Of a stretch of 50,967 nucleotides of DNA, positions 1-50,967 are shown piece by piece (the first letter of the stretch is position 1; every line of letters starts with the position of its first letter). The position numbers and the translations under genes are program-made. Source of the DNA: an uncultured Bacteroidota bacterium (lineage in GTDB: Bacteria > Bacteroidota > Bacteroidia > Flavobacteriales > Flavobacteriaceae). The stretch lies in assembly GCA_902574335.1 (NCBI GenBank), contig CACGNO010000004.1, positions 1 through 50,967 on the forward strand, in the 5' to 3' direction. The notes under the pieces were generated by a model. That model was given only the letters and a program-made list of their open reading frames with translations, was not told the origin of the DNA and did no database searches.

Positions 1-27
1 ACTAATATAATTTCATAACTTAAAAGT

Positions 28-2337
28 GTGAATAAGATATCAAGATCACAATTTTTAAAAATTTCTAGCGCTTCTATTGGTGGAATATTACTATTACCTC
101 ACCACTCATGCTCAGGTATTTCAAATAAAAAACTGACAATTAATGGTGGCAGTAATTATCAAATTGTAATTCCAAACAATCCTAGTAAAATAGAAAAAGA
201 GGCTTCCAATCAACTTGAAGCACATCTATTGTTATTATCTAAAAAAGCTCCTAAAATCGTTAAGGAAAATGAATATGTTGGTAAAAACGGAATTTTTATT
301 GGTAGCACTAAATATGCAAATGACATTAATAACTTAGAGGAGGATGGGTTTTCGTTTAAAAATATTGGAGATGATTTTTTTATTCAAGGAGGCTCTGAAA
401 AAGGATTACTTTTTGGGGTGTATTCACTTTTAGAATCATTTGGGTTTAGAAAATATGCTGCAGATGATCCATTAGATATTCCATCTACTATCAATCTGGA
501 ATTACCCAATGATATCATAAAAGTCCCTAAAATAAATTATAGAACCACTAACTATTATGAGGGAAGAGATTCAGAGTATGCGGATTGGAACAAACTTTCA
601 TCTAGTGACTCTTGGGGGTTGTTTGTTCATACGTTTGAAGTTCTTGTTCCGCCAAAAAAATATGGTGAAAGTAATCCAGAGTATTACTCTTTAATAAATG
701 GCAAGAGAAATGTAGTCACACAACTTTGTCTAACAAATCAAGATATGTTTGATGTATTAGTAAAGGATTTAAGAAAAAGAATCAATGAAAATCCAAAAGC
801 AAAGTATTGGTCAGTTAGCCAGAACGATAATGATAAGTATTGTCAATGTGGGCCGTGTACTAAGCTTAATAAAAAATACGGAAATGTGCCAAGTGGCTCT
901 ATTGTTTGGTTTACAAATAAAGTTGCAAGAGAGTTCCCCGATAAAATTATATCAACACTTGCATATTGGTATACTAGAGTTGCCCCTAAAAATATTGAGA
1001 TTGAACCTAATGTAAATATTATGCTCTGTAATATCGAAAGCTCCAGAGAAAAGCCTGTATTTGATACAGATCCTGCTTTCACAAAAGACTTACAAGATTG
1101 GGGAAAGATGAGTAAGGATATTTTAATTTGGGACTATAACATTCAGTTTGCTAATCCAATAAGCCCATTTCCAAATTTGCATACAATAGGCCCGAATATT
1201 AAGTTTTACAGAGAAAATAATGTTAATGCACTTTTCATGCAAGCGACCGGGAACAAAGCAGAACTTGGACAACTTAGGTCATATCTTATTTCAAAGTTGA
1301 TGTGGGATCCAGATGCCGATGATAATGAAATTATTAATGAATTTCTAGGCGGATATTACGGGCCAGCTTCTGAATATATGAAAGAGTATATTGATAAAAT
1401 GAGAGAAGCTTTAAATGAAACACCATTTAGACTATTCATTTTTGGAGATCCAAGAGATGCAATCAACAACTATCTGTCTGCTGAAAAAATAAGCCTTTAT
1501 CATTCAATTTTTGATAAAGCTGAAAAAGCAGTTGCTGATAATTCACAGCTACTAAAAAGAGTGCAAGATGCTAGATTGCCTTTACTTATTGCAACAATTC
1601 AAATTGCAGGTCAAATTAAACCTGGAGATGATGGTAGTTTTTACGAGATTGATAATTCAGGCTATGTAATTCCAAAGCCTGAAATGGAAAAATTGGTTAG
1701 AGAGTTTGTAGGTAGAGCGAGAAAAGCAGGCATCTCAAGAATAGGAGAAAGAGCAATAACCTTGGATGATTACAACTACAATTTTGAAAGGATTTTCTCA
1801 AAAATGAAAGATACTCCAAAGTCAAAATCGTATAAATCTAATGTTAGCTCTGTTGGTATACCTGAGGGTGGAATGGAAAATATTAAGCGTTTAACAAATG
1901 GAATTTTTGGCGCTTTTGAATCATGGAGATTTCCTTATAAAGACAAAAATTGGGTTGCATTTAAAGGCGGTCATATGGATCTTGTATTAGACCTAGGTGA
2001 AATACAGAATATAAAATCAATTGAAACAGAATTTTTAAATGTTCAAGCCCAAGCAAATTGGCACCAGTTGATTCTTCCAAAACATGTTACATATTCAATT
2101 TCAAATGATGGAACAACTTATGAAAAGCCTGTTATGGTTGTTAATCCTCATAACCCAGACCCAGCAGTGAATCCAGATATAACAAAGATCCCTTTTTACC
2201 CTTTCAATATTGAGCTTGAAAATAAAGAATGCCGTTATATAAAAATTCATGCGGAAAGCCATATTAAAATGCCAGCTTGGCATATTAATGCTGGGCGTCC
2301 CGCATTCATTTATGTTGATGAAATAGTCGTAAAATAA
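28..2337 (+). CDS. DUF4838 family exported protein with C-terminal discoidin-like domain
   Basis: Likely an exported carbohydrate-active protein. The first 30 residues look like a Tat-like or lipoprotein signal (SRSQFLK, a hydrophobic stretch, then HHSC). An N-terminal alpha-glucuronidase-type region is followed by a DUF4838-like core and, from about residue 625 to the end, a discoidin (F5/8 type C)-like beta domain. A CxCxxC cluster (C272, C274, C277) sits in the core and may bind metal. Start is GTG, chosen because no ATG lies near and the signal begins there. DUF4838 proteins occur in polysaccharide loci of Bacteroidota, but no SusC/SusD pair is visible here. The substrate is unknown and enzymatic activity is inferred from the family only. 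Confidence 0.82.
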   Translation: MNKISRSQFLKISSASIGGILLLPHHSCSGISNKKLTINGGSNYQIVIPNNPSKIEKEASNQLEAHLLLLSKKAPKIVKENEYVGKNGIFIGSTKYANDINNLEEDGFSFKNIGDDFFIQGGSEKGLLFGVYSLLESFGFRKYAADDPLDIPSTINLELPNDIIKVPKINYRTTNYYEGRDSEYADWNKLSSSDSWGLFVHTFEVLVPPKKYGESNPEYYSLINGKRNVVTQLCLTNQDMFDVLVKDLRKRINENPKAKYWSVSQNDNDKYCQCGPCTKLNKKYGNVPSGSIVWFTNKVAREFPDKIISTLAYWYTRVAPKNIEIEPNVNIMLCNIESSREKPVFDTDPAFTKDLQDWGKMSKDILIWDYNIQFANPISPFPNLHTIGPNIKFYRENNVNALFMQATGNKAELGQLRSYLISKLMWDPDADDNEIINEFLGGYYGPASEYMKEYIDKMREALNETPFRLFIFGDPRDAINNYLSAEKISLYHSIFDKAEKAVADNSQLLKRVQDARLPLLIATIQIAGQIKPGDDGSFYEIDNSGYVIPKPEMEKLVREFVGRARKAGISRIGERAITLDDYNYNFERIFSKMKDTPKSKSYKSNVSSVGIPEGGMENIKRLTNGIFGAFESWRFPYKDKNWVAFKGGHMDLVLDLGEIQNIKSIETEFLNVQAQANWHQLILPKHVTYSISNDGTTYEKPVMVVNPHNPDPAVNPDITKIPFYPFNIELENKECRYIKIHAESHIKMPAWHINAGRPAFIYVDEIVVK

Positions 2338-2338
2338 C

Positions 2339-2770
2339 TTAGTTATCTGAACCGTGTAGTTCAAAATATTTTACATCAGCAGTCTTTTTTAAGATATCAA
2401 CATCCCACATAACAAAGTTCATTGCTCCATTATTTATTGCATCCGTAAAATAAAATTTCATCATTTCACCATTTCTTTTCCAGGTTCCCTTAAGTGGAGT
2501 AGAGAATAATGTACCATCTTCCAAAATGGTTCTTCCTTGACCATCTAAGGTCCCACTAGTTTTTGATGTATTGATAGCAGAAACCTTAAAATTCACAAAT
2601 ACAGATCCATAGCCACTAATTTGTCCCTCAAAATTGATATTTGAGTAACCATCACCAGGGCTAATAGAAATTATATCAAGAATTCCACCTCCTTTTGCTT
2701 GAGTTAAATCTTGACTGTAAGCAAAACCTGTTATTAAAAAAGCTATAAGTATTGGTAATAATTTCTTCAT
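2339..2770 (-). CDS. small secreted protein, tandem paralogue A
   Basis: Unrecognised 143-residue exported protein. Residues 1-19 form a clear signal peptide ending before a Gln (FAYSQ). The mature part is probably all beta. Its C-terminal half carries the pattern T-L-x-G-x-W-x-R-x-G, then an aromatic stretch and D-x-I-N-x-G. The neighbouring gene upstream in the transcript (starting at 3221) has the same pattern, so the two look like diverged duplicates. Only 13 bases separate them, so co-transcription is likely. The gene ends one base after the convergent DUF4838 gene. No function can be assigned. Confidence 0.72.
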   Translation of the reverse strand: MKKLLPILIAFLITGFAYSQDLTQAKGGGILDIISISPGDGYSNINFEGQISGYGSVFVNFKVSAINTSKTSGTLDGQGRTILEDGTLFSTPLKGTWKRNGEMMKFYFTDAINNGAMNFVMWDVDILKKTADVKYFELHGSDN

Positions 2771-2783
2771 GTTATTTTATCAA

Positions 2784-3221
2784 TTAATTTACAACACCCG
2801 CATCAAATTTTAGTGTTCTTTCAGCAAAATTTAATTTGCCAACAGCTAATATTATATTTCCGTCGTTTATGTTATCTAAAGTTATCAATTCAAAAGTTTG
2901 CCCTTTTCTTCGCCATATACCCTGCAGGGTTCCTTGCAAAAAGTTTTCACCTTGTTGAGCCCAAACCAAGCCAGTGAATTCTCCACTGTCATCTGTTTCT
3001 AATCTGTTAGTAAAATTGTATGTTAAGTAAACAGCAGAATAATCACCATTTTCATATCCAATAGCAGCACCGGAACAATTAACCGTACTAGTTTCGACGC
3101 CAAGTGTAATTGAATCAATGTTAAAGTCCGCTTTAAACGCATTTGATACATCTACCAAGTCTTGAGAATAAGAAAATATAGATACGCAAAGTGCTAATAA
3201 AATTGTTTTTAAGTATTTCAT
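2784..3221 (-). CDS. small secreted protein, tandem paralogue B
   Basis: Unrecognised 145-residue exported protein with a signal peptide (about residues 1-19, ending FSYSQ). The mature region shares with the next gene downstream the order G-T-L-x-G-x-W-R-R-x-G, a hydrophobic strand, then D-N-I-N-D-G, at similar positions and total length. This supports a tandem duplication. It is probably the first gene of a two-gene unit, with an 84-base upstream gap containing no obvious TAnnTTTG element. Function unknown; a lipocalin-like or small beta-barrel fold is a guess only. Confidence 0.72.
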   Translation of the reverse strand: MKYLKTILLALCVSIFSYSQDLVDVSNAFKADFNIDSITLGVETSTVNCSGAAIGYENGDYSAVYLTYNFTNRLETDDSGEFTGLVWAQQGENFLQGTLQGIWRRKGQTFELITLDNINDGNIILAVGKLNFAERTLKFDAGVVN

Positions 3222-3305
3222 AATTATATTTTTTATTTAGTATTTAACAATTTTACTAAATTAAAATAATGTAATAAGCTTTTAAAATAACAATTAAGGA
3301 AAATT

Positions 3306-3797
3306 TCAATTTACATATAACAAGCTATGAGAAATCTTATTATTACAAATTATTACTTTATATAAATTAGAATTATTTAGATCATCTATCTGTTGATAGA
3401 ATTCTTTATTTATAAGGCCGTTGACAAAAAAAGGAATTGTATTGCTGTGACCTACTACTAAAACTTTTGACCCATTATTATCTAAAATAAAACTTTCATA
3501 GTCAATTTTTGATGGTGAGTAAATTAAAATATCAATGTTATTTTCCTTAGAAATTGGACTAACAGTTTGTATTGTTCTGTTATAATTGGTTGAATATATT
3601 TTATCTAGTTCAATGTTTTTAAAAACTTGAACCCATTTTAAAGCTCTTTTTTTACCCAGGTCGTTTAATTCAGGATTTCTGTTTTTAATATCAGATCGAT
3701 CTTTTTCAGCATGTCGAATCAAGTAGATTTCAGTACAATCTTGACTTGATATATCAATAGAACTTAGAATTAAAACTAATAGAATTAATTGTTTCAT
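3306..3797 (-). CDS. secreted histidine phosphatase family protein (SixA/phosphoglycerate mutase-like)
   Basis: Histidine phosphatase superfamily member, expected to hydrolyse phosphoesters through a phosphohistidine. The RHG-type motif is LIRHAEK (R28, H29 from the chosen start). A second conserved His lies in VVGHSNT near the middle. Residues 1-19 form a signal peptide, so the enzyme should act in the periplasm. The start at 3797 is preferred over an in-frame ATG at 3830 because it begins exactly at the signal peptide and removes an overlap with the upstream gene, leaving one base between them. It pairs with a HAD acid phosphatase lipoprotein, suggesting a role in recovering phosphate from organic esters. 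Substrate unknown. Confidence 0.8.
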   Translation of the reverse strand: MKQLILLVLILSSIDISSQDCTEIYLIRHAEKDRSDIKNRNPELNDLGKKRALKWVQVFKNIELDKIYSTNYNRTIQTVSPISKENNIDILIYSPSKIDYESFILDNNGSKVLVVGHSNTIPFFVNGLINKEFYQQIDDLNNSNLYKVIICNNKISHSLLYVN

Positions 3798-3798
3798 T

Positions 3799-4500
3799 TT
3801 AATTATTAAAACCTCTTTCCCAATCACCATAAATTAGATTTGGTAAAAGAATAAATTGCTGTCCAAATTTTTCTTTTAGATTATTTGAAATCTCCCACCT
3901 TTGTTCGTTGCTCTTATCAAAAAATGCAGAATCAAAATCACCAAGATTATCACCAATAAACATAATTATGTTTTGATCAGAAATTGATTTTCTTCTTTCA
4001 TACTTATCACTCGAATCAGTTCTAAGAAGCATTTTTGTAGAGTCATCAAAAGGAAAACCTAAGGTTATTAAATTTTCTTTTGTAGGCTCGTAATTCTCAA
4101 CTCTTCTATTTGATAAATAGATTATTTCTACACCTTTCGATTCAGCATATTTAAAAAAATCTAGGGAACCTGGTATCGCAGTTGCTATTTTTTTATTTAC
4201 CCAATTCGACCAATTTTCTTGATTAAAAGTAGCCTTCTCTTCAATTAGCATTTCATTGTAAGGAGTATTATTAAATATAGTTTCATCAAGATCAGCAACT
4301 ATAGTTAATCTTTTTTTATGATCTTTTGATAACTCTAAGTCAAGTTTGATTTTTGCAGCATTATAGGCTTGTAGGCATAAGGCCTTATACTCTGCAGAGT
4401 TTTTGTGCCAGTACATCGAATGATCTTTTTGAGATATTTTATTTGAGGAACATCCAAAAGCAAAAAACAAACAAATAATTAAGAATACTCTCACGGTCAT
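3799..4500 (-). CDS. HAD-family class C acid phosphatase lipoprotein, e(P4)-like
   Basis: Probable outer-surface or periplasmic acid phosphatase/5'-nucleotidase of the e(P4) type. A lipoprotein signal ends at C17 (FAFGC). The HAD nucleophile motif DLDET occurs with D70 and D72. Motif II is LSNRR, and a C-terminal FIGDNLGDF supplies the acidic motif IV. The 233-residue length is near the family norm. Family members dephosphorylate nucleotides such as NMN and AMP so that the nucleoside can be imported. The next gene, one base downstream, is another exported phosphatase. An alternative GTG start two codons downstream cannot be excluded. Confidence 0.84.
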   Translation of the reverse strand: MTVRVFLIICLFFAFGCSSNKISQKDHSMYWHKNSAEYKALCLQAYNAAKIKLDLELSKDHKKRLTIVADLDETIFNNTPYNEMLIEEKATFNQENWSNWVNKKIATAIPGSLDFFKYAESKGVEIIYLSNRRVENYEPTKENLITLGFPFDDSTKMLLRTDSSDKYERRKSISDQNIIMFIGDNLGDFDSAFFDKSNEQRWEISNNLKEKFGQQFILLPNLIYGDWERGFNN

Positions 4501-4562
4501 AAAGTAATGAAATTAATATTGAAGAAAAAAACTATTATTTCTGATTTAACTATATTTAATTA

Positions 4563-4724
4563 TTGGACAAGAAAATATTAAATAACGCTTTCGTAATTGG
4601 ACTCTTTTGTCTTGTATTAGGCCTACTAGGCTATCAAGAATTAAAATCATTTTTGTTTGGTATAATTTCATTAGTTATCGCATTAATATGTTTTGTGGTT
4701 TCATTTTTGTATGATAAGAAATAA
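4563..4724 (+). CDS. small membrane protein, 53 aa, TTG start
   Basis: Short reading frame with two predicted hydrophobic helices: roughly residues 9-24 and 28-49, ending in DKK. It opens with TTG directly after an in-frame stop, so no longer version exists. It fills the otherwise empty gap between the divergent phosphatase gene and the SOUL gene and ends 9 bases before the latter. TTG is used elsewhere in this window as a start. No family was recognised. Coding status rests on the helix pattern and position only. Confidence 0.45.
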   Translation: MDKKILNNAFVIGLFCLVLGLLGYQELKSFLFGIISLVIALICFVVSFLYDKK

Positions 4725-4733
4725 ACAAAAATT

Positions 4734-5297
4734 ATGAAACTTGCAATAAAACTATTTATACCATTTTTTATTTTTACAATATCTATGTCTTTATTCTCAC
4801 AAAAATATGAGACTCATAATTATAAAACATTATTTTCAGATGATTCTTTTGAAGTAAGAATGTATGATTCCGTATTAAAAGCAAAAACTTCTTCTAGCGA
4901 GGGGTCCAATAATAATTTTGGAAAATTATTTAGATATATTTCTGGGTATAATCAAAAAAATGAAAAGATTGCAATGACTACACCAGTATATATGAAGCAG
5001 GAAGAAAAGGGTTCTATGATGGAGTTCGTTTTGCCTTCAAAATTTAATATGGATAATGTTTCAATGCCAAAATCTCAAAATGTAGAAGTCTATTTAGATG
5101 AAGGAGGACATTATGCATCCATACAATACGGTGGTTATTCTAACAACAACAAACGCAATAGGTATACTAAAGCCTTAATTGAAAAATTAAAAAAACACAA
5201 CATTGAGTCAGTTGGTGATTTTATTTATTTATCATATGATAGTCCATATAAATTTTATGGAAGAAGAAATGAAGTAATAATCGCTGTTAATTATTAA
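4734..5297 (+). CDS. SOUL family haem-binding protein
   Basis: SOUL/HBP family protein, 187 residues, exported through an N-terminal signal peptide (about residues 1-22, ending LFSQ). Family hallmarks are the opening YETHNYKTLFSD..FEVRMYD, a mid-protein KIAMTTPVYM, and a C-terminal region with Y-x-x-P-Y-K-F-Y-G-R-R-N-E-V. SOUL proteins bind haem or related tetrapyrroles in eukaryotes; the bacterial role is less clear. It is followed at 4 bases by a hydrolase lipoprotein and then by a cytochrome-like membrane protein and YceI, so the group may handle haem, quinone or isoprenoid ligands in the envelope. That link is inference. Confidence 0.87.
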   Translation: MKLAIKLFIPFFIFTISMSLFSQKYETHNYKTLFSDDSFEVRMYDSVLKAKTSSSEGSNNNFGKLFRYISGYNQKNEKIAMTTPVYMKQEEKGSMMEFVLPSKFNMDNVSMPKSQNVEVYLDEGGHYASIQYGGYSNNNKRNRYTKALIEKLKKHNIESVGDFIYLSYDSPYKFYGRRNEVIIAVNY

Positions 5298-5301
5298 TTA
5301 A

Positions 5302-6225
5302 ATGTCTAGGGTTTGTTTTCTGGTATTAGTTTTTTGCTTTTCTTGCTCAAATGAGGTTAAACCAAAATATGAATATATAGTAAAAAACAAATCATTTATT
5401 GAAAGCTTTGATCTTAAACCTAACACTGGATTCACTAATCTTTCCAAAGGCTTTACTTTTTATAAGCATGATAACAAAGAGGCGAGTACAGTACCGATTA
5501 TTTTGATTCATGGTTTCTCAGTCCCATCATATATTTGGGAACCTACTTTTGAACTCTTATCTAACAAAGGCTATAATGTCATTTCCTTAGATTTATTTGG
5601 AAGAGGTTTTTCTGAAAATCTAGATCAACCCTATACAGATAAACTCTTTGCGGATCAAGTTATTGACCTAATGATTAAGTTAAATATTGATTCTGCTAAA
5701 CTTGTTGGTTTATCAAATGGTGGCAGAGTTATTTCAAAAGTTGCTGAATTAAAACCAAGCGTAGTTAGCTCCTTAATATATGTAGCATCATCTGGATTTA
5801 AATCAATTAAGGAAACAAAAAACAAATCAGTTTCTAATGAAGAGGTTGAAAATTTTATAAAAAATAATTACCCAACGATCTCAAAAGGACAACTAGAAGA
5901 TTTTAAGCATCCTGAAAACCACGTAGGTTGGGATGAAAAATATGAGGAATTGTTAAAATATAAAGGTTTTGCTAAAGCCTTAATTTCAACCACAAAAAAT
6001 CACTATACTATGGATAATATTCATAAAAAAATTCACGAAAGCGATATTCCAGTTTATACAATTTGGGGAGATAGTGATAAAGTAGTTGTATATGATGAAT
6101 TTGAAAAAAGAATTGATTCTTTAATGCCTAAAAGAAAAGAGTTTTTTATTTTAGAATCAGGGCATCTTCCACATATGGAGAACCCAGAACAGTTTAATAG
6201 AATTTTGTTATCGATTATTAAATAA
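5302..6225 (+). CDS. alpha/beta hydrolase lipoprotein
   Basis: Alpha/beta-hydrolase-fold enzyme of 307 residues anchored by a lipoprotein signal (lipobox FSC, C15). The oxyanion region is ILIHGFSVP (HG at 70-71). The nucleophile elbow is GLSNGG with Ser138. The acid is D257 or D259 in WGDSDK, and the catalytic His is H288 in ESGHLPHMEN. Overall pattern resembles meta-cleavage hydrolases or esterases that act on small esters or C-C bonds; the substrate cannot be read from sequence. It begins 4 bases after the SOUL gene and is followed 5 bases later by the next frame, so all are likely on one transcript. Confidence 0.86.
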   Translation: MSRVCFLVLVFCFSCSNEVKPKYEYIVKNKSFIESFDLKPNTGFTNLSKGFTFYKHDNKEASTVPIILIHGFSVPSYIWEPTFELLSNKGYNVISLDLFGRGFSENLDQPYTDKLFADQVIDLMIKLNIDSAKLVGLSNGGRVISKVAELKPSVVSSLIYVASSGFKSIKETKNKSVSNEEVENFIKNNYPTISKGQLEDFKHPENHVGWDEKYEELLKYKGFAKALISTTKNHYTMDNIHKKIHESDIPVYTIWGDSDKVVVYDEFEKRIDSLMPKRKEFFILESGHLPHMENPEQFNRILLSIIK

Positions 6226-6230
6226 AAATT

Positions 6231-6833
6231 TTGAGAAATAAGATTATAATTTTTTTGATTGTCTTGCTTCCTTTAAGTAATCTTTCTCAAGAAAAGGAAC
6301 TTTTTGATTTAATTATTACAGATGAGAACGCAACACCTCAATTGTTGCCCGAAAGAATGATTTTTACACAAAGAATTTTTTGGGGAGAGAAAGGTATATT
6401 GAGAAAAACAGGAATTGCACCCTTGAATCTAAAAAACAGGGAAAAAGAGTTAAAATTGAGAAGATCATTTTTGAAAACTCATCAAATTTTAGGCTATGCA
6501 ACTCTAGGAACGATGATAGCTCAAGGAATAATTGGAGGAAAATTATATAATGGTGATAATAGTTTGTATAAGACACATAAGACAATGGGGAAAGTTGTTA
6601 ATGCAGGTTATTTTACTGGGGCAGCATTATCTTTATTTTCTCCACCACCTTTAACAAACAAAAAAACAAAAGGGTTTAGTTCAATTAAAGCCCATAAGTT
6701 CCTTGCAACCATCCATTTTTCAGCCATGGTATTAACTAACGTTGTTGCTGATGATAATAAAAAAGCACATAAGGCTGCAGCGTATACTGCTTTTGCTAGT
6801 TATGCAACGGCTGTAATTGTATTTAAGTTTTAG
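6231..6833 (+). CDS. cytochrome b561-like four-helix membrane protein
   Basis: 200-residue protein with a signal peptide (first 20 residues, ending LSQ) and four C-terminal hydrophobic helices. Histidines occur at helix edges in a pattern like haem ligands: FLKTHQILG, YKTHKTMGKV, IKAHKFLATIHFSAM and KAHKAAAYTAF. This suggests a cytochrome b561/DUF4405-like haem protein, but the assignment is from helix and histidine pattern, not a confident family match. TTG start, 5 bases after the hydrolase. YceI starts 2 bases after its stop; YceI and b561 proteins are often neighbours in other bacteria, which supports the reading. Confidence 0.7.
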   Translation: MRNKIIIFLIVLLPLSNLSQEKELFDLIITDENATPQLLPERMIFTQRIFWGEKGILRKTGIAPLNLKNREKELKLRRSFLKTHQILGYATLGTMIAQGIIGGKLYNGDNSLYKTHKTMGKVVNAGYFTGAALSLFSPPPLTNKKTKGFSSIKAHKFLATIHFSAMVLTNVVADDNKKAHKAAAYTAFASYATAVIVFKF

Positions 6834-6835
6834 AT

Positions 6836-7357
6836 ATGAAAAAATTTATAGTATTATTTTTTTTAGTGAACTTTTCTTATTGTCAAACTACTTTAATGCT
6901 TGATAAAGAAAAATCAAATATTAAATACAGCGCTAAACATGTTTTACATGCTTGGGAAGGTATTAATAATGATATTTCAGGTGTAGCCGTTTACAATGAG
7001 AGTATTTCTAAAATAGCACTAGCTGCTCAGGTTATCGATTTTGATAGTGGAAATTCTGGCAGAGATTCACATTCATTAGAGGTTTTGGAAGCTTTAAAAT
7101 TCCCAAACATTAAATTTTATTCCGAAGACATTAACTCAGAGGGTAATGCTATTATATTTAATGGTGAAATAGAATTTCATGGTGAAAAAAAACCGATCAA
7201 TGTTTTTGCATCCATTGAGGATGACGATAAAAAAATCAAGATTGAAGGTAAATTTCAAATAATTCCTACAGAATTTCTGATTACTCTACCTTCGTTTATG
7301 TTAATTGAAATGGAGGATTACTTAGATATTTCTTTCGAACTTTATTTTGATAAATAA
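6836..7357 (+). CDS. YceI family periplasmic lipid-binding protein
   Basis: YceI-like protein, 173 residues with signal peptide (about 1-16, ending SYCQ). The lipocalin-like YceI barrel spans the rest: the opening LDKEKSNIKYSAKHVLHAWEG, a middle R-D-S-H-S-L-E-V-L-E-A-L-K-F-P-N-I-K-F segment and a late I-N-V-F-A strand are characteristic. YceI proteins bind long isoprenoid or amide lipids such as polyprenyl quinone tails. It lies last in a tightly packed run with a cytochrome-like membrane protein. Its 3' end overlaps the convergent gene by 16 bases. Confidence 0.87.
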   Translation: MKKFIVLFFLVNFSYCQTTLMLDKEKSNIKYSAKHVLHAWEGINNDISGVAVYNESISKIALAAQVIDFDSGNSGRDSHSLEVLEALKFPNIKFYSEDINSEGNAIIFNGEIEFHGEKKPINVFASIEDDDKKIKIEGKFQIIPTEFLITLPSFMLIEMEDYLDISFELYFDK

Positions 7358-7824
7358 TCTGATACTTCTTCAGACTGAAAGTATTTAATTTTCAATTCAT
7401 CATTTTCTAATACCAAATATCCACTTTCTAGCCAAACAGGAGTAGTCGTGATCTCTTCACCTTCAATAGATGTTACAAATGTTCCATTATTTTTATAACT
7501 AACATGAGCTGAATTAACATCAATAGAAATTGACCAATTAGAAAGATCCCATTTTCTTGAGATGGTAATATTATCGCCTTGACTTTCAGCAATTAACGCC
7601 CAAAATTCATCTAATGTGTATGGACCTCCTAGTTCTACGATTTTAAAATCATCAGTTATGTAATCATTTGTATTTAATTCACTTTCAACTTCAATGGAAG
7701 TAAAGAAATTACCTACAGTTTCTTTTACTTGATCTTCAGTTATCTTAAGACTATTGTCTACAGAATTACACGATAAGTTAGAAAGGATTAAAATTATTGT
7801 AAGAGTTGTAAATATATTTTTCAT
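7342..7824 (-). CDS. NTF2/SnoaL-like (DUF4440-type) lipoprotein
   Basis: 160-residue putative lipoprotein with lipobox LSC (C19). The mature part resembles the cone-shaped NTF2/SnoaL/DUF4440 fold: a helical start (VKETVGNFFTSIE), an aromatic DEFWALI turn, and a strand series containing WDLSNWSISIDVNSAHVSYKNNGTF. Such proteins are either small-molecule enzymes or ligand binders; no catalytic set is clear. It overlaps the YceI gene tail to tail by 16 bases and its start overlaps the end of the aquaporin gene by 4 bases, implying translational coupling with that gene. Confidence 0.7.
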   Translation of the reverse strand: MKNIFTTLTIILILSNLSCNSVDNSLKITEDQVKETVGNFFTSIEVESELNTNDYITDDFKIVELGGPYTLDEFWALIAESQGDNITISRKWDLSNWSISIDVNSAHVSYKNNGTFVTSIEGEEITTTPVWLESGYLVLENDELKIKYFQSEEVSDYLSK

Positions 7825-8435
7825 TTTTTTAATAAATAATTAAAGTGTATAACTGCCAGGACTGATCCTGCCATAGGTGCGGTCAAATAATACCAAACAA
7901 AGTATTGTGAAACTCCATTTCCAGTTATGATATCAACCAAAGAAGGACCAATTGAAACAGCCGGGTTGAAAACTCCGCCTGACAACGGACCTACACAAAA
8001 TGCACCAGCCATAACTGTAAGACCAATTGCGAAACCATAAAATGAATTTCCATCTAAATTTGGGTGTGTGGCTACATTTAAAATAACAAAGACAAGTAAA
8101 TATGTAAAAATTAATTCAGCGACAAGTATAATAGCTACAGGCTCTGCTAAGTCAGGTTGGACCACCATATTAGATGACATATTTGAAACTAAAAATGCAG
8201 CTGCAAAAGCACCTAGTATTTGTGATAATAAATATTTAAAGAAATCAGAACTATTGATTTCTTTTCTTAATAGCATAGCAAAAGATACTGCAGGGTTATA
8301 ATGTGCTCCAGAAATATGAGCTCCCATGTAAACAAGAACTGTAAGACCAAATCCAATTGCTAATGGATTTTGTGATAGACCAATTATTAAAACTAAAAAG
8401 AAGGTTCCAATGAACTCTGTTAAATATTTTTTCAT
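7821..8435 (-). CDS. MIP family aquaporin
   Basis: Aquaporin/glycerol facilitator family channel, 204 residues, six predicted membrane helices. Both pore-loop NPA motifs are intact: N47-P48-A49 in AHYNPAVS and N157-P158-A159 in GVFNPAVS. The length is short for a glycerol facilitator, which favours a water-type or small-neutral-solute channel; selectivity residues were not assigned. It shares 4 bases with the downstream NTF2-like gene. The upstream gap to the DUF6029 gene is 15 bases, so it may belong to the TlpA-DUF6029 transcript or have its own promoter. Confidence 0.9.
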   Translation of the reverse strand: MKKYLTEFIGTFFLVLIIGLSQNPLAIGFGLTVLVYMGAHISGAHYNPAVSFAMLLRKEINSSDFFKYLLSQILGAFAAAFLVSNMSSNMVVQPDLAEPVAIILVAELIFTYLLVFVILNVATHPNLDGNSFYGFAIGLTVMAGAFCVGPLSGGVFNPAVSIGPSLVDIITGNGVSQYFVWYYLTAPMAGSVLAVIHFNYLLKK

Positions 8436-8450
8436 AATACTTTAAAATTA

Positions 8451-10109
8451 TTAAAAAGAAGTATTTATTGAAAATGAAAGCCCTTTAAATTCAGGAACAT
8501 ATCTGCAAATACCTCCATAACACAACAGGCCACCTCTTTGTTTTCCATATGAAAGTGAAAATCTAGAAGAATTTTTGGTGTAAGATGTCCCGAATGAATA
8601 ATAGCTCGGCTTATCATCTTCAATATTTTGGTAGTTAACTATGTTGTTATAGTAAGCAGAGAAATTGTAGTTGAAGTTGTATTCTACTCCGTATCCATAC
8701 CAATTTTTCTTATCATCTTTATTAAAGAGGTGTTGAAGTTCAAATCTCAAAGATTTTTTATTTTCTAATTTAATAGTATTATCGACCACAATAACTTGAG
8801 AATTAACTTCTCCGAATTTTTCCTCTATGTATCGCTTATTGTAAAATTTATTAACGAATAGAAAAATATTGCTAAAATTTTCTGACCATTTTTTTCTAAG
8901 CTCTACACTTTGTTCAGAAAAATATTTTTGCCCAAAAGCAAGAAAATCAGAGTTATAATCTAAGGGGTTATAGCTGTATTCACCATCAAGGTTATACCAG
9001 GAACTAAAATTTAAAGAAAGATTCGAACCATATTTCCCTCCAAATACAGAACCTTTTTTTATGTCGTAGTAAAGATCAATTTGAAATCCAATTTCACCAG
9101 CCTTCATTAAGCTCGGATCTGGGAAAGACACATAAGGCTGAGATTCGTATATATTAATGTTGGTCAATAAATAGTCATGTTGTTTCGTTAATGCAGGTAA
9201 GTAATTTATTGTGGTTTCACCGAATAATTCACCCTGCTCAAAACGATCGCCAAAGAATCCCATATTTTCTAACCTCCTAAATGTAAAGTCAAATCCAAAA
9301 CCTGATTTAGCCACACCTAAATTCATAATGTGTGCACTTCCCTTTTTTATAAAATCATTTAAGATTAATCCAAATTGAGTTATACCATCTTCAGATTTAA
9401 GTATCTGTTCATACCCAAAATAAAAATCATTTTTTACATAATCGATTCTGGCTGAAAAAAGGCTTGTTAAATCATTAAATTCATAACCAACAGGTGGATA
9501 AATGGCTGGGAAAGCTAGATTTTCGAATCTTCCAACATAGCTAAAACCAAGCATTAAGTTTTGATAAATTTCAGTACTGTTGAAAACAGTAATTTCTGAG
9601 TCCAATCCTATAACTTTTCCAACACTTATTTCACTTCCCTTTTTTTGCCAACCGCCAATTAACTTAAGATTGATGTTTTTATTTTCAAAAGTTGATCTTA
9701 TGCCCCATATGGAATTGTTTATTCCTAATTGCCTGTCTTCCCATGTTCTTAATGCAAGGCCACTTCCAAACTGTTCATATATTGATCCAAAAGTTAAACC
9801 AAACCCCTTCTTTTTATAATTTATGCTCAAAGTTGAAAGATGTGTTTTTTCAAAACTATCTGAATATCCTTGAAGCCTCATTGGTGAATAGGATTCAATT
9901 TGAGCTTCAAAATTCCAACTAGAGTTAAAGAGGTATTTTAGATTTAAGTAATTATTTGAAGCAAATTCATTGGCATAATTTTCTTGTTCATTTTCTTGAT
10001 AATAAATTCCATTTGATTCAAAAGACCCATAAAAATTACTCTGAGTTTGAGAATGATTTTTATTTATCATAATCAGAGTTGTTAAAACCAATAAATAGTT
10101 TTTTAACAT
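8451..10109 (-). CDS. DUF6029 family outer-membrane beta-barrel-like protein
   Basis: 552-residue protein with a signal peptide (about 1-20, ending NHSQ) and long runs of alternating aromatic/polar strands up to a terminal Phe, as in outer membrane barrels. The segment FGSIYEQFGSGLALRTWEDRQLGIN is typical of the DUF6029 family of Bacteroidota. Function is not established. It lies 2 bases downstream of a TlpA-type thioredoxin and near a divergent Omp28-type lipoprotein, a combination seen in other flavobacteria, suggesting these secreted proteins work together in redox handling at the envelope. Confidence 0.78.
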   Translation of the reverse strand: MLKNYLLVLTTLIMINKNHSQTQSNFYGSFESNGIYYQENEQENYANEFASNNYLNLKYLFNSSWNFEAQIESYSPMRLQGYSDSFEKTHLSTLSINYKKKGFGLTFGSIYEQFGSGLALRTWEDRQLGINNSIWGIRSTFENKNINLKLIGGWQKKGSEISVGKVIGLDSEITVFNSTEIYQNLMLGFSYVGRFENLAFPAIYPPVGYEFNDLTSLFSARIDYVKNDFYFGYEQILKSEDGITQFGLILNDFIKKGSAHIMNLGVAKSGFGFDFTFRRLENMGFFGDRFEQGELFGETTINYLPALTKQHDYLLTNINIYESQPYVSFPDPSLMKAGEIGFQIDLYYDIKKGSVFGGKYGSNLSLNFSSWYNLDGEYSYNPLDYNSDFLAFGQKYFSEQSVELRKKWSENFSNIFLFVNKFYNKRYIEEKFGEVNSQVIVVDNTIKLENKKSLRFELQHLFNKDDKKNWYGYGVEYNFNYNFSAYYNNIVNYQNIEDDKPSYYSFGTSYTKNSSRFSLSYGKQRGGLLCYGGICRYVPEFKGLSFSINTSF

Positions 10110-10111
10110 TG

Positions 10112-10600
10112 TTATTGCTTGTAATTAGAAATTATTTTGAATAAATCCACCTCTTCTCCAGGTGAATAACCAATTCTTCGGTGTATAATTTTAGATCCAT
10201 AGGCTACAATTGTGTGAGGAATTCCAGAAACATTCAGAGATCTTTTAAATTCCTGATTAGTATCTGAATATACCTCGAAAGACCAATTCTTACCACTCAC
10301 CATTGGTCGAACTCTTTTTTTACTTCTTGCATCATCTGTTGAAATTGCAAGAACCTTTATGTTGTAATTCTCATTCCAGGAATCATAAAGTTCATCAATT
10401 GCATCAAGCTCATTTATACAAGGAATACACCAAGTTGCCCAGAAAGATATTATTGAAAAACCGTCATTATTTAAAATTTCTGAAGATTGTAAAGAACTGC
10501 CCGAAATTGTCTTTAAAGCTATGTTTGGTACATTTTCTTGTGCATTAATACAAAAATGAAGCATAAACACAACAGAGAAAAACTTAATTTTTTTTAGCAT
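10112..10600 (-). CDS. TlpA-like thiol:disulfide oxidoreductase, exported
   Basis: Thioredoxin-fold protein of the TlpA/ResA type, 162 residues. Signal peptide about residues 1-20. The active site is WATWCIPC with C58 and C61, followed by a helix ELDAIDELY, and the cis-proline loop is near VSGIPHTIV. Family members reduce disulfides in exported proteins. It precedes DUF6029 by 2 bases and is divergent from an Omp28-type protein that has its own CxxC. A TAnnTTTG element 7 bases before the start would make the leader only a few bases long. Confidence 0.88.
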   Translation of the reverse strand: MLKKIKFFSVVFMLHFCINAQENVPNIALKTISGSSLQSSEILNNDGFSIISFWATWCIPCINELDAIDELYDSWNENYNIKVLAISTDDARSKKRVRPMVSGKNWSFEVYSDTNQEFKRSLNVSGIPHTIVAYGSKIIHRRIGYSPGEEVDLFKIISNYKQ

Positions 10601-10607
10601 TCCAATA

Positions 10608-10615
10608 CAAATTTA
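10608..10615 (-). promoter_or_regulatory. candidate -7 promoter element (TAAATTTG) for the TlpA gene
   Basis: Exact match to the Bacteroidota TAnnTTTG element, on the minus strand, ending 7 bases before the ATG. It predicts a transcript starting about 4 bases before the start codon. No good -33 TTTG was found at the usual distance. Confidence 0.35.
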
Positions 10616-10642
10616 GTGTCAATTTATTAATTTCGAAGGTCC

Positions 10643-11716
10643 ATGAAGATTTTATTTAATAAAATATTTCTTTTATCTCTACTCATACTAGTTGGATGTA
10701 GCAAGTCTGAAGATGACTCTAATGTTGTTGACAACACTCCTTCTATAAATAGTATACAGGTTTCAGTATCTTCTGCTGAAGTAACTGTAGGGACTACAAT
10801 ACTTTTTACTGTATTTGATAATACAGGTAAAAACAGAACAAGTGAAGCAAAATTTTATGTTGATGGAACTGAAATATCAGGTTCATCTTATACTTTTAAT
10901 GATGTTGGTACTTATGAAGTATATGCTAAATACCAGAACCTTAAAAGTCAGACGGAGAATGTTGTTGTTAATCCAACACCTATAGAATATAAACAATATG
11001 TAATGGTTGAAGATTACACTGGTACTTGGTGCGGATATTGTACTCGGGTTTCTTATGCAATTGAGCAACTTAAAAAAGAAACAAATGATGCTGTTGTAGT
11101 TGCAATTCATCAAGGCTCTTATGATCCATTAGCATTTGGTCAAGTTTCAACAATGATGAGCACATTTGGTGTGACTGGTTTTCCAACTGCATTTATTGAT
11201 AGAAAATCCAGATGGACCCCACCTGAACCAAGCAACATAGCCGAAGTAACAGGTAAACTTACGGGCAAGTCTTATGCGGCTCTAGCTATTGATTCATCAC
11301 TTGATGGGGATATGCTTACAATTAAAGTAAAATTAAAGATGGGCTACAACTACAGCGCTCTTAAATTAGGTCTTTATATTCTTGAAGATGGAATAACACA
11401 GGAAGGATGGAGAGGAAGAGCATATCGTGAAGAAAAGCAAAGAAATTGGACCTCTTATTATCAAGGCGATCCAATTGACAACTTTGTACATCACGATGTT
11501 TTAAGAAAGTCAATTACAGGACTTCTTGGCGATCAGATCCCATCTGATAAACTTGGACATGACAAGGTATTTGAAAAGGAATTTCAGTATGTCATACCAA
11601 GTGAATTCAAGAAAGAGAATGTAAAAATGGTTGCTTTTGTTACTGAGGCAAGCAAAAAAGAAACCATAAATGTAAGAGTCTCTAAAATCGGAGAGTCTCA
11701 GGATTTCGAAAAATAA
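10643..11716 (+). CDS. Omp28-related outer membrane lipoprotein with thioredoxin-like domain
   Basis: 357-residue lipoprotein (lipobox VGC, C19). Residues about 35-110 look like an Ig-like/PKD domain (VSVSSAEVTVGTTILF..., Y-E-V-Y-A). An Omp28-type thioredoxin-fold domain follows, with EDYTGTWCGYC (C130, C133). The C-terminal part is a beta-sandwich. Omp28 is a surface lipoprotein family first described in Porphyromonas gingivalis; a CxxC pair indicates possible thiol exchange. It is divergent from the TlpA-DUF6029 pair, 42 bases away, and the Smr gene starts 4 bases after it. Confidence 0.84.
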   Translation: MKILFNKIFLLSLLILVGCSKSEDDSNVVDNTPSINSIQVSVSSAEVTVGTTILFTVFDNTGKNRTSEAKFYVDGTEISGSSYTFNDVGTYEVYAKYQNLKSQTENVVVNPTPIEYKQYVMVEDYTGTWCGYCTRVSYAIEQLKKETNDAVVVAIHQGSYDPLAFGQVSTMMSTFGVTGFPTAFIDRKSRWTPPEPSNIAEVTGKLTGKSYAALAIDSSLDGDMLTIKVKLKMGYNYSALKLGLYILEDGITQEGWRGRAYREEKQRNWTSYYQGDPIDNFVHHDVLRKSITGLLGDQIPSDKLGHDKVFEKEFQYVIPSEFKKENVKMVAFVTEASKKETINVRVSKIGESQDFEK

Positions 11717-11720
11717 TCAA

Positions 11721-11957
11721 ATGAAAAAAGTAATTGACTTGCATGGCTTGACCCATGAAGAGTCATTGGTTAAAGTTGAAGAATATCTTCTTTTAAATTC
11801 ATTTGATAATGATTTAGATTTAGAGTTGATTACCGGAAAATCTCCTAAGCTTCAACAAAAAATAATCAATCAAATTTTAATTAAACATAACTTTAATTAT
11901 TATATTCCTGATTACAATACAGGCGTTATGTTCATTACAGATACTAGAATTAACTAA
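11721..11957 (+). CDS. Smr-domain protein, 78 aa
   Basis: A stand-alone Smr (small MutS-related) domain. The two signature motifs are near the start, VIDLHGLTHEES (DLHG, residues 5-8), and in the middle, ELITGKSPKLQQKI, where the usual TGxG becomes TGKS. Smr domains are nicking nucleases or RNA endonucleases in ribosome rescue and mismatch repair. At 78 residues this is a minimal domain without MutS or PPR partners. It starts 4 bases after the Omp28 gene, so it may be co-transcribed by chance of packing. Missing the second Gly of TGxG makes activity uncertain. Confidence 0.75.
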   Translation: MKKVIDLHGLTHEESLVKVEEYLLLNSFDNDLDLELITGKSPKLQQKIINQILIKHNFNYYIPDYNTGVMFITDTRIN

Positions 11958-11967
11958 TTTATTACCC

Positions 11968-13572
11968 ATGAAAAAACTATTATACATTACATTTTTATTC
12001 TTTTTTATTACAATTTCAGCTCAAAGACCTTCTCAGAGACCATCTCAGTCAAATGCTGCAAACCCAGTAAATTCTGTAATAGAGAATATTATAGATGAAG
12101 TCAACAACAGATCTCAACTTGAAAGTTTAGCTCATGAATTATTTGATGTTATTGGCCCAAGACTTGTTGGAACTCCTCAAATGAAAAACGCTCATGATTG
12201 GGCTGTGAATAAATATACAAACTGGGGGATTAATTCTTATCTGCATCAATGGGGAGTATGGAGAGGATGGGAAAGAGGTATTACGCATATAGATATGTTA
12301 GAACCAAGGTTAAGAACATTGAACGGAAGACAGCTTGCATGGAGCCCATCTACGTCAAAAAAAGGCATAACTGCTGACGTTACAAAAGTACCAGAGATAA
12401 ATAGTAAAGAGGATTTTGATGATTGGTTAAAAACAATAAAAGGAAAATTTATTTTGGTTAGTCAAAATCAAATTACTGGGAGACCTGATTACCAGTGGGA
12501 GGAATATGCTACACCTGAATCCTTTGAAAAGATGAAGGAGGATAGAGACAAGATTTCTGAAGAATGGTATGCTAACTTTAGAAAAACAGGATATGGTTAC
12601 AGGGATATCAATAAAGCTTTTGAAGATGCTGGAGCAGTTGGATTAATATCAAGCTATTGGTCTAGAGCTTTTGGAGCCAATAAAGTTTTTAGCGCTAGAA
12701 CTGAAAAAATTCCAAATGTAGATGTAAACCTTGAAGATTATACAATGCTATACAGAATGGTTGAAAATGGTACTACTCCAAAAGTAAAAATTGTCGCAAC
12801 CTCAAAAGAACATGGTGAAGTACCTACTTGGAATACACTCGCTGAAATAAAAGGAGTAGAAAAACCTGATGAATATGTCATTTTATCTGCTCATTTTGAT
12901 TCTTGGGACGGTGGAACAGGAACAACAGATAATGGAACAGGAACAATAGTTATGATGGAAGCGATGAGAATTTTGAAAAAGTTTTACCCAAATCCAAAAA
13001 GAACAATTATGGTTGGACATTGGGGAAGTGAAGAACAAGGATTAAATGGTTCAAGAGCTTTTGTAGAGGATTATCCTAAAATAGTTGAGAATACTCAAGC
13101 AGTTTTTAATCAGGACAATGGAACAGGCAGGGTAGTTAACTTAAGCGGACAAGGATTTCTACACTCATATGAATACATTTCTAATTGGTTGTCTGCTGTT
13201 CCTCAAAATGTTACCAAACACATTGAAACTGATTTTCCTGGAATGCCTGGTGGTGGAGGATCTGATTATGCTTCCTTTGTTGCGGCAGGAGTTCCAGCAT
13301 TTAGCTTGAGTTCATTGGATTGGTCTTATTTTAATTATACTTGGCATACAAACCTTGACACATATGATAAAATTATTTTTGATGATTTGAAAAATAACGT
13401 TATTCTGGCTGCTATACTAGCTTATAAGGCGAGTGAGGATGATGAAAAAGCATCAAGGGAAAGAAGAGTTTTACCAAAAAGTAGTGTAAACCCTAGAACT
13501 GGCAGATCAATGAGATCACGTGGATGGCCCTCAGTAAGAAAGCCAAACAGAGACGGAACATCTTCTAGATAA
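11968..13572 (+). CDS. secreted M28 family zinc metallopeptidase
   Basis: M28-type aminopeptidase/carboxypeptidase, 534 residues with signal peptide (about 1-18, ending ISAQ). Expected zinc ligands are H309 (SAHFDSWDGG), D321 (TTDNGTG), E356 next to the catalytic E355 (WGSEEQG), D383 (QDNGTG) and H460 (WHTNLDTYD). A PA-type insert may lie between residues about 120 and 290. The mature N-terminus has a short RPSQ repeat and the last 40 residues are rich in Arg and Ser, with no type IX sorting domain apparent. Likely cleaves peptides in the periplasm or at the surface for nutrition. Confidence 0.9.
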   Translation: MKKLLYITFLFFFITISAQRPSQRPSQSNAANPVNSVIENIIDEVNNRSQLESLAHELFDVIGPRLVGTPQMKNAHDWAVNKYTNWGINSYLHQWGVWRGWERGITHIDMLEPRLRTLNGRQLAWSPSTSKKGITADVTKVPEINSKEDFDDWLKTIKGKFILVSQNQITGRPDYQWEEYATPESFEKMKEDRDKISEEWYANFRKTGYGYRDINKAFEDAGAVGLISSYWSRAFGANKVFSARTEKIPNVDVNLEDYTMLYRMVENGTTPKVKIVATSKEHGEVPTWNTLAEIKGVEKPDEYVILSAHFDSWDGGTGTTDNGTGTIVMMEAMRILKKFYPNPKRTIMVGHWGSEEQGLNGSRAFVEDYPKIVENTQAVFNQDNGTGRVVNLSGQGFLHSYEYISNWLSAVPQNVTKHIETDFPGMPGGGGSDYASFVAAGVPAFSLSSLDWSYFNYTWHTNLDTYDKIIFDDLKNNVILAAILAYKASEDDEKASRERRVLPKSSVNPRTGRSMRSRGWPSVRKPNRDGTSSR

Positions 13573-13579
13573 AAGCATT

Positions 13580-13678
13580 TTAAAGAGCAGCTATTATTCT
13601 TAGAAGCAGGTATCCTCCAACAATGGACCAGAGTATCCATCTGTTTTTTACATACCATTCTAAAAATTTTTTATCCAT
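13580..13678 (-). CDS. tiny single-helix membrane protein, 32 aa
   Basis: Short frame starting with ATG and reading MDKKFLEWYVKNRWILWSIV followed by a hydrophobic end GGYLLLRIIAAL. The basic/aromatic start followed by one helix resembles small conserved membrane peptides. It ends 7 bases beyond the M28 stop on the other strand and begins 4 bases after the end of the DinB gene, filling what would otherwise be a gap. No family known; coding status is plausible but unproven. Confidence 0.4.
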   Translation of the reverse strand: MDKKFLEWYVKNRWILWSIVGGYLLLRIIAAL

Positions 13679-13681
13679 AGT

Positions 13682-14200
13682 TTATAATTTATTCTCTAAT
13701 TTATGAATTATCTTTTTATGGTTTTTAAAATGGTAAAACAAAAAATCTAAGGTCATATTCATATTTATTCTTCCTACAAGCGGATGTTTCAAAACCCCTT
13801 TATTTAAATCTTTTTCATCCAAACTTTCAATTAACATTTTAAATGATTTTCTAGACTGCAACCACTTCTTTTTAAGCTCTTCCAAATCAATATTATTAGG
13901 TATAGGGTCAACAAGTATTTTAGGTGCTTTAAATTTTATGCCTATAAAAAAAATAAAATACAATATCGAAAGCTTTAATCTAGCAATTGGATTTACATTA
14001 ACTAATGTGTCAGGATATGATGTTTTCTTTCTAATATATTTTTCTGTGCTTGTTTCTGATAACCATAGATGATACAAGTTTTCTCCAATTGACCATTTTT
14101 TCAAATTTGGTTTTAAATTGATTTGTTCATTAGAATATTTACTTAATGATTTAAAAAGTATATCCAATTCTTTATCTAACCTGTCTAACCTTTCTGTCAT
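13682..14200 (-). CDS. DinB superfamily protein
   Basis: 172-residue DinB/YfiT-type four-helix bundle. The first helix (TERLDRLDKELDILFKSLSKYSNEQ) and KWSIGENLYHLWLSE with H44 are typical; two further metal-ligand histidines are likely in the last helix, FLFYHFKNHKKIIHK. Family members are metal-dependent thiol transferases using mycothiol, bacillithiol or similar. The substrate here is unknown. Its ATG overlaps the stop of the upstream esterase gene by 4 bases, so the two are translationally coupled. Confidence 0.8.
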   Translation of the reverse strand: MTERLDRLDKELDILFKSLSKYSNEQINLKPNLKKWSIGENLYHLWLSETSTEKYIRKKTSYPDTLVNVNPIARLKLSILYFIFFIGIKFKAPKILVDPIPNNIDLEELKKKWLQSRKSFKMLIESLDEKDLNKGVLKHPLVGRINMNMTLDFLFYHFKNHKKIIHKLENKL

Positions 14201-14844
14201 AATCCAGCAGCTATCTTTTCTAACTCTTTTTCGATTATTTTGTGACTTCCCTCATAAGCGACTAATTCATATTTTAGCCCATATGAGCTTATCAAATCCA
14301 TCACCTTTTGTTTATTTTCTTCATTAATATACTCGTCTTGATTTCCAATAACCAATTTTACATCAATTGAGCTCCATCTTGATTTTTTTTCTTCAGTTAA
14401 ACAATCTTTAGGGATATCAGACCCCCATAAAATTAAAGAATCAATATTTATAGAATTTGACATAATCCAGCGTACCAACGTTGCACCTCCTTGAGAAAAA
14501 CCTAATGTATTTAATTTAAAATTAGTGTGTCCAATTTCATCTACAATATTCGAATATAAAGTTTGTATAAAGGATATATTATCTTCAATATCTTTTTCTT
14601 TATCAAGTTTAGTCATCCAACTAGCACCTACTCTATAATAATTGTTTTCCAAATAGAATCTATTACTTCCTTCAGGAGCTATAATTACATTGCTATCATT
14701 TAAAATACATTCAAATTTTTTTATGAAAAATTCACTTAACATTCCATATCCATGTAAGACAATCCAAACAGTATTAGTTTTTTCAGAAAATTCTCCTAGT
14801 TGTGAATATTTGTGAGTTTTTGGAATAGAAATTTGTTTTTTCAT
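14197..14844 (-). CDS. phospholipase/carboxylesterase-type alpha/beta hydrolase
   Basis: 215-residue cytosolic alpha/beta hydrolase of the LysoPL/carboxylesterase (PF02230-like) type. The oxyanion-hole motif is VLHGYG (residues 29-34), the nucleophile is S117 in GFSQGGA, the acid probably lies in VIGNQDEYI, and the His is in YEGSHKI near residue 203. No signal peptide is present. Members hydrolyse short-chain or lysophospholipid esters. The stop overlaps the DinB start by 4 bases. Confidence 0.84.
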   Translation of the reverse strand: MKKQISIPKTHKYSQLGEFSEKTNTVWIVLHGYGMLSEFFIKKFECILNDSNVIIAPEGSNRFYLENNYYRVGASWMTKLDKEKDIEDNISFIQTLYSNIVDEIGHTNFKLNTLGFSQGGATLVRWIMSNSINIDSLILWGSDIPKDCLTEEKKSRWSSIDVKLVIGNQDEYINEENKQKVMDLISSYGLKYELVAYEGSHKIIEKELEKIAAGL

Positions 14845-14865
14845 ATGAAAGCATAAAATTATAAT

Positions 14866-14873
14866 TAATTTTG
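14866..14873 (+). promoter_or_regulatory. candidate -7 promoter element (TAATTTTG)
   Basis: Exact TAnnTTTG match ending 11 bases before the ATG of the gene at 14884, predicting a leader of about 7 bases. It lies in the divergent gap between this gene and the esterase. Confidence 0.4.
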
Positions 14874-14883
14874 TCTAAGTATT

Positions 14884-15342
14884 ATGAATATACAAGAAAT
14901 CGAAAAAGCCCAAGACAAATGGGGAAACGGAATTGTTAAAATAGGCAGTTTAAAAGACTCTATCAAGGAGTGTAGAATGTTTGCCGTCGATTTTATTAGC
15001 AAAATGTATGATTACGATAATGGCATAGTCCAGTTTAAGCCAACAAAAGCTGCTGACGCTCAGTTTAGAGGCGACATAAAAGCAGCACTTTCATACTTTA
15101 TCGGATCAGATAGTGACTTTTCAGAGGATAATGGTTTTGCATTAAACCCTTGGCTAAAAGTAGAATTTGAAAATAATTCTATTAATATTATTGATGATAT
15201 AGGAATTGCAATGGGGAATTATTTTTTTACAGATAATAATGGAAATAAAACTAAAGTAGAGTATAGTTTTGTTTACAAGAAAAATGATAAGGGAGATTTA
15301 AAAATTATCCTACACCATTCTTCTTTACCTTTTGTAAAATGA
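14884..15342 (+). CDS. NTF2/SnoaL-like protein (SgcJ/CaMKII-association-type fold)
   Basis: 152-residue cytosolic protein. The order of helices then long strands, ending VEYSFVYKK..GDLKIILHHSSLPF, matches the NTF2-like group that includes CaMKII-association and SgcJ/EcaC proteins. Database names for close homologues are often misleading; the fold is clear, the substrate is not. H-H near the C-terminus is the usual conserved pair of this subgroup. A TAnnTTTG element lies just upstream and a hairpin with a U tract just downstream, so it is probably a single-gene transcript. Confidence 0.7.
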   Translation: MNIQEIEKAQDKWGNGIVKIGSLKDSIKECRMFAVDFISKMYDYDNGIVQFKPTKAADAQFRGDIKAALSYFIGSDSDFSEDNGFALNPWLKVEFENNSINIIDDIGIAMGNYFFTDNNGNKTKVEYSFVYKKNDKGDLKIILHHSSLPFVK

Positions 15343-15346
15343 AATT

Positions 15347-15378
15347 AAAAAAGCCCATATTTCTATGAGCTTTTTTTT
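15347..15378 (+). terminator. hairpin terminator between convergent genes
   Basis: AAAAAAGCCCAT and ATGAGCTTTTTT pair across a short loop with one C-A mismatch, followed by a T run on the plus strand and an A run on the other side. It sits between the convergent ends at 15342 and 15399, so it could serve both strands. Confidence 0.65.
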
Positions 15379-15398
15379 AAAATAAAACCTAAGTTTAA

Positions 15399-15914
15399 TT
15401 ATTCTTCAGATTTAGCTACTTCAGCTTTAGCTTGATTCCAGTTGTATAGTTTACCGTCAGCAATATGGTACCATTCAACATATCTTCCATCCGGAGATGT
15501 AAATTGAGCATTAACCCATTCTCCAACTTGATTTCCAGCTTCTGGGTCATCAGATCCAGCTGGGTAAGCAGCAAAAGCATAATCTATATTCCATCCCCAG
15601 TCTTCTCCATTTTCTAGAGCTTCTTGATATTCAGCATCAATATGAGCAACAAAATCATCACCAGTTGTAACAACTGTTCCATCAGCGAAGGAGAATTCTC
15701 CTCCATCAACAATAAATGACTTTAGAGCTTCATAATCTCTTGCAGCCCAAGCTGCATCAATTGCTGTAAAAACATCAACTGTTTCTTGCGAACCTAGATA
15801 TACTGTTTGTCCTTCAAATGGACCAAAACCATTAGTTTCTTTTTCACATGGAGCTGTAGTCTCACATGATGTAAAGAGGAATAACCCCATTAGTATATAC
15901 ATAAAATTTTTCAT
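15399..15914 (-). CDS. NTF2/SnoaL-like lipoprotein
   Basis: 171-residue putative lipoprotein (lipobox FTSC, C17). The mature sequence has the nuclear-transport-factor-2-like plan: a helix with FTAIDAAWAARDYEALKSFIVD, a GGEFSFADGTVVTT strand turn, and a C-terminal WYHIADGKLYNWNQ. The mature protein is acidic. Third NTF2-like protein in this part of the window (others end at 7342 and start at 14884). Function unknown; may be a ligand-binding or stress-related envelope protein. Confidence 0.72.
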   Translation of the reverse strand: MKNFMYILMGLFLFTSCETTAPCEKETNGFGPFEGQTVYLGSQETVDVFTAIDAAWAARDYEALKSFIVDGGEFSFADGTVVTTGDDFVAHIDAEYQEALENGEDWGWNIDYAFAAYPAGSDDPEAGNQVGEWVNAQFTSPDGRYVEWYHIADGKLYNWNQAKAEVAKSEE

Positions 15915-15952
15915 AATATTTTTTTTAATTAGACCGCTAAATGTACAGATAA

Positions 15953-17023
15953 TTAAATTTTGATGAAAATTTTTCTTTTATATAATTGATAGACAATCAT
16001 ATAAATAATCAAAGTGTAGAATATAGCCCAATCGAATGAAACGAATTTTGCTGGTAGACCAAGTCCAATTCCAGTATCCATCCAGAACTTTTGAAAACCT
16101 ACTCCACCCATAATTGGGAATTGGAATAACCTCCATACAATTCCATGAAGAACATATGCAACGATTGCATTTGAACCGAAGACTAATCCAAATTTAATAT
16201 TTGAAGTATATTTCTTTTCGTCTATAAGCCACATTGATGCAGCTAGAATAATCATTGCTAAACCTGACGAGTATAATACATATGAACTAGTCCATATATG
16301 TTTATTGATTGGGAAAATATAGTCCCAAAAATGACCAACTACTAATAAAATAGTTCCCCAAAAAAACAGTTTTGTGATTTTTTCAGAATCTTCTTTTATC
16401 ATTTTTCCACATAACATTCCTGATATTCCACTAGCTATTGCAGGGATGGTGCTAAACAACCCTTCAGGATCCCAAGTTTCTTGATACATTCTTCCAGGTA
16501 CAATAAAGCTGTCTACCCAAGCTGCAAAGTTTTTACCTGGTTCAAGAGTTCCTGCAGGATTTCCATCAAAAGGAACAAGCATCATAAAGACCCAATATGA
16601 AACCAATAAAGCTATTCCTGTATATAGTTGTGATTTGAAATTTGAGTTTAAATATAGTATAGAGCAACCAAGGTAAACAAGTGCTATTCTTTGTAAAACA
16701 CCAGCAACTCTCAGATTTTCAAAATCAAAATTTGGGAACAATGAAAGAAAGATTCCAAGTCCAAATATTATCAAAGACCTTTTAAAGATCTTAATATATA
16801 TAGTTGATGATGGTTTTGATTTTAATTTACTTAAAGATAGTGTAATAGAAACACCAACTATAAAAAGAAAGAATGGAAAAACTAAATCAGTTGGGGTAGC
16901 GCCATGCCATTCAGCATGTAACAATGGGGCATAAACATGAGACCAACTTCCAGGATCATTTACTATTATCATCCCAGCTATTGTTAATCCTCTAAAAAAA
17001 TCAAGTGAAACTAACCTTTTCAT
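15953..17023 (-). CDS. HGSNAT-like membrane acyltransferase (DUF5009/COG4299)
   Basis: 356-residue integral membrane protein with about 9-10 helices. The N-terminus SLDFFRGLTIAGMIIVNDPG and H40 in EWHGATPTDLVFPFFLFIVG match the heparan-alpha-glucosaminide N-acetyltransferase-like family; H40 corresponds to the His used for acetyl transfer in the lysosomal enzyme. In Bacteroidota these proteins are thought to acetylate amino sugars at the membrane, perhaps during peptidoglycan or polysaccharide use. It lies 3 bases downstream of the PBP1A gene, which makes a cell-wall role attractive but unproven. Confidence 0.85.
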   Translation of the reverse strand: MKRLVSLDFFRGLTIAGMIIVNDPGSWSHVYAPLLHAEWHGATPTDLVFPFFLFIVGVSITLSLSKLKSKPSSTIYIKIFKRSLIIFGLGIFLSLFPNFDFENLRVAGVLQRIALVYLGCSILYLNSNFKSQLYTGIALLVSYWVFMMLVPFDGNPAGTLEPGKNFAAWVDSFIVPGRMYQETWDPEGLFSTIPAIASGISGMLCGKMIKEDSEKITKLFFWGTILLVVGHFWDYIFPINKHIWTSSYVLYSSGLAMIILAASMWLIDEKKYTSNIKFGLVFGSNAIVAYVLHGIVWRLFQFPIMGGVGFQKFWMDTGIGLGLPAKFVSFDWAIFYTLIIYMIVYQLYKRKIFIKI

Positions 17024-17026
17024 AAT

Positions 17027-19321
17027 TTAATTTCCAATACCTAATAAATCATTTATATCATCACTATCATCTTCAATGTCTGTTGGTTTTATTTTTGAAC
17101 AGTCAATAACTATTTCCATCTTTTCTGGTTCTTCAAAATCTTCTTTCGAAACATTAAGTGTCTCACTTTCATAACATTTTTTCATAAATAAGCCCCATAT
17201 CGGAAGAGACATAGTTGCTCCTTGACCATACCCAATCTCTTCAAAATGAATAGATCTGTCTTCACCTCCAACCCAAACACCTGTAACTAAATTAGGGACC
17301 ATACCAATGAACCATCCATCACTTTGGTTCTGTGTAGTACCAGTTTTACCTGCAATTGCATTATCAAATTTGTAAGGATATCCTGTAACAACGTTTTTGT
17401 AAATATAATTTCTTTCATCTTCAGGAATGGCATGTCTTAATCTTGCCCCAGATCCAAACTTGGTAACACCCTCCAATAATTTCAAAGTCACATATGATGA
17501 TTCTTCACTTAGAACATCTTTTGTTTCTGGTTTTGATTGATATATTATGGTACCGTTTTTATCCTCAATTCTGGTTACCATAACAGGCTTGACATAAATT
17601 CCTTTATTTGCAAAAGCCCCATAAGCTCCAACCATTTCATACACGCTTAAATCTGGTGTACCTAAGGCAATAGCAGGAACATTTGGAACATTTGATGAAA
17701 CTCCAAGACTTCTAGCTAAATCAGCAACTGGTTTGGGACCAACTTTATCAATTAGTTGTGCGCTTATTGTATTTTTAGAGTTAGCCAGCGCATTACTTAA
17801 TGTTCTCATTCCCCCATATTTATCGCTTGAATTTGTTGGGCACCAAGGCTCAGGGTTTCCATATTTATAAGGTTCAATACAATGAATCATGTCTGGAAAT
17901 GAATCACAAGGAGACAGCTTAAGTTGATCTATTGCGGTGGCATATAAAAAAGGCTTAAATGTTGATCCAATTTGTCTTTTACTCTGCATTACATGATCAT
18001 ACTGAAAGTTCCTATAGTCTATTCCACCTACCCAAGCCATTACATGACCATTTTTAGGATTCATTGACATCATTCCTGCTTGTAAAAAATGTTTATAGTA
18101 CCTAATTGAATCAATGGGTTTCATTATAGTATCAATATCACCTTCCCATGAAAAAATTGTCATATTTACTGGCACCTCAAAAGCTTCTTCAATTTCCTCA
18201 CCTGTTTTTCCTGCCAACCTCATTTTCCTCCATCTTTCAGATCTTCTCATAGTCCTTTTCATTATTGCTTCTTCCTCGTCTTCCTCTAAATCTCTAAATG
18301 GAGCAGTAGATAGAGTGTCATTTTGTCTAAAAAATTCCTTTTGTAAATTTTTCATGTGTTCTGAAACTGCATCTTCAGCATATTGTTGCATTTCAGCATT
18401 TACTGTCGTGTAAATTTTTAGACCATCTACGTAAAGATTATACTTTGTGCCATCTTTCTTTAGATTTTTAGATGTCCAATCTTTCATAAAACCTCTTAGA
18501 TAAGACCTAAAATATGTAGCTAAACCTCTCCTGTGTGATTGCGGGTTATAATTAAGCTCCAGAGGTAAATTTTTTAATGAATCTTTTTCCTTTGGTGAAA
18601 TGAATCCATTTTTTTCCATTTGATTGAAAACTAAATTTCTTCTATTTTTAGTTATTTCCGTTCTACGAAAAGGGTCATAGTATGATGAGTTTTGAAGCAT
18701 TCCAACAAGCATGGCTGATTCTTCAATATTTAATTCTTTAGGTTCTTTGGAAAAGTAAATATTTGCAGCAGATTTTATACCATCACCATAATATCCAAAA
18801 TCATAAATATTCAAATACATCGTTATTATTTCTTCTTTTGTGTATTGTTTCTCTAGCTCAACTGCTATTACCCATTCTTTAATTTTTTGAACAATTGCCT
18901 GAAAAATATTTCTTGATCTTACACCAACAAATAATTGTCTAGCTAGTTGCTGTGAAATTGTACTTGCACCGCCTCTTGTATTTAGAAAAACAATTGCTCT
19001 AATTGTAGCTTTTAAGTCGATACCAGGATGACTGTAAAATCTTTCATCTTCAATTGCAATTAATGCTTCTACAGTTTTGGGGTTTAATTCATTATAATCA
19101 ATGGGAGTCCTATTATCATTAAAATAATATTTACCTAAAACCTTATTGTCTGATGATATTATTTCAGAAGCAAAATTTGTCTTTGGATTTTCTAGCTGTC
19201 TAAAGTCTGGCATATCACCTAGCTTACCAATCGATGCAAGGTAAAAAACACCATATAAACATGTTACAAAAACCGTGAAGGCAAACCAAAAAATAAAAAC
19301 TTGTAATTTATATTTTTTCAT
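17027..19321 (-). CDS. class A penicillin-binding protein (PBP1A-type)
   Basis: Bifunctional peptidoglycan synthase, 764 residues. One N-terminal membrane anchor (about 7-29). The GT51 transglycosylase domain has EDERFYSHPGID and STISQQLARQLF. The transpeptidase domain has the nucleophile S453 with K456 in GSTFK, an SKN-type triad in NSKNTIS, and K659 in KTGTT. A charged segment around residues 330-370 (EEDEEEAIMKRTMRRSERWRKM) lies between the domains. It overlaps gldH by 4 bases upstream, the order found in many flavobacteria. Confidence 0.93.
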   Translation of the reverse strand: MKKYKLQVFIFWFAFTVFVTCLYGVFYLASIGKLGDMPDFRQLENPKTNFASEIISSDNKVLGKYYFNDNRTPIDYNELNPKTVEALIAIEDERFYSHPGIDLKATIRAIVFLNTRGGASTISQQLARQLFVGVRSRNIFQAIVQKIKEWVIAVELEKQYTKEEIITMYLNIYDFGYYGDGIKSAANIYFSKEPKELNIEESAMLVGMLQNSSYYDPFRRTEITKNRRNLVFNQMEKNGFISPKEKDSLKNLPLELNYNPQSHRRGLATYFRSYLRGFMKDWTSKNLKKDGTKYNLYVDGLKIYTTVNAEMQQYAEDAVSEHMKNLQKEFFRQNDTLSTAPFRDLEEDEEEAIMKRTMRRSERWRKMRLAGKTGEEIEEAFEVPVNMTIFSWEGDIDTIMKPIDSIRYYKHFLQAGMMSMNPKNGHVMAWVGGIDYRNFQYDHVMQSKRQIGSTFKPFLYATAIDQLKLSPCDSFPDMIHCIEPYKYGNPEPWCPTNSSDKYGGMRTLSNALANSKNTISAQLIDKVGPKPVADLARSLGVSSNVPNVPAIALGTPDLSVYEMVGAYGAFANKGIYVKPVMVTRIEDKNGTIIYQSKPETKDVLSEESSYVTLKLLEGVTKFGSGARLRHAIPEDERNYIYKNVVTGYPYKFDNAIAGKTGTTQNQSDGWFIGMVPNLVTGVWVGGEDRSIHFEEIGYGQGATMSLPIWGLFMKKCYESETLNVSKEDFEEPEKMEIVIDCSKIKPTDIEDDSDDINDLLGIGN

Positions 19322-19800
19322 TTTATAGAATTTTCAACCATTAATCCAACATCTAAGATACCATCTAATTTTGTTTGAGGTGAAATACTATCTAAATATC
19401 TAATCGCGTGTTTTACCCTTAACTCAAATATGCCCGGGAGTATTTTGAATTTATCTTTAATTGTAATCTTACTATTATTAATTCTTGATGATTTAAAATT
19501 ATACCATTTATTATCACTGTCTTTAAATGAGTAATTAATTGTATCAAAGACTACTCTATCATTATTTTTAATTGATGTGATTACATAAATATTTGAAAAT
19601 GGATAAGAGGAATCATTACGTAATAATAAACTTATATCCGTAATAGATTCTTTATCGGAATTGAATGAAAATTTAACTTCATTTTGTTTTTCCCAGACTC
19701 CATCCACATCTTGATAATTTAAAAAAATTGTATTGTTGTCTCCACAAGAAGCAATAACTAGAATTAATGATGATATTAAAATTTTAAACTTGTTTGACAT
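19318..19800 (-). CDS. gldH: gliding motility lipoprotein GldH
   Basis: 160-residue lipoprotein (lipobox IASC, C19) recognised as GldH by the pattern D-V-D-G-V-W then strands with LLLRNDSSYPFSNIYVI and a C-terminal GIFELRVKHAIRYLD. GldH is required for gliding in Flavobacterium johnsoniae and is linked to the GldK-N/type IX secretion machinery. Adjacency to a class A PBP, with a 4-base ATGA overlap, is the usual flavobacterial arrangement and supports the call. The gene alone does not prove the organism glides; many non-gliding pelagic flavobacteria keep it. Confidence 0.82.
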   Translation of the reverse strand: MSNKFKILISSLILVIASCGDNNTIFLNYQDVDGVWEKQNEVKFSFNSDKESITDISLLLRNDSSYPFSNIYVITSIKNNDRVVFDTINYSFKDSDNKWYNFKSSRINNSKITIKDKFKILPGIFELRVKHAIRYLDSISPQTKLDGILDVGLMVENSIK

Positions 19801-19805
19801 TATAA

Positions 19806-20828
19806 TTATACTTTATGGGTAAACCTCCCTTTTTTAAAAATTTTATTACTGTTTCTTTTTCCTTTTCTAAGCTTTCTTTGATCATCAATTGGTAAAGAAT
19901 AAATTTCTTTACAATCAAAACTGCAACAACCATCAAATTTAATTTTACATTTTTCACATTGCAAGAAGAGTAGGTGACATGCTTCATTATTGCAGTTTAC
20001 ATGATTGTCACATTTCTCATCACATTGATGGCAAAAGGAAATTATTTGCTTAGATATTCTTTCTGCTCGTCTATTATCAAAAACAAAGTTTTTACCAATA
20101 AACTTATTTTCAATATCATATTTTTTTATTTGCCTGGCATATTCAATTATTCCACCTTCAAGTTGATAAACATTCTTGTACCCATTTTTAATTAAATAAG
20201 CGCTAGCCTTTTCACATCTTATTCCTCCCGTACAATACATCAGTATATTTTTCTTAGTTTTTTGATTTTTATACTTATTATTTATTATTGGTAAGGACTC
20301 TCTAAAAGTGTCAACATCAGGAAGGTCTGCTCCTTTAAAATGGCCAATTTCACTTTCATAGTGATTTCTCATATCTAATGTTATGGTGTTTTTATCCTCC
20401 AATAGACTATTAAATTGTTCTGCATTTACATGCTCTCCATTTTTTTCTAAATCATAATCGAATTCTTTGAGACCGTCAGCAACAATCTTATCTCTAATTT
20501 TAATTTTTAATTTCAAAAAAGATTCGTCATCATGTTCAACAGCTATATTTAAACGAACTTTATTTAAAAAAGTTATATCATCAATCAAATCTTTTAGTTT
20601 ATCAATATTTTTTGATGGTAAAGAGAGTTGTGCATTAATTCCTTCAGAAGCAACATATATTCTTCCAAGCACATCCAATTTATTTAATTCAACAAATAAA
20701 AAGTTTCTAAATATGTCCAAATTTTTTATCAAATGGTACTTGTAAAAAGAAAGAGTAAATCGTTTTTCACCAGCCTCTTTAATTAGCTTGATTCTCTCTT
20801 CTTTACTGAGCTTGTTGTACAGTTCCAT
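19806..20828 (-). CDS. trhO: tRNA uridine(34) hydroxylase TrhO (YceA/rhodanese)
   Basis: 340-residue TrhO, which oxygen-dependently hydroxylates U34 of certain tRNAs. Ferredoxin-like N-terminal domain, central rhodanese domain with MYCTGGIRCEKAS (C199 and C205, the essential pair of the family), and a C-terminal Cys-rich segment from about residue 268 (C-x2-C-x3-C-x4-C and further Cys, ending KFDGCCSFDCKEIY) likely to bind metal. Length and layout match the family. It is 5 bases upstream of gldH. A TAnnTTTG element lies about 30 bases before the ATG. Confidence 0.9.
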   Translation of the reverse strand: MELYNKLSKEERIKLIKEAGEKRFTLSFYKYHLIKNLDIFRNFLFVELNKLDVLGRIYVASEGINAQLSLPSKNIDKLKDLIDDITFLNKVRLNIAVEHDDESFLKLKIKIRDKIVADGLKEFDYDLEKNGEHVNAEQFNSLLEDKNTITLDMRNHYESEIGHFKGADLPDVDTFRESLPIINNKYKNQKTKKNILMYCTGGIRCEKASAYLIKNGYKNVYQLEGGIIEYARQIKKYDIENKFIGKNFVFDNRRAERISKQIISFCHQCDEKCDNHVNCNNEACHLLFLQCEKCKIKFDGCCSFDCKEIYSLPIDDQRKLRKGKRNSNKIFKKGRFTHKV

Positions 20829-20858
20829 TTTTTAATTAAATCAGATAAAAATTCTTTA

Positions 20859-20866
20859 CAAATGTA
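20859..20866 (-). promoter_or_regulatory. candidate -7 promoter element (TACATTTG) for trhO
   Basis: Exact TAnnTTTG on the minus strand 31 bases before the trhO start, giving a leader of about 27 bases. It lies in the recA-trhO divergent gap. Confidence 0.4.
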
Positions 20867-20900
20867 GCTTTTTTAAATTATGATTTTTATTAAATAAAAT

Positions 20901-20913
20901 GTACTTTTAGTAC
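20901..20913. promoter_or_regulatory. GTAC-N5-GTAC element upstream of recA
   Basis: Two GTAC tetramers separated by TTTTA, so the block is both a direct and an inverted repeat; the flanks extend partial symmetry (AATGTAC and GTACTTT). It lies 23 bases before the recA ATG, where an operator could act. Whether it is bound by any regulator is unknown. Confidence 0.25.
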
Positions 20914-20935
20914 TTTAAATTTAAAATTTCCTTTC

Positions 20936-21940
20936 ATGGCATCAGACAAAGACTCAAAATTAAAAGCACTTCAATTAACTCTAGATAGATTAGACAAAAC
21001 TTATGGTAAAGGAACTGTCATGAAAATGGGTGATTCTGTTCATGAAGCTGTCGAGTCGATTTCAACAGGATCAATTGGATTAGACTTTGCTTTAGGAGTT
21101 GGTGGATATCCAAGAGGAAGGGTTGTAGAAATTTATGGGCCAGAGTCATCGGGAAAGACAACCCTAACTTTGCACGCTATAGCTGAGTGTCAAAAGGCAG
21201 GCGGTATTGCTGCATTTATCGATGCCGAACATGCATTTGATAGATTTTATGCTCAAAATCTTGGAGTTAATATTGATGATTTAATTATTTCACAACCTGA
21301 TCATGGAGAACAGGCTCTCGAAATTACAGATAACTTGATCAGATCAGGAGCTATAGACCTCATAGTAATTGACTCTGTAGCTGCACTCACGCCAAAAAGT
21401 GAGATTGAAGGTGAAATGGGCGACTCTAAAATGGGACTTCATGCAAGACTAATGTCACAAGCCTTAAGAAAACTAACCTCAACTATTAGCAAGACAAATT
21501 GTACAGTCTTTTTCATAAATCAGTTAAGAGAAAAAATTGGAGTTATGTTTGGTAATCCTGAAACTACAACTGGTGGTAATGCACTCAAATTTTACGCCTC
21601 TGTAAGACTTGATATTAGAAGATCCACACAACTTAAGGATTCATCTGGAAATGCTCAAGGAAATAAAACTAGAGTAAAAGTTGTCAAGAATAAAGTAGCA
21701 CCACCGTTTAGAGTGTGTGAGTTTGATATCATGTATGGTGAAGGAATTTCAAAATTAGGAGAAATTATAGATATAGGTACAGAAGCAGGTATTATCGATA
21801 AAAGCGGTTCTTGGTTTAGTTATGGAGAAACAAAACTTGGTCAAGGTAGAGACTCAGTAAAAAAACTATTAAAAGATAATCCTGAGTTATGTGATGAGCT
21901 AGAAAAGAAAATTTTTGAGTTACTCAACTCTGAGAAATAA
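20936..21940 (+). CDS. recA: recombinase RecA
   Basis: RecA, 334 residues, DNA strand exchange and repair. The Walker A motif is GPESSGKT (residues 68-75), Walker B is [10 protein letters not shown], the L2/core region includes [26 protein letters not shown], and the MAW-type and DNA-binding loops are intact. The C-terminal acidic tail ends early compared with enterobacterial RecA, as is common in Bacteroidota. Divergent from trhO. Its 3' end overlaps the convergent plsC-like gene by 17 bases. Confidence 0.97.
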
Positions 21941-22685
21941 CTTTTTCTAAATCATTTTTCAATAAATTAAAAACTTTATTTTTCAAGTCAGGAATGTCTT
22001 CCTGTGTCATTCCTTTTGTCTCAATAAAATCATGAACATTAGCTCTTAGTTTTCCTGGACTTCCAACGAAATAGTTATATGCAAAGAAGTATGGAAACTT
22101 TCTTTCACAATCATAGAAGCTCATTGGAGCAATTGGTATTTGAAATTGAATTGCTAAACTAAACGCCCCATTTTTAAAGTCCTGTAAAATAACTCCTGGC
22201 TCTGGTATTCCACCTTCTGGAAAAATACAAATTGATAGCCCATTACTGAGTCTCTTTGCTGACTTTGCGTACACATCTTTTCTGCTTTGTGCATTATCTC
22301 TGTCAACTAGTATACAAACTTTACTGTAGAAATATCCAAATATTGGTATACGATCTAATTCTTTTTTACCTACAAAAACTACGGGATGGTCACAAGCTGA
22401 TAGCATTAGCATTATATCTATCATACTTTTATGGTTAGATACAAGCATATAGCTTTTACCTTTTTCAAATTTTTCTTTCCATTTAATAGATGGATAGAAA
22501 CCCATGCCATACATCACAGTATTTGACCAGATGTTCTTAGCCACCCAAAAGAAATATGGATACCAACTTTCTTTAAATGAAAAAATTATTAGAAAAGGCA
22601 TTGAGATAACAATACCAATAAAACAAAGCACGTAAAACCAAACATTCCATATTCCTAGAACACAGATTTTTAGAATCTTTAACAC
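21924..22685 (-). CDS. plsC: 1-acyl-sn-glycerol-3-phosphate acyltransferase (PlsC family)
   Basis: Lysophospholipid acyltransferase, 253 residues, membrane-bound through an N-terminal helical region (about 8-38). The HX4D motif is SNHKSMID with H85 and D90; the second motif is [11 protein letters not shown] near residue 157. It makes phosphatidic acid for phospholipid synthesis. GTG start is supported by the family-typical N-terminal hydrophobic layout and by a TAnnTTTG element only 4 bases upstream, which predicts an essentially leaderless mRNA. Overlaps recA by 17 bases at the 3' ends. Confidence 0.88.
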
Positions 22686-22689
22686 GACT

Positions 22690-22697
22690 CAAAAGTA
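22690..22697 (-). promoter_or_regulatory. -7 promoter element (TACTTTTG) for plsC
   Basis: Exact TAnnTTTG on the minus strand, 4 bases before the GTG start. It lies opposite the trpS element 30 bases away with the identical sequence, forming a divergent promoter pair in a 56-base gap. Confidence 0.5.
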
Positions 22698-22727
22698 GTT
22701 AATTGTTATTAATGTCTCTAAAACTAT

Positions 22728-22735
22728 TACTTTTG
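22728..22735 (+). promoter_or_regulatory. -7 promoter element (TACTTTTG) for trpS
   Basis: Exact TAnnTTTG, preceded by TTG at 22703-22705 (22-base spacing, near the -33 position). It ends 6 bases before the ATG at 22742, so transcription would begin about 3 bases before it. This argues against the longer in-frame start at 22703. Confidence 0.5.
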
Positions 22736-22741
22736 TTTAGT

Positions 22742-23707
22742 ATGTCAAGAATATTAACCGGTATTCAAAGTACAGGAACTCCTCATCTAGGGAATATCTT
22801 AGGAGCAATTATCCCTGCAATTGAAGAATCAAAAAAAAATAAAGATTCTTATTTATTTATTGCAGATTTACACTCTTTAACACAAATTAAAGATCCAGTT
22901 GAGCTTTCAGAAAATACTTATTCAACTGCTGCTGCATGGTTAGCTTTTGGGTTAGACACATCAAACACAGTTTTTTATAAGCAATCAGACGTTCCCACAA
23001 CAACCGAACTTTCATGGGTTTTATCATCCTTATTTCCATATCAAAGATTAACCCTGGCGCATTCTTTTAAAGATAAATCCAATCAGTTAAAAGATGTAAA
23101 TGTTGGATTATTTACATATCCAATGTTAATGGCTGCTGACATATTACTGTATGATGCAAATGTCGTTCCTGTTGGAAAAGATCAACTTCAGCATCTTGAA
23201 ATTACAAGAGATGTTGCAAATAAGTTTAATAATAGATATGGAGAAACATTAGTAATTCCAGAGGCTTTAACAAATGAGGAAACCAAGTATGTTATTGGTA
23301 CAGATGGTCATAAAATGAGCAAGTCTAAAAATAATATCATTGATGTTTTTTTATCAGAAAAAATGCTAAAGAAACAAATAATGTCAATTGAAACTGACAG
23401 TACTCCTCTTGAATCACCTAAGAATGCTGAAAGTTGTAATGTTTTCAAAATATACACTCTCTTAGGTTCGCCAGATCAAGTTAAAAATCTTAAAACCAAA
23501 TATGAAAATGGTGGTTTTGGATATGGTCATGCAAAGCAAGAATTATTTGAACTAATCCTATCAAAATTTAAAGCTGAAAGAGAAAGATATGACCATTTAA
23601 TGTCAAATAAAAAAGAGATTGATTTGATTTTAAGTGAAGGTGCTGAAAAAGCCAAGAAAACAGCGAATGAAGTGATCAATAGGGTTAGAAAAAAACTTGG
23701 CTATTAA
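22742..23707 (+). CDS. trpS: tryptophanyl-tRNA synthetase
   Basis: Class I aminoacyl-tRNA synthetase charging tRNA-Trp, 321 residues from the chosen start. HIGH-type motif is PHLGN (H15), and KMSKS is residues 191-195 (GTDGHKMSKSKN). The conserved D-Q-L-Q-H-L-E segment (GKDQLQHLEITRDVA) of TrpRS is present. The reading frame is open upstream to 22703, but MSRILTGIQSTGTPHLG is the normal N-terminus of the family and a promoter element overlaps the extra codons, so 22742 is used. Divergent from plsC. Confidence 0.95.
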   Translation: MSRILTGIQSTGTPHLGNILGAIIPAIEESKKNKDSYLFIADLHSLTQIKDPVELSENTYSTAAAWLAFGLDTSNTVFYKQSDVPTTTELSWVLSSLFPYQRLTLAHSFKDKSNQLKDVNVGLFTYPMLMAADILLYDANVVPVGKDQLQHLEITRDVANKFNNRYGETLVIPEALTNEETKYVIGTDGHKMSKSKNNIIDVFLSEKMLKKQIMSIETDSTPLESPKNAESCNVFKIYTLLGSPDQVKNLKTKYENGGFGYGHAKQELFELILSKFKAERERYDHLMSNKKEIDLILSEGAEKAKKTANEVINRVRKKLGY

Positions 23708-23745
23708 TTCATTCTTTTTTAAGAAAAATAGTTTAAATTTATTTT

Positions 23746-24669
23746 ATGCAATTAACCAATGCTATTAATATTTTACTATATACAAATGATTGTGTAACAG
23801 TACCTGAATTTGGAAGTTTTATAATAAATAAATTTTCGTCTATATATGATGAAAATAAAGGAAAATTTTATCCACCATCTAGAAGAGTTTCATTTAATTC
23901 TAAAATAAAAAGTAATGATGGTCTCATAGCTAATTTTATTTCAAAGGAATTAGGTATTAGTTATGAAGATGCTGTCAAGAAAGTCCATACAGAAGTTGTA
24001 AGCTGGAAGAAGATTTTAAATGAAGAATCACTAGTATTAAAAAATATTGGAGAGTTAAGTTACAATGCAGATGAGAATATAGTTTTTGCCCCAGATTTAG
24101 ATTCAAATCATTTTCTTGGTTCATTTGGACTGCCTACAATTTATTATAAAAAGAAGTTAACTAATGAATCCACTTATAATAAATCGACCTTAAAAAAATA
24201 CAATGATTTAAAAGCAAATAATTCAGAGTCCAAAGTACCAGAATTTATAAAATATGCTGCAGCAATGGTTCTTATTATTTCTGCTACATTTTTCTTTAAC
24301 AATGAGTATGAAAAATACTCATTTCAACAAAAAATTCTGTTAGAACAAGAAAATAGACAAAGAACAATTGAAAGGGTAGAAAACGCAATTTTTGATTTTG
24401 GATCTATCCCAGCCATAGAATTAAAAGTAAACCTTAAATCAAATAAATATCATATTATAGCCGGAGCTTTTGGCGTTAAATCTAATGCGGATAAATTATA
24501 TAAAAACCTTTTGACTAAAGGTTACAATCCAACTAAACTTCCACTTAATGATAAAGGACTTATTCCAATATCATTTGATAATTTTTCTAACAGAAAAGAT
24601 GCTGTTGTGGCATTAAGACAATTGCAAGCATCTGAGAATAAAGATGCGTGGATTTTTGTTTTAGAGTAA
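23746..24669 (+). CDS. SPOR-domain membrane protein with HU-CCDC81-type domains
   Basis: 307-residue protein: two N-terminal HU-CCDC81-type domains (about residues 1-57, containing CVTVPEFGSFIIN, and about 60-125, containing LKNIGELSYNADENIVF), a linker, one membrane helix (about 167-184), a short coiled segment, and a C-terminal SPOR domain (about 230-305, starting KYHIIAGAFGVKSNADKLYKNL). SPOR domains bind denuded glycan at the division septum; the HU-like domains face the cytosol and may bind DNA or protein. This architecture is characteristic of Bacteroidota and suggests a link between chromosome and septal wall. Followed 7 bases later by a thioesterase gene. Confidence 0.88.
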   Translation: MQLTNAINILLYTNDCVTVPEFGSFIINKFSSIYDENKGKFYPPSRRVSFNSKIKSNDGLIANFISKELGISYEDAVKKVHTEVVSWKKILNEESLVLKNIGELSYNADENIVFAPDLDSNHFLGSFGLPTIYYKKKLTNESTYNKSTLKKYNDLKANNSESKVPEFIKYAAAMVLIISATFFFNNEYEKYSFQQKILLEQENRQRTIERVENAIFDFGSIPAIELKVNLKSNKYHIIAGAFGVKSNADKLYKNLLTKGYNPTKLPLNDKGLIPISFDNFSNRKDAVVALRQLQASENKDAWIFVLE

Positions 24670-24676
24670 ATTTTAT

Positions 24677-25186
24677 ATGAGTTCAAAATTTCCAGAACAG
24701 TCTAAAACTATTCAAACAGATATAGTTTTACCAGGTGATACAAACAGTTTAAATAATCTTTTTGGCGGCGAACTTTTGGCTCGTATGGACAAGGTTGCAA
24801 GTATTGCTGCAATTAAACATTCTGAGCAAATTGTTGTAACTGCGTCTATCAATAATGTTGCTTTTGGAGAGCCAGTTCCTAATGGAAGTATTTTAACAAT
24901 TGAAGCTAAAGTTTCACGAGCTTTTAACTCCTCAATGGAGGTTTTTATCGATGTTTGGAAACAAAATAAAACAAGCAAGGAAAAAGTAAAAGTCAATGAG
25001 GCTATATATACTTTTGTTGCAGTTAATAGCAAAGGAAAACCAACCAAGGTACCGTCTATTACCCCACAAACAGAATTAGAAAAAAAGCGTTATGAAGCAG
25101 CTTTAAGAAGAAGACAATTGAGTTTAGTTTTAGCCGGTAAGATGAAGCCTAGCGAAGCTACTGAACTTAAAGCAATTTTTGACTGA
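24677..25186 (+). CDS. acyl-CoA thioesterase, hotdog fold
   Basis: 169-residue YciA/BFIT-like acyl-CoA thioesterase. The hotdog helix follows LPGDTNSLNNLFGGELLARMDKVASIAAIKHS, with the catalytic-type N/D pair in N-x-L-F-G-G-x-L and M-D-x-V-A, and a long central strand VTASINNVAFGEPVPNG. It hydrolyses acyl-CoA to free acid and CoA. The C-terminal helix (EKKRYEAALRRRQ) is typical. Its stop codon overlaps the start of the next gene by 8 bases, so the two are coupled. Confidence 0.88.
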   Translation: MSSKFPEQSKTIQTDIVLPGDTNSLNNLFGGELLARMDKVASIAAIKHSEQIVVTASINNVAFGEPVPNGSILTIEAKVSRAFNSSMEVFIDVWKQNKTSKEKVKVNEAIYTFVAVNSKGKPTKVPSITPQTELEKKRYEAALRRRQLSLVLAGKMKPSEATELKAIFD

Positions 25187-26099
25187 TTTGAATTTTAGAA
25201 CTTATTTAATATTATCGATTCTTCTATTCCCTTTTTTTGCATTTAATCAGGTTAATTCAAACTATAGTTTAAAAATACTTGGAGTTGTTCAAGATGGTGG
25301 TTTACCTCACTTAGGAAATAACAAAACATGTTGCGAAAACATACAGCAAAAGAAATTTGTAACATCAATTATGTTGATCAATAATGAAAATAATGAATCA
25401 TACTTGTTCGATGCTTCACCTGACATAAATGAACAACTTAATTTTATGGGTGATAGAATTAAAAAAGATTTAAAGGGTATTTTTCTAACTCATGCCCACA
25501 TTGGACACTACACAGGTTTGATGTATTTTGGAAGAGAAGCTTTAAACTCCAAATTAGTTAATGTTTATGCTATGCCAAGGATGAAAAATTTTCTTGAAAA
25601 TAATGGGCCGTGGAGTCAGCTGGTTTCTTTACAAAATATTTCAATTAAAGAAATAAATAATAACTCAAAACTATCCATAGATCCAAATGTTATAATAGAG
25701 CCAGTTGAAGTTCCACATAGGGCAGAATTTTCTGAAACTGTTGGGTATAAAATTTATGGTCCAAACAAAACAGCTCTTTTTATCCCAGATATAGACAAAT
25801 GGTATTTGTGGGAAAAATCAATCATTGATGAGATCAAAAAAGTTGATTATGCATTAATTGATGCAACCTTCTATGATGCTAAAGAGGTTAATTACAGAGA
25901 TCTTTCTGAAATTCCTCACCCATTTGTTGTTGAAAGCTTAGAACTATTCGAACCAATAAAAGAAGAGGAAAAAAATAAAATATTTTTTATTCATTTAAAT
26001 CATACAAATCCATTAATTAATAAAAATAGTGATGAGTATAAATACGTTGTAAGTAAAGGATATAATGTCGCAGAAGAAGGAATGGATCTAAAACTCTAA
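25179..26099 (+). CDS. exported PqqB-like metallo-beta-lactamase-fold hydrolase
   Basis: 306-residue MBL-fold protein with a signal peptide (ending FAFNQ), resembling PqqB. Opening GVVQDGGLPHLGNNKTCC and the metal site THAHIGHYTGL are seen; here the usual HxHxDH has G in place of D, as in other PqqB-like exported hydrolases. A second ligand region is near VEVPHRAEF, and a late HLNHTNP supplies a His. No other pqq gene is present, so a PQQ role is unlikely; function unknown. Start is TTG at 25179, or the TTG at 25188, which would leave a more standard signal peptide. Confidence 0.82.
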   Translation: MTDLNFRTYLILSILLFPFFAFNQVNSNYSLKILGVVQDGGLPHLGNNKTCCENIQQKKFVTSIMLINNENNESYLFDASPDINEQLNFMGDRIKKDLKGIFLTHAHIGHYTGLMYFGREALNSKLVNVYAMPRMKNFLENNGPWSQLVSLQNISIKEINNNSKLSIDPNVIIEPVEVPHRAEFSETVGYKIYGPNKTALFIPDIDKWYLWEKSIIDEIKKVDYALIDATFYDAKEVNYRDLSEIPHPFVVESLELFEPIKEEEKNKIFFIHLNHTNPLINKNSDEYKYVVSKGYNVAEEGMDLKL

Positions 26100-26156
26100 T
26101 TTTGCTTTTTGTAGATACTAATAATTTTAAATCCAAAAGTTAACCACCTTAGGATA

Positions 26157-27356
26157 ATGTCGAAAGAAATTCCAATTGTAATTTTAAATGGTTTCCTCGG
26201 TTCTGGAAAAACTACTCTTTTTAGAAGTCTTTTGTCTCAATCCAAAAGAAAAGATATTTCTGTTTGCGCCATTGTAAATGATATGAGTAAGTTAGATGTT
26301 GATGGTGAGTTAATATCTAATAGTGCAATTGTAGAAAAAGATGAAAAAATACTACAATCTATCAACTCAAATATCCTTAGCAGTAAAGAGGGGCTTCAAA
26401 AACTAGATCAAGCAATAAATAAATTATTATCTAATAATGATCCCGACTTGATCATAATTGAGACATCTGGAAGTTGCCATCCAATGCCTTTAATAAAGTA
26501 TTTTAAAAATCATAATAAAGTTAATTTGACAGGCGTTCTTGCATTAGTCGATAGCTTAATGATTTCTCAAGATTTCAATTGTGGAAAAAATCTTATACCA
26601 GAAATGCAACAAAATATGCTGCATGGTAAAAGAGGACCAATTAACTTATTGGTTGAACAGATTTTATTTTGCAGCCATGTAATTCTGACAAAAGAAGATA
26701 GAATTAATAATTCTGATCTAAAAAAAATATCTAATCACATAAATCAAATCAATCCATTTGCGTCAATAGATTCTATAATCTTTGGAAAACTTTCAATTGA
26801 ATCGTTATTTGAAATAAACGAATACAATTACTATAATGTTGAAAGATTATTTAAGGAACTAAAGCCAGTTTTAGATTTGGAAGAAAATAACGATAGGCCC
26901 TACAATTTAGCAACCAGAGTAATAAAAGATGATCGCCCATTTCACCCTCAAAGACTTTGGGATGTTTGTCATCAATTTTTAGATAAAAGAATTTATAGAA
27001 GCAAAGGTTTTTTTTGGCTGGCTAGTAGAGACAATCAATCACTATTATGGAATCAATCAGCAGGATCAATTTCTCTCGAAATATTAGGCACATGGCGTGC
27101 AGCTATTCTTGAAGATAAAGAACATGGCTTGTTAGATGAAGAAGTAAAATTATTGAGACAAAAATTATCTAATGAGTTAGGACGTTTTGGAGATCGTTGT
27201 TGTGATCTAACTATTATAGGTGACAAACAACAAGTAGATCAATTTTCTGAAAAAGTAAGGTCATGCTTTCTTACAGAAAAAGAAATACAGCAATGGAAAA
27301 ATGGAGATAAATTCAAAGATCCATGGCCAAAAAACATTGTAAGAGTTAAAAACTAA
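26157..27356 (+). CDS. COG0523/CobW-type GTPase lacking the CxCC motif
   Basis: 399-residue G3E-family GTPase. Walker A is GFLGSGKTT (residues 12-20), switch region IVNDMSKLDVDGEL, Walker B-type ETSGSCHPMP and the guanine motif TKED. C-terminal CobW_C region has FHPQRLWDVCHQF and RSKGFFWLASR. The metal-binding CxCC expected after Walker A (in G-C-I-C-C) is replaced by SINSNILSSKEGL. Family members hand metals, often zinc, to client enzymes. Without CxCC, metal delivery by the known route is doubtful. Upstream gap has no clear Zur operator. It does not overlap its neighbours. Confidence 0.87.
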   Translation: MSKEIPIVILNGFLGSGKTTLFRSLLSQSKRKDISVCAIVNDMSKLDVDGELISNSAIVEKDEKILQSINSNILSSKEGLQKLDQAINKLLSNNDPDLIIIETSGSCHPMPLIKYFKNHNKVNLTGVLALVDSLMISQDFNCGKNLIPEMQQNMLHGKRGPINLLVEQILFCSHVILTKEDRINNSDLKKISNHINQINPFASIDSIIFGKLSIESLFEINEYNYYNVERLFKELKPVLDLEENNDRPYNLATRVIKDDRPFHPQRLWDVCHQFLDKRIYRSKGFFWLASRDNQSLLWNQSAGSISLEILGTWRAAILEDKEHGLLDEEVKLLRQKLSNELGRFGDRCCDLTIIGDKQQVDQFSEKVRSCFLTEKEIQQWKNGDKFKDPWPKNIVRVKN

Positions 27357-27376
27357 ATAATATTATTTCTAAGTTG

Positions 27377-27796
27377 TTAAAGTGTAATTGATTTCAAATT
27401 AATATCACAATTTAGAACACCTGATATTGGGCAGTTGCTTTTTGCCTCCTCTGCCAATTCATCAAACTTATCTTTTGAAATTCCAGACACTTTTGCTTTT
27501 AAATTTAAATCGATTGAAATTATTTTTCCATCTTCAAAAGTCAACAGGGCTTCAGTATTTAATTCATCAGGACTAAAATTAGATTCATTTAGAACAAAAC
27601 TTAATTTCATATTGAAACAACCTGCTAGTGCTCCAGCGATAAGCTCTTCTGGATTAGTTCCAAGCTCACCATTATCGTTTTCAAACCTTGTTTTAAAAGT
27701 ATATGGCATATTATTAAATGCCCCACTTTGAGCTGTTAAAACGCCAGCGCCATCAGCGCCATCTCCTTTCCAAACAGCAATTACTTTTCTTTTCAT
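27377..27796 (-). CDS. OsmC family peroxiredoxin
   Basis: 139-residue OsmC/Ohr-family peroxidase reducing organic hydroperoxides. Reactive Cys are C60 in AGALAGCFNMKL and C122 in SNCPISGVLNC; the family N-P-E-E-L motif is NPEELIAGAL. OsmC-type layout (GTNPEELI) favours OsmC over Ohr. No signal peptide; cytosolic. Upstream minus-strand sequence shows a near match TAAATTTT instead of an exact -7 element. Convergent with the GTPase gene and divergent from the DUF6150 gene. Confidence 0.9.
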   Translation of the reverse strand: MKRKVIAVWKGDGADGAGVLTAQSGAFNNMPYTFKTRFENDNGELGTNPEELIAGALAGCFNMKLSFVLNESNFSPDELNTEALLTFEDGKIISIDLNLKAKVSGISKDKFDELAEEAKSNCPISGVLNCDINLKSITL

Positions 27797-27847
27797 TTGT
27801 AAAAATTTAATTGTTTTATTCTAATTTAATGAAATTTATCGTGGCAC

Positions 27848-27855
27848 TAAGTTTG
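27848..27855 (+). promoter_or_regulatory. candidate -7 promoter element (TAAGTTTG)
   Basis: Exact TAnnTTTG, 20 bases before the ATG of the DUF6150 gene, predicting a leader of about 16 bases. Confidence 0.4.
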
Positions 27856-27874
27856 AACTTAACAAATTAAAAGC

Positions 27875-28207
27875 ATGAATAAATTAATTTTATTTTTCAC
27901 ACTATTATTTTTTAATAAATTTTATTCTCAAAAAATATATTCAGTTGATTATAAATCACAATCCGATATAAAAGTCTTTGTTGTAGATTATGAATCTCAA
28001 GCAGATTTAAATGTGTTTAAAGTTGACTATAAGTCGCAAGCAAAGGAAAATGAAGGTTTATGGTATTTTGTAGATTATGCATCACAATCTGATAAGAAAA
28101 TTTACTTTGTGGATTATAGCTCACAAAGTGATTTAAAAATTTATTTTGTAAAATATAAATCACAAGCTGGCTGGAAAAATAATAGTAAAAAAGCTTTGCT
28201 GTACTAA
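27875..28207 (+). CDS. DUF6150 family exported repeat protein
   Basis: 110-residue protein with signal peptide (about 1-19) and then six near-identical repeats built around VDYxSQ: at residues 24, 37, 50, 66, 79 and 92. Spacing is 13 residues except 16 between copies 3 and 4, where KENEGLW is inserted. Each unit has the form VDYxSQ(A/S)D-x-K-(V/I)-(F/Y), so strands of regular length are expected, perhaps a short beta-solenoid. DUF6150 is conserved in Bacteroidota, with no known role. It has a candidate promoter and stands alone; the convergent gene starts one base later. Confidence 0.85.
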   Translation: MNKLILFFTLLFFNKFYSQKIYSVDYKSQSDIKVFVVDYESQADLNVFKVDYKSQAKENEGLWYFVDYASQSDKKIYFVDYSSQSDLKIYFVKYKSQAGWKNNSKKALLY

Positions 28208-28852
28208 TTAAAATCTTCTACCAATTGAAAATCCTCCTCTGAGTACAGCTTCGGGTCTATTTGAAAATATTTCTTGTCCTGTAGATGAATCATTTTCATC
28301 TTTATTTAGAAGAAATCTCCCAACACCACCAGTTATTTCAAAAGTCCAGCCTTTTTTGTTTACCCATTTTTGTCCAATGGCTGCACCAGGTGCAATATCA
28401 AAAAAATTCTCTTCTTCGGTTCTAATATAATCTGAACCAGAGTTATCGCTGAAATTGTAATACTCAACATCATGTTTTCCAGAGGAAAATTTAGTAAATA
28501 TTTCAGCAAAAAATCCAGCCCCACCATAATCTCTTTTATTAAAAAAATAAAAACGATAGAAAGGAGTCAAGGAGAACTTATCAGTCCAATTTCTGGATGC
28601 TGAATCGTTGTCACCTGCATTTATAAACATGCTTACTCCAAAGGAGGAGTAAGGATCCTTAATTCTTTCATACGTTATATCAAAAGCTGGTAAACTTAGA
28701 ATATCAATTAAATCCAGTTTTAATTCATTTTGACCTAATTCTTCAAAGAGTTCTGAGATTTGATTGTCATTTTTGACAACTTCTACTTGTTGAACTTCTT
28801 GTGAATTTATAGAGATGCTAAAGAGTAAAATTAATAGAGTTATGTATTTCAT
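28208..28852 (-). CDS. outer membrane beta-barrel protein, DUF3575-like
   Basis: 214-residue exported protein. Signal peptide ends at about residue 17 (INSQ). After a variable segment, the pattern NELKLDLIDILSLPAFDITYERI and a series of amphipathic strands ending GGFSIGRRF is typical of small 8-stranded outer-membrane barrels, including DUF3575. Function unknown. The next gene upstream (lipoprotein, start 29083) ends 6 bases before its start, so the two are co-transcribed. Confidence 0.76.
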   Translation of the reverse strand: MKYITLLILLFSISINSQEVQQVEVVKNDNQISELFEELGQNELKLDLIDILSLPAFDITYERIKDPYSSFGVSMFINAGDNDSASRNWTDKFSLTPFYRFYFFNKRDYGGAGFFAEIFTKFSSGKHDVEYYNFSDNSGSDYIRTEEENFFDIAPGAAIGQKWVNKKGWTFEITGGVGRFLLNKDENDSSTGQEIFSNRPEAVLRGGFSIGRRF

Positions 28853-28858
28853 TCGTTA

Positions 28859-29083
28859 TTATTCATTACAATATTCTTCTCCAATTACAAAGGAATTATA
28901 TGTGTCCCTTGTTACTTCTACTTGACCACCTCCTCCAGGGTTCTCGGCATTATTAGTGCCCGAAGTTGATGTTAATGTAAAAAAATACACGCCGTTCATT
29001 TCATATTTATCAACTATTGTCCCACAGCTGTATGGGTCACAGGATGCAAAAACAAAGAAAATAATGAAGAGAATTTTTTTCAA
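28859..29083 (-). CDS. small lipoprotein, 74 aa
   Basis: Short exported protein with lipobox FASC (C15) and three further Cys (C20 and C72, plus C15 lipid site). The mature part of about 59 residues is rich in Gly and Thr with a GGGGQVEV turn. Not recognised. It is followed at 6 bases by a barrel-like protein; the pair may form an envelope complex, but there is no direct evidence. Confidence 0.6.
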   Translation of the reverse strand: MKKILFIIFFVFASCDPYSCGTIVDKYEMNGVYFFTLTSTSGTNNAENPGGGGQVEVTRDTYNSFVIGEEYCNE

Positions 29084-29228
29084 TTTGAGAAATAATATAT
29101 TCTATAAATTTAGCTATATTTTTTTTATGCTATTAAATATTAACATCAAACTTTTTGTACTAATTATTTTTTAGCAAACTAATTTCTCAATAATAATTAT
29201 TGTAAATTAATGAACATAATTTTAACTC

Positions 29229-29672
29229 ATGGAAAATAAGCTAAACAGATTCATTAAATACCCAGTATTAATTATATCAGTCGTTATATGTATTTCTGGA
29301 ATAAGGTGGTTAATTAGCCCAGAGCCTTGGATTTTAGATCAGGTAGCAAATGAAGAACGATTAGCAATGACTTTTAATGAATTATTTTTAATTGAAGGAA
29401 ATGATACTCTTGGAGCATATCTTAAGCAGATATATAGATTTTTAGGATTATATGTTCTTGGGACTGGATTAATGCTATTAGTGTTTGCTTCAAATAAGTT
29501 TTTCGAAAACAAAAGTTTTAGAAATAAATACCTTTCAGTCCTCGGAATACTATTGTTCTCAAATATTCTCTTAGCTTATTTTTGGATTCCATCATCACAT
29601 TTTATTTACATTATGTGGGGTGCAATATTATTATATTTAGTTAGTCTTTATAATCATTGTAAACTAGAATAA
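29229..29672 (+). CDS. four-helix membrane protein
   Basis: 147-residue integral membrane protein with four predicted helices (about 10-30, 72-92, 100-118, 120-140). The order and size resemble DUF4345-like proteins, but no motif makes this firm. No catalytic residues stand out. Its 145-base upstream gap has no exact TAnnTTTG element. It ends 31 bases from the convergent XRE gene. Function unknown. Confidence 0.68.
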   Translation: MENKLNRFIKYPVLIISVVICISGIRWLISPEPWILDQVANEERLAMTFNELFLIEGNDTLGAYLKQIYRFLGLYVLGTGLMLLVFASNKFFENKSFRNKYLSVLGILLFSNILLAYFWIPSSHFIYIMWGAILLYLVSLYNHCKLE

Positions 29673-29703
29673 AAAGTTTTCAAAAATATTAAGATCAAAT
29701 TAA

Positions 29704-29895
29704 CTAATGAAACTTAAATATATCCTCTATACTAGTTTTAAATAAATTAGCCATTTTAAAAGCGGTTGGTAAACTAGGATCAAATTTCTGTTTTTCAATT
29801 GCATTTATTGCCTGCCTTGAAATTCCAATTAACTCTGCAAGTTCCTCTTGTGTGAGCTTTTGATTTTTCCTCAGCTCTTTAACTCTATTTTTCAT
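29704..29895 (-). CDS. XRE-family transcriptional regulator, 63 aa
   Basis: Minimal Cro/CI-type helix-turn-helix protein, YozG-like. Residues 1-60 form the five-helix domain: KNRVKELRKNQKLTQEELAELIG, recognition helix ISRQAINAIEKQ, and a C-terminal FKMANLFKTSIEDIF. It is the last gene of an operon (28-aa protein, 128-aa membrane protein, this regulator) and overlaps the membrane-protein gene by 4 bases. A palindrome that overlaps the operon promoter is its likely operator, so autorepression is expected. Related modules pair such regulators with membrane proteins in many bacteria. Confidence 0.9.
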   Translation of the reverse strand: MKNRVKELRKNQKLTQEELAELIGISRQAINAIEKQKFDPSLPTAFKMANLFKTSIEDIFKFH

Positions 29896-30278
29896 TGATA
29901 TTTTTTAAAAATAAAAATTGAAGAACAAATAAAAGTTAGAGCTGCAAACATTACTAAATGATGAACTCGAGGCTCTATTTCAAGTAATCCTGCCTCAAAT
30001 ATTCCCATCCAAAAAACACCCATGAAAATAGTTAGAAACAAAGTTAGAGATACTGCTTTTAATTGAACAGTTTTTTGAAGCTCATCATAATCATCAAACT
30101 GATTTTTACTAACATATAACATTGTAATAATTAGAATGAAATTTATTATTGCGGCGATTATTGTAATTGTGTTGTTTTCCCATAATTCATTAGGCCCACC
30201 TACTAAAATTGCAAAACTTATTAGCCATAGAAATGTCCAGGCCAAAACAATTTTATTATGTCTTTTATGTACTTTCAT
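29892..30278 (-). CDS. four-helix membrane protein of an XRE operon
   Basis: 128-residue integral membrane protein with four predicted helices (about 10-27, 34-56, 75-95, 104-123). A short conserved-looking loop after helix 2 contains NQFDDYDELQKTVQL. No enzymatic motif. It precedes the XRE regulator with a 4-base ATGA overlap and follows a 28-residue membrane peptide. In comparable modules the membrane protein is thought to be the physiological target or partner of the regulator; the signal sensed is unknown. Confidence 0.75.
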   Translation of the reverse strand: MKVHKRHNKIVLAWTFLWLISFAILVGGPNELWENNTITIIAAIINFILIITMLYVSKNQFDDYDELQKTVQLKAVSLTLFLTIFMGVFWMGIFEAGLLEIEPRVHHLVMFAALTFICSSIFIFKKYQ

Positions 30279-30289
30279 AATCTTAGATA

Positions 30290-30376
30290 TTATTTATTTA
30301 ACCAATACCACAGCATAACTATAGTAAAACCTACAACAAGCCATAGCATAAAATTGCTTTTTTTTTCTTTACTCAT
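30290..30376 (-). CDS. 28-aa single-helix membrane peptide
   Basis: Short frame MSKEKKSNFMLWLVVGF followed by TIVMLWYWLNK: a basic start, one membrane helix, and a basic end. It is the first frame after the operator/promoter and is 11 bases upstream of the membrane-protein gene, so it is well placed as the first gene of the operon. The pattern resembles known small single-helix regulators but no family is assigned. Alternatively it is simply a leader. Confidence 0.45.
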   Translation of the reverse strand: MSKEKKSNFMLWLVVGFTIVMLWYWLNK

Positions 30377-30400
30377 AAATCATAATTTTAATTAATATAA

Positions 30401-30418
30401 TGTAAAGTTTACTTTACA
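30401..30418. promoter_or_regulatory. XRE operator: perfect 8-base inverted repeat
   Basis: TGTAAAGT TT ACTTTACA is a perfect 18-base palindrome with a 2-base centre. Its right arm overlaps the first bases of a TAnnTTTG promoter element on the minus strand (30417-30424). A third half-site with the same ten bases, TGTAAAGTTT, occurs at 30441-30450, exactly 40 bases after the first. This is the expected form of a target for the dimeric regulator encoded at the end of the operon. Confidence 0.65.
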
Positions 30419-30424
30419 AATATA
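30417..30424 (-). promoter_or_regulatory. -7 promoter element (TATATTTG) of the XRE operon
   Basis: Exact TAnnTTTG on the minus strand, 41 bases before the ATG of the 28-aa frame. It overlaps the palindromic operator by 2 bases, so binding there should block transcription. Confidence 0.55.
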
Positions 30425-30465
30425 TAAAAATAATTTAAAATGTAAAGTTTTATTGACTTTTTGTA

Positions 30466-31162
30466 TTATTTTTTTGCAATGTATATTGTTGAGGCACCAA
30501 AAAGTTTTATTTCTGATCTTATATCTTTAAACTTTATATCTCGAAGTATTTTTATAAAATCCTTACCATATGGAAATGTTTTAGCAGACGATTCAAGATA
30601 ACCGTATGCATTGGGATTATTTGAAAAAACCTTTCCGATAATTCTTACGTATAATTTTGTGTGAATATTATAAAAAAGTCTTACTAAAGGGTTCGAAGGC
30701 AATGATGTTTCTAGAATAATTAATAATCCATCTTTTTTTAATACTCTATAAATTTCTTTGAGAGAATTTTTAAGATTTGTAAAATTTCTGACACCATAAC
30801 CTATTGTGACCACATCAAATATTTCACTATTATATTTTAACTTTTCAGCATCACCTTTCTCAAGTAATATGTTTCCATTCAAATTAAGATTGTTAATCTT
30901 TTTTTTGCCCAACTTCAAGCATTTTTGAAGAAGGGTCAACTCCTATAATTTTACAATTTTTTATCGATGATAGCTCAATTGCTATATCAGAGGTTCCTGT
31001 TGCTAAATCTAAAATTTTCTTTGGATTCGTTTTCTTGGAAATGCTAACTATTTTCTTTTTCCATTTATTGTGAGCCCCAAAAGTTATTAGATTATTAATA
31101 AAATCATACTCCTCAGAAATAGAATCAAACATTTCTCTATTGTCATTGTTTTTTTTACTCAT
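30466..31162 (-). pseudogene. menG: demethylmenaquinone methyltransferase, split by a frameshift
   Basis: MenG/UbiE methylates demethylmenaquinone, the last step of menaquinone synthesis. The 5' frame (31162-30893) holds the family start (REMFDSISEEYDFINNLIT) and motif I LDLATGTSD; the 3' frame (reading from about 30906 to 30466) holds GDAEKL, VVTIGYGVRNFTNL and the C-terminus. The join lies in an A8 run (T8 on the plus strand, 30899-30906). Deleting one A gives an uninterrupted 231-residue protein of normal length. So this is either a one-base sequencing error, a real null mutation, or a gene rescued by slippage. The 5' and 3' parts match the family equally well. Confidence 0.85.
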
Positions 31163-31170
31163 TATATAAA

Positions 31171-31785
31171 TTACTTTTTTATAAAATGTGAAAAGAGAAA
31201 GTTTTGAGTAGTGTTAAAAGGAGTTACATGATCATAATAAAATGAATCTATTAGTTTAAAACTTCTATTAAATATTTTTTCAATCACTTTTTCTGAATAT
31301 CTTTTTACATCTAGACCACTGCATTTTAAGGGGCCATTTTCAGAAAAAGTTCCAATTATCAAATGCCCATTCTCAGAAATGTTTTTTTCAACTATGTCTA
31401 TATATTTTCTAATTAGATTTTCTTCATTTAAAAAATGAAATACGGCTCTATCATGCCAAATATCAAATTTTTCATCAGTTTTAAAACTTAAAATATCTTC
31501 AGAAATCCATCTCACTTTATTTGATTGTTCACCTAAAAATTTTTTTGATTTTTCTAGTGCGGATTCGGATATATCTAAATATGTTAAATGATTATACCCA
31601 ATTTCAATCAAATGCTTTAATAATTTACTTCTGCCACTTCCAACATCAATAATTTTTGGATTCTCGATTCCCGCATTTTGTATCATCTTTAGCGATTCGT
31701 TGGTTTCTTTTTGAAACCAACTTACTTCATCCTCATTTTTTTCATCATAAATTTTTTCCCAATGTGATTTTAAATTGTAGTTCAT
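31171..31785 (-). CDS. class I SAM-dependent methyltransferase
   Basis: 204-residue cytosolic methyltransferase. SAM motif I is IIDVGSGRSKLL (45-56), motif II acidic residue in LTYLDISE, then DIWHDRAVFHFL in motif IV and IIGTFS in the later strand. The overall form (small, with D-x-W-H-D-R-A-V-F-H-F) resembles small-molecule or TehB/thiopurine-like methyltransferases. Substrate unknown. The menG start lies 8 bases downstream, so they form a transcript; it may be coincidental. Confidence 0.86.
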   Translation of the reverse strand: MNYNLKSHWEKIYDEKNEDEVSWFQKETNESLKMIQNAGIENPKIIDVGSGRSKLLKHLIEIGYNHLTYLDISESALEKSKKFLGEQSNKVRWISEDILSFKTDEKFDIWHDRAVFHFLNEENLIRKYIDIVEKNISENGHLIIGTFSENGPLKCSGLDVKRYSEKVIEKIFNRSFKLIDSFYYDHVTPFNTTQNFLFSHFIKK

Positions 31786-31814
31786 TATTTAGTATTGTAA
31801 TTTAGCTAAAACTT

Positions 31815-31991
31815 ATGAGTTTGTTTGATAAATATTTTTTTGGCTATTTACCAGAAAAAATAAGAACTTTTGTTCGTTTCTTTTGTGTTGTTTTTCTTTT
31901 ATTCTTAATTATTGAAATTGCAATCACGTTTGTTTTTGTGGTATTTATTATCGCAGTTATTTCTAAACTTTTGATGAGATTCTTTAATTAA
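31815..31991 (+). CDS. small membrane protein, 58 aa
   Basis: ATG-started frame: a short amphipathic N-terminus (MSLFDKYFFGYLPEKIR) and one or two long hydrophobic helices (about 18-56), then a basic end KLLMRFFN. It lies divergent from the methyltransferase gene and its stop overlaps that of the nuclease gene by 4 bases on the other strand. Coding status is supported by the helix pattern and by filling the gap, but no family was recognised. Confidence 0.5.
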   Translation: MSLFDKYFFGYLPEKIRTFVRFFCVVFLLFLIIEIAITFVFVVFIIAVISKLLMRFFN

Positions 31992-32764
31992 AACGATCTA
32001 GCTTTTCTTATTAAAAAATCTGTTTCCTTTTTCAATAGTGGTATTTTCAGGTGAAAAAAAGTATGGTACTTTGGATGCAGAATAAGCAAATTCATTGAGC
32101 TAATTTCTTTATCATAGTTCTCTTCCAAAATATATTTATATAAATTTAATTGTAAACAGTATTTATTATAGCTATTATTTGATAGATCATTAAGCTCATC
32201 AAACCCATATTCAAAATCACTTTTAATTACTGCGCCAATATCATTAACAAGCTTGGTTGATCTTTTCCAATCGAAAATAAACAACTCACCACTGGGTTTT
32301 TCATAAACCATATCAATTGTTCCAGCAATTGATGCTTTTGAGTCAAACACCCTCCACTCAGTTCTATAGGGTTTTATTGATGGGTATTTTTTAATAAATT
32401 CCTCAAAATACTTAAATTCTGGAGGGAATTCTTTGACATCTATATTGTTGTAATATTTTTCAATTACTTCATGCAAAAGAGTTCCTTTTTTAGCAGCTTC
32501 TTCTCTTTTTGTATCCCATTCATCTAATATTTTTTTTTGCAATTCATCAAGTTGTTCTTTACCATATTTCTTTCCTAAAAAATCTAATCGTTCTTTAGCC
32601 TTCATTCTAGACCAATATTCTGAATCAAATTCTGGAAAAAAAGTCTCAATAAGTTGGGATACAGAATTTTTAATTCTGTTTCCATCTACCATGTAATTAT
32701 GCTCCTTAGAATTAAAGCTTATCCTTTTATCGTTGGGGTGTATATTAATTTTTAAATTACTCAA
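31988..32764 (-). CDS. PD-(D/E)XK-superfamily nuclease
   Basis: 258-residue protein with the RecB/Cas4-type nuclease core. Residues: H98 in GTLLHEVIEKYY, E136 in YRTEWRVF, D151 in GTIDMVY, and D165-W166-K167 in FIFDWKRST, which form the usual H...D...(D/E)xK set. N-terminal part is helical with a long charged stretch. No helicase or Cas gene is adjacent; a stand-alone role in DNA repair or restriction of foreign DNA is possible. No cysteine cluster, so no iron-sulfur site of the Cas4 type. Confidence 0.82.
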   Translation of the reverse strand: MSNLKINIHPNDKRISFNSKEHNYMVDGNRIKNSVSQLIETFFPEFDSEYWSRMKAKERLDFLGKKYGKEQLDELQKKILDEWDTKREEAAKKGTLLHEVIEKYYNNIDVKEFPPEFKYFEEFIKKYPSIKPYRTEWRVFDSKASIAGTIDMVYEKPSGELFIFDWKRSTKLVNDIGAVIKSDFEYGFDELNDLSNNSYNKYCLQLNLYKYILEENYDKEISSMNLLILHPKYHTFFHLKIPLLKKETDFLIRKARSF

Positions 32765-32822
32765 TATTTAAATATACTATTTTATCATTTTTTTATATCA
32801 TTGTTAGAATAAAACAATAATT

Positions 32823-33320
32823 ATGAAAAATCTTATTACACTATTAAGTTTAATTTTTGCATTTAACTTAAATGCTAATATAGATCCAAATGACTTTGAA
32901 ACGTTAAAACAACTTGAAGGAAAATGGGTTGGAACTTTGGAAAGAACAGATGAAACTACCGACAGCTTTATTTTAGAGTTTAGCATTGCATCAAATGGAA
33001 GTGCTATTTTGGAAGAAAGCAATACTGGAGGAATTGAAATGCTTACTATTTTTAATTATCAAAATGATGAACTTTTGTTAACTCATTATTGTGGATTACA
33101 GAACAAGCCCGTATCAAAACTCACATCTAGTGAAAATGGAAAATTGATTTTCAAAACTGATGACGATATGAGTGGATTAAGTTTAAAAAAAGACACATAT
33201 GTTACATCCTGGGAAATTGATTTATTACCTGATGATGAAAACAAAATTCTTTATAAATATACGGTTAGTGGACCTGATGGTGTTGCATTTGTTGCAACAG
33301 CAGAAATGAATAAAATTTAG
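32823..33320 (+). CDS. secreted lipocalin-like protein
   Basis: 165-residue exported protein with signal peptide (about 1-18, ending NANA-like). The mature part begins with LEGKWVGTLERTDETTDSF and continues as a series of strands (ILEFSIASNGSAILEES, MLTIFNYQNDELLLTHYC) typical of a calycin/lipocalin-like barrel. A lone Cys is in LLLTHYCGLQ. Function unknown. A perfect hairpin terminator follows the stop codon. Confidence 0.68.
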   Translation: MKNLITLLSLIFAFNLNANIDPNDFETLKQLEGKWVGTLERTDETTDSFILEFSIASNGSAILEESNTGGIEMLTIFNYQNDELLLTHYCGLQNKPVSKLTSSENGKLIFKTDDDMSGLSLKKDTYVTSWEIDLLPDDENKILYKYTVSGPDGVAFVATAEMNKI

Positions 33321-33327
33321 TTCAAAA

Positions 33328-33355
33328 AAAAGAGCCCATTAAATTGGGCTCTTTT
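33328..33355. terminator. bidirectional hairpin terminator
   Basis: Perfect 11-base stem: AAAAGAGCCCA (33328-33338) pairs with TGGGCTCTTTT (33345-33355), with a 6-base loop, flanked by A and T runs. It lies between convergent genes, 8 bases after the + strand stop and 9 bases before the end of the minus-strand gene, so it can serve both. Confidence 0.9.
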
Positions 33356-33363
33356 CTTAATCT

Positions 33364-34056
33364 TTACTTATACTCTTTAATTAGTACTCTTGTAAAAGAT
33401 TGCTTAAACTCGGCGAACTCAGCAGTTGCTTCAAAAAATTCTGCGAAAGCTTTAGCCTCTGTATCATTTTTAGGTCCAAATGTAAAAGCACCGTTTAAAT
33501 CATCATATGTAGCGTATATAAAATGACTTTCACCATTACTTACGCCATGATTGATTTGACCTGTACCAGAGAACCCAGCAAAATCAAATACTTCCATTAC
33601 TTTAGAGTATTCCTCATAAAATGCTGGAGCATCTTTACTTTTTACTTTAAATAACCATGCTTGACCGATTGGATCAACATCCTCTTGATTATAAGCTTTG
33701 GTAACTATTCCAGCAGACCTTCTAACACTATCAACAAGCGGTCTCACTTTACTTACATAGCTCTCCCATTTTGCTCCGCTTAGAGTTGATAGAAAACTAG
33801 CCAATGATTCAGATGAAGGGCTTAAAAAGCTTAAAATATGAGTTTCTTCAAAACCTTGTCCTGCAAGCTGAATTCTTGAAAAAGATAATGTTACGTCACC
33901 AGGAAAATCTAATGATGAATAAAACCCATCTACTGTTTTTTCAAATTCATTTACGTTTTCACCCTCAACTTCAAGAAGAACATCATACCAGAATCCATCT
34001 TGTGCTGATAATGAAAATGAAAATAGAATTGTTAAAATATATATATAATTTTTCAT
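33364..34056 (-). CDS. secreted protein with two dimeric alpha/beta-barrel-like repeats
   Basis: 230-residue exported protein (signal peptide about 1-18, ending LSAQ). Two half-proteins each begin with a strand plus helix (FWYDVLLEVEGENVNEFEKTV... and AWLFKVKSKDAPAFYEEYSKV...), like two fused ABM/ferredoxin-like domains. The second half carries HFIYATYDDLNGAFTF and a terminal FAEFKQSFTRVLI. Could be a small-ligand-binding or monooxygenase-like protein; no cofactor motif is visible. The same strand-helix style appears in the lipoprotein at 36069. Function unknown. Confidence 0.65.
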   Translation of the reverse strand: MKNYIYILTILFSFSLSAQDGFWYDVLLEVEGENVNEFEKTVDGFYSSLDFPGDVTLSFSRIQLAGQGFEETHILSFLSPSSESLASFLSTLSGAKWESYVSKVRPLVDSVRRSAGIVTKAYNQEDVDPIGQAWLFKVKSKDAPAFYEEYSKVMEVFDFAGFSGTGQINHGVSNGESHFIYATYDDLNGAFTFGPKNDTEAKAFAEFFEATAEFAEFKQSFTRVLIKEYK

Positions 34057-34129
34057 AATTAATTTTTAGATGAACAATAATAATTTTTTTTTATAACATT
34101 TAAGGAACAAAAAATATAGGATAACAATC

Positions 34130-34804
34130 TTAACTCAACTTCAAAATGTCTTTGTAATGATAAATTTTAAATCCAGGCTCAATTTTTTTTGATTCATTAA
34201 CCATTGCTTTTGCCACATCACATGCTTTAATTGGTTTGTAATTATCAGGCATTAGAAATGATAAAATAGGTATTATAATTTGAGCTAATCTTTCTCCAAA
34301 CCTTATACCATAAAACCAATTAGATCTTGTTTGATTTCTTTTACCTAGTAATAATGAAGGCCTATAAACTGTTGATGAATTTAATTCTTGTGATTTGACT
34401 TCTTTCTCAATTTCACCTTTTAATTTTAAATAAAAACTTTTGTTATTTATGTCAGCACCGGCCGATGATACAAATGAGAAGTGTTTCACATTTTTTTCTT
34501 TACAAGCTTTAACAGCATTTGAAATAATATCAAAATCAATTTCACGGTATTTTTTTTTGTTAAAACCAACTTTTGATTGTGTTGTTCCAATTGCAGCTAG
34601 AACAACATCACTTCCATCAATTACGTTTAAATAGGAATTAAAATCTTTGAAGTCAATTATTTTTAAGTTAGATTTTTTTGATTTTAGTTCAATAGGTCTT
34701 CTTGAGATTACATTGATCCTTTCAAAGTCACTATCATTTTCTAATAGTTTAAGAATCTCATTTCCGATTAGACCAGTTGCACCAAATAGAGTAATTTTTA
34801 TCAT
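34130..34804 (-). CDS. NAD(P)-binding Rossmann-fold epimerase-like protein
   Basis: 224-residue short atypical SDR/NAD(P)-binding protein. The dinucleotide motif is FGATGLIG (residues 7-14). The middle has SDVVLAAIGTT and HFSFVSSAGAD where the SDR Ser lies; there is a YxxxK-like stretch (NKSFYLKLKGEIEKEV). Resembles HTATIP2/oxidoreductase-type NAD(P)-binding proteins. Substrate unknown. Divergent from the 65-aa membrane gene, 35 bases away. Confidence 0.8.
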   Translation of the reverse strand: MIKITLFGATGLIGNEILKLLENDSDFERINVISRRPIELKSKKSNLKIIDFKDFNSYLNVIDGSDVVLAAIGTTQSKVGFNKKKYREIDFDIISNAVKACKEKNVKHFSFVSSAGADINNKSFYLKLKGEIEKEVKSQELNSSTVYRPSLLLGKRNQTRSNWFYGIRFGERLAQIIIPILSFLMPDNYKPIKACDVAKAMVNESKKIEPGFKIYHYKDILKLS

Positions 34805-34808
34805 TTAA

Positions 34809-34816
34809 TATATTTG
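34809..34816 (+). promoter_or_regulatory. candidate -7 promoter element (TATATTTG)
   Basis: Exact TAnnTTTG, 24 bases before the ATG of the 65-aa membrane gene. Confidence 0.4.
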
Positions 34817-34839
34817 ATTGTAAATTTAAAAAAGACTTA

Positions 34840-35037
34840 ATGAATAATACAAAAATTAAAACTTACACTTTTGCTCTTATTGGACTCATCTTATTTTCAG
34901 GTGGACTATGTTTATTTGGAGAGTCGGTAATATATAAGTATGAAAATAAAGATTGGTTCTTTTTTGGGACTTTATCATTAATTTTTATCAATTTAGGATT
35001 AGGACTTATGATTAAAAATAATTGGGGATCATTTTAA
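34840..35037 (+). CDS. small membrane protein, 65 aa
   Basis: 65-residue protein with two helices (about 9-29 and 39-58). A charged turn YKYENKDW separates them. Not recognised. It has a candidate promoter and precedes a metallophosphoesterase gene by 27 bases, with which it may be co-transcribed. Confidence 0.62.
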   Translation: MNNTKIKTYTFALIGLILFSGGLCLFGESVIYKYENKDWFFFGTLSLIFINLGLGLMIKNNWGSF

Positions 35038-35064
35038 ATTATATAAAAATTAAGTAATGTTAAA

Positions 35065-36030
35065 ATGAATAGAAGACTCTTTATTAATAAAAGCCTCGTT
35101 TTAAGTTCAGGGTTTATGATAAATCCTTATAATGCATTTTCTATTGATGCAAAAGCTGATTTAAAAATAGGAATTATAGCTGACCTTCACCAAGACATTA
35201 TACATGACGGGTCTCATAGATTAAAGTCTTTTATTAATAATAGCATATCCAAAAAATGTGACTTTATAATACAACTTGGAGATTTTTCATTACCCAGAAA
35301 AAGAAATGAAATAGTTTTAGATTACTGGAATTTATTTGATGGAAATAAATACCATGTTTTAGGGAATCATGATATGGTTGATTATGGTTTCACCAAGGCT
35401 CAAACTATGAGTTGGTGGGGGATGAAAGAAAGATATTACTCATTTAATCGAAATGGATATCACTTTATTGTACTTGATGGAAATGATGAGAATCCAAAAC
35501 CTTGGAATGAATATTATAACAGATATATTGGATCGAATCAAAAAAAATGGCTTCTAGAAGATTTAAAAAAATCTTATTTACCCACCATAATATTTAGCCA
35601 TCAAAGTTTAGATTCCAAAGGAGGAATTTTCAATCAAGATGAAATTAGAAAAATTGTAGAAGATTCAATTTTTGTAAATGGTAATAAAAAGGTTATTGCA
35701 TGCATTTGTGGGCATCACCACGATGATTATTTAAAAATAATTAATGATATTGCTTACGTCCACATTAATAGCGCATCATACAAGTGGGTTGGAGAAAAAT
35801 ACAAGTTTTCAAGGTTTAGCAAAAAAATTGAAAATGATTTTCCATCTATTGTAAAAACATGTCCATATAAACAGCCATTATTTACAACCATGCACATTAA
35901 TAGTAAGCAAAAAACTATAAATTTTGATTCAAAAAAAACATCATTTATAAAACCTTCGCCAAAAGATTTACAAATTCCTGGAGCAAAAAATATTAATTCA
36001 GAAATAAGTAAAATGAATTATAAATTTTAG
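35065..36030 (+). CDS. calcineurin-like metallophosphoesterase
   Basis: 321-residue exported metallophosphoesterase. Tat-like or Sec N-terminus starts MNRRLFINKS, then a hydrophobic stretch. Metal motifs: D40-x-H42 in IIADLHQD, D73 in LGDFS, N101-H102-D103 in GNHD, a His near 180 in FSHQSLD and the GHHHDD at about 216. It acts on phosphodiesters or phosphomonoesters in the periplasm. The closest family group resembles 3',5'-cAMP phosphodiesterase/PhoD-like calcineurins. Substrate unknown. Confidence 0.86.
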   Translation: MNRRLFINKSLVLSSGFMINPYNAFSIDAKADLKIGIIADLHQDIIHDGSHRLKSFINNSISKKCDFIIQLGDFSLPRKRNEIVLDYWNLFDGNKYHVLGNHDMVDYGFTKAQTMSWWGMKERYYSFNRNGYHFIVLDGNDENPKPWNEYYNRYIGSNQKKWLLEDLKKSYLPTIIFSHQSLDSKGGIFNQDEIRKIVEDSIFVNGNKKVIACICGHHHDDYLKIINDIAYVHINSASYKWVGEKYKFSRFSKKIENDFPSIVKTCPYKQPLFTTMHINSKQKTINFDSKKTSFIKPSPKDLQIPGAKNINSEISKMNYKF

Positions 36031-36068
36031 CTTACAATTTTTATATATTTAAATAAACAGTTCTAATT

Positions 36069-36533
36069 ATGAAAAAGCTTATTTACATACTTATACCATT
36101 CTTTATATTGTCTTGTGCTGATGTGGCTCAACAAAAAGAAGAATCAACTTTAACCAAAAATTCAGATTCCGATGATATAACATTCATAATTGATTTAAAG
36201 GTTAATCCTGATTCAAATGAAGATTTAAATCTATTCGTTGAAGAAATAACACAGAATGTTATTGATAATGAAGATTTTTGTCTTGAGTATGCATACTATG
36301 TTACAGAGGATAAAAGCTCAGTCACACTTTATGAAAAGTATATCGATAGTGAATCTGCAGTAAAACATGGTCAAAATTTTATGGGAAGTCCTTTCTTTGA
36401 AAGATTCTTTAACTTATTTACTCTTGAAAAATTTATTGTGACAGGACCAGCTAGTGAAGAATTTAAAAACTTTACCCAAGAAAATGGTTTTGTAATTGAA
36501 TACAGGAATTCCATAGATGGGTTTTTAAGGTAG
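36069..36533 (+). CDS. ABM-domain lipoprotein (quinol monooxygenase-like)
   Basis: 154-residue lipoprotein (lipobox LSC, C16). The mature part has an antibiotic-biosynthesis-monooxygenase-like fold: ITFIIDLKVNPDSNEDLNLFVEEI, then CLEYAYYVTEDKSSVTLYEKYIDSESAVKHG, then FFNLFTLEKFIVTGP. Such proteins are dimeric alpha/beta barrels that oxidise quinols or haem without cofactor. Export as a lipoprotein is unusual for these but also seen in related families. Its 3' end is one base from the convergent gene. Confidence 0.72.
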   Translation: MKKLIYILIPFFILSCADVAQQKEESTLTKNSDSDDITFIIDLKVNPDSNEDLNLFVEEITQNVIDNEDFCLEYAYYVTEDKSSVTLYEKYIDSESAVKHGQNFMGSPFFERFFNLFTLEKFIVTGPASEEFKNFTQENGFVIEYRNSIDGFLR

Positions 36534-36534
36534 T

Positions 36535-37551
36535 TTATTCTCCTTTCCAAAAAGCAAAATCACCAGGAATTATTCCAACATCATAAGACGCTATTTCATT
36601 GTTGTTAGAGTCGTAAACTTTAACCACATTAATATCGACATAGTTAGTTAGTCCAAAATAAATTTTACCGTTATTAGACTCTGAAGAATACAATTGTGTT
36701 GGAGGAAAATCCCCTATTTTAGTCTCAGATAGAATATCTAAATTTTCATCAATTTGTGCAATACCACCTGCAAACGATCTGTATATTTCTTGATTTAATG
36801 TCAAAACATCCCCTCCACAAACAATCCCTGGCCCATAATTATTTATAGAGACTTGTTTTGTTGTTAAATCAAGTTCTGTAGACCCGTAAAACGCATTATA
36901 ACTAGCGTCATAATATGTGTTTGCCACATATATTGATTTGCCTCTTACCTCGATATCTGTTGGACCATATCCAACTTCAAAGGTTTCTGATATTTCCTTA
37001 CTTACAGGGTTTATAACGTGTAATTTATTTGAGTCAGAATAGTCATCATTTGATTGAATTCCTACTATTAAATTACCATCATGATAGGCTATGGATTCAG
37101 GATTGCCTGAAAGTTGAATAGCATCTTCAATAACATAATTTTTTAAGTTAAATATTTTAACATCAGATGAGTTCCAATTAGTAAAATAAATTTTATCATC
37201 AAAAACAACCATTTGTCTTGGTCCGGATTGATCTGTATCAATTTCAATTCCAGGCATTCTCAATCCCTGGTCATAAATTTCATATATCATCATTTTATGA
37301 CTGTTATTAATTAATGCAATCAATTTATTTTCATAAACTGTAAGTGAGTTCACGACATCTCCTACATCCTTTATTTCTTGTGTAATACCTTTATTATTTA
37401 TCATAAAAATTGATCCATTACTAGATCCATAATTACCTTCACAAGCAACAAATGTCCATTCAGGTGCTGGTTCAGTAAATGGTTCTTCATTGGTTTCGAC
37501 AGCACAACCTAAAATCAAAAAAATTAACAACAATGATTTTATATATTTCAT
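36535..37551 (-). CDS. beta-propeller surface lipoprotein (DUF5074/YncE-like)
   Basis: About 338-residue lipoprotein with lipobox (LILGC, about residue 16). The mature region is a repeated beta-propeller: units with Y-E-N-K-L-I-A-L, D-D-K-I-Y-F-T-N-W, H-D-G-N-L-I-V-G and G-K-S-I-Y-V-A-N-T give six to seven blades, as in DUF5074/YncE surface proteins. An upstream in-frame ATG at 37590 exists, but the signal peptide starts at 37551, which is chosen. Probably a binding or cell-surface protein; no catalytic site seen. Confidence 0.8.
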   Translation of the reverse strand: MKYIKSLLLIFLILGCAVETNEEPFTEPAPEWTFVACEGNYGSSNGSIFMINNKGITQEIKDVGDVVNSLTVYENKLIALINNSHKMMIYEIYDQGLRMPGIEIDTDQSGPRQMVVFDDKIYFTNWNSSDVKIFNLKNYVIEDAIQLSGNPESIAYHDGNLIVGIQSNDDYSDSNKLHVINPVSKEISETFEVGYGPTDIEVRGKSIYVANTYYDASYNAFYGSTELDLTTKQVSINNYGPGIVCGGDVLTLNQEIYRSFAGGIAQIDENLDILSETKIGDFPPTQLYSSESNNGKIYFGLTNYVDINVVKVYDSNNNEIASYDVGIIPGDFAFWKGE

Positions 37552-37639
37552 AAAATTATTTTTAAATCTAAATGGCAAAATGAATGCCAAAAGTTTAATA
37601 ATTCAATAAATTCTTTACTTTTTTTGCTGAATAAATATT

Positions 37640-37795
37640 TTAAGAATCTAACTTACTCTTTTCGTTCTTATTAGCTTGTTTTATGATTTTAAGATAATCA
37701 CTGTATTGATATCTTTTTCCTCTAAAATAGACAGATTGAATTGCAGCAGGTATGCTAATTTTTGTAAGCGCCATGTCTCTTTTAGTTAATCTCAT
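37640..37795 (-). CDS. small basic conserved-type protein, 51 aa
   Basis: Short basic protein starting MRLTKRDMALTKISIPAAIQ and continuing VYFRGKRYQYSDYLKIIKQA. An earlier in-frame ATG at 37834 exists, but the N-terminus at 37795 resembles conserved short flavobacterial proteins with this pattern. No structure or function known. It has no close neighbours on the same strand; the gap to the gene beginning at 37551 is 88 bases. Confidence 0.42.
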   Translation of the reverse strand: MRLTKRDMALTKISIPAAIQSVYFRGKRYQYSDYLKIIKQANKNEKSKLDS

Positions 37796-37873
37796 AATTT
37801 TTTTTGGGAGGTTTAAGATACAATTTTTTTGCATATCTTGAATTGTTAAACAACAAAAAAAATATATAACTAA

Positions 37874-38089
37874 TTGAAAATAAGGATCATACTTTTTGCA
37901 CTAAGTTCAGCAGCATTAATTTTCTTTTATGGATATGATAATTCTAAAACTGGATTTGAGTGGATATATAACTATGCTGATAGGACTGTAGCAATTATTT
38001 ATTTTGTCTTATTATTTTTCTTTCAGCATGTTTTATTTTACCTAATAAAGTTTATATTTCTATCACTAAAAAGATATTTTTCTAAATAG
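37874..38089 (+). CDS. small membrane protein, 71 aa, TTG start
   Basis: 71-residue protein with two hydrophobic helices (about 4-20 and 36-60). A charged loop with DNSKTGFEWIYNYADR separates them. TTG start, supported by the lack of any ATG before the first helix. Convergent with the DUF4920 gene, 5 bases apart. No family recognised. Confidence 0.58.
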   Translation: MKIRIILFALSSAALIFFYGYDNSKTGFEWIYNYADRTVAIIYFVLLFFFQHVLFYLIKFIFLSLKRYFSK

Positions 38090-38094
38090 GAAAG

Positions 38095-38562
38095 TTATTT
38101 ATTAATCACGACACCGTCTGCCAAAAATGATATTGTAATTTCAGGTTTTACAATTTTTGAAACTTCATCCTTTGATTTACCTGCATCTTCAGCATAATGC
38201 CTCAATTGTGCAACACTTAAAGTATCGACTGAAAGCTTTCCATTAATTATAGCTGATTTACCTTCAGCTCCAGATTTTGGCACAAAAAAACCATAATCTT
38301 TAAACCTGACAAGAATTGTATCTCGTTCTACTGACATTTTCATCCAGCAACCTTTCATCGGACATGTAGACAAAATTTGCCCCTCCAATTTAGTATCATC
38401 TTGAGGGTTATTTAATAGAGATTCTTTTTCAACTTTATAGTTATTTATTCCAGCTATATCAAATGATTCTCCATATGTATCAAAAATTGCATTGGATTGA
38501 CCATTTAATAAAAATGAAATAGAAAATAAAAGTGATGTTAAAATGTAGAGTTTAGTTTTCAT
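38095..38562 (-). CDS. DUF4920 family secreted protein
   Basis: 155-residue exported protein with a signal peptide (about 1-21). Typical DUF4920 core: the cysteine motif STCPMKGCWMKM, then ILVRFKDYGFFVPKSGAEGKSAIINGKLS, and RHYAEDAGKSKDEV. The two conserved Cys and the CWM strongly suggest a metal or haem binding site, possibly for copper; this is inference. DUF4920 is found in marine Bacteroidota, function unknown. The nitroreductase gene ends 7 bases upstream, so co-transcription is probable. Confidence 0.82.
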   Translation of the reverse strand: MKTKLYILTSLLFSISFLLNGQSNAIFDTYGESFDIAGINNYKVEKESLLNNPQDDTKLEGQILSTCPMKGCWMKMSVERDTILVRFKDYGFFVPKSGAEGKSAIINGKLSVDTLSVAQLRHYAEDAGKSKDEVSKIVKPEITISFLADGVVINK

Positions 38563-38569
38563 AATTTAT

Positions 38570-39136
38570 TTAATTGTTCCATTCAACTTTTTCATCAATT
38601 GAAATTCTTTGTTTGGGTTTTATTTCTGAATGATTAAATTTTCCTAAGTAAAAAAATCCAAGACTTTTTTCCCCTTCTTTAAGCTTGAAAAAATTATTCA
38701 TTAAGGATGTATATTTTGGGGTACTCCAGTAACATCCAACATTATTTGCAGTACATGTTAGCCACATATTTTGAACTGCCATAGCTGTTGCTGCAATTTC
38801 CTCCCATTCAGGGACTCTATTCAAGGAATCCTTTTTCATAAAAACGGCAATGATGCAATTTGAAAGTTTACACTTTTCAATTATTTTTTTCTTTTTTATT
38901 TCGACAAGGTTTGATCCATTTGAAAATTGCTCATAATAATTAGCCATTTCAATAGCAAGACTGTCTTTGGAATCACCTTTATACACCTTAAAAAACCACG
39001 GTTGTGTAAGTTTATGTGTAGGTGCAGTATTGGCATTCTTTAGTAAAAGCTTAATAAATGAATCTTCTATTTCTGCATTTTCATATTGATTAGGATAAAC
39101 AGCCCTTCTTCTTTGAATGATGTCAGTAATATTCAT
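38570..39136 (-). CDS. nitroreductase family protein
   Basis: 188-residue FMN-dependent NAD(P)H nitroreductase-like protein. The phosphate-binding RRR motif is in IIQRRRAVYPNQY, and the family pattern APTHKLTQPWFFKVY and ATAMAVQNMWLTCTANNVGCYWSTPKY (with the GLG-like glycine turn and Trp) are clear. Reduces nitro groups or quinones using FMN. The downstream gene is DUF4920, 7 bases away. No promoter element seen. Confidence 0.87.
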   Translation of the reverse strand: MNITDIIQRRRAVYPNQYENAEIEDSFIKLLLKNANTAPTHKLTQPWFFKVYKGDSKDSLAIEMANYYEQFSNGSNLVEIKKKKIIEKCKLSNCIIAVFMKKDSLNRVPEWEEIAATAMAVQNMWLTCTANNVGCYWSTPKYTSLMNNFFKLKEGEKSLGFFYLGKFNHSEIKPKQRISIDEKVEWNN

Positions 39137-39262
39137 TATTTAAAAATAATTTTTTTTAATATTAATTGAGGATTTAAAAATAGCAAAAAACGACCCAAAT
39201 TAAATATTTCAATATTTTCAATTATAAGATTTATATTTTTTTATTAAATTACATGTATTAAT

Positions 39263-39649
39263 ATGAAACTTGTTTTAAAATTATTGATTCTAGCAGTTGC
39301 AGTGACTGTCTTGAGCGCATGGACATTCAGACTAGAAATGGATACAATTTACCGTGGCGCTGACGCTTCAAATATGATTGAAGAATTTCAAGCTTATGGC
39401 CTAAATCAAACTACAATGATAGTTGTTGGCATTTTTAAAGTAATGTGTGCAATCTTTTTACTTTTAGGTTTGAAATTTGAAAAATTTGTTACTCCGGCTG
39501 CATTTATAATGGGAACTTTTATGCTTGCTGCAATTTATTTTCATTTAAGTATCAGTGACCCACTCATCCCGACTGCTCCATCTGCCATGATGTTTTTATC
39601 ATGTCTCACAATAATTTATTTAGACAAAAAAGTTTCTAAATCTCTTTAG
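39263..39649 (+). CDS. DoxX-like membrane protein
   Basis: 128-residue integral membrane protein with four helices (about 3-20, 48-70, 75-95, 100-120). The helix order and the IIGIFKVMCAIFLLLGLKFEKFVTP-type central helix fit DoxX/SURF-like or DoxX-type proteins. A Trp-Thr-Phe near the first helix end (SAWTFRLEMD) is conserved in some. DoxX proteins work with quinone or thiosulfate redox enzymes. It is 32 bases before an SDR operon, but whether it shares its transcript is not clear. Confidence 0.72.
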   Translation: MKLVLKLLILAVAVTVLSAWTFRLEMDTIYRGADASNMIEEFQAYGLNQTTMIVVGIFKVMCAIFLLLGLKFEKFVTPAAFIMGTFMLAAIYFHLSISDPLIPTAPSAMMFLSCLTIIYLDKKVSKSL

Positions 39650-39681
39650 TGGTTATCCCTTAAAAGATTAAACTACATTTT

Positions 39682-40458
39682 ATGATAAAGGAAAAATTTA
39701 ATTTAGAAGGCAAGGTGGCTGTCATAACAGGGGCTTCTAAAGGAATTGGAAAAGCTATTGCTTTAGGTTTTGCTGAGTTTGGTGCTCACGTTGTTGTTAG
39801 TAGCAGGAGTGAAGAGGCTGTAAAAAATGTCGAAACCGAATTTAAATCTAAAGGTTTTTCTGTCTCATCATTAAAATGCCATGTTGGAAATAAAGAGGAC
39901 AGGATCAATTTAATTGAAACAACCTTAAAAGCTCATGGAAGGATAGATATTTTAGTTAATAATGCTGGTACAAATCCTTACTTTGGACCAATTCATAAAA
40001 TGCCCGCGGAAGCTTATCAAAAGACAATGGATATTAATTTAAACTCAGCCATTGAATTGAGTAATTTAGTATATCCAATTATGAAAAGTCAAAATTCAGG
40101 CAATATCATTCACATAAGTTCTATTGAAGGTATACATCCATCAAAATTTATGTCAGCTTATAATATTAGTAAAGCTGCATTAATTATGTTGACAAAAAAC
40201 CAATCGATAGAGTGGGGAAAATATAACATAAGGGTTAATGCAATTTGTCCTGGATATGTAAAAACTAAATTAAGTTCTGGTTTACTTGAATTTGAAGGAG
40301 CTGAAGAAAGATTAGTCAATAACGTTTCCTTGAGAAGAGCATCAAATCCAGATGAGATGGCTGGACTCGCAGTTTTCTTAGCATCCGAAGCTAGTTCTTA
40401 TGTTACAGGTACTTCTATTGTAAATGATGGAGGCCTTCTTAATTCTCCAATTTTTTAG
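39682..40458 (+). CDS. short-chain dehydrogenase/reductase, operon gene 1
   Basis: 258-residue classical SDR. NAD(P)-binding TGASKGIG is residues 16-23, NNAG follows the fourth strand (VNNAGTNPYFG), and the active-site tetrad has Y160 and K164 in SAYNISKAAL with Ser around 146. ICPGYVKT is the PG motif. It should oxidise or reduce a hydroxyl. It is first of four genes separated by 2, -1 and 4 bases, with an acyl-CoA dehydrogenase of ACAD10/11 type and an APH-type kinase, so the substrate is probably a hydroxyacyl- or ketoacyl-CoA. Confidence 0.9.
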   Translation: MIKEKFNLEGKVAVITGASKGIGKAIALGFAEFGAHVVVSSRSEEAVKNVETEFKSKGFSVSSLKCHVGNKEDRINLIETTLKAHGRIDILVNNAGTNPYFGPIHKMPAEAYQKTMDINLNSAIELSNLVYPIMKSQNSGNIIHISSIEGIHPSKFMSAYNISKAALIMLTKNQSIEWGKYNIRVNAICPGYVKTKLSSGLLEFEGAEERLVNNVSLRRASNPDEMAGLAVFLASEASSYVTGTSIVNDGGLLNSPIF

Positions 40459-40460
40459 TA

Positions 40461-41666
40461 ATGGATTTCCAATTTTCTGAAAAATCTTTAAAACTACAAA
40501 AAGAGCTTTCTGACTTTATGTTGAAATATGTTAATGCCCAAGAACAAAGTATTTTAAGTTTTCAAAAAAATAATATTTGGATTAATGATCCTAAGATTGA
40601 AGATCTAAAAATTAAAGCTAAACAAAAGGGTTTATGGAATTTATTCCTTCCTAAAGATTACAAGAAACTTAGCCCTGGTCTTTCAAATTTAGAATATGCC
40701 CCATTAGCTGAAATTATGGGAAGAATTCCCTTTTCGTCAGAAATATTTAATTGTTCTGCACCAGATACTGGTAATATGGAAGTACTAGCAAAGTATGGTT
40801 CTGAGGCTCAAAAAAACACTTGGTTAAATCCATTGATGGAAGGCGAAATAAGGTCAGCTTTTTTAATGACAGAACCTGATGTTGCTTCCTCTGACGCTAC
40901 AAATATTGAAACATCTATTGAGAAAAAAGGTGAAAATTATGTTATAAATGGTAAAAAATGGTGGTCGTCAGGAGCCATGAATCCAAATTGTAAGTTTTTT
41001 ATTGTCATGGGTAAATCTGACAAGTCAGCGGAAAGACATAAACAACAAAGTATGATCATAGTTCCAAGCGATAATCCAGGTATTAAAGTTTTAAGACCCC
41101 TTAGTGTTTTTGGTTATTATGATTCACCGCATGGTCATGCAGAAATTGAACTAAATGATGTTACAGTGCCAGCTGAAAATCTTATCCTTGGAGAGGGCAG
41201 AGGATTTGAAATAGCACAAGGCCGTTTAGGCCCTGGAAGAATCCATCATTGTATGCGTTTAATTGGAGCTGCCCAAAGATCTTTAGAATTAATGTGTGAA
41301 AGAGTTACTAAAAGAGAAACGTTTGGTAAAAAATTAAAAGATTATAGCAGTATTAGACAAGATATTGCAAAGTCAGCCTCTGAGATTGAACAAGCCAGAT
41401 TATTGACTTTCTCAGCTGCAGATCATATAGATAAATATGGTCTTAAGGGAGCTAAAGAATTGATTGCAATGATTAAAATTATTATTCCGAAAATGACATG
41501 TAAAATTGTTGATAGAGCAATTCAAGCTCATGGGGGTAAAGGAGTTTCAGACGATACTCCATTGGCTCAATTTTACATGTATGCCAGGACAATTAGATTA
41601 GCAGATGGCCCTGATGAAGTTCATATGTACCAGCTGGGAAGAAATATCATAAATAAATATTCATAA
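40461..41666 (+). CDS. ACAD10/11-type acyl-CoA dehydrogenase
   Basis: 401-residue flavoenzyme. Family motifs include FLMTEPDVASSDATN, RHKQQSMIIVP and a C-terminal HGGKGVSDDTPLAQFYMYARTIRLADGPDEVH. The last block is the signature of ACAD10/ACAD11 and LvaC-type enzymes, and D382 stands where most acyl-CoA dehydrogenases have the catalytic Glu of YEGT. In those enzymes the domain removes a phosphate from a phosphorylated hydroxyacyl-CoA instead of oxidising a saturated acyl-CoA. The flanking SDR genes and kinase match that pathway. Starts 2 bases after gene 1; its stop shares a base with gene 3. Confidence 0.92.
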   Translation: MDFQFSEKSLKLQKELSDFMLKYVNAQEQSILSFQKNNIWINDPKIEDLKIKAKQKGLWNLFLPKDYKKLSPGLSNLEYAPLAEIMGRIPFSSEIFNCSAPDTGNMEVLAKYGSEAQKNTWLNPLMEGEIRSAFLMTEPDVASSDATNIETSIEKKGENYVINGKKWWSSGAMNPNCKFFIVMGKSDKSAERHKQQSMIIVPSDNPGIKVLRPLSVFGYYDSPHGHAEIELNDVTVPAENLILGEGRGFEIAQGRLGPGRIHHCMRLIGAAQRSLELMCERVTKRETFGKKLKDYSSIRQDIAKSASEIEQARLLTFSAADHIDKYGLKGAKELIAMIKIIIPKMTCKIVDRAIQAHGGKGVSDDTPLAQFYMYARTIRLADGPDEVHMYQLGRNIINKYS

Positions 41667-42424
41667 TGTCATATAAAGATCAAGTTGTATTAATTACCGG
41701 CGGGGCATCTGGTATAGGTAAGGCTTCTGTAATTGAATTTGCAAAAGAGGGAGCAAAAGTTATTTTTGCTGATATTCAAAAAGAAAAAGGAACTAAATTG
41801 AAGGATGATCTCATCAAAAAGAAATATCATGTTGATTTTTATCACTTAGATATTTCAGAATTGAATTCTGTTGATTCACTTTTAAATTATATTGTAGATG
41901 AATACGGATGTTTAGATATAGCATTTAACAATGCGGGTGTCCAAGGTCAAATGATTCCTACTATTCAAACAACAATTGATAATTGGGATAAAGTCCTTTC
42001 TGTTAATGCAAGAAGTGTGTTTTATTGTATGAAAAAACAATTAGAAATTATGTGTTCTCAGAAAAAAGGTGTGATATTGAACAATGCATCTGCAGCAGGT
42101 CTGAGAGGATTACCAAACGGTGTTGCATACTCTGCAAGTAAGCATGCTGTTGTTGGAATGACCAAAACAGCTGCGATGGAATATGCAAAATTTGGAATTA
42201 GAATTAATGCTCTATGCCCATCATTTACAGAAACAGAAATGTTTAGCCCTGAATTATTTGATAAAATTTCAGAGGGAATTTCTGAAAAATTAAGAAAAAA
42301 AATACCTATGAAAAGATTTGCAAAAGTTGAAGAACAAGTTGGGGCTATTATGTGGCTTTGTTCAGAAAAAGCTAGCTATGTTACTGGGCAAGCTTTTGCG
42401 ATTGATGGAGGATTAACAGCTTAG
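41666..42424 (+). CDS. short-chain dehydrogenase/reductase, operon gene 3
   Basis: 252-residue SDR, distinct from gene 1. TGGASGIG is residues 11-18, NNAG is in FNNAGVQGQ, and the catalytic pair is Y155 and K159 in VAYSASKHAVVG. The C-terminus has the family SYVTGQAFAIDGG. It starts at the last base of the ACAD gene, so translation is coupled. Two SDRs around one ACAD suggest oxidation at two different positions of the same chain, for example 3- and 4-hydroxyl groups; which one it handles is not determined. Confidence 0.9.
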   Translation: MSYKDQVVLITGGASGIGKASVIEFAKEGAKVIFADIQKEKGTKLKDDLIKKKYHVDFYHLDISELNSVDSLLNYIVDEYGCLDIAFNNAGVQGQMIPTIQTTIDNWDKVLSVNARSVFYCMKKQLEIMCSQKKGVILNNASAAGLRGLPNGVAYSASKHAVVGMTKTAAMEYAKFGIRINALCPSFTETEMFSPELFDKISEGISEKLRKKIPMKRFAKVEEQVGAIMWLCSEKASYVTGQAFAIDGGLTA

Positions 42425-42428
42425 TACT

Positions 42429-43493
42429 ATGTTGCAGAAAGTTAGGGAGGGAGAAGAAATAGATAAAATAAAAATCTCAAACTTTTTTTTAAAAAATAAT
42501 TTAATATCTGACGACAAAGTAGACCCAAATATTCTGCAATATTCAAACGGATACTCTAACTTAACTTACCTCATAACGTTTAACGATAATAAATTTGTAT
42601 TAAGATGTCCGCCTAGGGGTGCTGTAAAAAGAGGACATGATATGAGCAGAGAATATAAGGTGTTGAGTAAACTTAGTAATTCATTCAATAAAGTGCCAAA
42701 AACTTACATATACAATGATGATATGAATATCATAGATCGTCCATTTTATGTGATGGAAAGAATTAGTGGTATTATTTTAACTACCAGCGAAGTAGAAAAA
42801 AGAAATATAAATACCAATGATTTTAAAAAAATTTCAAAGTCATGGCTTGAAACATTTACTGAATTACATTCATTGGATTATAAAAGAATAGGTCTTGAGG
42901 ATTTAGGCAAACCACACGGATATGTTGATAGACAAATTGAAATTTGGTCGAAACAATATCAAAATGCTAAAACTGATGAAATTCAATCTGCGGATAAAAT
43001 CATTAAGTGGCTTTATGAAAACAAACCAGTTTCAAAAAACACATCTTTGATTCATAATGATTATAAATATGACAATGTTGTTTTTAGAGATGAAAATTGG
43101 AATGAAATTAATTCAATTTTAGACTGGGAAATGTGTACAATCGGAGATCCTTTAATGGACCTGGGTACATCAATTGCCTATTGGACAATGCCAAACGACC
43201 ATCCTGTAATTTTAAATGGGCTAAAGTCCCCAACAGTATTTCAAGGCAACCCAAGTAGATCTAAAATAGTTGAATTATACTGTATGCAAACCAATACTAA
43301 AATAGATGATTTTGTATTTTATTATGTGTATGGTTTATTTAAAATAGCTGTAATTGTTCAGCAGATATTTTACAGATTTAAAAAAGGATTAACTACAAAT
43401 AAAAAGTTTAGCGAGCTCAATAAATATGCTAAAGTTCTTTGTGATACTGCATGGCAATCCATACAAAAAAAACAAATTGAAAATCTATTTTAA
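42429..43493 (+). CDS. APH-type phosphotransferase (ACAD10/11 kinase-like), operon gene 4
   Basis: 354-residue kinase-like protein in the aminoglycoside phosphotransferase family. The catalytic loop is H209-N210-D211-Y212-K213-Y214-D215-N216 and the metal motif is D232-W233-E234 in ILDWEMCTIGDP. N-terminal lobe includes SNLTYLITFNDNKFVLRCPP. In ACAD10/11 and in bacterial LvaA the same domain phosphorylates a hydroxyacyl-CoA. The preceding ACAD has the matching signature, so the two are expected to act in sequence: kinase first, then phosphate elimination. Its stop codon forms the first bases of the next promoter element. Confidence 0.92.
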   Translation: MLQKVREGEEIDKIKISNFFLKNNLISDDKVDPNILQYSNGYSNLTYLITFNDNKFVLRCPPRGAVKRGHDMSREYKVLSKLSNSFNKVPKTYIYNDDMNIIDRPFYVMERISGIILTTSEVEKRNINTNDFKKISKSWLETFTELHSLDYKRIGLEDLGKPHGYVDRQIEIWSKQYQNAKTDEIQSADKIIKWLYENKPVSKNTSLIHNDYKYDNVVFRDENWNEINSILDWEMCTIGDPLMDLGTSIAYWTMPNDHPVILNGLKSPTVFQGNPSRSKIVELYCMQTNTKIDDFVFYYVYGLFKIAVIVQQIFYRFKKGLTTNKKFSELNKYAKVLCDTAWQSIQKKQIENLF

Positions 43494-43498
43494 ATTTG
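43491..43498 (+). promoter_or_regulatory. candidate -7 promoter element (TAAATTTG)
   Basis: Exact TAnnTTTG whose first three bases are the stop codon of the kinase gene. It lies 7 bases before the ATG of the next gene, predicting a leader of about 4 bases, so that gene may have its own transcript. Confidence 0.4.
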
Positions 43499-43505
43499 TA
43501 TTAGA

Positions 43506-44861
43506 ATGCAATCTAAATTTCATATAATATTCTTATTCTTTTTTGTTTTATTCTCATGTGTTGATGATAACGAAAACTTTGTTATTGATAAAAAAGAATA
43601 TAAAAATAAGCTTGAAGGATTCTGGTTGGGACAATCAATTGCTAATTGGACTGGTATAATTACAGAAATGGATAAAATTGGAATTCCTATTAATGAAAAA
43701 GGTGAAGGATTTTATACACGTGAAAATTGGGGTGGGAAAGATGAACCCAATATTTGGTCAAACAGCTCAAATTATAATATAATAGATTTTAATCTTGCGA
43801 AATCAGATAGTATATGGGGATCAGATGACGATACAGATATAGAATACATGTATCAGGAACTTATTTTAGAAAACAATAACATAAAGTTAAGTCCTAAAGA
43901 AATTCGAGATGGTTGGTTGAAACATATTAAAGCAGAAGAACAAAATTTCCTTTGGGTATCAAATCAAAGAGCCTTTGATTTAATGAGAGAGGGGATTATG
44001 CCACCTGAAACAAGTAATCCCAAAAACAACCAATTCTATGAGATGATTGATGCACAATTAACTACCGAAATTTTTGGTCTTTATTCGCCCTTTTATCCAG
44101 ACGTAGGTCTTTCAATGGCATACTTACCAATTAGAACTGTAGCGAGAGAGAATGCTGCTTGGATTTCTGAATTTTATATCATTATGCATTCATTGGCTTC
44201 ACTGAAAACCGATCATAAAAACATAAAAGAAAAAGTTTTTTGGATGTCAAGTCAAGCACGTAAAATTTTACCAAATGCATCATATTCTGCTAAGATGTAT
44301 GATTATGTCAAATCTAAATATGAATCTGGCTTAAGCTGGGAGAAGGCAAGAGATAGTTTAAATTATAAATTTCAAATAAATAATGAACATGAATATAATT
44401 GGTCAAGAGTTGATAAAAGTTGTAATGGGTGTTTTGCTGCAGGTATAAACTTTGGTGCTAGTATTGTGAGTTTATTTTATGGTGAGGGAGATTTTAAAGA
44501 AACAATTAAAATAGCTACACTATGTGGTTGGGATTCTGATAATCCTGCTTCAACATGGGGTGGTTTACTAGGTTTTATGTACGGAAAAAAACAAATTCAA
44601 AAAATGTTCAATGTTGAACTGTCAAATAAGTACAATATACACAGGACCAGAATTGGATTTAGTGAACCAATCGACAACTTTGAATCAATGGCTGAGAAGG
44701 GCTTAAAAATTATAGATAAGGTTGTAACTGAAAAATATCTAGGAGAAATAAAAAATAATAAATGGATTTTTAGAAAGTTCCCTACAAGATACACTCGCGA
44801 TTTTGTAGATGACCCACCAGATCTAGAACCACCTGAAATCGATTTACCTGAATCTAACTAG
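43506..44861 (+). CDS. ADP-ribosylglycohydrolase-family exported lipoprotein
   Basis: 451-residue protein of the ADP-ribosylglycohydrolase (ARH) fold, with a lipoprotein signal (FSC, C18). Metal-binding motifs: D107-D108-D109-T110-D111 in WGSDDDTDIEY and D343-S-D345-N in CGWDSDNPAS, which match the two metal sites of the family. It has the usual G-W-L-G opening (EGFWLGQSIAN). ARH enzymes cleave ADP-ribose linkages or N-glycosidic nucleoside bonds; export as a lipoprotein suggests a substrate outside the cytosol. It follows the acyl-CoA operon but has a promoter element of its own. It overlaps the convergent DUF1643 gene by 18 bases. Confidence 0.85.
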   Translation: MQSKFHIIFLFFFVLFSCVDDNENFVIDKKEYKNKLEGFWLGQSIANWTGIITEMDKIGIPINEKGEGFYTRENWGGKDEPNIWSNSSNYNIIDFNLAKSDSIWGSDDDTDIEYMYQELILENNNIKLSPKEIRDGWLKHIKAEEQNFLWVSNQRAFDLMREGIMPPETSNPKNNQFYEMIDAQLTTEIFGLYSPFYPDVGLSMAYLPIRTVARENAAWISEFYIIMHSLASLKTDHKNIKEKVFWMSSQARKILPNASYSAKMYDYVKSKYESGLSWEKARDSLNYKFQINNEHEYNWSRVDKSCNGCFAAGINFGASIVSLFYGEGDFKETIKIATLCGWDSDNPASTWGGLLGFMYGKKQIQKMFNVELSNKYNIHRTRIGFSEPIDNFESMAEKGLKIIDKVVTEKYLGEIKNNKWIFRKFPTRYTRDFVDDPPDLEPPEIDLPESN

Positions 44862-45299
44862 TTGTGTGGTTTTTTTTAAATAAAGAGGATGCTTTGGTGT
44901 TCCATTTTTGTTTAAACCAAAACAAAAAGGCTTTTCTACAATTTTTTGTATCCAATTTGGTATTGATTCAATTGTTTTTCCCCAGGCATATACAACTTTA
45001 GAACTTTTATCAATCATAAACCTAATGTGCCTTTTATTTTCTTTTTGATTATGAGATAAATCATCATATAATTCACTTACATGTGGAGTAATTTTTGGGT
45101 ATATGTTTCCAACATAAAAACCGCCAAAACCAAATTTTTTTGTAAAAAAAATTAACCTTTTAATAGTTTTATCATCAAACTTGTCATCTGCCTTTGATGG
45201 GTTTAACATAATGTATGTAATTGTTGGTGAATCAGACCACATTCTACTAAGCATGTAACGATATTTTTTATCTTTTGAAATTAACGCTGAACGATTCAA
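44844..45299 (-). CDS. DUF1643 family protein
   Basis: 151-residue cytosolic protein. DUF1643 pattern: Y-R-Y-M-L-S-R-M-W, T-Y-I-M-L-N-P-S-K-A-D, D-D-K-T-I-K-R-L and late VVYAWGK. DUF1643 occurs in scattered phage and bacterial genomes and is sometimes near DNA metabolism genes; function unknown. Its start is 1 base from the end of the upstream esterase gene, so it may be co-transcribed. Confidence 0.82.
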   Translation of the reverse strand: MNRSALISKDKKYRYMLSRMWSDSPTITYIMLNPSKADDKFDDKTIKRLIFFTKKFGFGGFYVGNIYPKITPHVSELYDDLSHNQKENKRHIRFMIDKSSKVVYAWGKTIESIPNWIQKIVEKPFCFGLNKNGTPKHPLYLKKTTQLVRFR

Positions 45300-45300
45300 A

Positions 45301-46191
45301 TTAATTAATATATCCTAAATCAATCAAGAATTTTTCTGCTTTTGACATTGTATCATTAAATGGTCCTTGATTTTTTCTTCCATAATTAAAAAACCCATGC
45401 TCTTCACCATCATATAAATAAACAATAGATTTGTTATTATATTTCTTCATTCTAATATCAAAAAATTCTACTGATTCATGTGGTATAGTTTTGTCATTTG
45501 TTCCGTGAAAAATAATTGTTGGTGGAGTATTTTTATTGACGAAATGATATGGTGAAAAACTTTTCGGCTCAACACCAATTCTGTCTTTTAAATTTGAAAC
45601 TCTATTAGCCGGCCAACTTTTACTATTGTCGAATTCATTTATTGGTGCTAAAATGAGTCCAGGATTAAACAATATCATTGCATTTGGCTTAGAACTTATT
45701 TTTAAATTTTCACCATCTTCATCATGAATTGGTATTGTTCCAGTGGCTGCTGCTAAATGTCCACCTGCTGATCCACCACTCGCAACGATTCTATTTGGGT
45801 CAATACCAATTTTTCTTGCATTTTGTCTAACCCATCTAATCGCAGATTTTGCATCTTTAAGACAATATATTGCTTGAGTATTATTTCTTGACTTTACTCT
45901 GTAGTCAGCGAGAATTGAAACCATACCTCTTTCTTGTAGATATTTTGCTTGTTGCAGAAATTGTGCAGGGGTTCCGCTATTCCATCCTCCACCAAAAAAA
46001 AAGACTATTGAAGCTGCTTTGTCATTTTTTTTATGTTTATCCGGATAAAAAATCCATAAGTTTAAATCTGTTTGAAGAGTTTTTTTATAAGTGACTGTTT
46101 CGTCAGCATTTATATTTGGAGGATAATTATTTTGAGTGAATGCTAATGAAGAAATAAGGAGGATTAATAAAGCTCTTGTCCTAACATACAT
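45301..46191 (-). CDS. secreted acetyl-esterase-like alpha/beta hydrolase
   Basis: 296-residue exported esterase (signal peptide about 1-20). Oxyanion motif FFFGGGWNSG (GGGW), nucleophile S141 in ASGGSAGGHLAA, then HGTNDKTIPHES with the Asp, and His in DGEEHGFFN. This matches the BD-FAE/hormone-sensitive-lipase-type deacetylases and feruloyl esterases that act on polysaccharide acyl groups. An envelope or extracellular role in breaking down acylated glycans is plausible, and the chitinase-like protein downstream of it fits. Substrate unknown. Confidence 0.87.
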   Translation of the reverse strand: MYVRTRALLILLISSLAFTQNNYPPNINADETVTYKKTLQTDLNLWIFYPDKHKKNDKAASIVFFFGGGWNSGTPAQFLQQAKYLQERGMVSILADYRVKSRNNTQAIYCLKDAKSAIRWVRQNARKIGIDPNRIVASGGSAGGHLAAATGTIPIHDEDGENLKISSKPNAMILFNPGLILAPINEFDNSKSWPANRVSNLKDRIGVEPKSFSPYHFVNKNTPPTIIFHGTNDKTIPHESVEFFDIRMKKYNNKSIVYLYDGEEHGFFNYGRKNQGPFNDTMSKAEKFLIDLGYIN

Positions 46192-46194
46192 TGT

Positions 46195-47301
46195 TCAATT
46201 ATTTTGATTTTCAAGAAATACTGAGGTTGTGGGGTATGCAAAATCGCTTCCATGCTTTTTTACAATCTCAATAATTTTGAAGTTTATTTCTTGCTGAGTG
46301 TCCACTAAATTATCCCACTCATTACTCCTAACAAAATAAAGCACCATTACATCTAGAGAGCTATCTCCAAAATTTAAAAATCTGACTTTGCCATCTTGAT
46401 TAGTTTGTTTGTGATCATCAACTAATTTTTGAATATCATTAACAATATTTTTAATTTGGTCAACACTGGTTGAATACGTCAATCCAATATTTATTTTAAC
46501 GCGCCTTACGGGTCGAACTCCTAAATTATCCAATTCAGCATTTACTAAGTTTTTATTAGGAACAGTTACTATACTTTTGTCAAATGTTCTAACTCTTGTA
46601 CTTCTAAATCCTACTTTTTCTACCATTCCAGTAATAGATCCAATAGTTATAACATCACCTACTTGAAATGGTTTGTCTAGAAATATTGTGAAAGAACCTA
46701 AAAGATTTTCTAGACTTTCTTTTGAAGCTAAAGCAATAGCAACTCCACCAACACCAAGTCCAGCAGCTAATGCAGTAACATTTTGATCAAAAACATTTGC
46801 AAGAATAACTACAACTGCAAAAATGAATACTAAAACTTTACCTATTTCAATTGCAAAAGGTATTAGCTGATCATCAACTTTACTTTCGGTTTGTTCAGCC
46901 CTAAATTTTAATCTAACTCCTAAATATTCAACCGACTGAAGGATTGTCCAAAAAATTGTAATAATCAAAAAGAAAGAAAAACCTTTCGACAAAATCATTT
47001 TGATTCCAAGTTCAGATGAATCAACTAATCCCCATGATTCAGGGAAACTTAATATATTGAATGCAAAATAAAAGATTATAAGTAGTAAAAAATAATATAG
47101 TGGTTTTTTGAGAAGAGTGTCAAATTCATCATTTCCACCAACATGATTTTTATTACCAACAATTCTGAAAATGAATTTCCTTAAATATGAACTAATAGGT
47201 GAAATTAATATGTAGCCGAAAAGGAGAATGAGAATAAAAACTAAATAATCTTTTATCTCATTTTCTAAAAAAACATTATTTAAAAAATCTAGCTTATCCA
47301 T
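46195..47301 (-). CDS. mechanosensitive ion channel family protein (MscS type)
   Basis: 368-residue MscS-type channel. Four to five N-terminal helices, then the pore helix region VTALAAGLGVGGVAIALASKESLENLLGSFTI with the Gly/Ala packing pattern, and the beta domain PFQVGDVITIGSITGMVEKVGFRSTRVRTFDKSIVTVPNKNLVN. It opens under membrane tension to protect against hypo-osmotic shock. It follows the esterase start by 3 bases on the minus strand, and a -7 element lies 12 bases upstream. Confidence 0.92.
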   Translation of the reverse strand: MDKLDFLNNVFLENEIKDYLVFILILLFGYILISPISSYLRKFIFRIVGNKNHVGGNDEFDTLLKKPLYYFLLLIIFYFAFNILSFPESWGLVDSSELGIKMILSKGFSFFLIITIFWTILQSVEYLGVRLKFRAEQTESKVDDQLIPFAIEIGKVLVFIFAVVVILANVFDQNVTALAAGLGVGGVAIALASKESLENLLGSFTIFLDKPFQVGDVITIGSITGMVEKVGFRSTRVRTFDKSIVTVPNKNLVNAELDNLGVRPVRRVKINIGLTYSTSVDQIKNIVNDIQKLVDDHKQTNQDGKVRFLNFGDSSLDVMVLYFVRSNEWDNLVDTQQEINFKIIEIVKKHGSDFAYPTTSVFLENQNN

Positions 47302-47313
47302 AAATATTTAAAG

Positions 47314-47321
47314 CAAAAATA
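47314..47321 (-). promoter_or_regulatory. candidate -7 promoter element (TATTTTTG) for the MscS gene
   Basis: Exact TAnnTTTG on the minus strand, ending 12 bases before the ATG, giving a leader of about 9 bases. Confidence 0.4.
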
Positions 47322-47331
47322 GCTAATTCTT

Positions 47332-48384
47332 CTAATTACCACACAAATTAGTTGTTTCAACACCATAATCTGTATACTTTTTATGAATAGTCTCCAGTAG
47401 TGAATATTGACTGAATGAATCTTGCCCAAGCTCCCATATCATAATTCCACCTAAACTTTCTGCAGCTAATTTAACTTTAGCTTTAATAGTTGGTCTTCCA
47501 TTGTAGTATTTGTTCCCAACATTATCTCTGTCAGCATTTGAAATATTAGAAGCTACCATTGAGCCATAGGTAAATGATTTTACTGTTGTTGAATTTTGAA
47601 AATCATATCCATAAAAAGGTACTCCAAGGGTTAGTTTTTCACCAGAAACTCCAATTGTATTTTTCCAATAATTAACTCCTCTTTGAGCATGATTTAGTGA
47701 GCTATGCTGTCCTGGAGCAGAGGGATTCCATGACCCTGTATAGTCATAAGCCATAATATTTATAAAATCAAATGCACTTAATGCTTCTGCCGAGATAAGT
47801 GAATATTTAGTTTCAGAAGGAAAGGCTGCAGTCATTCCTAATGAATTTTCAGAGAGTTTTTGTTTAAGCTCAATAACAAAATCACTGTAACCAGCAGTAA
47901 CGTGACTCCACTCAAGATCAACATCAACTCCATCAAGATTATTCTCTTTGGTAAATTGAACTATTTTGTCAATTAGTTTAGGCCTTTCCTGACTATTAGC
48001 AAGGAAGTTTTTCCAAATATCTGCAGTTGTTGATGATAATGCTCCTCCAGCAAGTGAGATATATATTTTTATGTTACTATTTTGTGATCTAGCTCTATTA
48101 ACTACATCTGCAAGTGTAGTATTATCAGTCGATGGAAGTACAATTGTTCCATCAGCAACAGGATTGGCAAATGCAATATTTAAGTGAGTTACTTTACAAT
48201 ATTCAATTTGATTATTGAGTGAAAATCGATAGTAAGGAAAATAGCCAACTACCTTAGCTTTACTGCTAAATAAGTTAATATTGTTATCATCATTATCATC
48301 CACGTTATCCATTATATCATCATCTCCACTGCTACATGACATTACTAATAATGAAGCAAAAATTAATAATAGATTTTTTTTCAT
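47332..48384 (-). CDS. glycoside hydrolase family 18 chitinase-like lipoprotein
   Basis: 350-residue GH18 enzyme. A lipoprotein signal (SC, C17) is followed by an acidic Asp/Asn-rich linker (about residues 21-38). The catalytic motif DGVDVDLEW has D151, D154, D156 and the acid E158. The family start VVGYFPYYR and substrate-site MAYDYTG are present. It is likely an endochitinase or an endo-N-acetylglucosaminidase. No chitin-binding domain or SusCD pair is in the window. It lies between an amidohydrolase and MscS. Confidence 0.9.
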   Translation of the reverse strand: MKKNLLLIFASLLVMSCSSGDDDIMDNVDDNDDNNINLFSSKAKVVGYFPYYRFSLNNQIEYCKVTHLNIAFANPVADGTIVLPSTDNTTLADVVNRARSQNSNIKIYISLAGGALSSTTADIWKNFLANSQERPKLIDKIVQFTKENNLDGVDVDLEWSHVTAGYSDFVIELKQKLSENSLGMTAAFPSETKYSLISAEALSAFDFINIMAYDYTGSWNPSAPGQHSSLNHAQRGVNYWKNTIGVSGEKLTLGVPFYGYDFQNSTTVKSFTYGSMVASNISNADRDNVGNKYYNGRPTIKAKVKLAAESLGGIMIWELGQDSFSQYSLLETIHKKYTDYGVETTNLCGN

Positions 48385-48390
48385 TTATTT

Positions 48391-49929
48391 TTAATTTATT
48401 CCTGGTTGTTTAATTTTATATCCAGCTTCTTTTTTTGCCAGATCAACCATTGATTTAACTTCTTTTAAAAGCTTTTTTGCATCGTAAATTATCCCATCTT
48501 TTATGGTATATTTTACTCCTCCAACTCTAGTTACATTATTATTTTTATCTAGCTTAATTGCTCCTGTTCCATATAATACCTTTAGGTTTTCTAATGGATT
48601 TTCATCAATAACAATCAAGTCAGCAAGTTTACCTAATTCAATAGATCCAGTTAAGTGATCTATACCTAAAACTTCAGCTCCATTTAATGTTGCAGACTGG
48701 ATAACTTCAAGCGGGTGAAATCCAGCTTCTCTTAAAAGTTCAAGTTCTCTAACAAAAGCAAAACCATAAAGCTGATAAATAAAACCAGAATCTGATCCAG
48801 CAGTAACTCTTCCTCCTCTATTTTTAAATTCATTAAGAAAAGTCATCCAAAGTCTATAGTTTTCTTTCCAAGCAATCTCTTGTTCTGTTCCCCAGTAATG
48901 CCAGTATGAACCATGTGATATTCTGCTTGGAGCATAAAAAGCCCATAAACTAGGTAAAGTATAGTCATCATGCCATTCGGCTCTTCTTGCTCTATGTAAA
49001 TCTCTGCTAGCTTCATAAATATTGAGTGTAGGTGAAATCGTAAAGTCTAGTGATATTAACTCATTCATTACATTATTCCAGTGTTCAGAAAAAGGTTTTG
49101 CTGCTTGTTTCCAAAGCTTACCAGCTTGTTCAAATCTATGTTGTTCATTTTGATAATTATAGTCAGCAGGGTAATCTTGAATAATTCGATCACTAAATAA
49201 TGCTTCTGGTAATCCATACCAATGTTCCATTGAATTTAGTCCTGCTCTTGCTGAATTTAAAACATTCCATCTCACAACATTAAGCTGGGCGTGATGGGAT
49301 GTGGATCTTAGACCTAAATTTTTATTTTCTTCAATTGCTGCTTGCATTATTTCTGGTGCAGCTCCAAAAAATTTTATTCCATCGGACCCATTCTTAGCAT
49401 TATCTCTGACCCAATTCCTTGCTTCGTCAGGGGATTTAACTCTTGAATTAAAAGTTGAAAATGCATAAATCCTTGGGGCAATTATTGTATTTTTTTTACT
49501 CTTGTTTTTCAATTCTAACTTTAGTTTATGGCTTAAAGAGCCCCCTGGTTCTCTAATTGTTGTCACACCATGTGCCATCCATAGTTTAAAAACATAATCA
49601 GGACTTGCTCCTTGAGATCTCCCTCCAATATGCCCATGAGTATCAATAAAACCAGGAAGTATATAACTACCTTCACAATTAATTTCAACACCATTTTTGG
49701 ATAACTTAGGTCTTCTATTTTCATTAATTGGCACACCTGGGTAACCAACATTTTGAATTCTTGTAATTATATTTTTTTCTATTACAATATCAACGGGACC
49801 TAATGGCGGAGCACCAGTACTGTTGATTATTGTAGCACCTCTTAAAATCAATTGATCATGTTGTTTACCTTCAATTTGAGATAATGAAATAATGGGAATA
49901 AATAATAATAAGAGAATTAATTTTTTCAT
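48391..49929 (-). CDS. secreted amidohydrolase family metal hydrolase
   Basis: 512-residue exported amidohydrolase (signal peptide about 1-18). The metal motif HxH is H98-G-H100 in FIDTHGHIGG. Later, TSHHAQ supplies further His, and VTAGSDSGF gives the Asp. This layout matches the imidazolonepropionase/Xaa-Pro dipeptidase-like branch. Likely a peptide, hydantoin or similar C-N hydrolase; specificity unknown. Its stop lies 6 bases from the start of the GH18 gene; the next upstream frame is 3 bases away, so all three are probably one transcript. Confidence 0.87.
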   Translation of the reverse strand: MKKLILLLLFIPIISLSQIEGKQHDQLILRGATIINSTGAPPLGPVDIVIEKNIITRIQNVGYPGVPINENRRPKLSKNGVEINCEGSYILPGFIDTHGHIGGRSQGASPDYVFKLWMAHGVTTIREPGGSLSHKLKLELKNKSKKNTIIAPRIYAFSTFNSRVKSPDEARNWVRDNAKNGSDGIKFFGAAPEIMQAAIEENKNLGLRSTSHHAQLNVVRWNVLNSARAGLNSMEHWYGLPEALFSDRIIQDYPADYNYQNEQHRFEQAGKLWKQAAKPFSEHWNNVMNELISLDFTISPTLNIYEASRDLHRARRAEWHDDYTLPSLWAFYAPSRISHGSYWHYWGTEQEIAWKENYRLWMTFLNEFKNRGGRVTAGSDSGFIYQLYGFAFVRELELLREAGFHPLEVIQSATLNGAEVLGIDHLTGSIELGKLADLIVIDENPLENLKVLYGTGAIKLDKNNNVTRVGGVKYTIKDGIIYDAKKLLKEVKSMVDLAKKEAGYKIKQPGIN

Positions 49930-49932
49930 AAG

Positions 49933-50400
49933 TTATATTAGATCAAATAAGAAATCATTGTACATGATTAATGACCAGATGATAAAATTTATAAACCCGT
50001 ACTTTAACCATTGATTTTCTGTCCATCCCTCACCAATTACAGTTTTAAACATACCCCAGTATAATACAACCAAAAGCGGCCATATTTCAATAATTTCCAT
50101 TAGTATTCTCCAAAAAAAATCCCCAATACCAGACGTTGTACATCCAGTTGTATATTGAAATAAAACTGGATACCCTTTTGATAGCTCCCCATTTGGAAAA
50201 AATTCTCCTGGATAATAACAGCCAGACAAATTATAGTAATCAATTTCATATCTCTCAATAATCCAAAAACAAAATATTGTCAAAAAAAGTATGGTAAAAA
50301 TAGTAGATACCTTTTTTTCTTCATCTTTAGAACTAAAAAAAATAGCAATTGGTAATCCAAAAAGTATTATAAAAACTAAAATTGAAAACAGCTTTTCCAT
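49933..50400 (-). CDS. uncharacterised membrane protein
   Basis: 155-residue protein with four predicted helices (about 3-22, 33-50, 90-115, 130-150). The loop between helices 2 and 3 is rich in aromatic residues and has two Cys (NLSGCYYPGEF and YTTGCTTSGIGDF), which may form a disulfide on the outer side. Not recognised. It is 3 bases upstream of the amidohydrolase gene and 15 bases downstream of the pterin dehydratase gene, both on the same strand. Confidence 0.58.
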   Translation of the reverse strand: MEKLFSILVFIILFGLPIAIFFSSKDEEKKVSTIFTILFLTIFCFWIIERYEIDYYNLSGCYYPGEFFPNGELSKGYPVLFQYTTGCTTSGIGDFFWRILMEIIEIWPLLVVLYWGMFKTVIGEGWTENQWLKYGFINFIIWSLIMYNDFLFDLI

Positions 50401-50415
50401 GTTATTGTTTTTTTA

Positions 50416-50712
50416 TTATTTAAATTTTTGAAAAACAGTATCCATAAAACACGATAGTTCAAAATCCTTTTCAGTAATTCCTCCTGAATCATGTGTGTAT
50501 AATTCAATATCTAATTTGTTATAAACATTTGTCCATTTTGGATGGTGATTCATTTCTTCACATTTTACAGCAACCTCTTTCATAAAAGAAAAAGCATTGT
50601 CAAAATTATTAAAGCTATATGAACCTTTAAGATACAAACCCTCTATAGACCAACTGTTCGATAGAAGATCCATATTTTTATTTAATTCATCTTTTGAAAG
50701 AACTTTTGACAT
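50416..50712 (-). CDS. pterin-4a-carbinolamine dehydratase
   Basis: 98-residue protein of the PCD/DCoH family, which recycles 4a-hydroxytetrahydrobiopterin. The active-site motif NHHPKW has H56, H57 and P58, and the second catalytic part is YTHDSGGIT with H74 and D75. Length and motifs are complete. An aromatic amino-acid hydroxylase, the usual partner, is not present in the window. The 50-aa protein follows upstream on the same strand, 1 base before its ATG. Confidence 0.9.
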   Translation of the reverse strand: MSKVLSKDELNKNMDLLSNSWSIEGLYLKGSYSFNNFDNAFSFMKEVAVKCEEMNHHPKWTNVYNKLDIELYTHDSGGITEKDFELSCFMDTVFQKFK

Positions 50713-50713
50713 T

Positions 50714-50866
50714 TTAACTAATTTTTTTGAGTTTATGCTTGAGCTTCTCTAATTTCATTTTTCTCCACCAAACTTTATTCTCGTCATTTTGACCCACTGC
50801 TCTGTGAATTTTTTTATTGAGTTTGTTTATTTTTTTTGACAAGTAGCTTATGGATATTTTTTTCAT
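50714..50866 (-). CDS. small basic helical protein, 50 aa
   Basis: Frame MKKISISYLSKKINKLNKKI and then a conserved-looking VWWRKMKLEKLKHKLKK. It is highly basic with a heptad-like pattern of Leu and Ile, so a coiled coil is likely; DUF465/YdcH-type proteins have a similar size but this is only a resemblance. Its stop codon is one base before the PCD start, so they are probably one operon. Too short for a family call. Confidence 0.45.
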   Translation of the reverse strand: MKKISISYLSKKINKLNKKIHRAVGQNDENKVWWRKMKLEKLKHKLKKIS

Positions 50867-50901
50867 GTATATTAAATATAACTATTTAAAGTTATTTAAA
50901 T

Positions 50902-50967
50902 TTAAATCCATTGATCATTTGGGGCAGTTAAATCATCATTGACCTTTCCGGTATTTATTACTCCTCG
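50902..50967 (-). CDS. C-terminal end of a gene running off the right edge
   Basis: The minus-strand frame reads without stops from the window edge to a TAA at 50902, ending NTGKVNDDLTAPNDQWI. Only 21 residues are visible, with no family that can be named. It could be a true C-terminus or chance. Confidence 0.4.
   Translation of the reverse strand, partial: RGVINTGKVNDDLTAPNDQWI

Follow-up and report, generated by a model that had tools for sequence, protein, structure and literature searches.

The closest described systems join an APH-type kinase to an acyl-CoA dehydrogenase (ACAD) homologue. Phosphorylation of a hydroxyacyl-CoA followed by phosphate elimination is established for mammalian ACAD10 and ACAD11 (PDB 8v3u/8v3v/2wbi) and for a Burkholderia pair (PMC12440821, PMC11342911); the ACAD10/11 reaction was worked out in publications from 2024 and 2025. 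Mammalian ACAD11 is a fusion of kinase and ACAD, and separate proteins are reported for fungi (PMC8919083). In Pseudomonas putida, LvaA, LvaB, LvaC, LvaD and LvaE are encoded together, and the P. citronellolis cluster contains a histidine phosphatase gene (PMC6692424). In plants a single peroxisomal pathway employs a DHRS4-like short-chain dehydrogenase/reductase (SDR), IBR1, alongside the ACAD-like IBR3 and a pair of hydratases. IBR3 is itself an APH-ACAD fusion and the hydratase ECH2 has a MaoC-like fold.

The locus described here lies in a window of 50,967 nucleotides, the whole stretch of DNA analysed, from an uncultured member of the Flavobacteriaceae. Four plus-strand ORFs, all assigned to their families by Pfam, encode SDR1 (39682..40458, 258 aa, adh_short_C2), the ACAD homologue (40461..41666, 401 aa), the classical SDR2 (41666..42424, 252 aa) and an APH-family kinase (42429..43493, 354 aa). 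The intergenic gaps are 2, -1 and 4 bases, so the ORF coordinates bear out the gene set and gaps of the sequence-only reading. As evidence the tight spacing was discarded, since it is commonplace in the window, where 17 of the 36 pairs of adjacent same-strand genes lie no more than 5 bases apart. Recent transfer as judged by base composition was rejected as well, the contrast being small (32.2% GC in the operon, 30.3% in the window). An ADP-ribosylglycohydrolase-like gene (43506-44861, + strand) starts 12 bases after the operon and a DoxX-like gene ends 32 bases upstream on the same strand; both were rejected as operon parts, neither of them matching any ORF in the stretches from 21 relatives at E 1e-10.

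Compared by gene content, the operon resembles the lva operon and the P. citronellolis cluster in bringing kinase, ACAD and SDR together, but it does not match the full LvaA-LvaE set. It adds a second, DHRS4-type SDR and carries no ligase, and its four genes are packed too closely for one of LvaB size to fit between them; LvaB-size, SCP2 and histidine-phosphatase genes, each present in other clusters, are absent from it. The histidine phosphatase of P. citronellolis is paralleled in the clusters of three relatives (G004, G099, G088). A search for P. putida lvaA/lvaC, excluding three genomes with two ACAD matches each (G585, G681, G696), returned other kinase and ACAD types only, without an lva-like order.

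By its sequence, the ACAD homologue is of the ACAD10/11 type. Its identity with mouse ACAD11 is 55.9% across 381 aa (450 bits), that with MCAD 30.1% across 289 aa (125 bits). In a quick-method tree, with LvaC and ACAD10 left out and four long-branched rows as the outgroup, its group includes ACAD11 of both mouse and human, and the four ordinary ACADs are set apart by a branch length of 3.39 (SH-aLRT 98). An ORF length filter kept six of the 80 named loci (L067, L096, L102, L109, L117, L120) out of this tree; seven plasmid loci (L047-L053) are absent from all trees. Most ACAD and kinase tree rows were retrieved by likeness to the window, which makes the trees uninformative on the frequency of types. 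The nearest named ACADs are titled Flavobacteriaceae or Saprospiraceae. On the bit scores and the tree an ordinary ACAD was rejected; clustering with short- or medium-chain ACADs, named in the sequence-only reading as grounds for giving it up, was seen in neither. The motif RLADGPDEVH begins at residue 379, placing its first Asp at 382 (codon 41604..41606, + strand), in alignment with the catalytic D753 of mouse ACAD11, which reads Asn in the 8v3v chain. Codons 255-266 (41223..41258, + strand; RLGPGRIHHCMR) contain R255, R260, H263 and R266, the equivalents of mouse R626, R631, H634 and R637, whose roles are given in PMC12440821. The HCMR motif, the upstream Arg residues and the catalytic Asp (R255, R260, H263, C264, M265, R266 and D382) are identical in 22/22 members of the family draw. 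Identity, residues and tree thus agree with the earlier assignment of an ACAD10/11-type dehydrogenase with Asp382 in RLADGPDEVH, and the protein is a putative 4-phosphoacyl-CoA phosphate-eliminating enzyme of the ACAD10/11-LvaC type.

The kinase shows its HNDYKYDN loop from residue 209 (codons 209-216, 43053..43076, + strand) and DWE from 232, as previously read, D211 and N216 corresponding by position to ACAD11 D220 and N225. The catalytic D211 and N216, the metal-binding D232 and the helix C Arg-Glu pair are invariant in 28/28 aligned kinases. So are R168, aligned with ACAD11 R176, and R74 beside the helix-C Glu, whose ACAD11 partner is counted at 84 while the published contact is R86; R86 and R176 are CoA contacts in the modelling of PMC12440821. 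Whereas the ACAD domain keeps 56% identity to mammalian ACAD11 with its published catalytic and phosphate-contact residues, the kinase, of the same superfamily, shares just 31% identity with the kinase domain of ACAD11. In the kinase tree, which carried program warnings about long branches and unusual residue composition, it falls in clade II (100/97), outside its sister clade I (100/100), which holds the ACAD11 and Burkholderia kinases. We know of no measured substrate in clade II, unless LvaA belongs there. The sequence-only reading was right about the kind of kinase beside the ACAD, but the kinase belongs to a sister clade. We propose, from sequence, that this putative hydroxyacyl-CoA kinase works like the ACAD10/11-type 4-hydroxyacyl-CoA kinases without being a member of their clade.

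This clade difference also bears on the position of the hydroxyl group. The same phosphorylation and elimination could act on a tertiary or branched (isoprenoid, sterol-like) or a 5-hydroxy acyl-CoA, a reading we consider unlikely. When the AlphaFold2 model of the kinase (pLDDT 94.3) was searched with Foldseek, 3dxp was the best match and the 25-hydroxy steroid kinase (9fsg/9ft5), an APH-like lipid-alcohol kinase whose PDB titles indicate phosphorylation of a side-chain alcohol, ranked 2nd to 4th (best E 1.6e-14). ACAD11 ranked 16th, under several aminoglycoside kinases, and 9o56, for which a literature search found no paper, was absent among the best 50 matches listed. In sequence, however, the steroid kinase is distant: phmmer with the window kinase (E 0.001) finds ACAD11 and not the steroid enzyme, and a profile gives the latter 90 bits against 377-499 for 3dxp, 9o56 and ACAD11, although that profile contains clade I members and leans toward them. 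The phosphate-binding residues of the ACAD are moreover those placed for a 4-phosphate in PMC12440821. Gene context contributes carboxyltransferase matches near the module in L048, L056, L062 and L128; in the source genome itself, which is half complete, contig C15 carries a carboxyltransferase and a hydratase close to an acyl-CoA ligase. Such a pair occurs in some branched-chain pathways, but the C15 carboxyltransferase reaches 252 of the 999 bits of its nearest NCBIfam cut-off.

That kinase and ACAD belong together is argued by their distribution. Both occur in the same 22/199 genomes of the family draw (source genome included), always on the same strand, with zero genes between them in 17 and one in 5. 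It is because the pair is conserved together in these genomes, and not because of spacing, that the linkage goes beyond chance. A kinase lies within 5.5 kb of the ACAD in 57/80 named loci and none so close in 23/80; of the 13 loci whose flanks are complete yet lack a kinase, two were examined at genome level (L054, L063), and both genomes carry a 44-46% identical kinase elsewhere. The proximity recurs in many phyla. Gene-context results were cross-checked by tblastn, and the counts of one wider neighbourhood survey are minima, with antisense ORFs displacing some real genes. An ordinary acyl-CoA dehydrogenase that merely neighbours a kinase of some unrelated small molecule would suit the common tight spacing in the window and the likeness of the kinase fold to aminoglycoside kinases too. 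The identical presence across genomes, the proximity in many phyla, the invariant Asp for Glu and HCMR set and the ACAD tree placement make this most improbable, and the earlier logic of phosphorylating and then eliminating is supported, as are the ACAD10/11-type ACAD and the kinase beside it. In certain bacteria the ACAD half is found very frequently (289/298 genomes in one genus draw).

SDR1 accompanies the pair in 20/22 family-draw genomes. The exact four-gene order is found in 2/22, so the compact four-gene version proposed earlier does exist, but as one arrangement of a widespread and often longer cluster, of which the window holds a short form. Clusters of relatives include ECH and MaoC genes, neither of which is in the window operon.

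A result new relative to the sequence-only reading is that SDR1 is, on sequence, of the DHRS4 type. Its best PDB matches are human and pig DHRS4, with 43% identity to the human enzyme over 244 aa. A profile of 16 SDR1 proteins scores human and pig DHRS4 at 305 bits each and worm DHRS4 at 260, the next solved SDR having 254; queried alone, the window SDR1 gives 203 bits with human and 200 with pig DHRS4, followed by 162 for both tropinone reductase and worm DHRS4. In the SDR tree, which carried long-branch warnings and had only three other reference SDRs plus operon SDRs as outgroup, with plant SDRa left out, SDR1 is nested in a clade of 42 rows, supported at 100/97, to which three animal DHRS4 sequences also belong. 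This tree, the second of two, omits the long branches L100_dm1334, L030_pb7 and L068_d3069, kept in the earlier SDR comparison, and the partial SDR1 of L043 is absent from the SDR trees. C66-H67 (codons 39877..39882, + strand) form a CH[VI] signature common to human DHRS4, present in 39/39 SDR1-clade rows and 0/44 other SDR rows (one gapped there); worm DHRS4 has GHI. The strand beta2 of SDR1 ends in SSR, a residue pattern of the NADP(H) type, which suggests an NADP(H) cofactor. SDR2 ends beta2 in FADIQK, where Asp is of the NAD(H) type.

The operon probably encodes an ACAD11-type module divided between two proteins and assisted by two SDRs. The computations establish its genes, the subfamilies to which ACAD and SDR1 belong, the residues and the co-occurrence; from these we infer the enzyme activities, the C4 position, co-transcription and what the two SDRs do. 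The 4-hydroxy, branched and lactone-derived acids offered by the sequence-only reading would be candidate substrates. SDR1, as an NADPH-type DHRS4-family reductase, would convert an oxo group to a hydroxyl or equilibrate both, and is proposed as a 4-oxoacyl to 4-hydroxyacyl reductase. The kinase would phosphorylate the acyl-CoA hydroxyl, most likely at C4, and the ACAD homologue would eliminate the phosphate using Asp382 and FAD, with R255, H263 and R266 holding it. The resulting 2-enoyl-CoA would enter ordinary beta-oxidation, for which hydratase-type and thiolase genes are found on contig C13. SDR2 may oxidise a hydroxyl downstream, of a 3-hydroxyacyl or another substrate; this assignment is uncertain, and the roles of both SDRs would be the weakest steps of the scheme. 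The sequence-only reading took the missing ligase to suggest that the substrate may enter as a CoA ester. The operon does lack a ligase, but this is weak evidence, because an acyl-CoA ligase lies on C15 beside orthologues of genes inside the relatives' operon.

The purpose of the module could also be repair or detoxification of oxidised lipid, such as 4-hydroxyalkenal- or oxo-lipid-derived acids, and not growth on a carbon source. This reading overlaps the split-module scheme in chemistry, and we regard it as rather doubtful. Mammalian ACAD10/11 handle 4-hydroxy acids, and a curcumin/leukotriene-reductase-like gene is present in the clusters of 10/21 relatives, its C15 orthologue reaching 360 of 440 (curcumin) and 207 of 580 (leukotriene) cut-off bits. 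Reductases of these types act on enones. Genes for TonB-dependent receptors lie close to the module in 5/7 genomes of one subgroup (cluster c14) and also on C15 (Pfam-based for the C15 receptor only), which suggests instead the uptake of an external substrate.

Taken as a whole, the earlier interpretation is partly supported, with the sister-clade kinase, the C15 ligase and the longer clusters as corrections and the DHRS4-type SDR1 as an addition. The ACAD half travels with a second kinase clade, and a DHRS4-type reductase is its frequent companion. Animal DHRS4 and plant SDRa (IBR1) are single peroxisomal proteins, whereas SDR1 is bacterial and encoded in an operon; SDR1 shares CH[VI] and NP motifs and an NADP(H)-type residue with DHRS4. 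Because plants use DHRS4-like IBR1, ACAD-like IBR3 and two hydratases in one pathway, the cluster may be a bacterial counterpart of it. SDR1, the ACAD (with kinase) and the relatives' ECH and MaoC genes would parallel Arabidopsis IBR1-IBR3-IBR10-ECH2, IBR10 and ECH2 at family level only, although indole-3-butyric acid, on which the plant pathway acts, lacks a 4-hydroxyl. More tentatively, the cluster could be the ancestral operonic form of a peroxisomal pathway scattered in eukaryotes (DHRS4 and ACAD11 in animals; IBR1, IBR3, IBR10 and ECH2 in plants), with DHRS4/IBR1 as the NADPH reductase making 4-hydroxyacyl(-CoA) for ACAD11/IBR3. A DHRS4 relative beside a split ACAD11 module hints at the function of the poorly understood DHRS4. 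If true, the ancestral-pathway reading would supply a natural substrate for DHRS4 and IBR1, enzymes of unsettled role. What these two enzymes do can now be tested directly on four small bacterial proteins, each of which can be expressed by itself.

The genes for two short-chain dehydrogenases/reductases (SDR1 and SDR2), an ACAD10/11-type acyl-CoA dehydrogenase homologue (ACAD) and an APH-family kinase, assigned to families by Pfam, lie on the forward strand at 39682-43493 in the order SDR1, ACAD, SDR2, kinase, with intergenic gaps of 2, -1 and 4 bases. The coordinates given by the sequence-only reading, the ACAD signature RLADGPDEVH with Asp382 and the kinase motifs HNDYKYDN and DWE are all confirmed in the window sequence. 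Gaps of 5 bases or fewer separate 17 of the 36 same-strand neighbour pairs of the window (median 6.5); close packing is a habit of this window. Evidence must be sought in comparison. The window's genome is a 922 kb MAG that is 57% complete, and since half of the genome is missing, the absence of a gene from it means little. A gene of the ADP-ribosylglycohydrolase family, with an N terminus that looks lipoprotein-like by eye, starts 12 bases past the kinase (43506-44861, forward strand) and is perhaps co-transcribed with the operon in this genome. Its protein matched none of the ORFs in the stretches from the 21 relatives, the other genomes of the family draw that hold both ACAD and kinase.

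The ACAD (E ≤1e-80) was found in 22 of the 199 family-draw genomes and the kinase (E ≤1e-40) in exactly those 22, a count that includes the window's own genome and is uncorrected for relatedness. The two genes are on the same strand in all 22, adjacent in 17 and separated by one gene in 5. The distribution is patchy, and neither gene was found at the cut-offs used in G149, a congeneric genome that is 87% complete. Beyond the family, 80 named loci among the matches listed were picked for their similarity to the window ACAD, and 57 of them have a kinase within 5.5 kb of the ACAD. A locus titled Polaribacter sp. (L060) carries the orthologous operon. For the 56 named loci with full flanks, a kinase is nearby in 43 and not in 13; in the two genomes tested of those 13 (L054 and L063), a kinase 44-46% identical was found elsewhere in both. 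The ACAD was matched at E ≤1e-80 on 125 plasmid records. Among seven plasmid loci opened, those of Deinococcus and Cytobacillus carry related sets, and two (Cupriavidus and Comamonas) have the ACAD without the kinase.

Against solved structures, the best scores of the ACAD were to mouse and human ACAD11 (450-445 bits), followed by 4hr3 (407) and, next, MCAD at 125; in pairwise alignment it shares 55.9% identity with mouse ACAD11 and 30.1% with MCAD. A 112-row tree was made by a quick method from 74 of the 80 named loci, the 21 relatives, 9 of 14 Pseudomonadales loci and references. In it a branch of 3.39 (SH-aLRT 98) separates the ACAD11-type rows, including both mammalian ACAD11, from the long outgroup rows, which are MCAD and three ordinary bacterial ACADs. 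The window ACAD sits in an 8-row Bacteroidota group (support 96) and does not cluster with short- or medium-chain ACADs, in agreement with its assignment to the ACAD10/11 type by the sequence-only reading. In mouse ACAD11, D753 is described as the catalytic base and R631 is given a general role, and R626, H634 and R637 contact the 4-phosphate; mutation leads to loss of activity (PMC12440821). The window ACAD has D382, R260, R255, H263 and R266 at the positions of D753, R631, R626, H634 and R637, respectively, and all five are kept in 22 of 22 family-draw ACADs. The same tree places the ACAD of L066 with those of Sphingomonadaceae and similar rows; its contig bears the title Klebsiella pneumoniae MAG, and the bin is perhaps mislabelled or mixed.

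A phmmer search with the window kinase (E ≤0.001) returned only four distinct PDB sequences: 9o56, 3dxp and two ACAD11 entries. All 28 aligned kinases, which span both clades of the kinase tree, share the catalytic Asp and Asn, a metal-binding Asp, an Arg-Glu pair in helix C and the Arg aligned with ACAD11 R176. R176 and R86 of ACAD11 are CoA contacts in published modelling (PMC12440821); by our count, the invariant helix-C Arg (R74 of the window kinase) pairs with ACAD11 residue 84 rather than 86. The 92-row tree, for which the program warned of a long ACAD11 branch and an unusual letter make-up of the window row, has two supported clades: clade I (100/100), with the ACAD11 kinase domain, 3dxp and Burkholderia, and clade II (100/97), with the window, other Bacteroidota, 9o56 and presumed Pseudomonas rows. 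A kinase and an ACAD of Burkholderia pseudomallei substitute for the ACAD10 domains in vitro (PMC11342911). The kinase of L120, from a species related to Burkholderia pseudomallei, shares 42% identity with the ACAD11 kinase domain and 29% with the window kinase, which places the tested Burkholderia kinase, as far as it can be placed, in clade I. We know of no substrate measured for a clade II kinase, unless LvaA of the Pseudomonas putida lva operon falls in that clade. An AlphaFold2 model of the window kinase built from 28 sequences had a mean pLDDT of 94.3. Foldseek ranked 3dxp first with this model (2.7e-23), then 25-hydroxy steroid kinase (1.6e-14), with ACAD11 D753N at the 16th place (1.4e-9), beneath several aminoglycoside kinases. 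In a profile search, with clade I members included in the profile, 25-hydroxy steroid kinase scored 90 bits versus 377-499 for 3dxp, 9o56 and ACAD11.

SDR1 and human DHRS4 share 43% identity; for SDR2 the value is 28%. With a profile of 16 SDR1 proteins, the solved structures of human and pig DHRS4 scored 305 bits each and worm DHRS4 260, with others from 254 downward; the best NCBIfam model of SDR1, PRK07035, was under its cut-off (270 of 373 bits). All three DHRS4 fall within the SDR1 clade (42 rows, 100/97); the SDR tree had few reference outgroups and drew warnings of long branches. All 39 of 39 SDR1-clade rows carry a CH[VI] motif, as does human DHRS4, and none of 44 other SDR rows (one gapped) has it; worm DHRS4 has GHI at this place. 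At the end of beta2, the 39 SDR1 rows have [SA]SR and the 15 SDR2-group rows have Asp. By the usual rule, [SA]SR denotes NADP(H) and Asp denotes NAD(H), which means that SDR1 would be of the NADP(H) type and the SDR2 group of the NAD(H) type.

Among the 22 genomes, the exact order SDR1-ACAD-SDR2-kinase occurs only in the window and in G004 (L026), which adds a histidine phosphatase after it. G099 (L029) has ACAD-SDR2-kinase-phosphatase without SDR1, and G088 (L037) has SDR1-ACAD-phosphatase-kinase. Clusters in 10 of the 21 relatives have a 600-aa ACAD, SDR1, the ACAD, the kinase and then an SDR of the SDR2 group, followed by a hydratase (7 of 10), curcumin/leukotriene-reductase-like and quinone-oxidoreductase-like genes and mostly a further SDR and MaoC. 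The arrangement in seven others is SDR1-MaoC-hydratase-ACAD-kinase-two ACADs or close to it, and the last, G178, has ACAD-kinase without SDR1. SDR1 lies within the 10-16 kb stretches of 20 of the 22 genomes, and MaoC within those of 16 of 21. One relative (G081, L041) has a 503-aa protein, 4-hydroxyphenylacetate 3-hydroxylase-like by eye, between ACAD and kinase.

The order ACAD-(SDR)-kinase-phosphatase-SDR1 recurs in at least 8 of 14 chosen Pseudomonadales loci, and no kinase is near the ACAD in 4 of the 14. In two genera of this order, presumed to be Pseudomonas, 25/25 and 58/59 genomes encode a kinase that shares 37-42% identity with that of the window. SDR1 adjoins this kinase in all five loci opened and a phosphatase and a small protein precede it in four; the ACAD is not among its neighbours in these five. 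In the second genus, 289 of 298 genomes carry an ACAD closely similar to one from Paraburkholderia (E ≤1e-140). Four presumed Pseudomonas loci (L226, L227, L228 and L251) show a kinase resembling the window's in a histidine phosphatase-small protein-kinase-DHRS4-type SDR cluster without an ACAD11-type ACAD, and the one small protein scanned (L251) has an SCP2 domain. Four more (L246, L248, L249 and L229) carry a third ACAD-kinase pair flanked by SDRs; their ACADs are 36-39% identical to the window ACAD and retain the R..HHAMR set and the Asp of LADGPTEVH. From these residues, the phosphate-eliminating ACAD family seems to be broader.

Other parts of a pathway are found elsewhere in the window's genome. 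Hydratase-type and thiolase genes adjoin an ordinary ACAD on contig C13, and contig C15 (L247) holds a ligase, MaoC, hydratase, carboxyltransferase, TonB receptor, curcumin-reductase-like enzyme and a 600-aa-type ACAD that is truncated where the contig ends. Relatives of the C15 ACAD (65-75% identical) and C15 reductase (55-59%) sit inside the cluster in the 10 relatives, and a 53% relative of the C15 ligase adjoins the ACAD-kinase module in L045. The sequence-only reading had argued from the lack of a ligase in the operon that the substrate may enter as a CoA ester; this argument is weak because C15 has a ligase, with counterparts of C15 genes in the relatives' clusters and the ligase relative at L045. 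A nitronate monooxygenase gene also belongs to this second cluster on C15, and nitronate monooxygenase matches occur close to the module in L073, L078 and L079 too.

In Arabidopsis, IBR3 is an APH-ACAD fusion and ECH2 is MaoC-like. The enzymes specific to indole-3-butyric acid conversion are given as IBR1, the ACAD-like IBR3, the hydratase IBR10 and ECH2 (PMC6616111). The same four functions adjoin one another in the relatives' clusters. In plants, SDRa/IBR1 is grouped with DHRS4, and its mechanism is described as unknown, with carbonyl reduction suggested (PMC10288848). DHRS4 and ACAD11 each bear peroxisomal signals, and in fungi the kinase and the ACAD are separate peroxisomal proteins (PMC8919083). 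DHRS4 and IBR1 may be read as NADPH reductases that would make the 4-hydroxyacyl(-CoA) for the kinase-ACAD of ACAD11 and IBR3. The usual view, that IBR1 catalyses the dehydrogenase step in an ordinary round of beta-oxidation (PMC8133310), counts against this reading. Our search of open-licence papers found none joining DHRS4/IBR1, ACAD10/11 and the IBR set. Five papers name both DHRS4 and ACAD11; among 16 that contain three or more of five IBR/ACAD names, ACAD10/11 occurred only in a yeast genome paper, with IBR3 and without IBR1 or IBR10, and the two ACAD10/11 papers (PMC12440821 and PMC11342911) had no occurrence of DHRS or IBR3.

Judged by homology to an already published reaction, the kinase-ACAD pair most likely phosphorylates a hydroxyacyl-CoA and then eliminates the phosphate. 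What is new relative to the known ACAD10/11 reaction is the separate proteins, the sister-clade kinase and the DHRS4-type companion. Of these, the link to DHRS4 would come as the surprise to specialists, and it is open to direct testing.
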